A stretch of 57,829 nucleotides of DNA from an uncultured Gammaproteobacteria bacterium. GTDB taxonomy: Bacteria; Pseudomonadota; Gammaproteobacteria; Nitrosococcales; Methylophagaceae. Each line of letters opens with the position of its first letter. Within the stretch, counting starts at the first letter, position 1. The DNA lies in assembly GCA_913042265.1 (NCBI GenBank), contig CAJWKF010000005.1, positions 1 through 57,829 on the forward strand, read 5' to 3'. The notes under the pieces were generated by a model. It was not told the DNA's origin. It saw only the letters and a program-made list of their open reading frames with translations, and searched no databases. A program made the position numbers and the translations under genes. This document shows positions 1 to 57,829 of this stretch, one piece after another.

Positions 1-730
1 ATTCTTTCATCAAATTTCCAAAACAAAACATACCTAATAAAGGTGCAGCATCGGGTAGTAAAAAAGCGACCAATAGCAAAAGTAACAAGGGGAAAATTAC
101 TTTTTCACGTTGTGAAACATGACGTTGTTGCACCATTTTAATTTTTCGTTCTGCTTCCGTGGTTAATGCACGCATAATGGGGGGCTGTATTAGAGGAACT
201 AGAGCCATATAAGAATATGAGGCTACAGCAATAGCTCCCAATAAATCGGGCGCGAGCTTGCTAGCAACATAAATTGAGGTAGGCCCATCAGCGCCACCAA
301 TAATGGCAATAGCAGCAGCATCTGATAGTGAAAAGTCAAAGATTCCAAAAGTAGATAATAAAATGGCTCCCATTAAGGTAGCAAAAATACCTAATTGTGC
401 TGCAGCGCCGAGAAAGAGCGTTTTTGGGTTAGCGAGTAAAGGGCCAAAATCTGTCATGGCGCCGACACCCATAAAAATAATCAGTGGGAATGCACCACTT
501 TCAATACCAACAGCATAGAAAATATGTAAGATACCACCATATTCAGCAAGACCTGCTCCGGGGATATTGGCTAATACGCCACCAAAGCCAATGGGAACCA
601 GGAGCAAAGGCTCGAAATTTTTGTTAATGGCAAGATAGAGCAATAACATACCAATTAATATCATAACACCCTGTCCAGGCGACATTTGATGAAGGCCTGT
701 GTTATGCCAAAGATGTAACAACTTATCCAT
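1..730 (-). CDS. oadB: Oxaloacetate decarboxylase beta subunit, partial (C-terminus outside window)
   Basis: This is the membrane subunit of the sodium-pumping oxaloacetate decarboxylase; it decarboxylates the carboxybiotin carried by OadA and couples this to Na+ export. About 243 codons are visible, starting at an ATG (bases 730-728) just 11 bases after the oadA stop. Family hallmarks are visible: an N-terminal hydrophobic segment, [36 protein letters not shown], and [17 protein letters not shown], whose Asp (about residue 148) matches the Asp needed for Na+ coupling in the family. From memory, the loop after the first segment is about 50 residues shorter than in the Klebsiella protein. Reading continues to base 1 without a stop, so the C-terminal third lies outside. 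Identification is secure. Confidence 0.95.
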
Positions 731-741
731 TATTCAAACCT

Positions 742-2538
742 TTATCCCAGTGAAACAAGATGGTCACCAACTTTAACGGCATCACCAGGTTTGACAGAAA
801 GAGAGATGATTACCCCTTCCTTTTCTGCCACAATCTGTGTTTCCATTTTCATTGCTTCAAGAATTAATATTACTTCGCCTTCCAGTACAGTCTGGCCCAC
901 ATCAACTTCTACTTTCCATATGGTGCCAGCAAGAGGAGCTGATACAGTCGTGGCAGCACTCGAGGAGGCCGATTGTGAAGTCTTACTTCCCTTAATTGAT
1001 GTACTTTCATAATGTGTTAGTTCGCCACCTTCACTTACAACAACGACATAGTCTTGGTTGTTTACATTGACGGTATAGGTTTCGGAGTCTGATTGAGATG
1101 TTGTCAGTTCAGAACTCTCGGCCTTTGTGGTCGCTACGGTTGGAGTGGGCTCAAACGCTTCAGGGTTATTGCGGTTTGCCAAAAAGTTCAAACCAACTTG
1201 GGGGAACAAAGCGTAAGTTAAGACATCATCAACTTCACGATCGCCGACTTCAAGTGAAATACCATCATTACTCACATGCTCTTGTAATTCAGCTGTGAGT
1301 TTACCTAATTCTGGCTCAATTAGATCTGCAGGTCGGCAGGTGATGACATCAGTGCCATCTAAAATCTTTTGTTGTAATTTTTCATTATATGGTGCTGGCG
1401 CAGATCCATACTCGCCTTTTAAAACACCGGCTGTTTCAGCTGTAATATTCTTGTAGCGTTCTCCAGTGAGAACATTAAGCACCGCTTGAGTACCGACAAT
1501 TTGAGAAGTGGGGGTAACGAGAGGAATAAAGCCTAAATCTTCACGAACTCTTGGTATTTCAAGGAGCACCTCGTCTAATCTGTCTTCTGCTCCTTGTTCA
1601 CGCAATTGACTTTCCATATTAGTCAGCATGCCACCAGGGACTTGAGCTACTAGAATTCGTGAGTCGACGCCTCTTAGAGAGCCTTCCCATTTTACATATT
1701 TTTTACGAATATCGCGGAAATAAGCTGCAATTTCTTCTAGCAAGATAATGTTTAAGCCAGTGGGCCGCTGCGTTCCTTCCATCATTGCAACGACAGATTC
1801 TGTAGGTGAATGACCATAGGTCATGGACATTGATGAAATTGAAGTGTCGACATTATCAATTCCAGCTTCGACACTTTTTAGAATTGTTGCTGTGGATAGG
1901 CCTGTGGTGGCATGCGAATGTAATTGAATGGGAATATCAATGGCTTGCTTAAGGCTTGTAATTAGCTCGAAGGCTGTATAAGGCTTAAGCAAACCAGCCA
2001 TATCTTTAATACAGAGTGAGTTGGCACCCATATCTTCGATACGTTTAGCTTGGTCAACCCACATAGATAAATTATGAACAGGACTAAGTGTATATGAGAT
2101 AGTGCCTTGTGCATGGCGACCATTTTCTAATATTGCCTTAATTGCTGTTTCTAAGTTACGAGTATCGTTCATCGCATCAAATACACGGAAGACATCGACA
2201 CCGTTAATAGCGGCTCGCTCGACAAACTTCCTAACTACGTCATCTGCATAATGGCGATAACCTAGTAGGTTTTGGCCACGTAACAGCATCTGCTGAGGTG
2301 TGTTAGGCATGGCAGCTTTCAAACTTCGAATACGGTGCCATGGATCTTCACCTAAGTAGCGAATGCAAGCATCAAAAGTAGCACCACCCCAAGTTTCTAC
2401 TGACCAATAGCCCACTTGGTCAAGTTTTTCAGCGATAGGCAACATGTCCTCCAAGCGAAGGCGAGTGGCAAATAAAGATTGGTGAGCATCACGAAGAACG
2501 ACATCTGTGATACCCAATGTGTGTTTAGATTCGATCAT
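742..2538 (-). CDS. oadA: Oxaloacetate decarboxylase alpha subunit (biotin carboxyltransferase)
   Basis: The 598-residue cytoplasmic subunit transfers the carboxyl group of oxaloacetate to biotin. The N-terminal HMGL-like TIM barrel begins with [17 protein letters not shown] and includes the metal-site region [12 protein letters not shown] conserved carboxylase domain follows at about residues 300-465. A Ser/Thr-rich linker (about 470-530) leads to the C-terminal biotinyl domain, with the biotin-accepting Lys564 in EAMKMET. Length and domain order match OadA rather than pyruvate carboxylase, because no biotin carboxylase domain is present. The gene lies between oadG and oadB in the usual G-A-B order, so the three products should form one Na+-pumping complex. 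PycB-type subunits look similar, but the neighbours settle the call. Confidence 0.96.
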
Positions 2539-2582
2539 ATTGATGGCCTTTGGCTAATGGCAAAGTATGGGGGAAAGTGTAC

Positions 2583-2873
2583 TTATTTCTGACGTGAACG
2601 ATACTCAAGGACTGCGGCTGTCAGTACTGAAATTAAGTTCTTATCCTCTTTATTTGTATGTCCAGCTGAAGCAATAGGTCCATGTCGTGGGATCACAGCA
2701 GTTGGGGATGGGATACCACCCTCAGGTAACACACCAACACTTTTTTCATATTGGGTAATAAGTAGGGACATCATCTTTGTGGCAAAGACTAGTAATGTTA
2801 GGAAGACAAAAACAAACCCCATTCCAAAAAGCATGAGTGTTAAACCTTCATTTAGTAAGCTAGGTGCTTCCAT
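2583..2873 (-). CDS. oadG: Oxaloacetate decarboxylase gamma subunit
   Basis: This small 96-residue protein has a single N-terminal membrane helix (about residues 10-33, LTLMLFGMGFVFVFLTLLVF) and a short cytoplasmic tail, the typical OadG arrangement. OadG anchors the alpha subunit to the membrane and assembles the complex. The tail carries two histidines (PRHGPIASAGH); in characterised gamma subunits a histidine-bearing tail binds Zn2+ and speeds decarboxylation. It is the first gene of the minus-strand oadGAB operon, 44 bases upstream of oadA, and is divergent from the RNase J-like gene across a 189-base spacer. The sequence is weakly conserved, so position carries much of the weight. Confidence 0.9.
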   Translation of the reverse strand: MEAPSLLNEGLTLMLFGMGFVFVFLTLLVFATKMMSLLITQYEKSVGVLPEGGIPSPTAVIPRHGPIASAGHTNKEDKNLISVLTAAVLEYRSRQK

Positions 2874-3000
2874 CTACACGAACCCTATAAAATTTAAGAT
2901 AGGCTATAGGCTAATTAAAATACAGCATCTATAGTCGAAACAGGCGGCATTATAGCATTGTTAACAAATGTTGCATTATTTCGATGCTGAGTAATAATTA

Positions 3001-3016
3001 GTCACTATTAAGTGAC
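3001..3016. repeat. Perfect inverted repeat between oadG and the RNase J-like gene
   Basis: Two 6-base arms, GTCACT and AGTGAC, flank the 4-base spacer ATTA, 47 bases before the start of the RNase J-like gene. It could be an operator or a small hairpin in the 5' leader. No regulator is recognised. A separate 10-base palindrome, TTGTTAACAA, lies at 2958-2967 in the same divergent spacer. Both are short, so chance occurrence in AT-rich DNA is possible. Confidence 0.3.
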
Positions 3017-3062
3017 GTCATAATGCATAATAATATCTTTTTGCAACAAACACTATCTATAT

Positions 3063-4439
3063 ATGACACCCGAACATCAAGATTTTTGGTTCTTACCGCT
3101 GGGAGGTACTGGTGAGATCGGCATGAATATGAATTTATATGGCCACGATGGTCAATGGCTCATGGTTGATTGCGGCGTTATCTTCGAGAATTACAATAGG
3201 TTGGATGGTGAAACCGTAAGTCACGAGCGACCACATATTCAAATGGCCGATCCAAAATTTATTTCCGATCGTTACAAGTCCTTAGCAGGCTTAGTTATAA
3301 CTCATGCCCACGAAGATCATATTGGTGCTGTACCTTATATTTGGGAAAAGCTAAAGTGCCCAATTTATACGACGGCCTTCACTGCTGAAATTTTACGCAG
3401 GAAGCTAACTGAAGTGGGCTTAGATGGAAAAGTTCCTGTCACTATTGTAGAGCCTAATGAAGTACTTAAAATTGGTGTGTTTAGTGTCGAATGGGTTGCG
3501 CTTACCCATTCTATTCCTGAACCCTACGGTATGGTTATATCGACTCCAGTGGGCCGTGTTTTTCATACTGCTGATTGGAAATTAGATAAAAAACCAGTTA
3601 TTGGGCTACCTTATGATAAAGAACAATACCAAGAACTAAGCAAACAAGATATTGATGCTATGGTTTGTGATTCAACTAATGCAAACATAGCTGGATGGTC
3701 AGTGTCTGAAGCAAGTTTATACAAAGGCTTAAAACAGCATGTAACTCAAGCAAAAGGTCGAGTTGTCGTAGCGTGTTTTGGGAGTAATCTGGCACGAATT
3801 CATACACTGGCTAAAATTGCTAGAGAAACTGATAGACATCTGGGCCTACTTGGCAGATCTATGGTGAATATGATGTCAGCTGCTAAAGCAACAGGGCTTT
3901 GGACGACAGTCGAAACACATATTGATTCTGCACATTTAGGTTATCTACCTTCAAATACAGTACTTTTAGTTGCAACGGGGAGTCAGGGCGAGCCTAGAAC
4001 TGCATTAAATAGACTTAGTATGAATAGTTTTCGAGATATGGCCCTAGAACCAGGTGATACCGTTATTTTTAGCTCTAAAGTGATTCCAGGGAATGAATTG
4101 TCCATTGAACAAATGATAGAACGCTTAAAAGCAATGAATGTGGAAGTCATAACTGAAGACAATAGCCAACTTCCTATTCACGCTTCAGGGCATCCTGCTC
4201 AAGATGAATTAAAGGCAATGTATGAATGGGTTAATCCTCGTTGTGCTATTCCTGTACATGGCGAAGTGCATCATCTGAATGCAAATGCTAAATTAGCAAA
4301 GCATGTGGGTGTAAAACAGCAATTACTAGGAAAAAATGGTGACCTTTTTTATATTTCACCAGCTATAGGTATAAGGCGCCGTGCAGTTAAAACTGGAAGA
4401 CTTGGAGTAAAGGGCCAAACATTAATCGAAATCAATTAA
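3063..4439 (+). CDS. Ribonuclease J-like metallo-beta-lactamase hydrolase
   Basis: This 458-residue cytoplasmic protein is predicted to be an RNA-processing nuclease of the beta-CASP metallo-beta-lactamase group. The N-terminus has FWFLPLGGTGEIGMN, as in RNase J, and the metal motif HAHEDHIGA. Further metal ligands are plausible in ALTHSIPEPYG and FHTADWKLD. The beta-CASP part follows, with ATGSQGEPRTAL and a C-terminal IPVHGEVHHL. Canonical RNase J is about 550 residues; this protein ends soon after the catalytic part, so the usual C-terminal domain seems to be absent. There is no clear ribosome binding site before the ATG. The gene stands alone, divergent from oadG. RNase J is not the main mRNA decay enzyme in model gammaproteobacteria, so its target is unknown. 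Confidence 0.8.
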   Translation: MTPEHQDFWFLPLGGTGEIGMNMNLYGHDGQWLMVDCGVIFENYNRLDGETVSHERPHIQMADPKFISDRYKSLAGLVITHAHEDHIGAVPYIWEKLKCPIYTTAFTAEILRRKLTEVGLDGKVPVTIVEPNEVLKIGVFSVEWVALTHSIPEPYGMVISTPVGRVFHTADWKLDKKPVIGLPYDKEQYQELSKQDIDAMVCDSTNANIAGWSVSEASLYKGLKQHVTQAKGRVVVACFGSNLARIHTLAKIARETDRHLGLLGRSMVNMMSAAKATGLWTTVETHIDSAHLGYLPSNTVLLVATGSQGEPRTALNRLSMNSFRDMALEPGDTVIFSSKVIPGNELSIEQMIERLKAMNVEVITEDNSQLPIHASGHPAQDELKAMYEWVNPRCAIPVHGEVHHLNANAKLAKHVGVKQQLLGKNGDLFYISPAIGIRRRAVKTGRLGVKGQTLIEIN

Positions 4440-4570
4440 TGAAAATAACTACTGAGTTAATGACAGACTACTAACTGTACTTTTTGACTTTATGAGATTA
4501 GAGTGTTTCTTTTCTAACTGTAAATAAGGCTGGTTTTAAAATATTACTATGCAACCGACTGTTGTCCTAC

Positions 4571-5650
4571 ATGACTGATCCTATTATAGAAATTGCTGGT
4601 GCAGGCCCAGCAGGTCTTGTCGCTGCCATCACTTTAGCTCAAGCTGGCCGTGAGGTTGTGGTACATGAAACTCACAAAGAAGTGGGGCATCGCTTTGGCA
4701 GTCAATACCAAGATTTTCAAGGCCTAGAAAACTGGACGACAGAACAGGATGTACTGAGTCTATTTGAAGAGCAAGGCTTGACTACTGACTTTGCCAACCT
4801 AGCATGTAGGCAAGGTACGGCATTTGATTACAAGGAGCGAGAATACAAGATAAATTGCAAGCACCCTTTGTTTTATATGCTCGAGCGGGGACCTGGTCCC
4901 AAAACTTTGGATAGCGCACTACTTAGACAGGCAAAAGGACTAGGTGTTGAAGTGCGTTTCAACAGTAGACTCAGAGTAATAGAAAATGAAGGTATTATGG
5001 CCGCCGGTCCTAAGGCTGCTGATGCCATGTCTGCCGGATACCATTTCTCAACTAAAATGGATGATGGTTACTGGGTCATTTGCGATGATAATCTAGCACC
5101 GAAAGGTTACTCTTATCTATTGATAATGGATGGAGTAGGCACTGTAAAAAGCTGCATATTTGAAGATTTTAAACAAGAAAAGCTTTATGTGAAAAGAACC
5201 GTAGAAGCCTTTGAAAAATTAGTGAATTTAGAGATGATAAACCCAAAATTTCACGGTGGTATAGGTAATTTTTATGTGCCAGAAACTGCTTATGCAGGGC
5301 GGCACCCCATTATAGGTGAACAAGCCGGTTTCCAAGACACGTTGTGGGGTTTCGGGATGAGATTGGTTATTTCATCAGGCCAATTAGCAGCTCAAAGTTT
5401 ATTAACAGGTGAAAACTACGATACCTTATGGCATCGTGAGCTCAAACCACAGATGGATGCATCGATAGTAAACCGTTGCTTGTTTGCTTTATTAGGTAAC
5501 CGCGGATATGGGTGGTTTTTACGTGCTCAAAGTCACCGTGATGTCAGAGAGGAGTTACGTAAGCAGTATCAATCGTCGATTTTTAAACGTGCACTACACC
5601 CATGGGCTAAGAGACGTTACCTAAGCAATCGGGAAACACTATCCAAGTAA
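4571..5650 (+). CDS. FAD-dependent oxidoreductase, geranylgeranyl-reductase-like
   Basis: The protein has about 359 residues. It opens with a dinucleotide-binding fold, IEIAGAGPAGLVAAITLAQAG, followed by an acidic residue ending the second strand (VVVHE). That pattern, plus a C-terminal region ending the FAD fold (YAGRHPIIGEQAGFQDTLWG), places it in the geranylgeranyl reductase/lycopene cyclase-like flavoprotein superfamily. The substrate is not known and no neighbour suggests one. I chose the ATG at 4571; a TTG three codons earlier (4562) is also open, and neither has a good ribosome binding site. No signal peptide is visible, so it should be cytoplasmic or membrane-associated. Family is fairly certain; function is not. 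Confidence 0.65.
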   Translation: MTDPIIEIAGAGPAGLVAAITLAQAGREVVVHETHKEVGHRFGSQYQDFQGLENWTTEQDVLSLFEEQGLTTDFANLACRQGTAFDYKEREYKINCKHPLFYMLERGPGPKTLDSALLRQAKGLGVEVRFNSRLRVIENEGIMAAGPKAADAMSAGYHFSTKMDDGYWVICDDNLAPKGYSYLLIMDGVGTVKSCIFEDFKQEKLYVKRTVEAFEKLVNLEMINPKFHGGIGNFYVPETAYAGRHPIIGEQAGFQDTLWGFGMRLVISSGQLAAQSLLTGENYDTLWHRELKPQMDASIVNRCLFALLGNRGYGWFLRAQSHRDVREELRKQYQSSIFKRALHPWAKRRYLSNRETLSK

Positions 5651-5747
5651 AGCTGAGTATGATGTCAATAAGTATTTTAGAGTTAATGCTTTAATTTATA
5701 TGGTCGGCAAATACTTAAATAAAGCATGCAATTGTTCTCTTATTTGC

Positions 5748-6047
5748 TTAAGGATTAGACTTGCATTGCCAGCAAAACTCGAAAGCAGGATCATTTTTCT
5801 CAAGGCAGCTTTTGCAAATCCACGCTTTTTCGTGTGTATAGAATGCTGATGTAATTGCAGATATAGCTTTGTCATAATCATTTTCATTAATAACCCAGAG
5901 CTCTAACCAAGTCTCATTAGGAGCTAATTCACCAGCACCAGAAGAAGTATATTCGTTTCTTAAAGTAGTAGGGATATCAGCATTCTCAACAATATTTTTG
6001 ATATTGTGAACAAGGAAATAGTTTTCATTCGTGTAAATAAGCTTCAT
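5748..6047 (-). CDS. DUF2007-family protein with C-terminal zinc ribbon
   Basis: This is a 99-residue protein. Residues 1-65 (MKLIYTNENYFLVHNIKNIV ... ELWVINENDYDKAISAI) have the pattern of the DUF2007 'putative signal transducing protein' family, a small alpha/beta domain related in shape to GlnB/ACT folds. Residues 75-97 carry two CxxC pairs (WICKSCLEKNDPAFEFCWQC), which should form a zinc ribbon. Both parts have been seen fused in proteobacterial homologues. The function is unknown. It lies between two plus-strand genes and is transcribed alone; no terminator is evident. Confidence 0.65.
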   Translation of the reverse strand: MKLIYTNENYFLVHNIKNIVENADIPTTLRNEYTSSGAGELAPNETWLELWVINENDYDKAISAITSAFYTHEKAWICKSCLEKNDPAFEFCWQCKSNP

Positions 6048-6171
6048 TGATTTGGGGTTTGAAATACCTATTATGTGGTGTCAAGTTAAGCAGGTTCAGT
6101 GGAGTTAGTTTACACTTACATCATGGCTGGTAACAGTAAGTTGAAAGGCAATTACAGATAAGGAGAAAATA

Positions 6172-6705
6172 ATGCGTTTAATAAGTTTATCTTTTTTAAT
6201 GGTGTTAATGACAATGTTCAATATAGCAAGAGCAGACGTATTAGAAATCGACAGCGCGGCCCCCGAGTTTGAGTTACAAGATCAAACAGGTAAGTCTCAT
6301 TTTCTTGCTGACTACCATGGTCAGTGGGTAGTACTTTATTTTTATCCAAAAGATGACACGCCTGGATGTACGACAGAAGCATGCTCTTTTAGGGATGAGT
6401 ATAGAGTTCTTTCCGCACTAAATACCCAGATCCTAGGGGTAAGTATGGATAGCATTGAAAGCCATGCGAACTTTTCGGAAAAATATAGTTTACCCTTTCC
6501 ACTATTAGCAGATATTGATGGCCACGTAGCAAATCAATATGGTGCCTTAGCTTCATTAGGGCCTATTAAGTATGCTAAACGGCACACAATAATTATAAGC
6601 CCTATGGGCAAAATAAAGAAAGTTTATCGTAGCGTGAATCCTTCTCTTCATAGTGAAGAGGTAATAGGAACACTTAGAATATTAAAGTCAGAAGCAGACT
6701 CTTGA
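6172..6705 (+). CDS. Exported peroxiredoxin, PrxQ/BCP family
   Basis: This 177-residue thiol peroxidase reduces H2O2 and organic peroxides. It begins with a signal peptide (hydrophobic residues 4-17, likely cleavage after ARA at residue 21), so it should act in the periplasm. The peroxidatic Cys66 lies in DDTPGCTTEACSFRDEY and the resolving Cys71 sits five residues later, the classical two-cysteine PrxQ layout. A clear AGGAGA ribosome binding site precedes the ATG. The MOSC gene is convergent only 10 bases downstream. It differs from the cytoplasmic Bcp at 19.9 kb, which lacks the second cysteine at this place. Confidence 0.9.
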   Translation: MRLISLSFLMVLMTMFNIARADVLEIDSAAPEFELQDQTGKSHFLADYHGQWVVLYFYPKDDTPGCTTEACSFRDEYRVLSALNTQILGVSMDSIESHANFSEKYSLPFPLLADIDGHVANQYGALASLGPIKYAKRHTIIISPMGKIKKVYRSVNPSLHSEEVIGTLRILKSEADS

Positions 6706-6715
6706 TTAAAGAGAA

Positions 6716-7315
6716 CTAAAGAAGGTTTTTTTTGTAGAGAATAAGCTTTTTATCAATGTCAGACCTACGGCGTATAACCGCTGGGACAGCCCTACAATAG
6801 CTGCTCGATAAACCAATAGCATGTATTAAGTCTGAGACTAAGATAGGTGAGGGATACTTATCTAAGTACCATTTTATCCTATCAGCAAAAACATAAGGAA
6901 TCGCTTCGTGTCTTTCAAGCAGAACTTGAACTTTATCTCCAAGTTTAATAGAACCCGCTTGCAAAACTTGACTGTGATAGCCTCGTTTATGAACAATCTT
7001 TTTAATATTCGTAAGATGTTTAATTTTTGAGCAAGGCTCACAATGAAAAGTAAGTCTGAGCTGAGCTGAGCCAATTTGAATAACAGTGCCTGATGATAAG
7101 GCATGAAAATCAAACGGTGTGTCCACGATTATATCTTCTTTTAGATGGCCAGCTTGGATGGAAAATTCATCTAGTGTATTAATAGGTAGTATAAGAAGTT
7201 GCTTTAATGGGTGTTGTGCTTTGTTTCCAATAATACCTGACATATCAACAGACAAGAACTGTGCTGTTTTAATGAAACTGCTACTAATGGGCTTTAAAAA
7301 AAGCTGCTCAACCAT
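6716..7315 (-). CDS. MOSC-domain protein with a C-terminal extension
   Basis: The 199-residue protein matches the MOSC (molybdenum cofactor sulfurase C-terminal) pattern: an N-terminal beta-rich part, LSSGTVIQIGSAQLRLTFHC, then the conserved cysteine region EPCSKI, a KRGYHSQVLQAGSIKLGD segment and a closing strand. MOSC proteins bind or transfer Moco or sulfur-carrying ligands; YiiM-type members reduce N-hydroxylated substrates. After the domain, about 50 residues (RIKWYLDKYPSPILVSDLI, then SSSYCRAVPAVIRRR) look like a small helix-turn-helix segment of unknown role. The start at 7315 has GAGGC upstream. The specific substrate cannot be told. Confidence 0.75.
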   Translation of the reverse strand: MVEQLFLKPISSSFIKTAQFLSVDMSGIIGNKAQHPLKQLLILPINTLDEFSIQAGHLKEDIIVDTPFDFHALSSGTVIQIGSAQLRLTFHCEPCSKIKHLTNIKKIVHKRGYHSQVLQAGSIKLGDKVQVLLERHEAIPYVFADRIKWYLDKYPSPILVSDLIHAIGLSSSYCRAVPAVIRRRSDIDKKLILYKKNLL

Positions 7316-7433
7316 GCTTATAGCCTCAATATAACGATAAAACTTATACTGTCATGTAGTTTTTATTGCAATTGCTTTATATTGAAAAAGCTTATGTCAG
7401 GAAGACTACTTGAATGATGTGACAGAGCCTTAT

Positions 7434-7841
7434 TTAAGGCTTAATAACAGGATACTTTGCAGGAACCCATTTATTCATGCCACCTTTCATATTGTATGCA
7501 GCTTTGAAGCCGAGGTTACGCATTAACTTTAATGTTTGTCCACTGCGATTACCAGTCCGGCAATACAGTAAATAAGTTGTATCTTTATCCAGCGCTTTTA
7601 CTCTCTCAACAAAGTTTTTAGCATAAAAATCTATCAACATGGCATCAGGTAAGTGCCCAGCTTGAAATTCTCCAGAGGTACGGACGTCAATGATCTTGGT
7701 GTTATCACTGTTTTCTGACATTAAACTGGAAAAGTGATGTATATCAATATGCTCAGAAATTAATGATTCTGCTTGAACAGTAGAATGAATCACCAACATT
7801 AATAGAGGTATAAAAAGGCGTAATGAAATCAAGTTGAACAT
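7434..7841 (-). CDS. Periplasmic rhodanese-domain protein
   Basis: This single-domain rhodanese of 135 residues has an N-terminal signal peptide (residues 1-24, ending in VQA). The rhodanese fold starts at IDVRTSGEFQAGHLPDA, and the active-site loop CRTGNRSGQ contains the catalytic cysteine (about residue 94), which would carry a persulfide. The C-terminus is MKGGMNKWVPAKYPV. Such proteins transfer sulfane sulfur; the natural acceptor is unknown. AGGA lies ahead of the ATG. The gene is divergent from the pseudouridine synthase gene, with a 220-base spacer in which I see no clear operator. Confidence 0.88.
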   Translation of the reverse strand: MFNLISLRLFIPLLMLVIHSTVQAESLISEHIDIHHFSSLMSENSDNTKIIDVRTSGEFQAGHLPDAMLIDFYAKNFVERVKALDKDTTYLLYCRTGNRSGQTLKLMRNLGFKAAYNMKGGMNKWVPAKYPVIKP

Positions 7842-8061
7842 ATAATTCCTATTTTTAGATAAACTTTATAATTAATTTTACCTTATCTTCGCTTGCGTAG
7901 CCTGTTTCTTTTTAGGTTAAAAGTTATTCACATTTTATTTTGTGTGTTAACTGTGAGTAATAATTGTGATGTTACAAAAAAACAATCATTATATGGAAAT
8001 TGTTTGTGACTGTTTTGCAAGTAAATTAGAATGTAAAATAGTATTAGCTGCAGAAAGTTGA

Positions 8062-9771
8062 ATGAGCATTATTTTAGGGTGGGATGAGACATTGACAGAT
8101 AGTTACTTCACGCCATTTGAGGAATCGCTAGCAAATTATTCTATTCCAGAAAGTTTCACATTTCCGTTTTATTATGAGCCACACCCCTTGTCTTTATTAG
8201 CGGTCAAAAAGTTGCAAGAATATATTCAAACTGAAATTGAAGCAGGGCTTAGTCCGGAATCAAAAATTTTTGGTGACAAGAACAAAACTGGCAAAATGCT
8301 TGGCGTTTTAGTTGTTAAAAATGAAATTGGCGAAGTTGGTTTTATTTCAGCATTTTCAGGCCAATTAGGCGGGCAGAATAATTGGCAAAAATTTATTCCT
8401 CCAGTATTTGACCTTTTAGGGGGAAATGATTTTTTTCTAAAAAGCGAAGCTGAAATTAACGAACTCACTCAAGATATAGAAAAATTAGAACAAAATACAC
8501 AAATAGCTGTATGTGCGAAACATTTGAAAACAGAGCTAAAAATTTCAAAAGAAATTATTGGTAATCATCGAAAAGTAATGATTGAAGGACGGAAGGAGAG
8601 AAAAGCTAAAAGGTTAGTTTATAAAGATAAAACAAATGAAGATGAGTTTGAGAAACTGCAAAGAGGGTTAGCAAAACAAAGTGTAGAGCAAAAGAACCAA
8701 CTGAAAGATTTAAAGCTGCTATTTAGACAGCGGATTCAGATAGCAGAACAAGACTTACTTGAATTAACTGATGTTATAGCTGCTCTAAAAGACCGTCGTA
8801 AAGTACAATCTAAAGCTCTGCAGGAGAGAGTATTCGATAATTATGACTTCCTTAATATAAGTGGTATCAAAAAAAAATTAAAAGTACTATTTTCAGAGAA
8901 TGCACATAGCCAGCCAGCATCAGGGACAGGAGACTGTGCTGCTCCTAAATTATTACAGTATGCCTTTAGGCATTCCTTAAAACCTATCGCACTTGCTGAG
9001 TTTTGGTGGGGTAGGGCACCAGAGTCAGAAATTAGGCAGCATGGTAATTTTTATGGTGCTTGCCAAGGTAAGTGTCAACCAATATTAGCTCATATGCTTG
9101 AAGGGATGGCAGTTGATGACAACCCACTTTTAGTTAACCCAGCTGCAGACAAAACACTTGAAATTGTTTATGAGGATGATTTAGTGGTGATAATTAACAA
9201 GCCTGAAGGTTTTTTATCAGTGCCAGGTAAAAATATTGAGGATTCTGTTTATAGTCGAATGAAGAAGCTTTACCCAATGGCAACTGGGCCCTTAATTGTC
9301 CATCGTTTGGATATGTCGACTTCAGGTTTAATGGTAATTGCTTTAACAAAAAAATCACATAAGATATTACAACAGCAATTTATTAAACGGACCGTTAAAA
9401 AACGTTACGTTGCAGTATTAGATGGTTTGTTAATCGAAGATGAGGGTATTATTGAGTTACCTTTACGGGTTGATTTAGACGACCGACCACGGCAATTGGT
9501 CTGTTATGACTATGGGAGACCAGCCAAAACAAGATGGCAAGTGATCGAAAGATATTTAGGTGAAACCAAAGTTTATTTTTATCCAATAACAGGACGGACG
9601 CATCAACTTCGTGTTCACTCTGCTCATGTCAGTGGACTTGGAATTCCCATCAAAGGTGATGACCTTTATGGTAATAGCTCTGAATATTTGCACCTGCATG
9701 CGGAAAAATTAGAAATAGAGCACCCTGTCACAAAGCTGAGAATGGTCTTTCAAGTCGAGGCGAAATTTTAA
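8062..9771 (+). CDS. RluA-family pseudouridine synthase with long N-terminal extension
   Basis: The catalytic part lies in the C-terminal 210 residues: the YEDDLVVIINKPEGFLSVPG motif, the catalytic Asp in HRLDMSTSGL, and the GRTHQLRVHSAH motif, all typical of RluA-type enzymes that isomerise uridine in rRNA or tRNA. The N-terminal 350 residues form a separate region: an alpha/beta part (1-130), a strongly charged helical stretch likely to form a coiled coil (about 130-260), and a cysteine-containing block (GTGDCAAPKLLQYA, GACQGKCQP). This 569-residue architecture is known from other marine gammaproteobacteria but not from E. coli RluA. The RNA target is not known. Confidence 0.88.
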   Translation: MSIILGWDETLTDSYFTPFEESLANYSIPESFTFPFYYEPHPLSLLAVKKLQEYIQTEIEAGLSPESKIFGDKNKTGKMLGVLVVKNEIGEVGFISAFSGQLGGQNNWQKFIPPVFDLLGGNDFFLKSEAEINELTQDIEKLEQNTQIAVCAKHLKTELKISKEIIGNHRKVMIEGRKERKAKRLVYKDKTNEDEFEKLQRGLAKQSVEQKNQLKDLKLLFRQRIQIAEQDLLELTDVIAALKDRRKVQSKALQERVFDNYDFLNISGIKKKLKVLFSENAHSQPASGTGDCAAPKLLQYAFRHSLKPIALAEFWWGRAPESEIRQHGNFYGACQGKCQPILAHMLEGMAVDDNPLLVNPAADKTLEIVYEDDLVVIINKPEGFLSVPGKNIEDSVYSRMKKLYPMATGPLIVHRLDMSTSGLMVIALTKKSHKILQQQFIKRTVKKRYVAVLDGLLIEDEGIIELPLRVDLDDRPRQLVCYDYGRPAKTRWQVIERYLGETKVYFYPITGRTHQLRVHSAHVSGLGIPIKGDDLYGNSSEYLHLHAEKLEIEHPVTKLRMVFQVEAKF

Positions 9772-9775
9772 AATT

Positions 9776-9798
9776 AAGCTATTGTTAATAAATAGCTT
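9776..9798. repeat. Inverted repeat just after the pseudouridine synthase gene
   Basis: Perfect 8-base arms, AAGCTATT and AATAGCTT, flank a 7-base loop and begin 5 bases after the stop codon. It may mark the 3' end of the transcript. No T-run follows, so I do not call it an intrinsic terminator. The rest of the spacer to 10043 holds nothing that I recognise. Confidence 0.35.
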
Positions 9799-10043
9799 GC
9801 ATGGGGTTATGGCCAAATATCTGCTTTGCTTAAAAGACTTGCAGCATGATTTTCTAGCAAGTCGATAGAACACGTCTCATTATGGGGCTATGGTTCAGCT
9901 TATTAACTACATTCTTTAATTTTCTTGGATGTTACAAGCATTGGCTATAGGCATAAAGCTCACCCGTTACTATTAATTATTAGAATGTTCACTTAATCAA
10001 AAAGCAAATTTTAATTATCTCTTTATGGAATGCTCAGATGAAA

Positions 10044-11318
10044 TTATGTTAAAGCTTGTGATAGATCAGCAATAATATCTTCTGCGTCTTCAATACCTAC
10101 TGATATTCTGATTAAACCTTCAGTAATACCAATGACCGCACGGCGCTCTTTTAGAACACCTGAGTGTGTCATTGCTGCCGGGTGTTGAGCGAGGCTTTCA
10201 GTACCACCAAGACTTACAGCGAGCTTTACTAGTTTTAGTTTGTTCAATACTGAAAAGGCTCCTTCTTCACCGCCATCAACTTCAAATGAAAATGTTGAGC
10301 CAGCACCCGTACATTGCTTTTGATAAATATCATATTGGGAGTCACCTTTTTTCAATAAGCCAGGGTAATCAATTCGGCTGACTTTATCGTGGCCCTGTAA
10401 GTAATTGACAACTTTTTTTGCACCATTTGCAGCTGCTTCCATCCGAATCTTTAAAGTCTCTAGAGAGCGTAGAATTAACCATGCTGTATTTGAATCCATT
10501 GTTGTACCAATACTATTTCTGACTTTTCTGATACGACTGACCAAGGCTTTGCTGCCAGAACAACTGCCGCCTATTAAATCAGAGTGTCCACCAACATATT
10601 TAGTTAAGGAATAGATACATAAATCAGCACCATGGGCTAATGGCTGCTGCCATACCGGGCCCATCATTGTGTTATCGACTGCTAATACAGGTTTAGATTC
10701 TTGATCTATCGTTGCATCATCAATAATTTTTTTGCTTTCTGCAATATCGATAAGGTTATTGGTAGGGTTATCTGGCGTTTCTAGCATTACAACCGATATA
10801 GAGCCTAGCGCTTTTGCCTTATCAAGTGCTTGCTTTAAACCGAGACTCCCTTCACTGGATAAATAGCCCACAGATTGAATATTCATCTGTTTTAATATGA
10901 CATTAACTAAAGTGTCGGTACCCCCATAAATTGGCTCAGAGTAGACAACAACATCACCGGGGCGTGAAAAAGTAAAGAGTGTGGTGGAAATTGCTGACAT
11001 ACCACTTCCAGTAACAATACAATCTTCAGCCTGATCCCAAATAGCAATACGATTTTCTGCAATTTCTAGAGTTGGATTGTTAAATCTAGAATAAACCAAG
11101 CCTGCCTGTTCGCCATCTTTTAGCTGCCGACGGCCAGATACGAGATTAAAAAAGTCTTTCCCTTGTTCAGCTGACTTAAATACAAATGTCGAGGTCTGGA
11201 AATTAGGGCACTTAATTGACCCTTCAGAGAGCTGTGGATCATACCCATAGCCCATCATTAGTGAGTCCGCTTTGAGTGGATGCTCTCCGATGTGTGTTTT
11301 TTTATAACTTGTAGACAC
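10044..11318 (-). CDS. Cys/Met metabolism PLP-dependent enzyme (cystathionine gamma-synthase family)
   Basis: This 424-residue fold-type I PLP enzyme belongs to the group of cystathionine gamma-synthase, cystathionine gamma-lyase, methionine gamma-lyase and O-acetylhomoserine sulfhydrylase. The sequence shows LVYSRFNNPTLEIAENRIA (PLP-phosphate/tetramer motif), GSGMSAISTTL, the Asp loop AVDNTM, the Schiff-base lysine in SLTKYVGGHSDLIGG, and SLGGTESLAQHPAAMTH. The start codon is a GTG preceded by GGAA; homologues begin with a similar KTHIGEHPL sequence, which supports it. Exact reaction cannot be decided within the family. The fpr gene lies 148 bases upstream on the same strand. Confidence 0.85.
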   Translation of the reverse strand: MSTSYKKTHIGEHPLKADSLMMGYGYDPQLSEGSIKCPNFQTSTFVFKSAEQGKDFFNLVSGRRQLKDGEQAGLVYSRFNNPTLEIAENRIAIWDQAEDCIVTGSGMSAISTTLFTFSRPGDVVVYSEPIYGGTDTLVNVILKQMNIQSVGYLSSEGSLGLKQALDKAKALGSISVVMLETPDNPTNNLIDIAESKKIIDDATIDQESKPVLAVDNTMMGPVWQQPLAHGADLCIYSLTKYVGGHSDLIGGSCSGSKALVSRIRKVRNSIGTTMDSNTAWLILRSLETLKIRMEAAANGAKKVVNYLQGHDKVSRIDYPGLLKKGDSQYDIYQKQCTGAGSTFSFEVDGGEEGAFSVLNKLKLVKLAVSLGGTESLAQHPAAMTHSGVLKERRAVIGITEGLIRISVGIEDAEDIIADLSQALT

Positions 11319-11466
11319 AGTATTTCCAGTTTAATTTGATTATATAAAGAAACAGAGATTATAGACTACTTAAAAGATGAAAAGTTATACGCAAATAATA
11401 TCTGTGGTGATTTATTTTTGAATGGCCACTATTCTTTTAGAGTTTGTGGGTAGACTAAGATAAAGC

Positions 11467-12210
11467 TTAGTAATATTTTTCCATTGCTATCTGGCCTGGC
11501 TTACTACGACTATGGCGACGCAACCCTTTTTGTTCAAGAAGCTGCGTTACCTCATTTATCATATCTGCATTACCACATAGCATAGTATGGCTGGACTTGG
11601 CTGATAAAATGAGCTGGGCTTTCTTTTCAAGCTCGCCAGATTCGAGGTATGTTGTTAACCGCGAATTGATTGTACCTGCTACATTTTCACGGGTGATGAA
11701 AGGAATAAAACAAAATTGTTCTTCATACTTAGATTTAATTTTATTTAATTCTTTAATGTAGGCCATATCGTCGAGTGTTTTAACTGCATAACACAACACA
11801 ACTTTCTTAAACCGCTGCCAAGGTTCTGCTGTCATTAAAATTGATATAAACGGTCCTACTCCCGTCCCTGTGGCAAATAACCAGAGGTTACTTACATCTG
11901 GTACTTCTTCCAAAGTTAGCAATCCTGTAGGTCGGTTAGATACTTGTATGCTGTCACCAGGACTTAAATCAGTTAATAGAGGACTTAAAGTACCATCTTT
12001 TACTGTATTGAAATGGACTTGAAGCAGGCTTCCATCTGGTGGATTGACAAGAGAGTAGGGGCGATAAAGTACATCATCCCCATTCTTAACTCCAACCAAT
12101 ATAAATTGCCCTGCTTTAAATGCTAAAGGTTCAGTTTTTATAGAAATAGTAAATAATTCAGGAGTCCAACGTTTATTTTCAACAATTGTTCCTTGCAACC
12201 ATGTAATCAT
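11467..12210 (-). CDS. fpr: Ferredoxin/flavodoxin-NADP+ reductase
   Basis: This 247-residue flavoenzyme exchanges electrons between NADPH and ferredoxin or flavodoxin. The FAD-binding motif RPYSLVNPP, the NADP-binding GTGVGPFISIL, the NADP-ribose region around residue 140 (VVLCYAVKTLDDMAYI), and MLCGNADMI are all visible. It ends in an aromatic pair (EKYY), as in bacterial-type Fpr proteins where a C-terminal aromatic tail stacks on the flavin. AAGG precedes the ATG. In related bacteria Fpr is tied to oxidative-stress defence and Fe-S repair; no SoxR site was identified here. Confidence 0.92.
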   Translation of the reverse strand: MITWLQGTIVENKRWTPELFTISIKTEPLAFKAGQFILVGVKNGDDVLYRPYSLVNPPDGSLLQVHFNTVKDGTLSPLLTDLSPGDSIQVSNRPTGLLTLEEVPDVSNLWLFATGTGVGPFISILMTAEPWQRFKKVVLCYAVKTLDDMAYIKELNKIKSKYEEQFCFIPFITRENVAGTINSRLTTYLESGELEKKAQLILSAKSSHTMLCGNADMINEVTQLLEQKGLRRHSRSKPGQIAMEKYY

Positions 12211-12522
12211 AATTGAGACCTTGCTGTAAGTAGGAATAAGATTATTAATACTAATTTGTTCGAATAAATCTCATAGTAGCATGGTTACAGAGTCAGCTCA
12301 TCTAGGATCTTAATTGAATTTCTTTGTCGAAAGAAGGGGAGATAATTATTTTTTTAGTTTAGCTATTTGGCTAGAAATTGTGAAAAAAAGTTGAAGTATT
12401 TAAAGAGAGTATATTTTCACAATAATTTAGACTAGCAAAGTGTTTTGAATACTGGGAATTAATAATAATTTCACTAGCTGTAGGTTTTGTATCTGTTAAT
12501 AAAAAAGAAGTGTTGGATTAAC
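12211..12522. other. Gene-free spacer, nothing recognised
   Basis: The 312 bases between fpr and the dienelactone-hydrolase-like gene (both minus strand) are AT-rich. I see no open frame with a ribosome binding site, no RNA gene and no strong hairpin. It probably holds the fpr promoter and the 3' end of the upstream transcript. Confidence 0.4.
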
Positions 12523-13266
12523 TTAACGTAAAGAACGACTAAATAAATTTAAGGCTAGTTGATATCCGAGCTGTGCAGTTTGCCCATCATAACGGCCATC
12601 ATCTGCTTCATCACGCATAAATGCATGTGCAGCATTAAATTCATGCCAGGTTAAAGTAATATCTGTTGCATTCAATTCTTTATAAATTTTGGCTAATCCA
12701 TCTTTAGGTACATGGCTATCCTGCTTACCCCATATCATCATTAGCTCACCTTTAATATTGTCTAACAGCTCCATGCTATGCTGTCCGTCTTGATTAGGAA
12801 TAACGCTGACATGTAGATCGGTGGCATAAAAGCATGCAGTCCCTTTAACTTGGGGTTGCAGAGCAGCTCGAAAAGCTAAATGACCACCAATACAAAAACC
12901 CATTGCACCTATATGGCCGTTATACCAGCTTTGTTGTTGAGCATAATTAATTAAAGTCACATTATCGGAGTCATACCCTTGTACATCTTTAGAATGTTTG
13001 TCCGCATTGCCTTTTTCTCTCCCAGCGTCGTCATACCCTAAAACTGTTCCTATGGGGTTCAATTCATGAAAGACTTCTGGTACAAGAACTGCATAGCCAT
13101 GGCTTGCCATTAGCTTTGCTGAACGTTCAATAGGACCGGTTTGTTGAAATATCTCAGAGTAAAATAAAATCACAGGGTACTTATCGGGGCCAATTGGACG
13201 ATGAATATAAGTACGCATAATACCTGTGGGTGTTTGTAGGTCTACAAGATGGCTCCGGATCTTCAT
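12523..13266 (-). CDS. Dienelactone hydrolase-family alpha/beta hydrolase
   Basis: This 247-residue cytoplasmic hydrolase has the dienelactone hydrolase pattern: a nucleophile elbow with cysteine, MGFCIGGHLAFRAA, an aspartate in MMIWGKQDSHVP, and a histidine in NAAHAFMRDEADDGRYD. These would form the Cys-Asp-His triad. The family cleaves dienelactones from aromatic degradation, but many members act as general carboxylesterases; no aromatic-pathway genes are nearby, so the substrate is open. GAGG lies upstream of the ATG. The TusA-like gene is 75 bases upstream on the same strand and may share its transcript. Confidence 0.88.
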   Translation of the reverse strand: MKIRSHLVDLQTPTGIMRTYIHRPIGPDKYPVILFYSEIFQQTGPIERSAKLMASHGYAVLVPEVFHELNPIGTVLGYDDAGREKGNADKHSKDVQGYDSDNVTLINYAQQQSWYNGHIGAMGFCIGGHLAFRAALQPQVKGTACFYATDLHVSVIPNQDGQHSMELLDNIKGELMMIWGKQDSHVPKDGLAKIYKELNATDITLTWHEFNAAHAFMRDEADDGRYDGQTAQLGYQLALNLFSRSLR

Positions 13267-13341
13267 TTATGAATTGTACCTCTGATCGTATATGAATTTT
13301 AGGGTTATTAAGAAAAGGGCTAAGCTGAGTAGAAATTTATA

Positions 13342-13578
13342 TTAAGAGCTGCTTTTTTCGATAATAAAAACGAGCTTACTTTCGACCTTACTGGAATCAA
13401 TTAATTTATTATCAGATATTTGACAAAAAACGGGAATATCAATAAAGGCAGCTGGATCGGTGGCAATCACACGTAGATATTCGCCCTTATTCATTTCTGC
13501 AAGAGCTTTTTTAGTTTTTAGCAGAGGGAGGGGACAATTTAGGCCTGAAGTATCAATTTCTGTATCAAAGTTTGACAT
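13342..13578 (-). CDS. TusA-family sulfurtransferase/sulfur carrier
   Basis: This 78-residue protein has the TusA signature LNCPLPLLKTKKAL, with the persulfide-carrying cysteine at residue 15, followed by the LRVIATDPAAFIDIPVFC segment with a second, commonly seen cysteine. TusA proteins relay sulfur from cysteine desulfurases for tRNA thiolation or in sulfur metabolism. The length matches the family (about 80). I give no gene symbol because several paralogous TusA-like proteins exist and the true tRNA-thiolation TusA cannot be identified from one window. No good ribosome binding site is visible. Confidence 0.88.
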   Translation of the reverse strand: MSNFDTEIDTSGLNCPLPLLKTKKALAEMNKGEYLRVIATDPAAFIDIPVFCQISDNKLIDSSKVESKLVFIIEKSSS

Positions 13579-13738
13579 CGTAAAGTTAAGTTAGCATCTC
13601 GAGTTGTTTTGATGCAGAAATATGGAATGCGTTAGAGAATTAAGCTCATAACGCTTCCATTTTATTGCAAACATATTCAACCTTTTTTGTATTTAAAAAA
13701 GGTTATCAATAATAAATAACTAAAAGGTTCCTAGTTAT

Positions 13739-14341
13739 TTAGGCAGCATATGTAAATGGTGCTGATAAACCTACGGTTTCAGACTGATGCCAATTAATTC
13801 CATTGTCATTATATGTAACGGATTTGGACTTACTTATCGTCACGGGTTCACTTGGTGATACAGCTAGGGGGTGGTTAGATATTTTAACTTCCCCACCATC
13901 CTCACCTTCTATTTCTTGCATGTTATTTTCCGCAAAACTTCCAACTTTCAAGTAGTGGTTCCGTTCTTTCTGGCTAAATTCAATCGGTACTTGTTTTACG
14001 CTCATTAGTTCGCCAACTAGGCCAGCTATAACGGCTAAGTGGCCGCCGTGCTCTCCGCCCCATAATGCCGATATGGCATCTTTTTGTGCCTCTGTGGCGC
14101 GCTCATCAATATAGAGTGCGAGCCTCCAGTTACCGTCGGTTAGGGAGCCGGGTGAATGAAGCCAAGCAGAGACATTTAAATTATTCAATTCAACACCATC
14201 TAAGTGACCCTTCTCTATGTGCCAACCGACAAGGGCCTCACAAAATCCTTCGGTGGGCGGGGCTAAAAATATGCAAGGGCAAACTGCGTTACAGTTGCAC
14301 GATTCAAAGTATTGTCCAGTAACTTTCCAATTGTCTGACAT
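13739..14341 (-). CDS. DUF1326 protein with CxC-x3-CPC cysteine cluster
   Basis: The 200-residue protein has no assigned function. The N-terminus holds a tight cysteine cluster, SCNCNAVCPC (Cys15, 17, 21, 23) plus Cys34, the hallmark of DUF1326 and a likely metal site. The rest is a beta-rich domain. I set the start at the ATG at 14341: an in-frame ATG lies four codons earlier, but the sequence in between contains GGAGG placed 5 bases before the inner ATG, an ideal ribosome binding site. It is divergent from a DUF2182 membrane protein; the two families are frequently neighbours, which suggests a joint function. Confidence 0.8.
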   Translation of the reverse strand: MSDNWKVTGQYFESCNCNAVCPCIFLAPPTEGFCEALVGWHIEKGHLDGVELNNLNVSAWLHSPGSLTDGNWRLALYIDERATEAQKDAISALWGGEHGGHLAVIAGLVGELMSVKQVPIEFSQKERNHYLKVGSFAENNMQEIEGEDGGEVKISNHPLAVSPSEPVTISKSKSVTYNDNGINWHQSETVGLSAPFTYAA

Positions 14342-14374
14342 TCCAACCTCCATACGGTTGTTAGTAATAATCTA

Positions 14375-14396
14375 GTGTAGTAAAATTAATTTACAC
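14375..14396. promoter_or_regulatory. Operator-like inverted repeat between DUF1326 and DUF2182 genes
   Basis: Two 5-base arms, GTGTA and TACAC, are separated by 12 AT-rich bases near the middle of the 115-base divergent spacer. The position would suit one regulator controlling both genes. No regulator is known or encoded alongside, so this is a candidate only. Confidence 0.3.
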
Positions 14397-14456
14397 TTAA
14401 TATATTTATACTCGCTAACTCTTATAAATCATAAATCTTATCCTACATAATTAATC

Positions 14457-15281
14457 ATGCTGAATCAAGACAATCAAATTATATCGACGCCTAAAGAGAA
14501 AATAGTCCTTTCTTTGCGTGATCGCTTGATTGTTTATGGTGGAGTATTTCTAATTATAGTTACAGCTTGGTCCTATATGCTTTATATGGGGTGGGCGATG
14601 AATAATATGCATCTTGTTGATATGTGGATGCCCCCCAATACTGGTAGTGAATCATGGCACATTTATGACTTTTATATGCTATTTGTTATGTGGTTTGTGA
14701 TGATGATGGCAATGATGATGCCTTCTGTTACACCAATGGTTCTCATGTTCACCATAGTTAACAAGGGAAAACAGAACAAAGGTCTACCATACAGTCCTAC
14801 ATTTATATTTTTAAGTGGCTATCTAGTGGCTTGGGCTTTATTTAGTATCGTAGCCTCAGCAATACAATACCCTTTGCACGAAAGCGGTCTTCTCAATCCT
14901 ATGATGAACAGCAGGAGCTATTTGTTTAGCGGCAGTATTTTAATAATTGCAGGGTTATATCAATGGACTCCTCTTAAGGAGGCCTGTCTCAGTAAATGTC
15001 GAAGTCCATTGAGTTTTTTAATGACATCATGGCAGGAGGGCCACATAGGCGCGCTTAAGTTAGGTGTGCACCATGGACTTTATTGTGTTGGTTGCTGCTG
15101 GGCACTAATGATGGTGTTATTTTCTGTCGGAGTTATGAATATGCTCTGGGTTTTTCTTATTACCGCCTTTGTACTTTTAGAAAAGCTTGGACCAACTACA
15201 TCTGTTTATTTAAGGTTTATAACTGGCTTACTACTTATTGTTTGGGGCTCTTATTGGATATCTTTACACCACTGGCAATAA
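14457..15281 (+). CDS. DUF2182 integral membrane protein
   Basis: The 274-residue protein has about six membrane helices and all the family landmarks: MWFVMMMAMMMPSVTPM (residues 78-94), GLYQWTPLKEACLSKCRSP with Cys177 and Cys181, and the cysteine motif YCVGCCWALMM with Cys210, 213 and 214. The many Met and Cys residues within membrane helices suggest a transition metal, perhaps copper, though this has not been shown here. It is divergent from the DUF1326 gene. No ribosome binding site is obvious before the ATG. Its role is unknown. Confidence 0.82.
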   Translation: MLNQDNQIISTPKEKIVLSLRDRLIVYGGVFLIIVTAWSYMLYMGWAMNNMHLVDMWMPPNTGSESWHIYDFYMLFVMWFVMMMAMMMPSVTPMVLMFTIVNKGKQNKGLPYSPTFIFLSGYLVAWALFSIVASAIQYPLHESGLLNPMMNSRSYLFSGSILIIAGLYQWTPLKEACLSKCRSPLSFLMTSWQEGHIGALKLGVHHGLYCVGCCWALMMVLFSVGVMNMLWVFLITAFVLLEKLGPTTSVYLRFITGLLLIVWGSYWISLHHWQ

Positions 15282-15300
15282 AAGAAGTTTAGCCGCAGGG

Positions 15301-15417
15301 CTATTCCCCAAGTAAGCTAGTTGCAGCTTTTTTTGATTTCTTGGCTGCTTTTTTTTCTTTCGAAGTTAAAAGTGGTTTCTTTTTGACATTTTTTTTACTG
15401 TCTTGGCCTTTACTCAT
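15301..15417 (-). CDS. Small lysine-rich protein (38 residues)
   Basis: A short frame on the minus strand encodes 38 residues starting MSKGQDSKKNVKKKPL and ending in AATSLLGE; 15 of them are lysine and there are no aromatic residues. A GGAG ribosome binding site stands 8 bases before the ATG. Similar lysine-rich proteins opening with M(S/G)KGxxSKK occur as small conserved hypotheticals in gammaproteobacteria (from memory). The charge suggests RNA, DNA or ribosome binding and intrinsic disorder. It is convergent with the DUF2182 gene, ending 19 bases from that gene's stop. No function is assigned. Confidence 0.65.
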   Translation of the reverse strand: MSKGQDSKKNVKKKPLLTSKEKKAAKKSKKAATSLLGE

Positions 15418-15593
15418 TATATTTCTCCATAACCATAGGTTTTGTATCTATTATCTAGTTTAAAGGAAAATGCTTAATTCTCACATCATTAACTCAGCTG
15501 GTATTCTCACCGGCAGTCTGCAAACAACCCACCATCGCAAAACAACCAATATCAAACGCTCCACATACCTTTAACTTCACAACAGTTATCCTT

Positions 15594-16796
15594 CTAATCC
15601 CATTTTAGAGCACCACCTGTTTGATATTCTGTGACTTTAGTTTCAAAGAAGTTTTTTTCCTTGCGCATATTAGCTTGTTCATCAAGCCAAGGAAGTGTTG
15701 CTTCAGCGCCAGGAAATGGCTTTTCAAAGCCAAGTTGTTTTGCACGACGGTTAGCGATAAAGCGGAACTGTCCTATATGGTTTTCTTTTGAATAGCCTAA
15801 AATTGGATCTCGCAATATATAGCTTGCATAAATTTCTTCTGCCGCATCCGCTTCTTCCCACATTTGTTGTACCTTAACGGGGTCGAGTTTGACGTTTTCT
15901 TCCTTAATGATTTGTTTAACTACGCGAATACCAAAAGAAGCGTGTAAGACCTCATCACGCATAATGTACTGAAGCTGCTCTGCTGTGCCTTTCATTAGAC
16001 CGCGACGCTGTAGAGCAAATATCGGACTAAAACCATTGTAGAACCAGCAGCCTTCGAATATACCACCAAAGAAAGCATAGGCCATTACGAAGTTTTCTAA
16101 TTCATCTTTATCTTTTAAATCAATATCACTTCGTAGAACTGAATTTAAACGACGGTTGGCGAGTTGAATTTTTTGATTGATTTCAGGCACGACACGGTAG
16201 CGATTGTATATTTCACTCTGATCTAGCCCAATAGTTTCAATACAGTGTTGGTAAGTCCATGTATGAAGAGCTTCCTCATAAACTTGGCGCGCCTGATATA
16301 TTTGTAACTCTGGCGCTGACATTTTTTCCATCACCGCAATACCAATATTACGCATGGCGAGGATATCAGAAGTAGTTAGATAAGACAGTACGTTTTCATA
16401 GACATGACGCTCCTCCATCGTTAGATTATGACGATAGTCGTGAACATCTTGAGTCATATTGATATCAAGTGGCGTCCAGTGGTTCTTATTTGAATTAAGC
16501 CAGTATTCCCATGCCCAGGGATACTTGAATGGAGCGAGCTGATTAATATCAGTCATTCCATTAATAACACGTTTATCATCTGGGTTTACAGGAGCAATAT
16601 TAGCTCTGGGTAACGATGCGAGACTAGCCATATCCGGCTCTGGTACTGATGTCGGCATGGCTATCGCTGAAGCTTCATTAGCAGCAGGTTGAACTGCTGT
16701 AGTTTCATTTTCTTCTACAGGAGTAACTGATTCAGTAGCTTGTGCTGAGTCAGTACCTGTTGCAGGTTTTGTAAATGGATCATCCCAATCTAACAT
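15594..16796 (-). CDS. nrdB: Ribonucleotide reductase class Ia, beta subunit
   Basis: The 400-residue radical-bearing subunit pairs with NrdA to make deoxynucleoside diphosphates. All class Ia landmarks align with E. coli NrdB by spacing: metal ligands Asp144, Glu175 and His178, the radical Tyr182 in EEALHTWTYQHC, a glutamate in GGIFEGCWF, and Glu/His in MRDEVLHASFG. The first 75 or so residues form a low-complexity Ala/Pro/Thr/Glu extension absent from E. coli but seen in pseudomonad-type NrdB. I start it at the ATG at 16796, whose A is the last base of the nrdA stop (TAATG); an in-frame GTG lies three codons upstream. It is translationally coupled to nrdA. Confidence 0.96.
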   Translation of the reverse strand: MLDWDDPFTKPATGTDSAQATESVTPVEENETTAVQPAANEASAIAMPTSVPEPDMASLASLPRANIAPVNPDDKRVINGMTDINQLAPFKYPWAWEYWLNSNKNHWTPLDINMTQDVHDYRHNLTMEERHVYENVLSYLTTSDILAMRNIGIAVMEKMSAPELQIYQARQVYEEALHTWTYQHCIETIGLDQSEIYNRYRVVPEINQKIQLANRRLNSVLRSDIDLKDKDELENFVMAYAFFGGIFEGCWFYNGFSPIFALQRRGLMKGTAEQLQYIMRDEVLHASFGIRVVKQIIKEENVKLDPVKVQQMWEEADAAEEIYASYILRDPILGYSKENHIGQFRFIANRRAKQLGFEKPFPGAEATLPWLDEQANMRKEKNFFETKVTEYQTGGALKWD

Positions 16797-19621
16797 TATT
16801 GACACGCCTCACAATCTGGTTCGAGTATTGAGCAGGCTTGTGGTGCTTCTACGCCTGCGCCGAGGACCAATTCCTCCGTTGCTGCTGGAACTGCCGCAAT
16901 GGTTGCCATTGGTTTTGAGCTACTAGTTTTTTCTGCTGCTGTTGCGCCCATAGAACGTAAGTAATATGTTGTTTTTAAGCCGCGCAGCCAAGCTAGTTTG
17001 TACAAATTATCCATGGTTTTACCTGAAGGTTCTGCCATATATAGGTTTAAACTTTGTCCTTGGTCTATCCATTTTTGACGACGTGATGCAGCTTCAATAA
17101 GCCAACGTGCGTCCATTTCAAAAGCCGTGGTGTAAAGTAGTTTTAAATCTTCTGGAACACGGTCTATAGCTTGTAAACTACCGTCATAGTATTTTAAATC
17201 GTTAATCATCACCTCATCCCAAAGATCCAAGGCTTTTAAGTCTGCAACCATGTAAGGATTAATCACGGTAAATTCGCCAGATAAATTGGATTTAACAAAT
17301 AAGTTTTGATAAGTAGGTTCAATGGACTGACTAACACCACAAATATTTGAAATTGTGGCAGTAGGGGCTATAGCCATCGTGTTGGAATTACGCATACCTT
17401 GCGACTTTATTTTATCACGCAGGCTACCCCAATCTAATGTTTGGCTTTCATCTTGCTGTAGGTATTGACCTCGCGCCTCTTTAAGGATGCTAATTGAATC
17501 AATGGGTAAAATGCCTTGACTCCACAAACTACCTTGGTAAGAGTCATAGCTTCCACGTTCAACGGCCAAGTCAGAAGATGCTTCGATAGTGTAATAGCTA
17601 ACTGCTTCCATTGAGGTGTCTGCAAACTGGACAGCTTCTTCTGTACTGTAAGGCAGGCGCATTTTGTATAATGCATCTTGGAAACCCATAATTCCTAGAC
17701 CAACAGGCCGGTGTTTTAGATTAGAGTTTCGCGCTTGAGGAACACTGTAATAGTTGTACTCAATGACATTATCTAACATCCGCATTGCTGTAGTGACTGT
17801 CTTTTTTAGCTTGTCTATATCTAAGGCGCCATCAGTGATGTGCTGTGGCAAGTTCACACTGCCTAAGTTACAGACAGCAATCTCATCATTAGAAGTATTG
17901 AGTGTGATTTCCGTACATAAATTTGAGCTGTGAACAACACCCACATGTTGTTGGGGGCTTCGAAGGTTACAAGGGTCTTTGAATGTTACCCAGGGATGGC
18001 CAGTCTCGAACAACATACCTAACATTTTTCGCCAGAGGTCATTGGCAGGAAGAGTTCTAGTGTTTTTGATATCACCCCGTTCAGCTTTTTCTTCATATGC
18101 GGCATAAGCAGTTTCAAATTCTGAGCCAACGAGATCGTGTAGATCTGGAGCTTCTTCTGGAGAGAATAAAGTCCAATCACCATCCTCAGCAACACGTTTC
18201 ATAAATAAATCAGGGATCCAGTTAGCAGTATTCATATCGTGAGTACGGCGACGGTCATCACCTGTGTTTTTACGCATATCTAGAAACTCTTCAATATCAA
18301 TGTGCCATGTTTCTAAGTATGCACAAACAGCACCCTTACGTTTCCCGCCTTGGTTAACGGCAACGGCGGTATCATTAGCAACTTTTAAGAATGGCACTAC
18401 ACCTTGTGATTTACCATTGGTTCCTTTGATATGTGAACCAAGACCTCGTACAGGAGTCCAGTCATTACCTAAACCACCGGCATATTTTGATAGGAGAGCA
18501 TTGTCACGCATTGCACTATAAATACCTCCGAGATCGTCAGGTATTGTAGTGAGATAACAAGACGATAGTTGAGGGCGTAATGTACCAGCATTGAATAGGG
18601 TGGGCGTGCTACTCATAAAGTCAAATGAAGATAATAAGTTATAAAATTCGATGGCTCGAGTCTCACGATCGATTTCATTTATTGCCAGACCCATTGAGAC
18701 TCGCATGTAAAAGGCTTGGGGTAGTTCAAAACGGACATCATCTTGGTGAATGAAGTATCGATCGTAAAGTGTTTGTAAGCCTAGGTAAGTGAAGGTGAAG
18801 TCATTTTCAGGTTTCAGTGCGCTACCAAGCTTTTCTAAATCGTATTGACCTAATTCAGACGCTAATAACTCGTGGTCAATAGCGCGGTGAATGTAGTGTT
18901 TGAAGTAATCAGAATACTGTTCAGCCATCTCAGTTTGTGATGCATGTCGTGGAGTATCATAGACGTAGCTGAGGGCCTCACGGCGAATACTATCCATTAA
19001 CAAACGTGCTGCAATTGTACTATAACCGGGATCCTTTTCGATAAAGGTACGGGCTGCCATGACCAAACCTTTTTCGACATCAGCTTCACTGACTCCATCG
19101 AAGAGGTTTTGTTGGGTGTCACGAAGTATTGCAGCACCGTCAACAGAGTCAACACCTTCACAAGCCTCACTAATGAGGTGTTGTAGGCGGACCAAGTCTA
19201 ATGGAACTCTTGAACCATCAGCTCTTGTTATAGTCAGGATGTTATCACTGACGATTGTGGGATGTTTTTCTTCTTCTTTAGCGCGCTTTTGTGATTGTTG
19301 CTCACGATAAAGTACATAAGCACGAGCAACTTTGTACTCACCCTCTCGCATTAAGGCCAATTCGACTTGGTCTTGAATAATTTCAATATGAACGGTGCCA
19401 CTGTCTTCTAAGCGGCGAGTTAGGCTGCTAACAATTTGCGCCGTTAGCTTAGTTACAATCTCATGAATCCGACTGCTATCTTGGGCACCATTTCCTTCAA
19501 CAGCTAAAAAAGCCTTAGTGACGGCGACTGAAATTTTGTGACCATCAAAAGGAGTTGATTTACCATTGCGTCGAATGACTTGATATCGGGTTTGTTCAGC
19601 TGCAGCTGCTTCATTTGCCAT
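16796..19621 (-). CDS. nrdA: Ribonucleotide reductase class Ia, alpha subunit with two ATP-cone regions
   Basis: This is the 941-residue catalytic and allosteric subunit. Residues about 12-105 form an ATP cone (YQVIRRNGKSTPFDGHKISV), and residues about 120-215 look like a second, more divergent cone, the arrangement of Pseudomonas NrdA. The barrel has the active-site cysteines in LRPQLSSCYL, SSNLCTEITLNTS and AVCNLGSVNL, the radical-transfer tyrosines in KTTYYLRSMG, and a cysteine-bearing tail ending CSILEPDCEACQ that re-reduces the active site. I start at the ATG at 19621, 8 bases after AGGA; a TTG eight codons upstream also opens the frame. Control sites upstream point to NrdR and DnaA regulation. 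Confidence 0.96.
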   Translation of the reverse strand: MANEAAAAEQTRYQVIRRNGKSTPFDGHKISVAVTKAFLAVEGNGAQDSSRIHEIVTKLTAQIVSSLTRRLEDSGTVHIEIIQDQVELALMREGEYKVARAYVLYREQQSQKRAKEEEKHPTIVSDNILTITRADGSRVPLDLVRLQHLISEACEGVDSVDGAAILRDTQQNLFDGVSEADVEKGLVMAARTFIEKDPGYSTIAARLLMDSIRREALSYVYDTPRHASQTEMAEQYSDYFKHYIHRAIDHELLASELGQYDLEKLGSALKPENDFTFTYLGLQTLYDRYFIHQDDVRFELPQAFYMRVSMGLAINEIDRETRAIEFYNLLSSFDFMSSTPTLFNAGTLRPQLSSCYLTTIPDDLGGIYSAMRDNALLSKYAGGLGNDWTPVRGLGSHIKGTNGKSQGVVPFLKVANDTAVAVNQGGKRKGAVCAYLETWHIDIEEFLDMRKNTGDDRRRTHDMNTANWIPDLFMKRVAEDGDWTLFSPEEAPDLHDLVGSEFETAYAAYEEKAERGDIKNTRTLPANDLWRKMLGMLFETGHPWVTFKDPCNLRSPQQHVGVVHSSNLCTEITLNTSNDEIAVCNLGSVNLPQHITDGALDIDKLKKTVTTAMRMLDNVIEYNYYSVPQARNSNLKHRPVGLGIMGFQDALYKMRLPYSTEEAVQFADTSMEAVSYYTIEASSDLAVERGSYDSYQGSLWSQGILPIDSISILKEARGQYLQQDESQTLDWGSLRDKIKSQGMRNSNTMAIAPTATISNICGVSQSIEPTYQNLFVKSNLSGEFTVINPYMVADLKALDLWDEVMINDLKYYDGSLQAIDRVPEDLKLLYTTAFEMDARWLIEAASRRQKWIDQGQSLNLYMAEPSGKTMDNLYKLAWLRGLKTTYYLRSMGATAAEKTSSSKPMATIAAVPAATEELVLGAGVEAPQACSILEPDCEACQ

Positions 19622-19698
19622 ATGAGTAATCCTACGTGTTTTCAAATAAATGATAAAATCGTCAAACCACTACAAGTTGTGGTTGTCAGGTACCTAAA

Positions 19699-19714
19699 CC
19701 ACAAGATAGTGTGT
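19699..19714 (-). promoter_or_regulatory. NrdR box over the nrdA -10 element
   Basis: This 16-base site reads CCACAAGATAGTGTGT on the plus strand and matches 13 of 16 positions of the NrdR palindrome ACACWATATATWGTGT. It covers the proposed -10 of the nrdA promoter, the usual place for repression by NrdR when dATP is high. Confidence 0.7.
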
Positions 19715-19731
19715 TTTATTAGAAATGGCAA
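19703..19731 (-). promoter_or_regulatory. Predicted sigma-70 promoter of nrdAB
   Basis: On the minus strand, TTGCCA (-35, bases 19731-19726) and TATCTT (-10, bases 19708-19703) are separated by exactly 17 bases. The transcript would start near 19695, giving a leader of about 75 bases. The surrounding NrdR and DnaA sites make this the likely nrdAB promoter. Confidence 0.65.
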
Positions 19732-19745
19732 CTCATTTTTTGTGA
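19730..19745 (-). promoter_or_regulatory. Weak second NrdR-like site
   Basis: TCACAAAAAATGAGTT (minus strand) matches about 10 of 16 positions of the NrdR consensus, mainly in one half. Its start is exactly 31 bases, three helical turns, from the strong box, and it covers the -35. Paired NrdR boxes with this spacing are the known norm. Confidence 0.4.
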
Positions 19746-19751
19746 ACAAAT

Positions 19752-19771
19752 TGTGGATTATTTGTGGATAA
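19752..19771 (-). promoter_or_regulatory. Two tandem DnaA boxes upstream of the nrdA promoter
   Basis: On the minus strand TTATCCACA (19771-19763) is a perfect DnaA box and TAATCCACA (19760-19752) differs at one base. They lie in the same orientation with starts 11 bases apart, just upstream of the -35. E. coli nrdAB also has DnaA boxes near its promoter, so replication-linked control is likely conserved. Confidence 0.65.
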
Positions 19772-19870
19772 CTTTAGCCTATAATGCTCCAAGCTAGATG
19801 GAGTGGGGTATTAGTGACTTCAAAAGTGCGATGAGGACTAAAAAAATATTTTTTTGGTTAGAAAAAGATC

Positions 19871-20338
19871 TTAAGGTGTATTGATTTCATCTAATACTTG
19901 AGAGAAATGTTCTTTAACTCTGACGTTACGCCATTCTTGGAGGAGAATTCCATTTTTATCGATCAAGAATGTGCTGCGCACTATGCCCATATATTCATGA
20001 CCGAAGTTCTTTTTTAATTTAATGACATCAAATAATGTACAGACACTTCCATCAGCATCAGACAACAACTCAAAAGGTAAGTTTTGTTTGGACTTAAAGC
20101 CTTCGTGTACGCGGACACTATCGCGCGATACTCCAACGATAATGGTGTTTTTGGCTTCAAACTCAACAATATGATCACGAAAATTTTGAGCTTCTAAAGT
20201 ACAGCCGGGGGTGTTGTCTTTGGGATAGAAGTAAATCACAACATGCTTACCGTGATGGTCAGATAGGCGGAAAGAAGTATTGCCTGTACTGGATAGTTCA
20301 AAATCGGGTATGAGATTACCAAGTGTTACTTTTTGCAT
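19871..20338 (-). CDS. bcp: Cytoplasmic peroxiredoxin Bcp/PrxQ without the usual resolving cysteine
   Basis: This 155-residue thiol peroxidase has peroxidatic Cys46 in DNTPGCTLEAQNFRDH. The common resolving cysteine five residues later is replaced by glutamine (Gln51). The only other cysteine is Cys100 (DGSVCTLFD). The enzyme is therefore either 1-Cys type, reduced directly by an external thiol, or uses Cys100. There is no signal peptide. It lies upstream of nrdA on the same strand, with the nrdA control region between, and is divergent from dapA. Confidence 0.9.
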   Translation of the reverse strand: MQKVTLGNLIPDFELSSTGNTSFRLSDHHGKHVVIYFYPKDNTPGCTLEAQNFRDHIVEFEAKNTIIVGVSRDSVRVHEGFKSKQNLPFELLSDADGSVCTLFDVIKLKKNFGHEYMGIVRSTFLIDKNGILLQEWRNVRVKEHFSQVLDEINTP

Positions 20339-20459
20339 GAATACCGCTCTTTGTTTGATTGATATAGTTGTCTAACACAGGATACACAAAGCCACCTGAT
20401 CTTGTCATCTTGCCTTTGTCAACGTACCATTAGATTTTAATTTTTGGAGATGTGCGGTC

Positions 20460-21338
20460 ATGTTCAGTGGCAGTATGGTGGCACTAGTCACACCTATGAG
20501 AGCTGATGGTTTAATAGACTATGAGAGCTTGCAAAACTTAGTTGAGTTTCATATAGAAAGTGGTACTGATGGCATTGTGGCTGTTGGGACGACTGGTGAG
20601 TCTGCAACTTTAGCTTTTAAGGAACATTGCAGTGTAATTGACCAAGTAGTTAAGCAGGTTAATGGTCGAATTCCAGTTATTGCTGGGACAGGAGCCAACT
20701 CGACTACTGAAGCAATTGAGCTAAGCCAGCATGCTAAAGAGCTTGGCGTTGATGCCGTGTTATTAGTCACACCATACTATAATAGACCAACACAAGAAGG
20801 GCTCTATTTACACTATAAAGCGATTGCTGAAGCAGTTGATATACCCCAAATTCTGTATAATGTACCGAGTCGAACAGCTTGTGACCTATTGCCTGAAACT
20901 GTAGCTCGTTTAGCAAATATCTCGAACATTATAGGAATAAAAGAAGCAACAGGTGACATCACACGCGTAGAAAGAATAAATTCACTCTGTTCAAACAAGA
21001 TTGAAATATATACTGGTGATGATGCGATTACTGTTGACTTTATTTTAGCGGGTGGGCAAGGTGTGATTTCTGTTACAGCTAACGTTGTACCGGCGGCAAT
21101 GCATGAAATGTGTTTAGCTGCATTAGAAAATAATGAAGTTCGAGCCCGTCAAATAAATAATGACTTAGCTCTATTGCACCAAAGCTTATTTTCAGAAGCA
21201 AACCCAATCCCTGTGAAATGGGCATTACATGAAATGGGTCTAATACCAAATGGTATTCGTCTACCAATGACAGTTTTATCAGAGCAATATCATCAGCCAG
21301 TGCGGGATGCACTCGCAGCTGCCAAAGTACATCAATAA
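20460..21338 (+). CDS. dapA: 4-hydroxy-tetrahydrodipicolinate synthase
   Basis: The 292-residue TIM-barrel aldolase condenses pyruvate with aspartate semialdehyde, the first committed step to diaminopimelate and lysine. Key residues are visible: the GTTGESATL motif (Thr44/Thr45), Tyr133 in ILYNVPSRT, and the Schiff-base Lys161 in GIKEATGD. Length and motifs match the family exactly. GGAGA precedes the ATG at about 10 bases. It leads a plus-strand run dapA-bamC-MBL-purC, a conserved order in gammaproteobacteria. Confidence 0.97.
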   Translation: MFSGSMVALVTPMRADGLIDYESLQNLVEFHIESGTDGIVAVGTTGESATLAFKEHCSVIDQVVKQVNGRIPVIAGTGANSTTEAIELSQHAKELGVDAVLLVTPYYNRPTQEGLYLHYKAIAEAVDIPQILYNVPSRTACDLLPETVARLANISNIIGIKEATGDITRVERINSLCSNKIEIYTGDDAITVDFILAGGQGVISVTANVVPAAMHEMCLAALENNEVRARQINNDLALLHQSLFSEANPIPVKWALHEMGLIPNGIRLPMTVLSEQYHQPVRDALAAAKVHQ

Positions 21339-21360
21339 TTACAAGTGAAAGATAAATTAC

Positions 21361-22392
21361 ATGAATTTTAATCGTATCAAACGGATCTTAATTATAACTT
21401 TACTAGTAGCATTATTTTCTGGCTGTGGTTCTATACCCGCTTTAGATGCTGTGATAAAAGATAATAGCCAAAAATATCAAAAGGCAGAAACATTACCACC
21501 GTTAGCTATACCAGCTGATTTAAGTAGCTCTCGTATCAATGATGAGTTTGCTGTAAAAAATGATGGGGCTAATTACTCAGACTACGCCGAACCGACTAAC
21601 AACCCGTTAGCAGCAAAGTACGATGTGGCGCCAAGCACAAAACCAGCTTTAATAGGCGAAGGTAGCGACCGTCGATTGGTTGTGTATGGACAGTCAGCAC
21701 TTTTGTGGCAGCGAATGCTAGAGTTTTGGGCTGAAAGTGATCTCAAGGTTAAACGACATGATCAGACACTCGGTCTTATGGATACAGTTGAGGATGCTGA
21801 GGGCTATGCTTACCGAGCACGTGCTGAGGAAGGTGACTCACCTAACACACTCAAGCTGAATATCAGCTCAGCTAATTTTGATTCAAATGAGTTGAAAAAT
21901 GAAACTCAACTGCGAAAGCTAGCAGAGTACATGGGGGAAAAGCATAGATCTGACCAACAACAAATGGCTATACAAAAACGAGTTACAAAGGGTCAACTAG
22001 CCACATCTATAAATGCTATTATCATCGATGAAGCAAGTGATCATCAAGCGCTAGTGGTTGATCGTGACATAAATACGACATGGCGGAATATTAGTCGTAT
22101 CGTAGATAGTAAATACTTTATTGTTCAGGATAGGCAGCGTGAACTTAACGTCTATTTTGTGCATTATTTAGATCCTTTCTTGATGGCCAAGCATGGTGAT
22201 GAAAGTATTTTTAGTAAACTAGCTTTTTGGCAAGATGCAATGGATAAAGCACCAGACATGTTTTTCTATATTAAACTCATTGCAGATATGAATGAAACAA
22301 AAATTATTGTTTTAGATGTAGATCAAGTAAGAACATCATCCTCAACTGCAAGACGTATGCTACGGCTCATTCAGGACAGATTGGACCAGTAA
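21361..22392 (+). CDS. bamC: Outer membrane assembly lipoprotein BamC
   Basis: This 343-residue lipoprotein has a signal peptide ending in the lipobox LFSGC; Cys21 would be lipidated. BamC is an accessory part of the Bam complex that inserts beta-barrel proteins. The N-terminal region after the cysteine is low in structure with YQKAETLPPLAIPADL, typical of the segment that binds BamD, followed by two BamC domains (about 95-200 and 215-340; GQSALLWQRMLEFW and VVDRDINTTWRNISRIVD). It follows dapA at a distance of 22 bases, the classical location, formerly called nlpB. Confidence 0.9.
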   Translation: MNFNRIKRILIITLLVALFSGCGSIPALDAVIKDNSQKYQKAETLPPLAIPADLSSSRINDEFAVKNDGANYSDYAEPTNNPLAAKYDVAPSTKPALIGEGSDRRLVVYGQSALLWQRMLEFWAESDLKVKRHDQTLGLMDTVEDAEGYAYRARAEEGDSPNTLKLNISSANFDSNELKNETQLRKLAEYMGEKHRSDQQQMAIQKRVTKGQLATSINAIIIDEASDHQALVVDRDINTTWRNISRIVDSKYFIVQDRQRELNVYFVHYLDPFLMAKHGDESIFSKLAFWQDAMDKAPDMFFYIKLIADMNETKIIVLDVDQVRTSSSTARRMLRLIQDRLDQ

Positions 22393-23159
22393 TGCGTTTT
22401 GCTTCGCTCGGCAGTGGTAGTCGAGGTAACGCAACATTAATGTCACATGCTAAGACGACTTTATTAGTTGACTGTGGTTTTTCAGCGCGAGAAACAGAAA
22501 AAAGAATGCAGCAATATAATTTTGATATGGCTGACGTGACCGCAATTATATTAACTCATGAGCATGGCGATCATATTAATGGTGTGCGTGTCCTGGCAAA
22601 AAAATATCAATTACCCGTTTATGCAACAGCGGGGACTGCTGCTTGTCTAAATGCCGATGTAATGAGCCTCGTTCATGAGTTTAGCTGTCATGAACAGTTC
22701 GAGATAAATGATATTATTATCGAGCCATTTCCCGTACCCCATGATGCACGAGAACCTAGCCAATTTGTGTTTAATGATGGTCAGCACAGAGTTGGTCTAT
22801 TAACGGATGTAGGCTCAAGCACCCCTATAATAGAGCAGGCTCTATCAGGTTGCCATAGCCTATTACTGGAGGCGAACCATGACATGTCGATGCTTGATGC
22901 AAGCGAATATCCAGATCACTTGAAGTACAGGGTGTCAGGAAACATGGGCCACTTAAATAATGTTCAATCATCAAGCATACTAAAGAGTATCAACACCACA
23001 AAATTACAACATCTAGTAGCCATGCACTTAAGTGAAAAAAATAATAGCCCTGCTATAGTCAAAAAATTATTTGCTAACGTTTTGGGTTGTGAAGAAAACT
23101 GGATAGGTATTGCTGATCAAGAGCTTGGTTTTCAATGGCGTGAAACAACTAATAATTAG
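22392..23159 (+). CDS. MBL-fold metal-dependent hydrolase, YycJ-like
   Basis: This 255-residue protein starts RFASLGSGSRGNATLM and carries the metallo-beta-lactamase signature LTHEHGDHINGV, an Asp in LLTDVGSS, and a later histidine in GHLNNVQS. The pattern fits the YycJ/WalJ group of small cytoplasmic hydrolases, in which some members have been reported as nucleases. The ATG overlaps the bamC stop (TAATG), so the two are translationally coupled. Its position between bamC and purC is conserved in many gammaproteobacteria. The substrate is unknown. Confidence 0.85.
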   Translation: MRFASLGSGSRGNATLMSHAKTTLLVDCGFSARETEKRMQQYNFDMADVTAIILTHEHGDHINGVRVLAKKYQLPVYATAGTAACLNADVMSLVHEFSCHEQFEINDIIIEPFPVPHDAREPSQFVFNDGQHRVGLLTDVGSSTPIIEQALSGCHSLLLEANHDMSMLDASEYPDHLKYRVSGNMGHLNNVQSSSILKSINTTKLQHLVAMHLSEKNNSPAIVKKLFANVLGCEENWIGIADQELGFQWRETTNN

Positions 23160-23215
23160 TGTTAAATTAAGAGTCAGCATAAGTCTTTAAGAAAATAAAA
23201 CTAGAGAATAAATGA

Positions 23216-23926
23216 ATGGAAAAAAGACAAGAGTTATATGCAGGTAAAGCAAAAAGCGTTTATTCAACTGATGATGATGACTTTGTTATCTTGTGCTTTA
23301 GAGATGACACCTCTGCTTTTGATGGTGAAAAAATGGAACAGCTCAGCCGTAAAGGCGAGGTCAATAATAAATTCAATGCTTACATCATGGAGTATCTGGA
23401 AAAAGCTGGAATTCCAACACATTTTGAAAGTCTATTGAGTGCTAATGAGGCCTTAGTAAAAAATATGGACATGATGCCCATAGAGTGTGTAATTCGGAAT
23501 GTGGCTTCCGGTAGCTTATGCCGACGTTTAGGAGTGAAAGAAGGGCAAGAATTAAGCCCGGCTATCTTTGAGTTTTTTCTAAAAGACGATGCATTACATG
23601 ACCCTATGATTAATGAGTATCATATAGAGACGTTTAGCTGGGCATCAAAAGAAAATGTAATTACTATGAAAGAGTTAACATTCAAAGTTAACATATTACT
23701 CAAAGATCTTTTTTCAGAAGCAGGCATGATTTTAGTTGATTATAAGCTTGAGTTTGGAGTGTTTAAAGGTAAGGTTGTTCTAGGGGATGAATTTAGTCCA
23801 GATGGGTGTCGTCTATGGGATGAGAAAACACGTAAAAAGCTAGATAAAGATCGTTTTAGACAAGGCTTAGGCGGTGTGATAGAAGCTTATGAAGAAGTTG
23901 CTTTACGAATTGGAGTTACTCTCTAA
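23216..23926 (+). CDS. purC: SAICAR synthetase
   Basis: The 236-residue ATP-dependent ligase joins CAIR and aspartate in de novo purine synthesis. The start [20 protein letters not shown], the substrate motif [23 protein letters not shown] and the [10 protein letters not shown] segment with [11 protein letters not shown] are all present. Length equals that of the short bacterial type. An out-of-frame ATG four bases upstream is not the start. The last 24 bases overlap the 3' end of the convergent pyrC gene. Confidence 0.97.
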
Positions 23927-24961
23927 ATCATTCAGTATTACTTGCCAATTGATAGTCTGGCCCGCCCTCATCGGTACAACAGAATTATCACCGAAAGTGA
24001 AGCTCTGGGGCACTTCCCAGCTGTCTTTAGTGAGAGTCACCTTTTGTATATTACGCGGTAATCGATAGAAGTCAGCACCAAAATGACTTGAAAACCCTTC
24101 AAGTTTTTCCAAAGCTTCAGCCTGCTCAAAGACTTCGGCATAGAGCTCAAGAGCAGCATGGGAACTGTATATACCGGCGCAGCCACAGGCACTTTCTTTT
24201 GAGTCTTTTGTGTGAGGAGCGCTGTCAGTCCCCAAAAAAAACTGGGGATGACCACTAGTGGCTGCCTTAATCAATGATTGTTGATGCGTATTGCGTTTTA
24301 AGATTGGTAAGCAGTAATAATGAGGCCTGACAGCGCCCGCCAGTAGATCATTTCTGTTAAGCAACAGGTGGTGTGGTGTAATTGTTGCAGCTAGCCGCTG
24401 TGTAGCACTCAAAACGAAATCTACAGATTCAGATGTCGTAATATGCTCTAAAACAACACGCAACTCTGGGTAGTCTCTGAGTAAAGGCGCCAAAATACGC
24501 TCTAAAAATATTTTCTCGCGGTCAAAAATATCAACATTTTTGTCTGTGACTTCACCATGTATCAATAATGGCATTTGTAACCTTTCCATCTCAGCAAGTG
24601 CAGCACTACAGTGTTTGAGGTTTGTAACGCCAGCATCAGAATTAGTTGTAGCTCCTGCAGGGTAAAGCTTTATTGCATGGATTACACCAGTTGCATGGGC
24701 TTTTTTTATATCTAGAGCGCTAGTGTTATCGGTGAGATAAAGAGTCATTAAAGGATTAAAGTCATTTCCTTCAGGAACCGTATCAAGAATACGCTGTCGA
24801 TATTTAAGTGCTTGTTCACTATTAATTACAGGCTGTAATAGGTTAGGCATTACAATAGCTCTGCCAAAATAACGACATGTATCACTAACTGTGCGCACAA
24901 GGGCTTCATTGTCCCGCAAATGTAAATGCCAGTCGTCGGGTCGAGTTATAGTTAATTGCAT
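23903..24961 (-). CDS. pyrC: Dihydroorotase, class II
   Basis: The enzyme, about 352 residues, closes carbamoyl aspartate to dihydroorotate in pyrimidine synthesis. The zinc motif DDWHLHLRD is near the N-terminus, the carboxylated lysine is in [16 protein letters not shown], further zinc histidines are in [10 protein letters not shown] and [11 protein letters not shown], and the catalytic Asp is in [16 protein letters not shown] start at the ATG at 24961 ([12 protein letters not shown]), because the frame upstream adds 36 residues unlike any dihydroorotase. The gene is convergent with purC and the coding ends overlap by 24 bases. Confidence 0.96.
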
Positions 24962-25069
24962 AGTGGCTGTCTTTGTTGATGATTCGCTATTATGCCATAT
25001 TGACGAAAAGCAAAGGATTATTCTGATATAAATCAATATCGAGGAATAGTTCTTTAGGCGTGATTTCAC

Positions 25070-25098
25070 TTGACCTGAAGGACTATTACACGTAAATT
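25070..25098 (+). promoter_or_regulatory. Predicted sigma-70 promoter of ilvB
   Basis: TTGACC (-35, 25070-25075) and TAAATT (-10, 25093-25098) are 17 bases apart, about 57 bases before the ilvB start codon. The remaining leader is too short for a classical leader peptide and attenuator, and none is seen. Confidence 0.4.
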
Positions 25099-25154
25099 TA
25101 TAGGTTTATATACGTATGTGGTTATAACGTAATAGCAATCAAAAAGGGGAACAA

Positions 25155-26906
25155 GTGGAATTAAGCGGTGGCGAAATTCTGATTCGTTGTTTAAAAGACG
25201 AGGGTGTTGAATATCTATTTGGCTATCCAGGTGGAGCGGTGCTTCACATTTATGATGCGATATATAGACAAGATGACGTCAAACATATCTTAGTGCGTCA
25301 TGAGCAAGCGGCAACACATGCGGCTGACGGTTATGCGCGTGCGACGGGTCAACCGGGTGTGGTAATAGTAACCTCTGGACCGGGAGCAACAAATGCTGTG
25401 ACCGGAATTGCTACGGCTTTTATGGATTCTATTCCAATGGTGGTGATTACTGGCCAAGTTGCTACAGCTAATATTGGTAGTGATGCTTTCCAAGAAGTGG
25501 ATGCTGTCGGAATCACTCGTCCCTGCGTAAAACACAATTTTCTTGTAAAAGATTTAAGTAAGCTTGCTGAAACAGTGAAGAAAGCCTTTCACGTTGCCAC
25601 CACGGGTCGGCCTGGACCTGTGGTAATTGATGTGCCTAAAGATATTACTGATCCAGCTATTAAGATTCCATATCACTATCCTGATGAGATTAAAATGCGT
25701 TCTTATCAGCCAGTATTAGAAGGCGACCCTGAGCAAATAAAACGCGCTGTCGACTTACTTTTGACAGCAAAAAAACCAATGATTTATACAGGTGGTGGTG
25801 TCATATTAGGTGATGGTTCGGATGAACTCCGTACGCTTGTGAAATTGCTTGCTTACCCAGTGACTACAACTTTAATGGGACTGGGGTCCATTCCCTATGA
25901 TGATACACAGTTTTTGGGCATGCTAGGAATGCACGGAACATATGAAGCCAACATGGCAATGCATGATTGTGATGTCTTATTTGCTGTTGGAGCTCGTTTT
26001 GATGACCGAGTTACCGGAAAAATTGCTGAGTTTTGCCCCAATGCGAAAATTATTCACATTGATATAGACCCTTCCTCAATATCTAAAACGATCACAGTAG
26101 ATATACCTATTGTTGGTGATGTTGCTGGTGTATTACGAGAAATGAGTAAGATCCTGCAAAAAGGGAAAAAAGAACCTAATAAGAAAGATCTGCAATCTTG
26201 GTGGAAGGTCATAAATGGCTGGCGTGCTGTTGATTGTATGACCTATGATCGTGGAACTGACATGATCAAGCCCCAAGCAGCTGTTGAGTTATTACATGAG
26301 ATTACTGCTGGTGATGCTTATGTTACTTCTGATGTTGGACAGCATCAAATGTGGGCTGCACAGTACTATGGGTTTAGTAAACCTAAGCGTTGGATTAATT
26401 CAGGAGGCCTAGGAACAATGGGCTTCGGATTACCAGCAGCGATGGGTGTTCAACTAGCCTATCCAGATGAGACTGTAGTCTGCGTCACAGGCGAAGGAAG
26501 CATTCAAATGTGTATTCAAGAATTGTCCACATGTTTGCAATACGGGCTGCCGATTAAAATCATTTCACTAAATAACCGCTATTTAGGCATGGTGCGTCAA
26601 TGGCAAGAGTTTTTTTATGAAAATCGATATTCTAATTCATACATGGAGTCACTTCCAGACTTTGTGAAATTAGCCGAAAGCTATGGTCATGTTGGTATGC
26701 GTGTTGAGCGGCCAGAAGAGCTAAAGCCTATGATGGAAAAAGCATTTGCAATGAAAGATAGGTTGGTTTTCATGGATATTGTCACTGATCAAGCTGAAAA
26801 TGTTTACCCGATGATCATGGCTGGCAAAGCCCATAATGAGATGCATATGTCTCCTAATTGTGAAATACCACAAAGCCCACAAAGTCCTGAAAGGGAGTTG
26901 TCATAA
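25155..26906 (+). CDS. ilvB: Acetolactate synthase large subunit
   Basis: This 583-residue ThDP enzyme forms acetolactate or acetohydroxybutyrate, the first common step to valine, leucine and isoleucine. The catalytic glutamate is in ILVRHEQAATHAADGYARA, the ThDP/Mg motif begins GEGSIQMCIQELST and continues to NNRYLGMVRQWQ, and the FAD-binding middle domain contains GARFDDRVTG. The start is a GTG with GGGGA 6 bases upstream. The symbol could equally be ilvI; the family is the same. The stop overlaps the ilvH start. Confidence 0.97.
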   Translation: MELSGGEILIRCLKDEGVEYLFGYPGGAVLHIYDAIYRQDDVKHILVRHEQAATHAADGYARATGQPGVVIVTSGPGATNAVTGIATAFMDSIPMVVITGQVATANIGSDAFQEVDAVGITRPCVKHNFLVKDLSKLAETVKKAFHVATTGRPGPVVIDVPKDITDPAIKIPYHYPDEIKMRSYQPVLEGDPEQIKRAVDLLLTAKKPMIYTGGGVILGDGSDELRTLVKLLAYPVTTTLMGLGSIPYDDTQFLGMLGMHGTYEANMAMHDCDVLFAVGARFDDRVTGKIAEFCPNAKIIHIDIDPSSISKTITVDIPIVGDVAGVLREMSKILQKGKKEPNKKDLQSWWKVINGWRAVDCMTYDRGTDMIKPQAAVELLHEITAGDAYVTSDVGQHQMWAAQYYGFSKPKRWINSGGLGTMGFGLPAAMGVQLAYPDETVVCVTGEGSIQMCIQELSTCLQYGLPIKIISLNNRYLGMVRQWQEFFYENRYSNSYMESLPDFVKLAESYGHVGMRVERPEELKPMMEKAFAMKDRLVFMDIVTDQAENVYPMIMAGKAHNEMHMSPNCEIPQSPQSPERELS

Positions 26907-27400
26907 TGCGTCATATTATTTCAATTTTAATTGAAAATGAGGCCGGAGCATTATCACGAGTTGCGGGTCTATTTTCAGCGCGTGGATACAATATAGAGTC
27001 ACTTACAGTTGCAGTAACGGAAGATGCTTCATTGTCTCGAATGACTATTGTGACGACAGGAACGGACCGAGTTATTGAGCAAATAACCAAACAGTTAAAT
27101 AAACTGATCGATGTAGTCAAACTATTAGAGTTAACCGATGGCCCTCATATCGAGCGAGAAATGTTATTACTGAAAGTAGCTGTGACGACAGAAGAGTCAC
27201 AGCAGCAATTACGACGTTTATTAGAAGTATTTGAAGGTCATTTGATTGACCATACATCTGTGACAATGACAATTCAACTCACGCAGACAGGTGAGCAAAT
27301 TGATTCATTTATTACGGCCCTAACGGACTATGAAATATTAGAAACAGTACGCTCTGGCGTTTCAGGTATTGCGCGCGGGGACAAGTACTTAAAGATCTAA
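26906..27400 (+). CDS. ilvH: Acetolactate synthase regulatory (small) subunit
   Basis: The 164-residue subunit activates the large subunit and confers valine feedback. It has an N-terminal ACT domain (RHIISILIENEAGALSRVAG, GYNIESLTVAVTED) and the C-terminal ACT-like domain. Length is the family standard. The ATG shares its A with the ilvB stop (TAATG), so the subunits should be made in step. Confidence 0.97.
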   Translation: MRHIISILIENEAGALSRVAGLFSARGYNIESLTVAVTEDASLSRMTIVTTGTDRVIEQITKQLNKLIDVVKLLELTDGPHIEREMLLLKVAVTTEESQQQLRRLLEVFEGHLIDHTSVTMTIQLTQTGEQIDSFITALTDYEILETVRSGVSGIARGDKYLKI

Positions 27401-27433
27401 ACCAAATTAATAACAATTTTAAATATTTTCTGA

Positions 27434-28462
<1,029 letters not shown>

Positions 28463-28486
28463 ACAATAAGTTTTAAGAGATAAAAG

Positions 28487-28523
28487 CGGGGACGGCTGTA
28501 AAAAAGCAGTCCCCGTTTTGTTT
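28487..28523 (+). terminator. Intrinsic terminator after ilvC
   Basis: A hairpin with CGGGGA and TCCCCG outer arms extends inward (with one mismatch) through GCT/AGC, and is followed by TTTTGTTT. It ends the ilvBHC transcript before pssA. Confidence 0.85.
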
Positions 28524-28585
28524 GTATCATTAACGCGTGTCATACTCTCAATGAACAGTAATGTTGTTTAAGGAAATAAATACAA

Positions 28586-29329
28586 ATGGCTCCAAATAAG
28601 AAACCACAAAGCCGTGGCATTTATTTATTACCAAACCTGTTTACGACTGCAGGTTTATTTGCAGGTTTCTATGCCATTATTGCTGCTATTAGGGGTGACT
28701 TTGAATCAGCAGCTATAGCTATCTTTATTGCTTTAGTGATGGATGGGTTAGATGGCCGAATCGCCCGCTTAACAAATACTGAGAGTGCTTTTGGTGCTGA
28801 ATATGATAGCTTGGCCGATATGGTGTCCTTTTGTCTAGCGCCAGCTTTAGTTATATATCAATGGGCTTTATTAGACATGGGCAAGTTAGGATGGATGGTA
28901 GCCTTTATTTATGCTGCTTGCGGAGCACTGCGCTTAGCTAGGTTCAACACACAGATAGGCATTGAAGATAAAAGGTATTTTCAAGGTCTTCCCAGTCCCG
29001 CGGCTGCAGCATGTTTAGCTGGTTGGATTTGGGCAGGAAGCAGTAATTATTTTGATCCAGTGCTAATTACGAATATTGCATTACCCCTCACTTTTGGATG
29101 CGGAATATTGATGGTTAGTACATTGCGGTATCACAGTTTTAAAGAATTAGATTTTCGTGGGAAAGTGCCTTTTTTCGTTATGCTAATTCTAGTATTAGGC
29201 TTTGCTTTTATAGCGATTGACCCAGCGTCAATTTTATTCGGTGGCTTTCTATTTTATGCTATTTCTGGTCCTGTATTCACACTAGCTAAATTACGGCAAC
29301 ATAGAACGGGCCGCCAACATGATAAATAA
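28586..29329 (+). CDS. pssA: CDP-diacylglycerol-serine O-phosphatidyltransferase
   Basis: This 247-residue integral membrane enzyme makes phosphatidylserine, the precursor of phosphatidylethanolamine. The CDP-alcohol phosphotransferase motif is seen as MDGLDGRIARLTNTESAFG and continues to EYDSLADMVSF, with all catalytic aspartates in place. About seven or eight hydrophobic segments follow. It is the membrane-embedded, type II form, unlike the peripheral E. coli PssA. Its place after ilvC is conserved in pseudomonads and relatives. Confidence 0.95.
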   Translation: MAPNKKPQSRGIYLLPNLFTTAGLFAGFYAIIAAIRGDFESAAIAIFIALVMDGLDGRIARLTNTESAFGAEYDSLADMVSFCLAPALVIYQWALLDMGKLGWMVAFIYAACGALRLARFNTQIGIEDKRYFQGLPSPAAAACLAGWIWAGSSNYFDPVLITNIALPLTFGCGILMVSTLRYHSFKELDFRGKVPFFVMLILVLGFAFIAIDPASILFGGFLFYAISGPVFTLAKLRQHRTGRQHDK

Positions 29330-29566
29330 CAGGCTTGGCAAGTGGTTTATATGAGCCTAGAATACTAGATATGGCTATAAATGAGATATCTAACTTTTTG
29401 ACTGCTGCAGATAATTTGCAGTTGTATTTTAACGCCTCATACATAGCTCCACGGACTATGCTCCGACTGCCCTAGTGGCATACAGACTTAGCACTCACCT
29501 AGCTGGCCTTAGCGTCAGCACACAAACTGATATTTTAAAAAAGTCTGCGACAACGGAGCAGGAACA

Positions 29567-31099
29567 ATGAGTGAAAAATTAATTATTTTTGATACAACAT
29601 TAAGGGATGGGGAGCAAAGCCCTGGTGCATCGATGACCAAGGATGAAAAAGTCCGGATTGCGAAAGCATTAGAGCGTATGCGAGTAGATATCATAGAGGC
29701 AGGATTCCCAATTGCAAGTGAAGGTGATTTTGAATCAGTCCGGGCGGTTGCAAAGGCAGTAATGCAAAGTCGTATTTGTGCCCTAGCTCGTGCGCTGGAT
29801 AAAGATATAGATCGAGCTGGTGAAGCTTTAAAAGAAGCCAATGCCTCAAGGATTCATACCTTCATTGCGACGTCTCCGATCCATATGAAAATGAAGTTGC
29901 GCATGGAGCCTGATCAAGTTGTTGAAAATGCCGTGAAAGCAGTGAAAAGAGCCCTGAAGTATACAGATGATGTTGAATTTTCACCCGAAGATGCAGGACG
30001 AAGTGACCCTGACTTTTTATGTAGAATATTAGAAGCCGTTATCGATGCTGGTGCAAGGACTTTAAATATCCCCGATACAGTAGGTTATAACGTTCCACAA
30101 CAATTTGGTCAGTTGATTACTAATTTAAGAGAACGGATACCTAATTCTGATAAGGCTATCTTCTCCGTGCATTGTCATAATGACTTAGGGATGGCTGTCG
30201 CAAATTCATTGTCAGCAGTATTGAGTGGTGCGCGACAAGTAGAGTGCACGATTAATGGTTTGGGAGAACGTGCAGGTAATGCAGCCTTAGAAGAGGTGGT
30301 GATGGCGGTAAGAACACGCCAAGATTTATTTACGTGTGACACCAATATTGATGCAACACAAATTGTCACAGCATCTCGTCTAGTATCAGGTATTACTGGT
30401 TTTGCCGTTCAGCCCAATAAAGCAATTGTAGGGGTTAACGCCTTTGCTCATGAGTCAGGTATTCATCAGGACGGTGTATTGAAAAACCGTGAGACCTATG
30501 AGATTATGCGCGCTGAAGATGTTGGCTGGCATACTAATAGAATGGTCTTGGGCAAGCACTCAGGTCGAAATGCATTTAGGTCGCGTTTAGATGAATTAGG
30601 TATTAGCTTTGAGTCAGAAACCGAACTTAATGCAATTTTTCAGCGCTTTAAAGAGTTGGCAGATAAAAAGCATGAGGTGTTTGATGAAGACATTCAGGCT
30701 TTAGTTAATGAAACTGTCATTTCTGAGAATGAACACGTTAAATTGATTTCATTGAAAGTGACTAGCGAGACAGGAGAAATGCCGGTTGCAATGATGACTT
30801 TGTCTGTTGATAACGAAGAAAAGCAGGTCGAAATGAGCGGAAGCGGACCTGTGGATGCGGCCTTTCGTGCTATCGAAGAAATTGTACAAAGTCATACGGA
30901 GCTGCAGCTTTATTCTGTCAACAACATTACGAGTGGCACAGACTCACAAGGTGAAGTTAATGTACGACTTGAAAGGGGAGGCCGGATAGTCAGTGGCCAA
31001 GGTGCTGATACGGATATTGTCATTGCATCAGCAAAAGCCTACGTACATGCCTTGAATAAAATGATCCTGCCCCATGAGAGGGCACACCCGCAAGTATAA
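29567..31099 (+). CDS. leuA: 2-isopropylmalate synthase
   Basis: The 510-residue enzyme condenses acetyl-CoA with 2-oxoisovalerate, the first step to leucine. The TIM barrel begins [18 protein letters not shown], has the metal motif [16 protein letters not shown], and [18 protein letters not shown]. The C-terminal allosteric domain (about 390-500) binds leucine for feedback. GGAGCAGGAA precedes the ATG. In the 237-base spacer upstream I see no attenuator. The stop overlaps the next gene's start by one base. Confidence 0.97.
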
Positions 31100-31626
31100 T
31101 GATTCCTAGCTCTAGCCAAGTTTCACTGCTAACAGCTATGGGAATACCTGTCTGGAAATTGCGAAGCATGTCTGAAAAAAATGCTGAATTTGAAGCGTCA
31201 AACCTTGCAGATGGGTCGGCTTTATTATCTAAGTTTTCGAATTCAAAAATTTTAGTCTGTCATGATAGTCAAATAACAAAACAGACAAACTATTTACTCC
31301 AAGCGATGATGTTAACTATTGGACTGCCAGGCGAAGCGATATGTTTTATTTCTTTAGTTGAATTAGATGTTTTAACTAAGCTGAAAGAGATAGAAACTAT
31401 CCAGAAAGTACTGTTGTTGATGGGTGATGGTCCTGTCAAGCAGGTTTTTGGTGATGAATCAAAAGTTGAAACTTATCGTAATAATACTCATAACATAGAA
31501 GAATTAAAACTAACGGCTATCGTTAGTTTTGGATTAGATGAGTTAATGCTTAACCCTCAAAACAAGGCTTTAGCATTACAGGATCTACACACGGTAAAAA
31601 TGTGCACACAACAATATGTGTCATAA
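31099..31626 (+). CDS. HolD-like protein (DNA polymerase III psi subunit candidate)
   Basis: This 175-residue protein is weakly conserved. It resembles HolD in layout: the N-terminal LLTAMGIPVWKLR matches the psi segment that contacts the gamma complex, a beta-strand region with ILVCHDSQ follows, and the C-terminus DELMLNPQNKALALQDL matches the LxxNPxxRAxLW helix of E. coli HolD. It lies directly before rimI, where holD sits in many gammaproteobacteria. The ATG shares its A with the leuA stop (TAATG). Psi links chi and SSB to the clamp loader. Homology is suggestive only. Confidence 0.55.
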   Translation: MIPSSSQVSLLTAMGIPVWKLRSMSEKNAEFEASNLADGSALLSKFSNSKILVCHDSQITKQTNYLLQAMMLTIGLPGEAICFISLVELDVLTKLKEIETIQKVLLLMGDGPVKQVFGDESKVETYRNNTHNIEELKLTAIVSFGLDELMLNPQNKALALQDLHTVKMCTQQYVS

Positions 31627-31629
31627 GAA

Positions 31630-32145
31630 GTGAGTACAGAAAGTAATACTGATCTACTCAAAACAATGACATGTAGACCCATGTTGGAGAGAGACTTAGC
31701 GGAAGTGGTGATAATTGAAAAAGCAGCAACTGAATTTCCGTGGTCATTAAAAAACTTCCAAGATTGTTTAAAGGCTGGTTATCAAGCTTTGGTTTTCTCT
31801 AGGGAAATAGATGAAATTATTGGTTTTACTATTTTGCAAAAGGTAGTAGATGAACTGCATTTGTTAAATGTTTGTGTACGGCAAGAGCTTCAAGGAAGAG
31901 GCATAGGTGATTTTATCTTAAGTTTCATCATTGATTATGCTAAGGATTCTTCTTTTTCCCTAATAGTGCTAGAGGTCAGAGTTTCTAATAGTCGTGCACA
32001 AAAGCTCTACAGTAAGGTAGGATTCAATGAAATTTCCCTGCGTAAAGATTATTACCCTGCACTGATAGGGTATGAAGATGCTATTTTGATGGGTTTAGAT
32101 TTATTGGTGTTACCTTTCACGGATGATATGAATAATAAACTGTAA
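31630..32145 (+). CDS. rimI: Ribosomal protein S18-alanine N-acetyltransferase
   Basis: This GNAT acetyltransferase, up to 171 residues, acetylates the N-terminal alanine of ribosomal protein S18. The acetyl-CoA motif is in LLNVCVRQELQGRGIGDFI, then LEVRVSNSRAQKLYSKVGF and a late DYYPALIGYEDAILM. It begins 3 bases after the holD-like stop. The GTG at 31630 gives the full frame; an ATG at 31666 (MTCRPMLERDLAEV) fits typical RimI starts equally well, and neither has a good ribosome binding site. Confidence 0.88.
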   Translation: MSTESNTDLLKTMTCRPMLERDLAEVVIIEKAATEFPWSLKNFQDCLKAGYQALVFSREIDEIIGFTILQKVVDELHLLNVCVRQELQGRGIGDFILSFIIDYAKDSSFSLIVLEVRVSNSRAQKLYSKVGFNEISLRKDYYPALIGYEDAILMGLDLLVLPFTDDMNNKL

Positions 32146-32270
32146 AGCTACGTATTATATTGATAGTATTGCTCACATAGGGTTGTAATATAGTGCTTTA
32201 GAAGTCTAAAATATAATCTAAATAACAATTAACACTAGCTTAACTTTACTCAAGTTTTGCTAACGGCGTT

Positions 32271-32293
32271 AGAACGTTATAAAATGACGTTCT
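32271..32293 (+). repeat. Hairpin preceding the rimI/argD terminator
   Basis: Arms AGAACGT and ACGTTCT enclose a 9-base loop. It lies 4 bases before the larger terminator hairpin. Two hairpins in a row may mean a composite transcript end, or a leader element of argD. Confidence 0.4.
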
Positions 32294-32296
32294 TTG

Positions 32297-32336
32297 AAAG
32301 ATGGCAGTTTCGAAAGAAACGGCCATCTTTTCGTTT
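32297..32336 (+). terminator. Hairpin terminator between rimI and argD
   Basis: A long hairpin has outer arms AAAGATGGC and GCCATCTTT, one mismatch, then inner arms GTTTC/GAAAC closed by a GAAA tetraloop; TTCGTTT follows. The U-tract is modest, but the stem is strong. It lies about 150 bases after rimI and 76 bases before the argD start. Confidence 0.65.
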
Positions 32337-32406
32337 AGTGGGTATGTCAAAAGTTTTCGCTTAGTCAAGGTATAACTTTGACGAGCATGTGAATGGAGTA
32401 AACACA

Positions 32407-33603
32407 TTGTCAGAATCAGTGATGCCAACTTATGGTCGTCTCGATGTCGCTTTCACAAAGGGGGCAGGAGTCTGGCTGTTTGATGATAATGGAGATAAAT
32501 ATCTTGATGCATTAAGTGGTATTGCCGTCTGTAACCTTGGTCATAGTCATCCGAATATTACGAGTGCTATCTGTCAGCAAGCTGGAGTTTTACTCCATAC
32601 TTCAAATATTTATCAAGTACCACTTCAAATAGAGTTGGCTGATAAATTGGCAGAGTTATCAGGTATGTCACAGACTTTCTTCTGTAACTCTGGTGCTGAG
32701 GCAAATGAAGCCGCGATCAAAATTGCACGTAAATATGGTCACAACAAAGGTATAGATAAGCCTGTCATCATTGTCATGGATGGTAGTTTCCATGGTAGGA
32801 CAATGGCGACACTAACTGCTACGGGCAACCCCAAAGTACACGCAGGGTTTGAACCACTAGTACCAGGCTTTGTTCGCATACCCTATAATGATATTGACGC
32901 ATTAAGAATGGCCATCAGCCATTGGCCAGAGGCTGTTGCTGTTATGTTTGAACCTATTCAAGGTGAAGGTGGTATCAGAATACCTGCTGCTGACTATTTA
33001 TCAGAAGTTCGTCAATTGTGCACACAGCATAAGATATTAATGATGCTAGACGAAGTACAGACAGGTGTTGGAAGAACAGGTGCATTTTTTGCTTATCAAC
33101 ATGCTGATGACGTCTTACCTGATGTGTTAATGCTAGCAAAAGGTTTAGGTAATGGCATGCCAGTTGGAGCGTGCTTAATTTCTGGGGCAGCTATAGGAGT
33201 TTTAGAACCCGGTAACCATGGATCAACTTTTGGTGGAAATCCGTTGGCTTGTCGCGTGGCGATGACGGTTTTAAAAACTATTGAATCTAGTGACTTACTG
33301 GCACATGTTTCTCTTGTAAGCGCACAAATCGTGTCTGGTTTTGAAGATGCCCTGTCAGGGCTCGATAATATTGAAATAAGGTGTAAAGGATATATGATTG
33401 GCATCGAGCTGCCAGAGGACTGTACACAGCTGGTAGAAAAGGCTTTAGATAGGAATTTATTGCTCAATGTTACGGATGGTAATGTTATTCGCTTACTACC
33501 ACCTTTGGTAATGACAGCACACGAAGCCGAGATCATGGTCAAAATAGTCAGTGAACTCGTGATTGACTTTATGAAGGCGCAGACGATTGGGAGCGTGGCT
33601 TAA
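32407..33603 (+). CDS. argD: Acetylornithine aminotransferase
   Basis: This class III PLP aminotransferase, about 398 residues, makes N-acetylornithine in arginine synthesis. Motifs include [12 protein letters not shown] at the start, [20 protein letters not shown], the Asp of [14 protein letters not shown], and the Schiff-base lysine in [16 protein letters not shown] chose the TTG at 32407, because GGAG lies 8 bases before it and the resulting [11 protein letters not shown] start fits the family; a GTG six codons earlier is the alternative. It is followed by argF with a single base between stop and start. Confidence 0.94.
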
Positions 33604-33604
33604 A

Positions 33605-34507
33605 ATGAGACATTTTTTGACATTAAAAGATTTGTCAGCGGCTGAATTGGCAGCCCTTATTCAGCGTGCAATTGTACTAAAGGCTATGCACAAAGACGGC
33701 AAGGTTTATGAGCCATTAAAAAATAAAGTTCTAGCAATGATATTTGAAAAATCATCAACCAGAACAAGAGTTTCATTCGAGTCTGCGATGATTCAGTTTG
33801 GAGGTGGCTCTATTTTTCTTTCTCCAAATGATACCCAGTTAGGCCGTGGAGAACCAATAGAAGACTCCGCTCGAGTGATTTCGAGCATGGTTGATATGGT
33901 TATGATTAGAACTTACGAGCATGAAAAAGCCGAACAGTTTTCCCAGTACTCATCAGTACCTGTAATTAATGCTTTGACTGATGATTATCACCCATGCCAA
34001 TTATTAGCTGATATGCAGACTTATTTAGAACATCGTGGTTCAATTCAAGGTAAGACTGTGACTTGGGTAGGTGATGGAAATAATATGTGTCATTCATATA
34101 TAAATGCTGCTGAGCAATTTAATTTCAATCTAAATATCGCTACGCCGAAAGGGTATGAACCTAATGAGGCTATTGTTGCATCATCTAGTGCTAACGTAAC
34201 TTTATTCAGTAATGTAAACGATGCTGCTTATCAGTCTGATCTCATTGTGACCGATGTATGGGCCAGCATGGGGCAAGAGGAAGAACAGAAGAAAAGAGAA
34301 GCTGCTTTTGCCGCTTTTCAAGTCAATAAAGCAGTCATGTCGTTAGCGAATAAAGATGCGCTATTTATGCACTGTTTGCCTGCTCATCGCGGTGAAGAAG
34401 TCTGCGAGCAAGTAATAGATGGTCCACAAAGTGTAGTTTGGGATGAAGCCGAAAACCGATTACATGCACAAAAAGCATTATTAGAATTCTTAGCGGCTAA
34501 CGTTTGA
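33605..34507 (+). CDS. argF: Ornithine carbamoyltransferase, anabolic
   Basis: The 300-residue enzyme makes citrulline from ornithine and carbamoyl phosphate. The carbamoyl-phosphate site [10 protein letters not shown], the [11 protein letters not shown] motif and the ornithine loop [12 protein letters not shown] are all present. The start ATG ([11 protein letters not shown]) follows the argD stop by one base, with GGGAG 10 bases before it inside argD. The last 11 bases overlap the 3' end of the convergent murU gene. Confidence 0.96.
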
Positions 34508-35168
34508 GGTGCTTACTTAAAGCATCCAACCGTTCGATTGTTCCAATATCAAACCATTGTCCAGGGTAAATTTCCCCGGTTGCTTGCTGATTTGAAATCG
34601 CCGAAAGAAGCAGTGGTTTAAGAGGGTTTGGCTCGAGTTTTAAGTTAGCAAATAATGATGGGTGATAAACACCAATACCGCTGTAAGTAAATTTATTTTG
34701 TTCTGCTTGTGATAATAAACCCGAAGTTAATGAAAAATCTCCTTTTGGGTTGTGTTCTGGGTTATTGACTAAGACCAAGTGGCACAATATTTTAGAATTT
34801 AATTTGGTTTCCTTAAGTTCTTGAAAGGGGTAATCCGTCCATATATCCCCATTGACAACTAAGAATGGGGCATCCCCAAGTAATGGCAGAGCATTCACAA
34901 TACCGCCAGCCGTCTCCAGCCTACCTCCTTGCTCATTAGAATACTCAATTGCAGCGTTATATTTACTACCGTCACCTAATTTAGATGGAAATTGCTCGCC
35001 TAGATGGGCATAGTTAATTATAATATTATTTATCCCCGCACTTACTAAAGCTTTAATAGTATGCTCGATTAAACTTCTACCGCCAGCGACCAGTAGGGGC
35101 TTTGGAGTCGAATTAGTTAAAGGTTGCATGCGCTCGCCGCGTCCTGCTGACAATATGATAGCCTTCAT
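34497..35168 (-). CDS. murU: N-acetylmuramate-1-phosphate uridylyltransferase
   Basis: This 223-residue nucleotidyltransferase opens with [19 protein letters not shown], then [17 protein letters not shown], the signature of sugar-1-phosphate nucleotidylyltransferases, with a metal Asp in [11 protein letters not shown]. Being directly after amgK, it matches MurU, which makes UDP-MurNAc from MurNAc-1-phosphate in cell wall recycling, bypassing MurA. The start overlaps the amgK stop by 4 bases (ATGA). Confidence 0.9.
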
Positions 35169-36148
35169 AGAATAGCCTTTATTTTTGGCTCTGTTGAAAG
35201 GAAGTTACTTAAGTCTTCGAATTCGTCGTATTTCGAACAAACTTTGAGCACATAGGCTAAAGTTTGGGGCAAATCATGCATATAGTTACTTTTTTTATCA
35301 CGGTAATTTAAGCGACAAAAAATACCAAGAACCTTGAGGTGACGCTGTAAGCCCATCAAGTCGAACCAACGCGTAAATTCCTCAAGCGAGCAATTACTCA
35401 ATAACTTCTGGTCCTTTGCTAATTTAAAGTAGTGAGCTACCCAAACCTCTATTTTGTCGTCAGACCAGGCGATGTAGGAATCACGAAGCATAGAAACTAG
35501 ATCATAGCTAATAGGACCTATAACCGCATCCTGGAAGTCAATAATTCCAGGGTTATGAGTATCGCTACACATTAAATTGCGTGAATGGTAGTCACGGTGA
35601 ACAATCACTTGTGGTTGCTCAAGTGCATTATTAATTAATACATCGAATTGGTTTTGGACTGTATCTGGTACCGATAGTGATAGGTGTCTGTGAAGGAACC
35701 ATTCGGAGAATAAGTTAAGTTCTTGTTGTAACAATGCCCCGCTATATTCTGGAAGAGTAATTGAATGTCGGTCACATAATTGAATTTTTATTAAAGCCTC
35801 AATTGCTGAATTGTAAAGGACATCTGCGGACTTACTGTTAAGTTGATCTAGATAAGTTTGAGAGCCGAGGTCGGTCAATAGCAAAAAACCTTTTTCTCTT
35901 TCTTCAGCAATTATTTCAGGAACATGAAGTCCATGCTTAGCTAAAAATTGAGCAACTTTGATAAATGGCCCAACATCCTCATACTTGGGGGGAGCATCCA
36001 TAACAATCATAGTTTTATTATCGATTGTTACGCGATAATAACGTCTGAAACTAGCATCATTAGATGCCTGTTCTAGGGTGAGCTTATTGGTTCTATACAG
36101 GGCTGATAGCCAGAATTTAATTGCATCTATGCGTTTATCAATAATCAT
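35165..36148 (-). CDS. amgK: N-acetylmuramate/N-acetylglucosamine anomeric kinase
   Basis: This 327-residue phosphotransferase has the aminoglycoside phosphotransferase/choline kinase fold. The catalytic loop is VIVHRDYHSRNLM and the Mg2+ motif is GIIDFQDAVIGPISYDLVS. N-terminal features such as NDASFRRYYRV and MIVMDAPP match AmgK, which phosphorylates recycled MurNAc at C1. With MurU it forms the anabolic recycling route known from Pseudomonas. The pair is likely one operon with maf, which ends 21 bases upstream. Confidence 0.9.
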   Translation of the reverse strand: MIIDKRIDAIKFWLSALYRTNKLTLEQASNDASFRRYYRVTIDNKTMIVMDAPPKYEDVGPFIKVAQFLAKHGLHVPEIIAEEREKGFLLLTDLGSQTYLDQLNSKSADVLYNSAIEALIKIQLCDRHSITLPEYSGALLQQELNLFSEWFLHRHLSLSVPDTVQNQFDVLINNALEQPQVIVHRDYHSRNLMCSDTHNPGIIDFQDAVIGPISYDLVSMLRDSYIAWSDDKIEVWVAHYFKLAKDQKLLSNCSLEEFTRWFDLMGLQRHLKVLGIFCRLNYRDKKSNYMHDLPQTLAYVLKVCSKYDEFEDLSNFLSTEPKIKAIL

Positions 36149-36169
36149 AATATCTGAGTATAAATGTTT

Positions 36170-36766
36170 TTAAGAAGTTCGACTGGGCTGCAGAACATCC
36201 AAACCTTCATTATTCAGTAGAGAAATAAGCTCGATTAGGGGTAAACCAATCAAACTATTAGGATCGTTACCCTGTAATTTATCAAACAAACTAATTCCAA
36301 GCCCTTCTGATTTAAAACTACCTGCACATTGATAAGGTTCCTCCTTTTCTAAATAGAACTGAATTTGTTTGTCTGACAAGTTTTTGAAAGTCACTTCAAA
36401 CGGTTCAACTAACGATTGCATCCGTTGTGTCTCACTATTAAATAAAGCAAGGCCCGTTAAAAAGAGTACAGTTTGTCCAGATGCTGCCTGCAACTGCTCT
36501 GTTGCAGCCTCATGAGTCCCCGGTTTACCAAGAATGTCACCGTGGAGGACAGCCACTTGATCAGAACCAATAATTAATGCCTTTGGGTGACTGAGTGCAA
36601 TTGCAATTGCCTTTTGCTCTGCTAAACGCTTAACTAAGTCTGCTGGAACCTCATTTTGAAGAGGGGCTTCATCAATATTTGGTGAAACAGTTCTGAAGGG
36701 CAAATTTAACTTTCTAAGGAGTTCTACTCGATAAACTGAGCTAGAACCGAGAATCAATGGGTACAT
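36170..36766 (-). CDS. Maf-family nucleotide pyrophosphatase, YceF type
   Basis: The 198-residue protein hydrolyses non-canonical nucleoside triphosphates; YceF members act on 7-methyl-GTP. It matches YceF well: LILGSSSVYRVELLRKLNLP, IIGSDQVAVLHGDILGKPG, TGLALFNS, the CAGSFKSEGLGISLF segment and DPNSLIGLPLIEL. I start at the ATG at 36766 (MYPLILGSS); a TTG two codons earlier is also in frame. In E. coli yceF is beside rpmF; here it is with amgK-murU. Confidence 0.9.
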   Translation of the reverse strand: MYPLILGSSSVYRVELLRKLNLPFRTVSPNIDEAPLQNEVPADLVKRLAEQKAIAIALSHPKALIIGSDQVAVLHGDILGKPGTHEAATEQLQAASGQTVLFLTGLALFNSETQRMQSLVEPFEVTFKNLSDKQIQFYLEKEEPYQCAGSFKSEGLGISLFDKLQGNDPNSLIGLPLIELISLLNNEGLDVLQPSRTS

Positions 36767-36982
36767 AAACAAGCTCTCATAAAAGGAAAAATAGATTAAG
36801 TGTACGCTTTAAAAGACTGAAAAATAGTGATTTTTATCTTAAGGACTCAGGTTCAAATATTTTGGAGACAGGAAGGCATAGCACTAAATGCAGTGTTAGA
36901 GATAAATTCACCTATATTGTTATTAGGAACATAAAGAGAACCTTGTTAATATTACTATATTATTAATTACTATACCGCTCTG

Positions 36983-37906
36983 ATGATGCTACCTCAACAC
37001 CCTAATGCAGACGAGCTAATGCGCTGGGCAACCTATGCTTCAGTTACAACAGCAATTATATTGATTTTTGTAAAGATTATTGCTTGGTTCATAACAGACT
37101 CGGTGAGTGTTTTAGCAACATTATTGGATTCGAGTCTTGATGTTTTGGCTTCTGCATTAAACTTAATAGCTGTCAGACATGCGTTAGAACCTGCCGATAA
37201 TGAACATCGTTTTGGTCATGGTAAAGCCGAGGCCTTATCAGGTGTTGGTCAGTCAATGTTTATTGCTGGATCTGCAGGATTTTTATTGCTACAGGCAACA
37301 GGACGGATTATAAACCCTCAGGAGATGACTTCTGGTCTAGAAGTTGGGGTTGGTGTAATGGTCTTTTCGATAATAGCCACATTGGTTCTGCTATCATTTC
37401 AAAAATATGTTGTTCAACAAACAGGATCAATAGCAATTAAAGCAGATGCCTTACATTACAAGACAGATTTACTTGTCAATGGCAGTGTTATTGTTGCGCT
37501 ATTTTTAACGTTCTATGGCTGGAGTTATTTTGATGCGATTTTTGGTATAGGCATTGCCATTTTCATATTGTATAGTGCTTGGAAAATTTTAGGGGAGTCT
37601 ATTGATTTGTTGATGGACCATGAAATATCTGATGATGAGTGTAAAAAAATAGCGAACACCGTGTTAGCACATCCCGAAACGATTGGGTACCACGACCTGA
37701 GAACAAGGCGCTCGGGTACTCGTGTCTTTGTACAATTACACTTAGAATTAGACGCAACGTTAACTTTGGCAGCAGCACATATCATCACTGATAAGATTGA
37801 AAAAGACATAGCCGCTTTATTCATTGATGCAGATGTGATGATTCATGAGGATCCTGTTATTCCTATTGTCGTGAAGAACGACAGTCCGTTAAAAGAGGAG
37901 ATTTAA
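36983..37906 (+). CDS. fieF: Cation diffusion facilitator, FieF-like
   Basis: This 307-residue inner membrane antiporter exports divalent metals such as Zn2+ or Fe2+. Six membrane helices and the cytoplasmic domain are present. The transport site is composed of Asp in TLLDSSLDVLAS (D-x3-D) and His and Asp in KADALHYKTDLLVN, the FieF/YiiP arrangement. The cytoplasmic domain includes DHEISDDECKKIA and TRRSGTRVFVQLHLELD. No clear metal operator or ribosome binding site is seen upstream. The 5'-nucleotidase gene starts immediately after the stop. Confidence 0.9.
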   Translation: MMLPQHPNADELMRWATYASVTTAIILIFVKIIAWFITDSVSVLATLLDSSLDVLASALNLIAVRHALEPADNEHRFGHGKAEALSGVGQSMFIAGSAGFLLLQATGRIINPQEMTSGLEVGVGVMVFSIIATLVLLSFQKYVVQQTGSIAIKADALHYKTDLLVNGSVIVALFLTFYGWSYFDAIFGIGIAIFILYSAWKILGESIDLLMDHEISDDECKKIANTVLAHPETIGYHDLRTRRSGTRVFVQLHLELDATLTLAAAHIITDKIEKDIAALFIDADVMIHEDPVIPIVVKNDSPLKEEI

Positions 37907-38818
37907 ATGGCTGAAAAACGACTTGTTGTAGCAATTTCTTCTCGTGCATTATTTGACTTAGATGAAAGTCACCAGATTTATGAGGAGCAAGGGAAACAAG
38001 CTTACTGTGAGTATCAAATTACAAATGAAGATGTACCATTGAATCCTGGCGGTGCGTTCATACTCGTCAGAAAACTATTGGCTTTAAACGATGGACTGGG
38101 TGATAAAAAAGCAAATGTTGAAATCATACTGCTCTCACGGAATAGTACTGATACTGGCCTACGTGTTTTTAATTCAATTCAACATCATGAATTAGATATT
38201 AGCAGAGCAGTCTTTACTTCTGGTAGTAGCCCATACCGTTATGTTGGTCCATTTGGTGCGAATTTGTTTTTATCGACCAGTCCAGCTGATGTTCGTAAAG
38301 CTCTATCTGAAGGTATTGCAGCAGCTACAATATTACCATCTAAAACAAATAAAAGTGACGAGGTCAGGGGAAGACAACTGCGGATTGCTTTTGATGGTGA
38401 TGCTGTTTTATTTTCAGATGAATCAGAGCGTATATATAAAGAACACGGTCTAAAAGCTTTCACAGACAATGAGCAACAAACAGCTAAAGACCCATTAAGA
38501 GAGGGCCCGTTCAAAGAGTTTTTAAAAGCCCTCAATTATCTTCAAAACCAATTCCCAGAAGAAAACTCACCTTTGAGAACAGCGTTGGTTACAGCACGTT
38601 CTGCACCAGCCCATGAGAGAGTTATCAGAACACTTCGTGCCTGGGGTATAAGGATAGATGAAGCTATATTTTTAGGAGGAATGGAAAAAGGACCTTTTTT
38701 AAAATCTTTTGGAGCAGACATCTTCTTTGATGATCAGCAGGGCCACTGTGATTCGGCAAGACAGCATGTTGCAACAGGACATGTCCCCCACGGTGTTGCT
38801 AACGAAAGTACAAAGTAG
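37907..38818 (+). CDS. 5'-nucleotidase (NT5C1-like family)
   Basis: The 303-residue cytoplasmic protein belongs to the 5'-nucleotidase family named for vertebrate cytosolic NT5C1. It begins VVAISSRALFDLDESHQIYE, where a usual HAD nucleophile Asp is placed in FDLD, and has a repeat-like second segment IAFDGDAVLFSDESERIYKEHG, then ALVTARSAPAHERVIRTL and IFFDDQQGHCDSA, late HAD motifs. It would release nucleosides from NMPs. The start codon adjoins the fieF stop, so the genes are coupled. Confidence 0.88.
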   Translation: MAEKRLVVAISSRALFDLDESHQIYEEQGKQAYCEYQITNEDVPLNPGGAFILVRKLLALNDGLGDKKANVEIILLSRNSTDTGLRVFNSIQHHELDISRAVFTSGSSPYRYVGPFGANLFLSTSPADVRKALSEGIAAATILPSKTNKSDEVRGRQLRIAFDGDAVLFSDESERIYKEHGLKAFTDNEQQTAKDPLREGPFKEFLKALNYLQNQFPEENSPLRTALVTARSAPAHERVIRTLRAWGIRIDEAIFLGGMEKGPFLKSFGADIFFDDQQGHCDSARQHVATGHVPHGVANESTK

Positions 38819-38924
38819 TTAACTAGTTAAAAAATCAGTGAAATTAAAGATTACATTGCATTTCAAAGGCTTCGCACTAAAGCATAGATAATTAGGCTGA
38901 TTTTAAAACAACTAGGCTAGTTTT

Positions 38925-38948
38925 CTATTATAGACCAGTCTATAATAG
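38925..38948. repeat. 24-base perfect inverted repeat upstream of tRNA-Leu
   Basis: Arms CTATTATAGAC and GTCTATAATAG (11 bases each, perfect) flank the dinucleotide CA. The right arm contains TATAAT at 38941-38946, a possible -10 for the tRNA; no matching -35 is seen. It may therefore be an operator over the promoter, or a transcript-end hairpin of the 5'-nucleotidase gene, although no T-run follows. Confidence 0.55.
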
Positions 38949-38957
38949 CCGACTTTC

Positions 38958-38975
38958 TTCAGGTTCAAACCTGAA
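38958..38975. repeat. 18-base perfect inverted repeat just before tRNA-Leu
   Basis: Arms TTCAGGTT and AACCTGAA again flank CA, ending 9 bases before the mature tRNA. In the transcript it would form a hairpin in the tRNA leader, a possible processing signal. Confidence 0.5.
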
Positions 38976-38984
38976 AACAGTTAT

Positions 38985-39069
<85 letters not shown>

Positions 39070-39133
39070 TTTCAGATTTAAAAGTGATGACGTTTATTGC
39101 TTTATTTTCAACACCTAGATTTGAGGTTAAAAA

Positions 39134-40435
39134 ATGCAAGTTACTGTAGAGAAGGTTAGCGAGCTTGGTCGCCGAATGACTGTAACAGTTGAAGACACCA
39201 ATATTGAGCAAACGATACAAGAACGATTAATTGCTATTCGACCTAATATGAAAGCGGCCGGTTTCCGACCTGGCAAAGTACCAATGAAAATGGTTGAACA
39301 AATGCACGGTGGAACAGCTCGCCGTGATGTAATAGACAATATTGTTCAGAACAGTATGGAAGAAGCCTTCGTACAAGAAAAAATCAATCCTGCTGGCCGC
39401 CCTTCAATAGAAAAGCTGAACGAAGAAGGCGAAGCCCTTGTCTACTCGATGACTTATGAAGTGTTCCCTGATATCAAAAAGATTAATCTAAAAGGTGCCA
39501 GTATTGAAAAAATCACTGCTGAAGTTCAAGATGATGATGTAAATACAATGTTAGAAACATTACGAGAACAACGGGTAATCTGGGAGCCAGTTAAGCGGGG
39601 TGTTAAAGAAGAGGAACAGATTACAATTGATTTTGTAGGCGCTATTGGAGGCGAGACTTTCCAAGGTGGAACTGGCACAGATGTAGCAATCATTATTGGT
39701 TCGGGTCAAATGTTACCGGAATTTGAAGGACAATTAGTGGGTAAGAAAGCAGGAGAGAATACAACCGTCACTGTAGCTTTCCCAAAAGATTATCAGGCAG
39801 AACAATTAGCCGGTAAAACAGCTGAATTTGCAGTCACAGTCAAAGCTGTAGCCAAGAAAAAACTGCCAAAACTAGATAAATCATTCGCTAAGCTCTGTGG
39901 TGTAGAGGCAGGAATAGCTGCATTAAAAAAAGAAGTTCGAGCGAACATGGGCCGCGAACTAGAAAATGCTTTAAAACAAAAAAATAAAAAAACAGTTTTA
40001 GATATGTTGACTGAAAAGAATAGCGTTACTCTTCCAGAGGAGCCTGTTGAGCGCGAAGCTGAACACTTAATGGAACAAGCTAAAAAAAACCTTGAGAAGC
40101 AAGGTGTAGATATTAAAAGTATCCCTTTCACTACTTCTGGATTCAAAGATCCAGCCAAACAACGTGTAGCCTTAAGCCTCTTAATCGGCAAGATTATTTC
40201 AGATAATAAGCTTCAGGCTGATGATGACAGAGTGAAAGCAGTTGTTGAGCTCATGGCTAGCAGTTATGATGATCCAGAAGATGTCATAAAATATTATATG
40301 AACGATCCGCAGAAGCTATCAGAAGTTCAAATGATGGTGGTTGAAGATATGGCCGTTGAGTGGATAACTGAGCAAGTTAAAGTCGAAGAAAAAGCATCGA
40401 CTTTTAGCGAAGTTATGAACTCCAACGCTGCCTAA
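39134..40435 (+). CDS. tig: Trigger factor, ribosome-associated chaperone
   Basis: The 433-residue chaperone binds nascent chains at the ribosome exit. The ribosome-binding signature is in the N-terminal domain (GFRPGKVPMKMVEQ), the FKBP-type peptidyl-prolyl isomerase domain spans about 150-240 (ITIDFVGAIGGETFQGG, LPEFEGQLVGKKAG), and the C-terminal helical arms follow. GAGG precedes the ATG. It is first of the tig-clpP-clpX-lon proteostasis cluster and is followed by a strong terminator. Confidence 0.97.
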   Translation: MQVTVEKVSELGRRMTVTVEDTNIEQTIQERLIAIRPNMKAAGFRPGKVPMKMVEQMHGGTARRDVIDNIVQNSMEEAFVQEKINPAGRPSIEKLNEEGEALVYSMTYEVFPDIKKINLKGASIEKITAEVQDDDVNTMLETLREQRVIWEPVKRGVKEEEQITIDFVGAIGGETFQGGTGTDVAIIIGSGQMLPEFEGQLVGKKAGENTTVTVAFPKDYQAEQLAGKTAEFAVTVKAVAKKKLPKLDKSFAKLCGVEAGIAALKKEVRANMGRELENALKQKNKKTVLDMLTEKNSVTLPEEPVEREAEHLMEQAKKNLEKQGVDIKSIPFTTSGFKDPAKQRVALSLLIGKIISDNKLQADDDRVKAVVELMASSYDDPEDVIKYYMNDPQKLSEVQMMVVEDMAVEWITEQVKVEEKASTFSEVMNSNAA

Positions 40436-40461
40436 GCCATTACATCATTAAATAGGTGATG

Positions 40462-40500
40462 GCCCGTATTCATTTGAATGAGTACGGGCTGTTTTGTTTT
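40462..40500 (+). terminator. Intrinsic terminator after tig
   Basis: Arms GCCCGTA and TACGGGC, extended by TTCATT/AATGAG with one wobble, are followed by GTTTTGTTTT. It ends tig transcription just before clpP. Confidence 0.88.
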
Positions 40501-40523
40501 ACTACTAACATGATGAGACAATT

Positions 40524-41162
40524 ATGAAGAACACTATCTTTGAGAATAGTATGAACAATATTGATAATGCACTTGTACCAATGGTTGTAGAACAAACCTC
40601 AAGAGGAGAACGTTCTTATGACATTTACTCGCGCTTATTAAAGGAACGTGTCATATTTTTGGTGGGGCAAGTAGAGGACCACATGGCTAATTTAGTCGTG
40701 GCACAGTTACTTTTTCTTGAGTCAGAAAACCCTGACAAAGATATTCATCTTTACATCAATTCACCCGGTGGTGCTGTAACAGCAGGCATGGCAATTTATG
40801 ACACCATGCAGTTCATTAAGCCAGACGTTAGCACACTATGTATCGGCCAAGCGGCAAGTATGGGTGCTGTTTTATTAGCGGGTGGAGCAGCTGGAAAGCG
40901 ACATAGTCTTCCTAATTCTCGTGTTATGGTGCATCAACCACTGGGCGGGTTTCAGGGACAAGCCTCAGATATCGAAATTCATGCGCAAGAAATTTTGACA
41001 ATTCGTGAACGTTTAAATGGCATTTTGGCCCATCATTCTGGACAGGATATAGATAAAATCAAAAAAGATACTGACCGAGATAACTTTATGAATGGTGAAC
41101 AAGCGCTAGAATATGGTTTAATTGACTCAATACTAAGTAATCGGCCTGAAGAAACTAAGTAA
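40524..41162 (+). CDS. clpP: ATP-dependent Clp protease proteolytic subunit
   Basis: This 212-residue serine protease forms the barrel that degrades proteins fed by ClpX or ClpA. The catalytic Ser112 is in [11 protein letters not shown], His137 in VMVHQPLGG and the catalytic Asp is in DRDNFM near residue 186. The N-terminal part before about residue 18 would be the processed propeptide. It is followed after 38 bases by clpX, so the pair is cotranscribed. I saw no sigma-32 promoter in the short spacer after the tig terminator. Confidence 0.98.
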
Positions 41163-41200
41163 TAGACCGGTATAAAGTTTGCCTGCTAGGGATAAAAAAA

Positions 41201-42475
41201 ATGAGTGAAGACAATAACAGTGACGACAAATTACTTTACTGCTCTTTTTGCGGTAAGAGTCAACATGAAGTAAAAAAATTGATTGCCGGACCATCAGTCT
41301 TTGTCTGTGATGAGTGTGTTGATTTATGTAATGACATTATTCGAGAAGAGCTATTAGAGACTACTCCCGGTCAGAAAGATGAAAAGCTCCCCACTCCTAG
41401 GGAAATCAATGCAGAGATTGATAATTACGTTATCGGGCAAGAACAGGCCAAGCGAGTTCTATCTGTCGCAGTTTACAATCACTACAAGCGTCTTCGCTTT
41501 GGTAAAACAGATGACGAAGTAGAGCTCTCTAAAAGTAATATCTTAATTATTGGCCCTACAGGTAGTGGAAAAACATTATTAGCTGAAACTTTAGCTCGCC
41601 AATTGGATGTGCCTTTCACTGTCGCAGATGCTACGACATTAACAGAGGCAGGGTACGTTGGTGAAGATGTTGAAAATATTATTCAAAAGTTATTGCAAAA
41701 ATGTGATTATGATGTAGAAAAAGCTGAAACAGGCATTGTCTATATAGATGAAATCGATAAAATATCTCGGAAATCAGATAACCCTTCAATCACGAGAGAT
41801 GTTTCAGGTGAGGGGGTGCAGCAAGCTTTATTGAAATTAATTGAAGGGACTACCGCCTCTATTCCACCTCAAGGTGGCAGAAAGCATCCGCAACAAGAGT
41901 TTTTACAAGTTGACACAAGTAAAATACTATTTATTTGTGGGGGTGCTTTTTCAGGCCTAGATAAAGTAATACGGAATCGCTCTCACAAAGGTGGAATAGG
42001 GTTTGCTGCAGAAGTACAAAGTGTTGATACAGAGCATGCAGTATCAGATGTTTTAAAAACAGTAGAACCTGAAGATCTAATTCAATTTGGGTTGATCCCT
42101 GAGTTTGTTGGACGTTTGCCCGTTGTAGCAACATTGTCGGAACTTGATGAAGATGCCTTAGTCCAAATTCTTACAGAACCAAAAAACTCATTAACTAAGC
42201 AGTATCAGAAGATGTTTGAAATGGAAGGAGCCACTATTGAGTTTAGGGACGATGCGCTTCGCGCAATTGCTAAAAAAGCGATGGAACGTAAAACTGGTGC
42301 TCGTGGATTGCGATCTATTATTGAAAATGTATTACTGGGTACCATGTTTGATTTACCATCACTAGAAAATGTGTCTAAGGTAGTTGTTGATGAAAATGTT
42401 GTTAATGGCGAAAATGGGCCGATACTTATTTATGAAGATCAAGTAGCAGATTTGTCATTTGGTGAAAATAGTTAA
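41201..42475 (+). CDS. clpX: ClpX unfoldase (AAA+ ATPase)
   Basis: The 424-residue unfoldase feeds substrates to ClpP. The N-terminal zinc domain has Cys14, 17, 36 and 39 ([17 protein letters not shown]). Walker A is GPTGSGKT, Walker B is [10 protein letters not shown], the pore loop is in [11 protein letters not shown], and the ClpP-binding IGF loop is in [16 protein letters not shown] lies before the ATG. Length matches E. coli ClpX. Confidence 0.98.
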
Positions 42476-42534
42476 TTAAAATTTTCTCCCGAAGGGATTA
42501 AAAACCTGTTGACTTAATATTGCCTGTAATTTTA

Positions 42535-42562
42535 CTTGAATATTACTAGTTAATCTCCATAT
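42535..42562 (+). promoter_or_regulatory. Sigma-32-like heat-shock promoter of lon
   Basis: CTTGAA (42535-42540) and CTCCATAT (42555-42562) are separated by 14 bases. The consensus is CTTGAA-N13-15-CCCCATNT, so the -10 matches at 7 of 8 positions. It lies 60 bases before the lon start. E. coli lon is also driven by sigma-32. Confidence 0.6.
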
Positions 42563-42621
42563 AAGATTTGTGATAAATAGCTATGCAGTTACTGAATATC
42601 ATCTAGTCGTCGAGGGCTGAA

Positions 42622-45063
42622 ATGGATAAAAATATAGACACAAAAACAACGACAAACGAACCCACTCCACTAATAGAGCTTCCTGTATTACCTTTAAGGG
42701 ATGTTGTTGTTTATCCTTATATGGTGATTCCTTTATTTGTAGGTCGTGAGCGTTCAATAAAGTCACTTGAAGCTGCAACAGATGAAAGTAAACAAATACT
42801 CCTAATCGCTCAAAAAGATTCGACTGACGAAAACCCTAATGCTAGCAACTTATATGAAATAGGAACTTTAGCCAATATTTTACAATTACTCAAGTTACCG
42901 GATGGCACGGTTAAAGTACTTGTCGAAGGCGTTTCAAGGGCTAAGATAACAAGGTTTGATAATGAAGGTGATTATCTGCAAGCCGATGCTGTAGAACTCA
43001 CTAGTGAAGAGCCAGAAGAGCGTGAGCGTGATGTATTGATGCGTTCACTGCTTGCTCAGTTTGAGCAGTATGCTAAATTAAATAAAAAAATACCTCCTGA
43101 GGTTATAGTTTCACTAACAAGTATTGAAGATGCGGGTCGTATGGCTGACACTGTTGCCGCGCATATGACATTAAAGCTCGAGAATAAACAATTATTGTTA
43201 GAGATGGGTGAAATTAGCACACGAATTGAACGTTTAATGGTTTTTCTTGAGTCAGAAATTGATATTCAGCATATTGAAAAACGTATTCGTAGTCGTGTTA
43301 AAAAGCAAATGGAGAAAAGCCAACGCGAATACTATCTTAACGAACAGATGAAAGCAGTTCAGAAAGAATTAGGTGAGTTTGATGATTCTGCTAATGAAAT
43401 TGAAGAGTTAACAGATAGAATAGTTAAAGCTGGGATGTCATCAGAGGCAAAAACTAAGGCAGATTCAGAGCTTAAAAAGCTAAAAATGATGTCACCTATG
43501 TCTGCAGAAGCTACTGTCGTGAGAAGCTATATTGAGTGGCTAACAGATCTGCCTTGGAAAAAACGCTCTCGCGTACATCAAGACTTGGATAAAGCTGAAA
43601 AGATATTAGATGATGACCATTACGGTTTAGAAAAAGTTAAGGAACGGATCTTAGAGTATCTAGCTGTTCAGCAGCGTGTTAAAAAGGTAAAAGGCCCAAT
43701 TTTATGTTTGGTAGGCCCACCGGGTGTTGGAAAAACATCTGTGGCTGAATCCATAGCACACGCCACTAATAGAAAATATATCAGGATGGCACTGGGTGGT
43801 GTTCGTGATGAGGCGGAAATCAGAGGGCATCGCCGTACATACATCGGGTCAATGCCAGGTAAAGTAATTCAAAATATCACGAAATCTGGTGTAAGAAACC
43901 CGCTTTTTTTGTTAGATGAAATAGATAAGATGGCGCAGGACTTTCGTGGCGATCCAGCCTCTGCATTGCTAGAGGTTTTAGATCCTGAGCAAAATGCACA
44001 CTTTGTCGATCATTATATGGAAGTAGATTTTGACTTAACTGATGTAATGTTTGTCTGTACAGCGAATTCCTTGAATATTCCAGATGCATTAAGAGACAGA
44101 ATGGAAATTATTCACCTTTCCGGCTATACAGAAGACGAAAAGTTTAATATTGCTCGGAAGTATTTATTGCCTAAGGCAATGAAAGATAATGGTTTGAAAA
44201 ATGATGAAGTGCATATTGAAGATTCTGCTTTACTTGAGGTGATCAGACGTTACACCCGAGAGGCTGGTGTCCGTAATTTACAGCGTGAAATTTCTAAAAT
44301 ATTTCGAAAAGTTGTTAAACAAATTTTGCAAAAAAAAGCGCAAAAAAAATCGATTGTTACAATCAGCAACTTAGAAGAATATTTAGGCGTTTATCATTAT
44401 CAGTACGGTATTGCTGAGGAGACTGATCAGGTTGGACAAGTAACAGGATTGGCATGGACTGAAGTGGGAGGAGAGTTGTTAACTATTGAAACTGCCATTA
44501 TGCCAGGAAAGGGAAAGGCCACCTATACTGGTACACTAGGTGATGTCATGCAAGAGTCCATTCAAGCGGCTACAACAGTGGTGCGTTCTCGCTCAGCGGA
44601 CTGGGCAATTGACCCTGATGTAATGCAAAAACATGATGTTCATTTCCATGTGCCTGAAGGCGCTACTCCTAAAGACGGACCAAGTGCTGGTATAGGTATG
44701 TGTACTGCTCTTGTATCAGCAGTCACGGGTATCCCAGTTAAAGCAAATGTTGCCATGACAGGTGAGATCACACTGCGAGGCGAAGTATTACCAATTGGTG
44801 GCCTCAAAGAAAAGCTATTGGCTGCATTACGAGGTGGTATTGAGACCGTTCTTATTCCAAAAGATAATGTTAAAGATCTAAAAGAGATCCCTGAAAATAT
44901 AAAGCAAGGTCTTAACATAATTCCAGTTCATTGGATAACAGATGTTTTGGAATTAGCATTACAAACAATGCCAAAACCTAGAGAGGGCGGGGCAGGTACC
45001 AAAGCATTGATATCAAATGAGAAAGCCAGTTACCATGGGGTGGGTTCTGAGAATAGACACTGA
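42622..45063 (+). CDS. lon: ATP-dependent protease Lon
   Basis: The 813-residue AAA+ protease degrades damaged and regulatory proteins. The N-terminal substrate domain begins ELPVLPLRDVVVYPYMVIPL, a coiled-coil segment is at about 220-290, Walker A is GPPGVGKTS (about 365-373), Walker B PLFLLDEIDKM, and the C-terminal protease domain has the catalytic Ser688 in PKDGPSAGIGM and the dyad lysine in LKEKLLAAL. Length is normal. HU (hupB) and ppiD, which often follow lon, are not here. Confidence 0.98.
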   Translation: MDKNIDTKTTTNEPTPLIELPVLPLRDVVVYPYMVIPLFVGRERSIKSLEAATDESKQILLIAQKDSTDENPNASNLYEIGTLANILQLLKLPDGTVKVLVEGVSRAKITRFDNEGDYLQADAVELTSEEPEERERDVLMRSLLAQFEQYAKLNKKIPPEVIVSLTSIEDAGRMADTVAAHMTLKLENKQLLLEMGEISTRIERLMVFLESEIDIQHIEKRIRSRVKKQMEKSQREYYLNEQMKAVQKELGEFDDSANEIEELTDRIVKAGMSSEAKTKADSELKKLKMMSPMSAEATVVRSYIEWLTDLPWKKRSRVHQDLDKAEKILDDDHYGLEKVKERILEYLAVQQRVKKVKGPILCLVGPPGVGKTSVAESIAHATNRKYIRMALGGVRDEAEIRGHRRTYIGSMPGKVIQNITKSGVRNPLFLLDEIDKMAQDFRGDPASALLEVLDPEQNAHFVDHYMEVDFDLTDVMFVCTANSLNIPDALRDRMEIIHLSGYTEDEKFNIARKYLLPKAMKDNGLKNDEVHIEDSALLEVIRRYTREAGVRNLQREISKIFRKVVKQILQKKAQKKSIVTISNLEEYLGVYHYQYGIAEETDQVGQVTGLAWTEVGGELLTIETAIMPGKGKATYTGTLGDVMQESIQAATTVVRSRSADWAIDPDVMQKHDVHFHVPEGATPKDGPSAGIGMCTALVSAVTGIPVKANVAMTGEITLRGEVLPIGGLKEKLLAALRGGIETVLIPKDNVKDLKEIPENIKQGLNIIPVHWITDVLELALQTMPKPREGGAGTKALISNEKASYHGVGSENRH

Positions 45064-45087
45064 GTGAGATGAAAGTAGGGATACATA

Positions 45088-45726
45088 ATGTCTGAGGTGT
45101 TAAAACAAAGATTAGTTGGGACATTACTAGTATTGCTAGTCGTTATTATCAGCGCTTTCCTTTTAGTTAAAAATGCGAATGATAAAGCTTACGTTCAAAA
45201 TGCACAGGTTGTTCCAGAAAGTAACCCGAAAATTGAGACAGTTGACGACAATGTGTTTGTAGATGAACTAGAAAAACTAATCGACCCTCATAACATGGGT
45301 AATATTATTTCTTCGGAGGTTAAGGGTTTAGGAAGCAAGGAATCAATTATTAAAGGGGTACCACCAAAGCCTCAAAATTTGGCAACTAAAAAACCTACTA
45401 TCGAGAAAGTCAAAGCATCGATTGTCAAAGTAGCTAAGCCAACAAAAGAAACAGCTCCAATTTCGAAATTGAAGAAAAAAAAGATAAATAAACCGGAGTG
45501 GCTAATACAGCTCGCTAGTTTTAGCGTACGAGGAAAAGCTCAAGCACTAAAGGTAAAGGTTAAAGCTTTGGGATATAAATCATCTATAGTGCCGATAAAA
45601 AATAGTGAAGGTAGAACCTTTTATCGTTTAAGAGTTGGGCCTGAATCGGACGAGAAAATAATAAACAGTATCGTCAGTAAAGTAAAAAAACACCTAAAAC
45701 TAACTCCGCAAATTATTAAAATGTAA
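45088..45726 (+). CDS. SPOR-domain membrane protein, DedD-like
   Basis: This 212-residue protein has one N-terminal membrane helix (residues about 8-27), a Lys/Pro-rich periplasmic linker and a C-terminal SPOR domain (about 140-212; PEWLIQLASFSVRGKAQALK, FYRLRVGPE). SPOR domains bind denuded glycan strands at the septum, so a cell-division role is likely. DedD lies before cvpA and purF in E. coli, as here, which supports the DedD comparison. The accD-folC genes usually before it are absent from this window. Confidence 0.82.
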   Translation: MSEVLKQRLVGTLLVLLVVIISAFLLVKNANDKAYVQNAQVVPESNPKIETVDDNVFVDELEKLIDPHNMGNIISSEVKGLGSKESIIKGVPPKPQNLATKKPTIEKVKASIVKVAKPTKETAPISKLKKKKINKPEWLIQLASFSVRGKAQALKVKVKALGYKSSIVPIKNSEGRTFYRLRVGPESDEKIINSIVSKVKKHLKLTPQIIKM

Positions 45727-45838
45727 GCGATGGATATGAGGCTTCGACATTGTTCGATAAAAATATCTGCTCTGACTCATTCTATTCTGCTAAAATTAAC
45801 ATTTTAAAAATACTAACGAGCTAGCCTCCGAGAAAATC

Positions 45839-46330
45839 ATGTTTTGGGTAGATTATGTCATTATCGGCATCATAGCGTTATCAGCGATAATAAGTGTTGT
45901 CAGAGGTTTTGTTAAAGAGGTTTTGTCTCTGCTTGCATGGGCATTATCTATATGGGTAGCCTTTAATTTCGCAGGCCCTTTATCTCCTTTCTTATCAGAA
46001 TATATAAGTACAGAGTCAATTAGATTGATAGCTGCCTTTACCTCTTTATTTATTATTACTTTAATCTTAGGTGCACTAGTCAACCATGTGATTTCAGCTA
46101 TCGTCGAAAAGACGGGGCTGAGTGGTACAGACCGGTCGTTGGGTGTCATTTTTGGCTTACTTCGAGGTGTTACTATTGTCACGCTTCTAGTCTTATTAGC
46201 CGGAACAACCCCAATACCTAACGATACATGGTGGCAGAATGCTGTATTAATTGAGCATTTTGAAAAGATTGCTGTTTGGGTTCAACAGTTTCTACCAGAT
46301 CGTTTAACAGAGTATGTTCATTTTAGTTAG
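45839..46330 (+). CDS. cvpA: CvpA family membrane protein
   Basis: The 163-residue inner membrane protein has four hydrophobic segments and the family motifs WVDYVIIGIIALSAIISVVR, GFVKEVLSLLAWALSIWVAF and SGTDRSLGVIFGLLRG. In E. coli CvpA is needed for colicin V production and bile resistance; the molecular role is unclear. GAGA precedes the ATG. It is followed after 17 bases by purF, the same order as E. coli, so the two are cotranscribed. Confidence 0.92.
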   Translation: MFWVDYVIIGIIALSAIISVVRGFVKEVLSLLAWALSIWVAFNFAGPLSPFLSEYISTESIRLIAAFTSLFIITLILGALVNHVISAIVEKTGLSGTDRSLGVIFGLLRGVTIVTLLVLLAGTTPIPNDTWWQNAVLIEHFEKIAVWVQQFLPDRLTEYVHFS

Positions 46331-46347
46331 AAACAAGGTAATTTTAT

Positions 46348-47859
46348 ATGTGCGGAATTATTGGCATTGTTGGACATTCTGAGGTTAATCAATCTCTTTA
46401 CGATGGATTGACTGTATTGCAACATCGTGGACAAGATGCTGCTGGTATTGTGACGTGTGACGAAGAGGGAAAGTTTTTCCTCCGCAAAGCGAATGGCCTA
46501 GTCAAGGATGTTTTTCATACACGCCATATGGTGCGCTTAAATGGAAATATGGGTATTGGCCATATTCGATATCCTACCGCCGGGTGTTCAACATTAGCGG
46601 AAGCTCAACCTTTTTATGTTAATTCCCCTTTTGGTATTGCGTTAGCTCATAACGGCAATTTGACGAATGCTAAAGCCCTAAAAGAAGAGCTCTTTCAAAG
46701 TGACCGTCGTCACCTTAATACTGATTCTGATTCTGAAGTGTTACTTAATATCTTGGCCCACGAATTACAAAAGTCTTGCGGTCTAACGGCAACAGCTGAA
46801 GATGTTTTTACCGCTGTGACAAGAGTTCATGAACGTTGCAACGGGGCTTATGCCATAGTTGCAATGATCTCTGGGGTAGGGGTATTGGCATTCCGTGACC
46901 CACATGGTATTCGCCCTGTTGTAATTGGTAAGCGTGAAGCACAAGGTGAACAAGCTGATTATATTATTGCTTCTGAAAGTGTTGCTCTTAAAACCTTAAA
47001 TTTTGAACTGATTCGTGATATAAAACCAGGGGAATGTGTATTCATAGATGTGAACAGTAATTTCCATGCCAAACAATGTGCGGTTTCTAAAACTAACTCA
47101 CCTTGTATTTTTGAGTATGTTTATTTCGCACGTCCCGATTCTATAATGAATGGTATTTCTGTCCATAGAAGTCGGAGTCGAATGGGTAGTAAATTAGCTG
47201 AAAAAATCGTTCGCGACTTTCCCAAACATGATATTGACGTTATTATCCCAATTCCAGATACAAGCCGCAGTGCGGCTTTGCAATTATCATATGATTTAGG
47301 AGTGAAATATCAAGAAGGTTTCATTAAAAACCGCTATATTGGTCGAACGTTTATTATGCCCGGCCAAACACAAAGGAAAAAGTCTGTTCGCCAAAAATTA
47401 AACGCTATAAATATTGAATTTAAAGACAAAGTAGTTTTACTTGTTGATGATTCAATCGTACGAGGTACTACATCGCAACAAATTGTACAAATGGCGCGTG
47501 AAGCGGGCGCTAAAAAAGTTTATTTTGCATCCGCAGCTCCGCCCGTTCGATTCCCTAACGTATACGGTATTGATATGCCTTCTCCAGAAGAGTTTGTCGC
47601 ACATAATCGAAACATTGACCAAATAGCAGAAGAATTGGGCGTCGATTGGTTAATTTATCAGGAGCTCGATGATTTAATTGATGCTGTAAATGAAGATAAT
47701 AAGATTGAGTCCTTTGATACATCTTGCTTTGATGGCAACTATGTGACGGGAGATATCGATGAGTCCTATCTTTATGATATTAACGCATTGCGGAAGGACT
47801 CTACGAAACAACATTCAGATAAAAGTAGTGGTGTTATTGAAATTCATAATGATGACTAA
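46348..47859 (+). CDS. purF: Amidophosphoribosyltransferase
   Basis: This 503-residue enzyme performs the first committed step of purine synthesis, glutamine plus PRPP to phosphoribosylamine. The mature nucleophile Cys2 comes directly after the start Met (MCGIIGIVG), so no propeptide is present. The glutaminase domain has GHIRYPTAG and ALAHNGNLTN; the PRPP loop is VVLLVDDSIVRGTTS. Length matches E. coli PurF. Confidence 0.97.
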   Translation: MCGIIGIVGHSEVNQSLYDGLTVLQHRGQDAAGIVTCDEEGKFFLRKANGLVKDVFHTRHMVRLNGNMGIGHIRYPTAGCSTLAEAQPFYVNSPFGIALAHNGNLTNAKALKEELFQSDRRHLNTDSDSEVLLNILAHELQKSCGLTATAEDVFTAVTRVHERCNGAYAIVAMISGVGVLAFRDPHGIRPVVIGKREAQGEQADYIIASESVALKTLNFELIRDIKPGECVFIDVNSNFHAKQCAVSKTNSPCIFEYVYFARPDSIMNGISVHRSRSRMGSKLAEKIVRDFPKHDIDVIIPIPDTSRSAALQLSYDLGVKYQEGFIKNRYIGRTFIMPGQTQRKKSVRQKLNAINIEFKDKVVLLVDDSIVRGTTSQQIVQMAREAGAKKVYFASAAPPVRFPNVYGIDMPSPEEFVAHNRNIDQIAEELGVDWLIYQELDDLIDAVNEDNKIESFDTSCFDGNYVTGDIDESYLYDINALRKDSTKQHSDKSSGVIEIHNDD

Positions 47860-47935
47860 GCATGCAGTTGGCGAAGCTATTCTTTGATTAATTGAGTGGG
47901 TTCACGACTCAGCATTATAATTAAGTCAGCCAGCT

Positions 47936-47964
47936 TTGCGATTTAGTTAGTTTTCTTATATAAT
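47936..47964 (+). promoter_or_regulatory. Strong sigma-70 promoter abutting yceD
   Basis: TTGCGA (-35) and a perfect TATAAT (-10) are separated by 17 bases. The -10 ends only 10 bases before the yceD ATG, so the transcript should begin 3-5 bases before the start codon, close to leaderless. It would drive the yceD-rpmF-plsX-fab operon. Confidence 0.65.
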
Positions 47965-47974
47965 TCCGTCGATT

Positions 47975-48508
47975 ATGCATCAAAAATTACCCAAAGAAAT
48001 TGATCCAATACGTTTGGCTCAAAATGGTCTGAAGTATGATGGCCAGATATTATTAAGTGATATGCCAAGACTGGCGAAGTCACTTCATAGTGATAGTGGC
48101 TTGGTAGAAGTTCTATTAGCGTTTGATATAGATGAAATTGGTACACCTTATGTAAAAGGTGAGTTTACAGTTCCAGTGTCGATTGTGTGTGAGCGTTGTA
48201 TGTTACCGATGACAATATCGTTGTCTGCAAACTGCTTATTGGCAATGGTTGTTAGTGAAAAGCTCATAGACAAGCTTGCAGAACAATATGATCCCTGGCT
48301 ATTGGAAAGTAGTGAGCCGGTATTATTAAGTAAGGTTGTTGAGGATGAGCTTATTTTGGCATTACCACTGGTACCTCGTCACACAGACGCTTGCTTACCA
48401 AGTGACGCATGGTCAACAATTAGCGATGATAGTGATTATAATAAGGAGCAAGAGGATGATAAACCCGAGTCACCTTTTGCAATATTATCGAGTTTAAAGA
48501 AACAATAG
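47975..48508 (+). CDS. yceD: YceD / DUF177 protein
   Basis: This 177-residue protein belongs to DUF177, a family found beside rpmF across bacteria and linked to 23S rRNA or L32 handling. Conserved cysteines appear in VSIVCERCMLPM and near PRHTDACLPSD. The start MHQKLPKEIDPIRLAQNGL fits homologues. There is no ribosome binding site, and the predicted promoter lies only 10 bases upstream. Function is not settled biochemically. Confidence 0.88.
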   Translation: MHQKLPKEIDPIRLAQNGLKYDGQILLSDMPRLAKSLHSDSGLVEVLLAFDIDEIGTPYVKGEFTVPVSIVCERCMLPMTISLSANCLLAMVVSEKLIDKLAEQYDPWLLESSEPVLLSKVVEDELILALPLVPRHTDACLPSDAWSTISDDSDYNKEQEDDKPESPFAILSSLKKQ

Positions 48509-48558
48509 ATCAGTAAATGCTGATTCTAAATAATTATATTTCTGTATTAGGAGTTAAC

Positions 48559-48744
48559 ATGGCTGTTCAAAAGAGTAAAAAAAGTACGTCACGCAGGGGC
48601 ATGCGCCGTTCACACGATGCATTAACAAGCGCACCACTATCTGAGGATGCAACATCGGGTGAGTTACATATGCGCCACAATGTTTCTGCTGATGGGTACT
48701 ATCGTGGTCGTAAAGTTGTTGCTGATAAGAGTGAAGAAGACTAA
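48559..48744 (+). CDS. rpmF: Ribosomal protein L32
   Basis: The 61-residue ribosomal protein begins [20 protein letters not shown], the L32 signature. AGGAG lies 5 bases before this ATG, which rules out the longer in-frame start at 48517. No zinc cysteines are present, so it is the Zn-independent form. The next gene, plsX, starts 5 bases after the stop. Confidence 0.96.
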
Positions 48745-48749
48745 TCAGT

Positions 48750-49769
48750 TTGGGTCATACAATTTCGATTGACGCAATGGGTGGTGATCATGGCCCAGAT
48801 GTTGTTATTCCAGCTGCAATACGCGCACTCACTAAACACTCAGGCATTAAGCTAATATTAGTGGGGGATGAGAATATTCTCACGGCTAAGCTTAAAGAAT
48901 ATCAGGTTCAAAATGATTCAAGATTTATTATCCAACATGCCTCACAACAAGTGGAAATGGATGAATCACCCGCTTTAGCATTGAGAGGAAAGAAAGACTC
49001 TTCGATGCGGGTAGCAATTGATTTAGTTAAAAGTGGTAGGGCGTCAGCCTGTGTGAGTGCTGGTAATACTGGGGCTCTTATGGCAACAGCTAAATTTGTA
49101 CTTAAAATGCTGCCCGGAATAGAGAGGCCTGCAATCGTATCAGCACTACCTACAATGAAAGGCCATACCTATGTACTCGACTTAGGTGCGAATGTTGATT
49201 CTAGTGCTAAACAGTTAGTGCAATTCGCCGTTATGGGTTCGGTATTAGCTGAGTCTATAGAAGGGCGGAAAAACCCTACAATTGGTTTATTAAATATTGG
49301 CGCTGAAGAAATGAAGGGTAATGAGCGTGTTAAGGAGGCTGCTGTATTACTAAGTAAAACGGATCTTAATTATCATGGATTTGTTGAAGGTGATGGAATG
49401 TACCGCGGTGAAGTGGATGTCGTCGTTTGTGATGGTTTTGTGGGTAATATTGCCTTAAAATCTAGCGAAGGTGTCGTACACATGATGCGTCATTATTTGC
49501 GGCGATCGTTCAGTCGCAACTTTTTCACGAAATTAGTTGGTTTATTGGCCTCGCCTATTTTAAAACAGTTCAGGGATGATCTTGATCCTCGAGCATATAA
49601 CGGTGCAAATTTTATTGGTTTGCAGGGTATTGTGATAAAAAGTCATGGTGGTGCAGATGAAGTCGGTTTTGCTAATGCAATTAATATTGCAGTAATTGAA
49701 GCTGAACAAGATGTTCCCAGAAATATAAGTCAGCATCTAGAACATTTATTGAAAGGCCAAGCAGCTTGA
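48750..49769 (+). CDS. plsX: Phosphate acyltransferase PlsX
   Basis: This 339-residue enzyme makes acyl-phosphate from acyl-ACP for phospholipid synthesis. It begins [20 protein letters not shown] and has [10 protein letters not shown] and [17 protein letters not shown]. The start is a TTG: an in-frame TGA at 48732-48734 leaves no ATG or GTG upstream, and the family motif follows within six residues. Expression likely depends on coupling to rpmF, whose stop is 5 bases away. Confidence 0.95.
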
Positions 49770-50725
49770 TCTATTCAAGGATTATAGGCACAGGAAGCTA
49801 TTTGCCGCACAAAGTTTTGAGTAATCATGACCTTGAGAAGATGGTCGACACCAATGATCAATGGATTCAAGAACGCACTGGAATAAAAAAACGCCACATC
49901 ATCGCTGATGGTGAAACAACAACTGACTTAGCATTTAATGCTGCTAAAAAAGCAATTGAAGCAGCTGGCATAGAGAACACAGAAATTGATCTAATTATTG
50001 TTGCTACGACAACGCCTACTAAAATTTTCCCCAGTACAGCATCCTTAGTTCAAGAGCAATTAGGAATTAGTGGGTGCCCTGCCTTCGATATACAAGCAGT
50101 ATGCACAGGTTTCATTTATGCATTAACTGTTGCTGATAAATTTATTAAATCGGGCAGTGCTAAAAATGCTTTAATAATTGGTGCAGAATGCCTCTCAAGA
50201 ATAGTTGACTGGAATGATAGGAATACCTGCGTTTTGTTTGGTGACGGTGCGGGAGCTGTTGTTTTACAGGCCTCAGAAGAAACAGGTATCTTGTCAACAC
50301 ATATCCATTCCGATGGAAAATACAACGGGCTATTATCGGTACCTACCGGTCCTGGTTCTATCGATACGGATGCAAAGCCTTACATAGAGATGCAGGGTAA
50401 TGATGTTTTCAAAATAGCTGTTAGAACCCTAAGCAGTATCGCTGATGAAACTCTATCGGCTAACAACTTAAGCAAAAAAGATATTGACTGGTTAATACCT
50501 CATCAAGCTAACATTCGAATTATTGCCGCTACTGCAAAAAAACTTGGTATGTCTATGGAGCAGGTCGTAGTTACCGTTGATCAACATGGTAATACTTCAG
50601 CAGCATCAATACCGCTAGCATTAGATGTTGCCGTTCGAGATGGACGCATTCAGCGAGGGGAAACATTATTACTTGAAGCTTTTGGTGGTGGGTTCACTTG
50701 GGGTTCAGTTTTATTAAATTTTTAA
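49766..50725 (+). CDS. fabH: 3-oxoacyl-ACP synthase III
   Basis: The 319-residue condensing enzyme starts fatty acid synthesis from acetyl-CoA and malonyl-ACP. Cys113 lies in [13 protein letters not shown], His in [11 protein letters not shown] and Asn in [10 protein letters not shown], which is the FabH Cys-His-Asn triad. The start is a TTG that overlaps the plsX stop by 4 bases (TTGA), suggesting translational coupling. Confidence 0.97.
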
Positions 50726-50746
50726 TTTTAAAGAGACGCTAAGGAC

Positions 50747-51682
50747 ATGAGTTTAGCTTTTGTATTTCCTGGGCAAGGATCCCAGTCTATTGGCATGTTG
50801 TCACAATTAGCCATTGAATTTCCACAAGTAAAAGCAACATTTTCAGAAGCTTCTGAGGCCCTAAACTATGACTTATGGCAATTGGTCTCGGGAGGACCTG
50901 TAGAAGTCTTAAACCAGACTGAGCGAACACAGCCAGCAATGTTAGCTGCCGGTATGGCCGTCTGGCGTGTATGGCAAGAATTAACAAACATTCAACCTGA
51001 TTATCTGGCGGGCCATAGTTTGGGAGAGTACACAGCTTTAGTTGCAGCTGAGTCACTATCTTTTTATGATGCTATAAAACTCGTTGAGATGCGTGGTCAA
51101 TTTATGCAGCAAGCCGTACCTGCGGGACAAGGTGCAATGGCTGCTATTTTAGGTTTAGATGATGACCTGGTTAAATCAATCTGCATAGAAGCCGCTGAAA
51201 ATGCTGTTGTTGAAGCTGTTAATTTTAATTCACCTGGCCAAGTAGTTATTGCAGGTGATATTGAGGCAGTTAAACGAGCAACGATACTAGCAAAAGATAC
51301 GGGTGCTAAGCGGGCCATGCTTTTACCCGTCAGCGTACCTTCACATTGTGCATTGATGAAACCTGCCGCAGAAAAGTTAGCAATAGCATTAACAGAAATC
51401 AGTATATACAAACCAGTGATCCCTATTATTCACAATGCTAATGTTGACGAAGGCAATGATATTACAGCTATCAAACACCTTCTTACTCAGCAGTTACATA
51501 ACCCAGTAAGGTGGGTCGAAACAATACAGAAGTTTTCAAGTTTAGGTGTCACAAATATTATAGAGTGTGGTCCAGGGAAAGTCCTAGCTGGTTTAACAAA
51601 ACGTATCGATAAGTCATTAATAGGCCTACCCATATTTGACCAAACATCACTAGAAAAAGTAGTTCACGTATTAGGAGAATAA
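50747..51682 (+). CDS. fabD: Malonyl-CoA:ACP transacylase
   Basis: This 311-residue enzyme loads malonyl onto ACP. The N-terminal oxyanion motif is FPGQGSQSIGM, the catalytic Ser91 is in LAGHSLGEYTAL and the catalytic histidine is in VPSHCALM. A glutamine in FNSPGQVVIAG is typical. AAGGA is next to the ATG. fabG begins 2 bases after its stop. Confidence 0.97.
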   Translation: MSLAFVFPGQGSQSIGMLSQLAIEFPQVKATFSEASEALNYDLWQLVSGGPVEVLNQTERTQPAMLAAGMAVWRVWQELTNIQPDYLAGHSLGEYTALVAAESLSFYDAIKLVEMRGQFMQQAVPAGQGAMAAILGLDDDLVKSICIEAAENAVVEAVNFNSPGQVVIAGDIEAVKRATILAKDTGAKRAMLLPVSVPSHCALMKPAAEKLAIALTEISIYKPVIPIIHNANVDEGNDITAIKHLLTQQLHNPVRWVETIQKFSSLGVTNIIECGPGKVLAGLTKRIDKSLIGLPIFDQTSLEKVVHVLGE

Positions 51683-51684
51683 GC

Positions 51685-52428
51685 ATGGGTTTTGATGGAA
51701 AAATCGCATTAGTAACGGGTGCTACACGAGGAATAGGTCGAGCGATTGCTCTACGGTTAGGCTCTCAAGGTATAACCATTGTGGGAACAGCTACATCAGA
51801 GTCTGGGGCTAAGTCTATAACGGAATATTTAAGAAGAGCCAATATCACTGGTTCTGGAATGGTACTCAATGTAACAGACTCCGACTCAATAGAAGCTGTA
51901 GTAACTGCAATTGAAACAACCTATGGCGCCCCTAGTATCCTAGTAAATAATGCTGGTATTACTAGAGATAACCTTCTCGTCCGTATGAAGGATGATGACT
52001 GGAATGACATTATCAGCACGAATTTGACACCTATTTATAAGCTTTCTAAACGTTGTTTACGTGCGATGACAAAAGCACGATTAGGCCGAATTATTACAAT
52101 AACATCAGTAGTTGGCGTGATGGGTAATGCTGGACAAACTAATTATGCGGCTGCAAAAGCTGGAGTAATTGGTTTTAGTAAATCACTAGCTCGAGAAGTT
52201 GGAGCTCGAGGTATTACTGTTAATACTGTCGCTCCGGGATTTATCGATACGGATATGACCAGTTCGTTAGCAGAAGAACACAAGACGGCATTGTTATTAC
52301 AAGTACCTATTAAAAGATTGGGAACTCCCGAAGAAATTGCTGGCGCTGTCAGTTATTTGGCCAGTGATGATGCTGCCTATATTACGGGAGAAACTATTCA
52401 CGTTAATGGCGGCATGTATATGAATTGA
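51685..52428 (+). CDS. fabG: 3-oxoacyl-ACP reductase
   Basis: The 247-residue short-chain dehydrogenase reduces 3-oxoacyl-ACP using NADPH. The cofactor motif is TGATRGIGRAIALRLG, followed by NNAGITRDNL; the catalytic Ser, Tyr and Lys are seen in TSVVGVMGNAGQTNYAAAKA. The C-terminal part GFIDTDMT and GETIHVNGGMYMN is standard. A strong AGGAGA ribosome binding site lies in the end of fabD. Confidence 0.97.
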   Translation: MGFDGKIALVTGATRGIGRAIALRLGSQGITIVGTATSESGAKSITEYLRRANITGSGMVLNVTDSDSIEAVVTAIETTYGAPSILVNNAGITRDNLLVRMKDDDWNDIISTNLTPIYKLSKRCLRAMTKARLGRIITITSVVGVMGNAGQTNYAAAKAGVIGFSKSLAREVGARGITVNTVAPGFIDTDMTSSLAEEHKTALLLQVPIKRLGTPEEIAGAVSYLASDDAAYITGETIHVNGGMYMN

Positions 52429-52429
52429 T

Positions 52430-52506
52430 TGATTAATTTAATTAATTTAAAATTTAAATTAGCCTTCAAATTCAAATTTGCTTGTTTATACTGTGCTTGC
52501 AATATA
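52430..52506 (+). promoter_or_regulatory. AT-rich tract and predicted promoter of acpP
   Basis: A tract of nearly pure A and T with overlapping short palindromes (TTAATTAATTTAAAATTTAA and neighbours) precedes TTGCTT (-35, 52478-52483) and AATATA (-10, 52501-52506; TATAAA overlaps it). The tract may act as an UP element, fitting the high level at which ACP is made. Confidence 0.4.
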
Positions 52507-52553
52507 AAATGCCCGCAGATTTATGTATTTAATTACCAAAGGAAATATAAGTT

Positions 52554-52790
52554 ATGAGTGAGATCGAAGCCCGAGTAAAAGACATTGTTGTTGAACAGTT
52601 GGGTGTCAACGCTGATGAAGTAAAAACTGACGCTTCATTTATAGATGATCTGGGTGCTGATTCCTTAGACACAGTCGAATTGGTTATGGCACTTGAAGAA
52701 GAGTTTGAATGTGAGATTCCAGACGACGAAGCTGAAAAAATAACAACAGTTAAAGAAGCGGTAAGTTATATTAATTCTGTCCAGTCTTAA
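52554..52790 (+). CDS. acpP: Acyl carrier protein
   Basis: This 78-residue acidic carrier protein has the phosphopantetheine site Ser37 in [20 protein letters not shown]. The sequence is nearly the same as that of other proteobacterial ACPs. AAGGA precedes the ATG. A possible own promoter lies upstream and a strong terminator follows directly, so it is also a separate short transcript. Confidence 0.98.
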
Positions 52791-52810
52791 TTTAGTTTAT
52801 AGCTAAACTT

Positions 52811-52855
52811 ATAGCCGCCTAGTATTGTCGAAATGCTAGGCGGCTATCTTGTTTT
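52811..52855 (+). terminator. Intrinsic terminator after acpP
   Basis: Perfect 12-base arms ATAGCCGCCTAG and CTAGGCGGCTAT with a 13-base loop are followed by CTTGTTTT. It separates acpP from fabF, 21 bases after the acpP stop. Confidence 0.9.
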
Positions 52856-52886
52856 AGCATTTTAATATTATGAAAAGGAACTCCTG

Positions 52887-54125
52887 ATGTCCAAACGGCG
52901 CGTTGTGATAACAGGTCTTGGCGCGGTAACCCCCGTCGGCTTAAACGTAAAAGAAACTTGGAATAATATCCTCTCTGGTAAAAGTGGTGTTGCCCCACTA
53001 ACGATATTCGATACAGAAAGCTTTCCTGTACATTTCGGTGCAAGTGTCAAAAACTTTGATATTACGACTATCATCCCTCGTAAAGAGGCAAAAAAAATGG
53101 ATACCTTTATTCATTATGGAATTGCCGCTGGTAAAGAAGCTATCGATGATTCAGGAATAGAAGTTACGGAGAAAAATGCAGGTAGGATTGGTGTAGCTAT
53201 TGGTGCTGGTATTGGTGGCCTACCAGGAATTGAGTCAGGATACGATACTTACCTAAAAGGCGGGCCAAGAAAAATATCTCCATTCTTTGTACCTAGTAAT
53301 ATTATTAATATGATTGCAGGTAACTTGTCTATAATGTATGGAATGAAAGGTCCCTCTACAGCAATAGCGACAGCTTGCTCTAGTGGTACTCATAATATCT
53401 CAACTGCAGGTCGTATGATTCAATATGGTGATGCCGACGTTATGATTGCAGGTGGAGCTGAAATGTCTACCTCAAAAATGGGGCTTGGCGGTTTTTCATC
53501 AGCCAGAGCATTATCAACTCGTAACGACGACCCGACAGCAGCAAGTAGGCCTTGGGATAAAAACCGTGATGGTTTTGTTCTAGGTGATGGAGCCGGTATT
53601 GTTGTTCTCGAAGAATACGAACATGCTATAAAACGAGGAGCGAAAATCTACGCTGAATTGATTGGCTCGGGGATGAGTTCTGACGCTTACCATATGACTA
53701 TGCCGTCAAAAGGTGGAGAGGGCGCAGCCCGCTGTATGGTTAATGCAATGAATGATGCTGGAATAAATGCTGATGAAATTGACTACATCAACGCACACGG
53801 AACATCCACACCAGCTGGTGACCTAGCTGAGAGCCAAGCAGTGAGAACTGCTTTAGGAATTGCTGCAGATAAAGTGGCCGTTAGTTCAACAAAATCAATG
53901 ATCGGGCACTTATTAGGTGCAGCAGGTGGAGTTGAAGCTATATTTAGTGTTTTATCTATACAAGATAGAGTTGCGCCGCCGACGATTAATCTTGATAATC
54001 AAGATCCAGAATGCGATCTTGATTATGTCCCTCACACAGCACGACAGATGGACGTACGTATATCAATGTCAAATTCGTTTGGCTTTGGTGGTACCAATGG
54101 AACACTCCTCTTTAAAAAAATATAA
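52887..54125 (+). CDS. fabF: 3-oxoacyl-ACP synthase II
   Basis: The 412-residue condensing enzyme elongates acyl-ACP. The nucleophile Cys164 is in [10 protein letters not shown], and the two catalytic histidines are in [12 protein letters not shown] and [12 protein letters not shown]. Length and motifs match FabF rather than FabB (which has a shorter length and is usually paired with fabA). AAGGA is upstream. It lies after the acpP terminator, so partial readthrough or its own promoter would drive it. Confidence 0.96.
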
Positions 54126-54131
54126 TTTACT

Positions 54132-54950
54132 ATGGTATTAATTAACGGTAAAAGCGCTGATACAGTTAGCGTTTCAGACCGTGGCCTTCAGTATGGGGAT
54201 GGCGTTTTTGAAACGATTGCCTATCGAGATGGAGTTCCCGAGTTTTTAGAGCAACATTTAACACGTTTGCTAAATGGCTGCCAAAGCTTACATATTAATT
54301 TTGGACAGATAGACTTCTTGCGTGCGGAACTTGAGGATGTATTCAAAGCCATCAGCTCTGAATCCGCTGTTATAAAAATTACTGTGACGAGAGGCATGGG
54401 TAGTAGAGGGTATTTTTCTGATAACAGTGCCATTCCAACACGTATAATTGCAACATATTCTTACCCAATATATCCGGAAAATTATCAATCTGGTGGTGTG
54501 ACACTTCGTTTTTGTGAACAAACCCTGTCTGTTAATCGTCGACTGGCCGGTATTAAGCATTTAAATAGACTAGAGCAAGTCCTTGCTAGGAATGAATGGA
54601 GTGATCCTGCTATTGCAGAAGGGGTAATGTCTGACGATGAAGGTAGTGTGATTGAAGGTACAATGAGTAATATATTTGTGGTTGCAGATAACGTTCTTGT
54701 AACACCTTTAATATCACAAGCGGGCATAGCTGGTGTCATAAGAGCCCAAATAATACAAATAGCAACTAGAAGCGGTATTACAGTAGAAGAACGGGCGTTA
54801 TCAAGAGAGCAATTGGCTCAAGCAGCTGAGGTATTCGTTTGCAATAGTATTATTGGTGTTTGGCCTGTAACCCGTATCACTACTACAATATATTCTGTTG
54901 GCTTCATTACTCAATTTATTCAGAAATCCTTATCTGAATTAAAGAAATAG
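54132..54950 (+). CDS. pabC: Aminodeoxychorismate lyase
   Basis: This 272-residue class IV PLP enzyme releases p-aminobenzoate for folate synthesis. It has SDRGLQYGDGVFETI at the start, the PLP lysine (Lys142) in GIKHLNRLEQVLAR, and EGTMSNIFVV. Its place between fabF and mltG is standard in gammaproteobacteria and favours PabC over branched-chain aminotransferase or D-amino acid aminotransferase. mltG starts right at the stop. Confidence 0.95.
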   Translation: MVLINGKSADTVSVSDRGLQYGDGVFETIAYRDGVPEFLEQHLTRLLNGCQSLHINFGQIDFLRAELEDVFKAISSESAVIKITVTRGMGSRGYFSDNSAIPTRIIATYSYPIYPENYQSGGVTLRFCEQTLSVNRRLAGIKHLNRLEQVLARNEWSDPAIAEGVMSDDEGSVIEGTMSNIFVVADNVLVTPLISQAGIAGVIRAQIIQIATRSGITVEERALSREQLAQAAEVFVCNSIIGVWPVTRITTTIYSVGFITQFIQKSLSELKK

Positions 54951-55952
54951 ATGCGATTTTTATTAAGAGACTTATTCTTACTAATATCACTTATATTGAT
55001 ATTTGCAGGTTATTCTCAATATAGTAGGTTTATATCAACACCACTAAATATTGAAAATGGTGAAACGTTTATAATTAAGTCGGGCAGTAACTTACTACAA
55101 ATTAGTCATCAATTGACGGAAAAAAACATTACACCTCTTTCTCCATCATACCTATATTGGTATGGGCGATATAAAAATACAGCCCACCTTATAAAAGCTG
55201 GGGAATATCATATCAAAGCCTCAAAGACTCTACCGGAATTATTAACGCAGTTTATAGAGGGAGAAGTCGTCCAGCATACCTTCACAATAATTGAAGGTAT
55301 GACTTCTAAGCAGTTAATTGCTAGCGTAGCAGCCGACAAGCGTTTAGTGCACACACTAAAAGCAGAAAGTTTAAAAGAAATTCTACTGCTGATTGATGGT
55401 AGTGACCGCCACGGCGAAGGGGAGTTTGCCCCAGATACTTACTACTTTTCAGCAGGAACAACAGATAAAGCCATTCTGAAACGTGCCCATCAATTAATGC
55501 ACGACAATTTGGCGGAGGCATGGTTAAACAAAGCAAATAACTTACCTTATGAAACTCCTTATGAAGCCTTGATTATGGCTTCCATTATTGAAAAAGAAAC
55601 GGGTAACGCTTCAGAACGAACTAAAATTGCAGGCGTTTTTGTACGTCGTCTGCAAAAAGGCATGCGTTTACAGTCCGATCCAACAGTTATTTATGGTATG
55701 GGTGAACAATATACAGGTAATATACGTAAAAAAGACTTAATGCGCGATACGACATATAATACTTATACTAGACATGGTTTACCTCCAAGTCCGATAGCAT
55801 TGACGGGTAAAGCAGCCATTGTGGCTGCACTGAACCCCGCGGGGGGTGATGCTTTATATTTCGTAGCCATGGGGATGGAAGGTCGCCATGTGTTTTCAAA
55901 TAACCTGGCCGATCATAATAAAGCGGTTAGAAAATATCAGTTGAAGAAATAA
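54951..55952 (+). CDS. mltG: Endolytic murein transglycosylase
   Basis: This 333-residue inner membrane enzyme cleaves nascent peptidoglycan to end glycan strand growth. It has an N-terminal membrane helix (about 7-24), a LysM-like segment (about 35-105; FIIKSGSNLLQISHQL) and a catalytic domain with the glutamate in MASIIEKETGNASER, then RLQKGMRLQSDPTVIYG and GLPPSPIALTG. The ATG follows the pabC stop with no gap, and the stop overlaps the tmk start. Confidence 0.95.
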   Translation: MRFLLRDLFLLISLILIFAGYSQYSRFISTPLNIENGETFIIKSGSNLLQISHQLTEKNITPLSPSYLYWYGRYKNTAHLIKAGEYHIKASKTLPELLTQFIEGEVVQHTFTIIEGMTSKQLIASVAADKRLVHTLKAESLKEILLLIDGSDRHGEGEFAPDTYYFSAGTTDKAILKRAHQLMHDNLAEAWLNKANNLPYETPYEALIMASIIEKETGNASERTKIAGVFVRRLQKGMRLQSDPTVIYGMGEQYTGNIRKKDLMRDTTYNTYTRHGLPPSPIALTGKAAIVAALNPAGGDALYFVAMGMEGRHVFSNNLADHNKAVRKYQLKK

Positions 55953-56572
55953 TGGTCGGAAAATTTATTAGTATTGAGGGTGTTGAAGGGGCAGGGAAAT
56001 CGACACAAGTCAGTTTCATTCAAGATTACTTAACAAGTCTTGGAAAAACTGTTGTTGTCACTCGCGAACCCGGAGGGACAGAGTTAAGTGAAAAAATTCG
56101 TAACCTCTTATTAGAACCGTCACCCAATAGTATGGATAACGACACAGAGTTGTTACTTATGTTTGCCTCTCGAGCAGAACATGTTTCAAAGGTGATTAAT
56201 CCTGCGTTACATCGTGGGGAATGGGTCTTGTGTGATAGGTTTCTTGATGCCACTTATGCATACCAAGGAGCAGGGCGAGGGATTCAGAGACAGCGTATTC
56301 AACAAATAGCTGACTGGACATTAAAGGGTTTAACACCTGACTTGACACTTCTCTTTGATTTGCCAGTTGAGCTAGGCCTGGAGAGAGTACTAGAACGAAA
56401 AGGTGAGATGGATCGATTTGAGCAAGAAAAAATCAATTTTTTTAAAAAAATACGAAAAAGTTACCTGAAAAGTGCAAAAGCAGAACCTAATAGGATTAAA
56501 ATCGTTGATGCCAGTTTGTCTAGAACTAAGATACAAAAACAGTTGACCCAGCTTATAAAGCCTCTAATCTAA
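55952..56572 (+). CDS. tmk: Thymidylate kinase
   Basis: The 206-residue kinase phosphorylates dTMP to dTDP. The P-loop GVEGAGKST is at 10-18, VVTREPGGTELSEKIR is the dTMP-binding motif, the DR motif is in VLCDRFLDATYAYQGAGRG, and the lid region is DRFEQE. Length is typical. The ATG shares its A with the mltG stop (TAATG). Confidence 0.97.
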   Translation: MVGKFISIEGVEGAGKSTQVSFIQDYLTSLGKTVVVTREPGGTELSEKIRNLLLEPSPNSMDNDTELLLMFASRAEHVSKVINPALHRGEWVLCDRFLDATYAYQGAGRGIQRQRIQQIADWTLKGLTPDLTLLFDLPVELGLERVLERKGEMDRFEQEKINFFKKIRKSYLKSAKAEPNRIKIVDASLSRTKIQKQLTQLIKPLI

Positions 56573-56577
56573 AAGAT

Positions 56578-57540
56578 ATGTTATATCCTTGGCAAACAGA
56601 ACAATGGCGATCTTTGAGCCTACAACATGAACAACAGCGGCTTCCCCATGCAATAATATTGAGCGGCGTCAATGGTTTAGGACAGTTATCTTTAGCAAAT
56701 AAAATAGTCGCTAAAGTACTTTGTGAACAATCTGTCACCTCGGCACCATGTGGACTCTGTCATAACTGTCAGGTCTTTGCTGCAGGTAACCATCCAGACC
56801 ATTCTTTTGTGGCCCCAGATGAGAGTGGAAAACAGATAAAAATAGAACAAATACGAGAATTGAAACAGAAACATACATTGACAACAAATATTGCTAAATG
56901 GAAAACAGCTATTATATGGCCTGCTGAAAACATGAATATCAGTGCTAGTAATAGTCTATTGAAGCTCCTTGAGGAACCTCAGAGTAACACCTTGCTTATT
57001 TTAATTAGCGTTAAACCTCAACTACTTCCCATCACCATTAGGAGCCGCTGCCAAAAAATATCACTTACTGTTCCAACCAATAAACAAGCTATTGAATGGA
57101 TAGAAGAGCAAGAAGGGAAGACTTATAAAGAAATTGAGATTAAACAGGCCTTGTCATTGGCAAACGGAGCACCAATAGAAGCTTTAAGTTTATTATCATC
57201 CGACTCATTAAAATTTTTAGAACAAATTGCAAAAGATTTCAATGCAGTACTTGGCGGCGTAGCAAATCCCGTCATATTATCTCAGCAATGGCAGAAGTAT
57301 GACTTAAGTATAGTTCTGCACTATTTACAACTTAAATTAAAACAGCGGTTAATAAAAAATATAAAAAACTCCAGTAATAGTATAGTTCCTAACGACTGGG
57401 CCATTTATGATTGCATTATCAACACAACAAAGCTACTATCTTCATCACATAACCTAAATAAAGCACTGTTAATAGAGCAGTTTATGGTGGAATCCATGAA
57501 CTCAATCAGTAGTAACTCAACCTTTGGCAGGAATAACTAA
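56578..57540 (+). CDS. holB: DNA polymerase III delta' subunit
   Basis: The 320-residue clamp-loader subunit has RLPHAIILSGVNGLGQLSLA where a P-loop would be; the usual GKT/GKS is missing, as in E. coli delta', which does not hydrolyse ATP. Zinc ligands are Cys49, 58, 61 and 64 (CGLCHNC), at almost E. coli spacing. Later motifs are IKIEQIRELKQ, NSLLKLLEEPQ (arginine-finger region with IRSRCQ). A pilZ gene, found between holB and tatD in pseudomonads, is absent. Confidence 0.93.
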   Translation: MLYPWQTEQWRSLSLQHEQQRLPHAIILSGVNGLGQLSLANKIVAKVLCEQSVTSAPCGLCHNCQVFAAGNHPDHSFVAPDESGKQIKIEQIRELKQKHTLTTNIAKWKTAIIWPAENMNISASNSLLKLLEEPQSNTLLILISVKPQLLPITIRSRCQKISLTVPTNKQAIEWIEEQEGKTYKEIEIKQALSLANGAPIEALSLLSSDSLKFLEQIAKDFNAVLGGVANPVILSQQWQKYDLSIVLHYLQLKLKQRLIKNIKNSSNSIVPNDWAIYDCIINTTKLLSSSHNLNKALLIEQFMVESMNSISSNSTFGRNN

Positions 57541-57829
57541 TGTTTATTGACTCACATTGCCACCTTGATCTATTAGCTCAAGAGGAGGGTGGAATAGATT
57601 TAGCAATTAATAATGCTAAAGAAAATGGTGTTGACCATATACTATGTATTTCAATAGATAAGTCCAGCTGTCAGAAAATTATTGAAATCGTTGATTCCAA
57701 TAGCTTCTTGTCTGCCAGTGTTGGAATACACCCCAATATTGAACAAAGTGAAAACTTCACTGCTGAAGAACTTGTTTCGTTAGCAAGTCATGAAAAAGTT
57801 ATTGCCATTGGTGAAACAGGCTTAGATTA
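57540..57829 (+). CDS. tatD: TatD-family DNase, partial (cut by window end)
   Basis: The first 96 codons of a metal-dependent TatD hydrolase are visible. It begins MFIDSHCHLDLL, the metal-binding HxH motif, and includes SVGIHPN and the metal glutamate in AIGETGLD, the last residues in the window. The ATG shares its A with the holB stop (TAATG). This location is where E. coli has ycfH (tatD paralogue), so it may correspond to YcfH rather than to TatD itself. Confidence 0.92.
   Translation, partial: MFIDSHCHLDLLAQEEGGIDLAINNAKENGVDHILCISIDKSSCQKIIEIVDSNSFLSASVGIHPNIEQSENFTAEELVSLASHEKVIAIGETGLD

Follow-up and report, generated by a model that had tools for sequence, protein, structure and literature searches.

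The window, that is, the whole 57,829-nt stretch of DNA analysed here, carries a divergent gene pair from the families DUF1326 and DUF2182 (Table 1). Both open reading frames lie where the original prediction had placed them and contain the motifs it had read, CxC-x3-CPC in DUF1326 and CxxCC, CxxxC and an intramembrane Met run in DUF2182. Both proteins belong to their families, with 180.5 bits against a Pfam gathering score of 25 for DUF1326 (PF07040) and 218.2 bits against 28.7 for DUF2182 (PF09948, whose Pfam name is now PpoB2); no NCBIfam model matched either of them. No signal peptide was seen in DUF1326, and its true start may be the ATG at 14341, since its relatives start at MSDNW. The source genome (G000; 1.18 Mb, 84% complete) holds a single copy of each family, and no relative was found on viral contigs.

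Table 1. Features of the DUF1326-DUF2182 locus in the window
Feature	Positions	Strand	Description
DUF1326 gene (PF07040)	13739-14353	minus	204 aa, soluble; E 4.3e-53
DUF1326 five-cysteine cluster C19, C21, C25, C27, C38 (CxCx3CPCx10C)	14240-14299	minus	direct reading
Intergenic region	14354-14456		divergent, 103 bp, A+T rich
DUF2182/PpoB2-family gene (PF09948)	14457-15281	plus	274 aa, polytopic membrane protein; E 1.1e-64
DUF2182 helix 1-helix 2 loop	14595-14660	plus	Met-rich, acidic, predicted outside; 107 sequences
DUF2182 intramembrane Met ladder M78, M82, M83, M86, M87 (helix 2)	14688-14717	plus	each in 103-105 of 107
DUF2182 C177-x3-C181	14985-14999	plus	positively charged loop, predicted inside; 107 sequences
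DUF2182 C210-x2-C213-C214	15084-15098	plus	right after H206, predicted inner end of helix 5

The original prediction had also placed an operator-like repeat between the two genes. The longest inverted-repeat arm in the gap has 7 bases, a length reached by 291 of 1000 first-order random sequences, and the repeat is absent from the seven other divergent pairs compared; an operator at this site was therefore rejected, the repeat being at chance level and not conserved. Around the pairs, no recurrent third gene was found: the commonest Pfam families had 4 matches among the 118 neighbour ORFs scanned out of 210 found (rough gene calls, 25 commonest families listed), and most pairs had no metal gene alongside. 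Thus, the pair itself is the unit. The dienelactone hydrolase gene beside the pair in the window is present at the congener's locus too, while the neighbouring TusA gene was not found there. On the Marinovum algicola plasmid pMaD9 (L140 3695-5086), the pair lies alongside genes for an acyl-CoA synthetase and a DMSP demethylase; its annotation, 'involved in DMSP breakdown', was probably given from position alone. On Cupriavidus pHG1 (L144 4517-4744), a small GDCCVxC (seleno)protein gene is located directly 3' of the pair.

Co-occurrence of DUF1326 and DUF2182 across genomes

The frequent joint occurrence claimed by the original prediction was borne out well beyond chance in the samples for which it was calculated, with p-values that ignore kinship. 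Among the 274 genomes of the class sample, 26 carried both families, none DUF1326 only, 2 DUF2182 only and 246 neither (p 2e-34), one of the two DUF2182-only genomes, G208, having a fragment at a contig edge and the other, G256, a copy linked to tyrosinase. Within 198 genomes from the phylum of G294 (Cryobacterium), the corresponding numbers were 35, 5, 7 and 151 (p 1e-26), so that 35 of 40 DUF1326 genomes carry DUF2182. In 369 genomes of the window's own phylum, DUF1326 was present in 40 and DUF2182 in 47 (two of them below the cut-off), and all 40 DUF1326 genomes were shared, an overlap obtained by reading the two lists side by side. The pair occurs in ~10 to 18% of genomes across the three samples.

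The genes are also adjacent. DUF1326 lies at most 1.5 kb from DUF2182 in 25 of 29 DUF2182 places in the class and 41 of 52 in the phylum of G294. Most often the two genes share a strand, with DUF1326 upstream (17/25 and 25/41, respectively), and the divergent order of the window accounts for 7/25 and 1/41. DUF1326 was inside the locus in 76 of 80 DUF2182 loci from named genomes of Proteobacteria, Acidobacteria, Chloroflexi, Bacteroidetes, Verrucomicrobia, Actinobacteria, Nitrospirae and other phyla; fusions, which the original prediction had proposed to survey together with co-occurrence, were not seen in these 80 loci. Regarding the four loci without it, the genomes of L066, L070 and L077 carry DUF1326 and that of L068 does not; in the genome of L070, one DUF1326 immediately precedes the Met-rich start of a DUF2182 located at a contig end (L191). 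A five-Cys DUF1326 without any DUF2182 occurs in one genome, G375, which speaks against the relay proposed below. Overall, we regard a functional linkage of the two families as nearly certain.

Conservation, topology and predicted structure

The cysteines, on whose conservation the original prediction depended, are near-invariant in both families. In 32 DUF1326 sequences, C19, C21 and C38 are present in all and C25 and C27 in 31 each, and 117 of 120 unique sequences keep all five. Among 107 unique DUF2182 sequences, C177 is found in 105, C181 and C213 in 106, and C210 and C214 in 107, with M82, M86 and M87 in 105 each; H206, M218 and E242 are near-invariant as well.

The charge pattern of the DUF2182 loops in these 107 sequences predicts that the Met-rich loops face the outer side of the membrane and that the N-terminus and the loop bearing the cysteines lie on the inner side. 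Mean K+R contents are 2.63 (N-terminus), 3.57, 4.07 and 1.61 for the segments predicted inside, and 0.96, 0.60 and 0.00 for the loops predicted outside, the two larger of which have means of 4.81 and 1.77 Met. The helix 1-helix 2 loop, with 4.81 Met and 0.96 K+R, has a mean of 2.36 D+E, and the C177/C181 loop, with 4.07 K+R, has 1.57 D+E. The predicted model of DUF2182 (pLDDT 91.0) consists mainly of long helices, about 7 in number. No solved homologue was found by sequence, and no match of Z >= 8 was obtained among 391 PDB chains, a result that does not show a new fold; hence no transport mechanism can be borrowed from a known structure.

For DUF1326, the predicted model (pLDDT 95.2) shares the barrel fold of the acetoacetate decarboxylase superfamily, with 162 of 204 residues aligned, rmsd 3.5, Z 11.5 and sequence identity of 5-11%; the top 12 rows have Z 10.4-11.5 and the next row 8.2. 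Searches by sequence for solved homologues returned three weak non-specific matches (E 0.37-0.84). In the predicted secondary structure, C19 closes strand 1 and C38 opens strand 2, so the five cysteines are predicted to share one hairpin, at one barrel end. The superfamily is recognized by a conserved Schiff-base lysine. DUF1326 differs from it in having the five-cysteine hairpin instead: at the level of sequence, none of the positions with 80% or more conservation across the 32 sequences is a Lys, His or Glu, and the conserved positions are the five Cys plus Trp, Pro, Gly, Asp, Ala, Gln and aliphatic positions.

DUF2182 copies without DUF1326

Nineteen DUF2182 rows had no DUF1326 nearby, meaning none within the stretch read, and 14 of them adjoin tyrosinase, DUF899 or csoR/copA. 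Eight are linked to tyrosinase (L173, L174, L181, L182 and L185-L187 with DUF7868, and L151 by annotation) and four to DUF899 (L171, L172, L175, L178), and two, on mycobacterial plasmids (L147, L148), are divergent from csoR and adjoin DUF1490 and a copper P-type ATPase. The other five comprise two haloarchaeal plasmids (L150, L152), L154, L176 and L179. Absence of DUF1326 from the whole genome was established for G640, G698, G598, G682, G493, G482, G256, G274 and G281; DUF1326 lies elsewhere in the genome in G808 and G747, and a cysteine-less DUF1326 elsewhere in G404 and G425, while for the six plasmid rows absence refers to the plasmid stretch read. Excluded from the count were copies near contig ends (L066, L068, L070, L077, L177, L183, L184), fragments (L057, L059, L007, L158, L180, L190), unlinked copies with all five cysteines (L042/L188, L056/L189), duplicates of L185-L187 (L058, L156, L157) and L143, with a truncated DUF1326. 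The last, on a Leptolyngbya plasmid, is an unannotated shortened reading frame immediately 5' of DUF2182 (L143 3372-3746).

Of the 108 rows with DUF1326 nearby, among which the window counts twice, 106 have all five DUF2182 cysteines, versus 2 of the 19 without, L154 and L176 keeping them though DUF1326 is not nearby. All 19 retain M82, M86 and M87, and thus the ladder has a constant core and the variation falls on the inner cysteines. Position 213 is S, T or A in 8/8 tyrosinase-linked copies and S in 2/2 csoR-linked copies, and position 177 is R, R, R and H in the four DUF899-linked copies (L171, L172, L175 and L178, respectively). Besides DUF1326 and tyrosinase, DUF899 next to a C177-less DUF2182 makes a third type of soluble partner.

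A tree of 86 rows groups four tyrosinase-linked copies into a single clade with support 100, whose branch has a length of 2.73 changes per site; the window DUF2182 lies outside this clade. Controlling for phylogeny, the association between cysteines and partner comes down to 4 tree changes and 4 independent pairs; ~2 of the pairs agree and 2 show no difference, and the sign test is not significant; the association is a clade-level pattern. Conversely, one or more cysteines have been lost in 5 of 6 DUF1326 copies from genomes where no five-Cys DUF2182 was found (L196-L199 and L214; L195 is the exception), a seventh place, the fragment G341, having been left out. Among these loci, L196, L197 and L198 carry DUF1326 relatives without the five-cysteine cluster, and 2 of the 3 genomes also encode a tyrosinase-linked DUF2182. 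On a Sulfitobacter plasmid (L154 3212-5472), a five-Cys DUF2182 without DUF1326 is flanked by a DsbB-family gene and lgt.

Exported variants

A Tat-type signal was recognized on 6 of 108 unique DUF1326 (L061, L062, L067, L011, L030, L031), with L191 as a seventh; the signals were judged by eye, five of 11 flagged DUF1326 being deemed spurious. Such copies would therefore lie outside the membrane. Beside L030, L031, L062 and L067, the outer loop of the adjoining DUF2182 has 9-20 Met against a median of 4, and since L062, L030, L031 and L070 form one clade, the combination of signal and Met-rich loop is probably a single event. A second DUF1326 is encoded elsewhere in G142, G255 and G292, and the copies read (L025, L019, L192) have no signal. 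This suggests that DUF1326-type proteins are able to serve either membrane face, and the Tat-signal copies are what fits least neatly into a purely inward model. A Tat-type DUF1326 beside a DUF2182 with a long Met-rich loop is found at L191, L193, L194, L062 and L067, with a second DUF1326 in three of the genomes, and the L194 outer loop contains a tandem Met-Asn-Met-Asp-Lys-Pro-like repeat.

Comparison with known copper proteins

The original prediction held that neither family had a known function. In the literature searched, this still applies to DUF1326; it does not apply to DUF2182, whose family includes PpoB2 (COG5486, PF09948) of Marinomonas mediterranea, a membrane protein reported to supply copper to tyrosinase (PMC2855505). 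PpoB2 is encoded in an operon with tyrosinase and the window DUF2182 is paired with DUF1326 instead; the eight tyrosinase-linked copies also differ from the latter in having no adjoining DUF1326 and a replaced Cys213. Judging by its operon, PpoB2 probably belongs to the tyrosinase-linked clade, which is represented here by other copies. Because that branch is distant and lacks DUF1326, the PpoB2 evidence applies to the window pair only in part. Tyrosinase (PF00264) had no match in the source genome (84% complete) or its congener G002 (99%), and it was found in 3 of 26 pair genomes (p 0.14), on other contigs than the pair; tyrosinase as a general client was rejected.

Ctr-type copper importers have three helices, with Met in the membrane, Met-rich loops outside and thiols inside. 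DUF2182 would work alike, though with about seven predicted helices; its only Pfam match is PF09948, and Ctr was not among the structure matches listed, which is compatible with kinship. Cytosolic Cu(I) chaperones and thiolate storage proteins resemble DUF1326 in their clustered cysteines, the likely metal site, but differ from it in predicted fold and in its dedicated membrane partner.

A possible soft-metal relay

A soft-metal role such as copper, which the original prediction had drawn from the Cys and Met ligands, is still the best reading, both kinds of residue being conserved. We propose that the pair is a two-protein relay for a soft metal, most likely Cu(I), running from the Met ladder through the membrane Cys cluster to the five-Cys DUF1326, and we give this proposal even chances. 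Linkage of the two families, the lack of a recurrent third gene, the charge pattern, the copper contexts and the cysteine patterns on both sides speak for it; the scarcity of metal genes beside the pairs, the few events behind the association between cysteines and partner, G375, the Tat-signal copies and the five-Cys copies L154 and L176 speak against it. DUF2182 would sit in the inner membrane and gather metal with its Met-rich outside loops, the Met ladder of helix 2 would conduct it through the membrane, and the inner-face cluster (C177, C181, C210, C213, C214) would pass it to soluble DUF1326. The analysis shows linkage, adjacency, conservation, a charge-based topology and lineage-specific neighbours; copper as the metal, inward flow and direct transfer between the two cysteine clusters are inferred. 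Handling of a soft metal by the two families is very likely and copper is the probable metal, while inward flow to DUF1326 is about evenly balanced; these gradings, like that of the linkage, are judgements and not computed values. The copper contexts of the family are the reported transfer from PpoB2 to tyrosinase, the two mycobacterial plasmids and Rhodococcus, where a heavy-metal P-type ATPase and a protein with a heavy-metal-associated domain are encoded close to a DUF1326-DUF2182 pair.

Alternatively, metal transfer could end at DUF1326, which would then be no carrier but a client, either a metalloenzyme or a protein holding a metal cluster; DUF2182 would load its acetoacetate-decarboxylase-like barrel in the way that PpoB2 reportedly loads tyrosinase. 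The gene adjoining DUF2182 in the tyrosinase branch does encode the copper enzyme itself, and the DUF1326 barrel is enzyme-like; however, the lack of a conserved Lys, His or Glu and an all-thiolate site, of the sort that usually stores or passes metal, make this reading unlikely. Detoxification, in which an excess of Cu(I) or a different soft metal is sequestered by cytosolic DUF1326 and exported by DUF2182, would suit the mycobacterial csoR and copper-ATPase context and the metal-ATPase of Rhodococcus. We consider it quite unlikely, given that the pairs have no recurrent metal-resistance neighbours, that the Pfam scan of DUF2182 returned no ATPase domain and that PpoB2, the single studied relative, is reported to supply copper to an enzyme (PMC2855505).

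The CxxCC and Cx3C motifs of DUF2182 might also move electrons or disulfides across the membrane, with DUF1326 as redox partner. One DUF2182 copy has a DsbB-family gene on one side and lgt on the other, with a glutaredoxin nearby, and four DUF1326-free copies adjoin DUF899, two also with a weak AhpC/TSA profile match. Yet a thiol-redox role, which we see as very improbable, would leave the near-invariant Met ladder, the Met-rich outer loops and the csoR and tyrosinase contexts unexplained.

The metal relay may extend beyond this pair: DUF2182 would be the membrane donor and its soluble partner would differ by lineage (DUF1326, tyrosinase or DUF899), with the cysteine pattern following the partner. 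More tentatively than for the relay itself, we suggest that DUF2182 is a general copper donor with exchangeable partners (DUF1326, tyrosinase plus DUF7868, DUF899), told apart by a partner code in the inner cysteines (five Cys for DUF1326, no Cys213 for tyrosinase, no Cys177 for DUF899), and that the DUF1326 proteins, with their acetoacetate-decarboxylase-like barrel, form a new and widely distributed class of Cu(I)-thiolate proteins in the cytosol.

Although the pair is widespread across many phyla, our literature search found no paper naming DUF1326, DUF2182, PF07040, PF09948 or COG5588, while a control with other DUF names was productive. If the relay is true, it would account for the movement of copper to a cytosolic target in many bacteria, and 'copper chaperone' as a Pfam name, spanning a deep split in the family, would call for caution. 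The orphan family DUF1326 would gain a testable job, and the cysteine pattern of DUF2182 offers single-residue tests.
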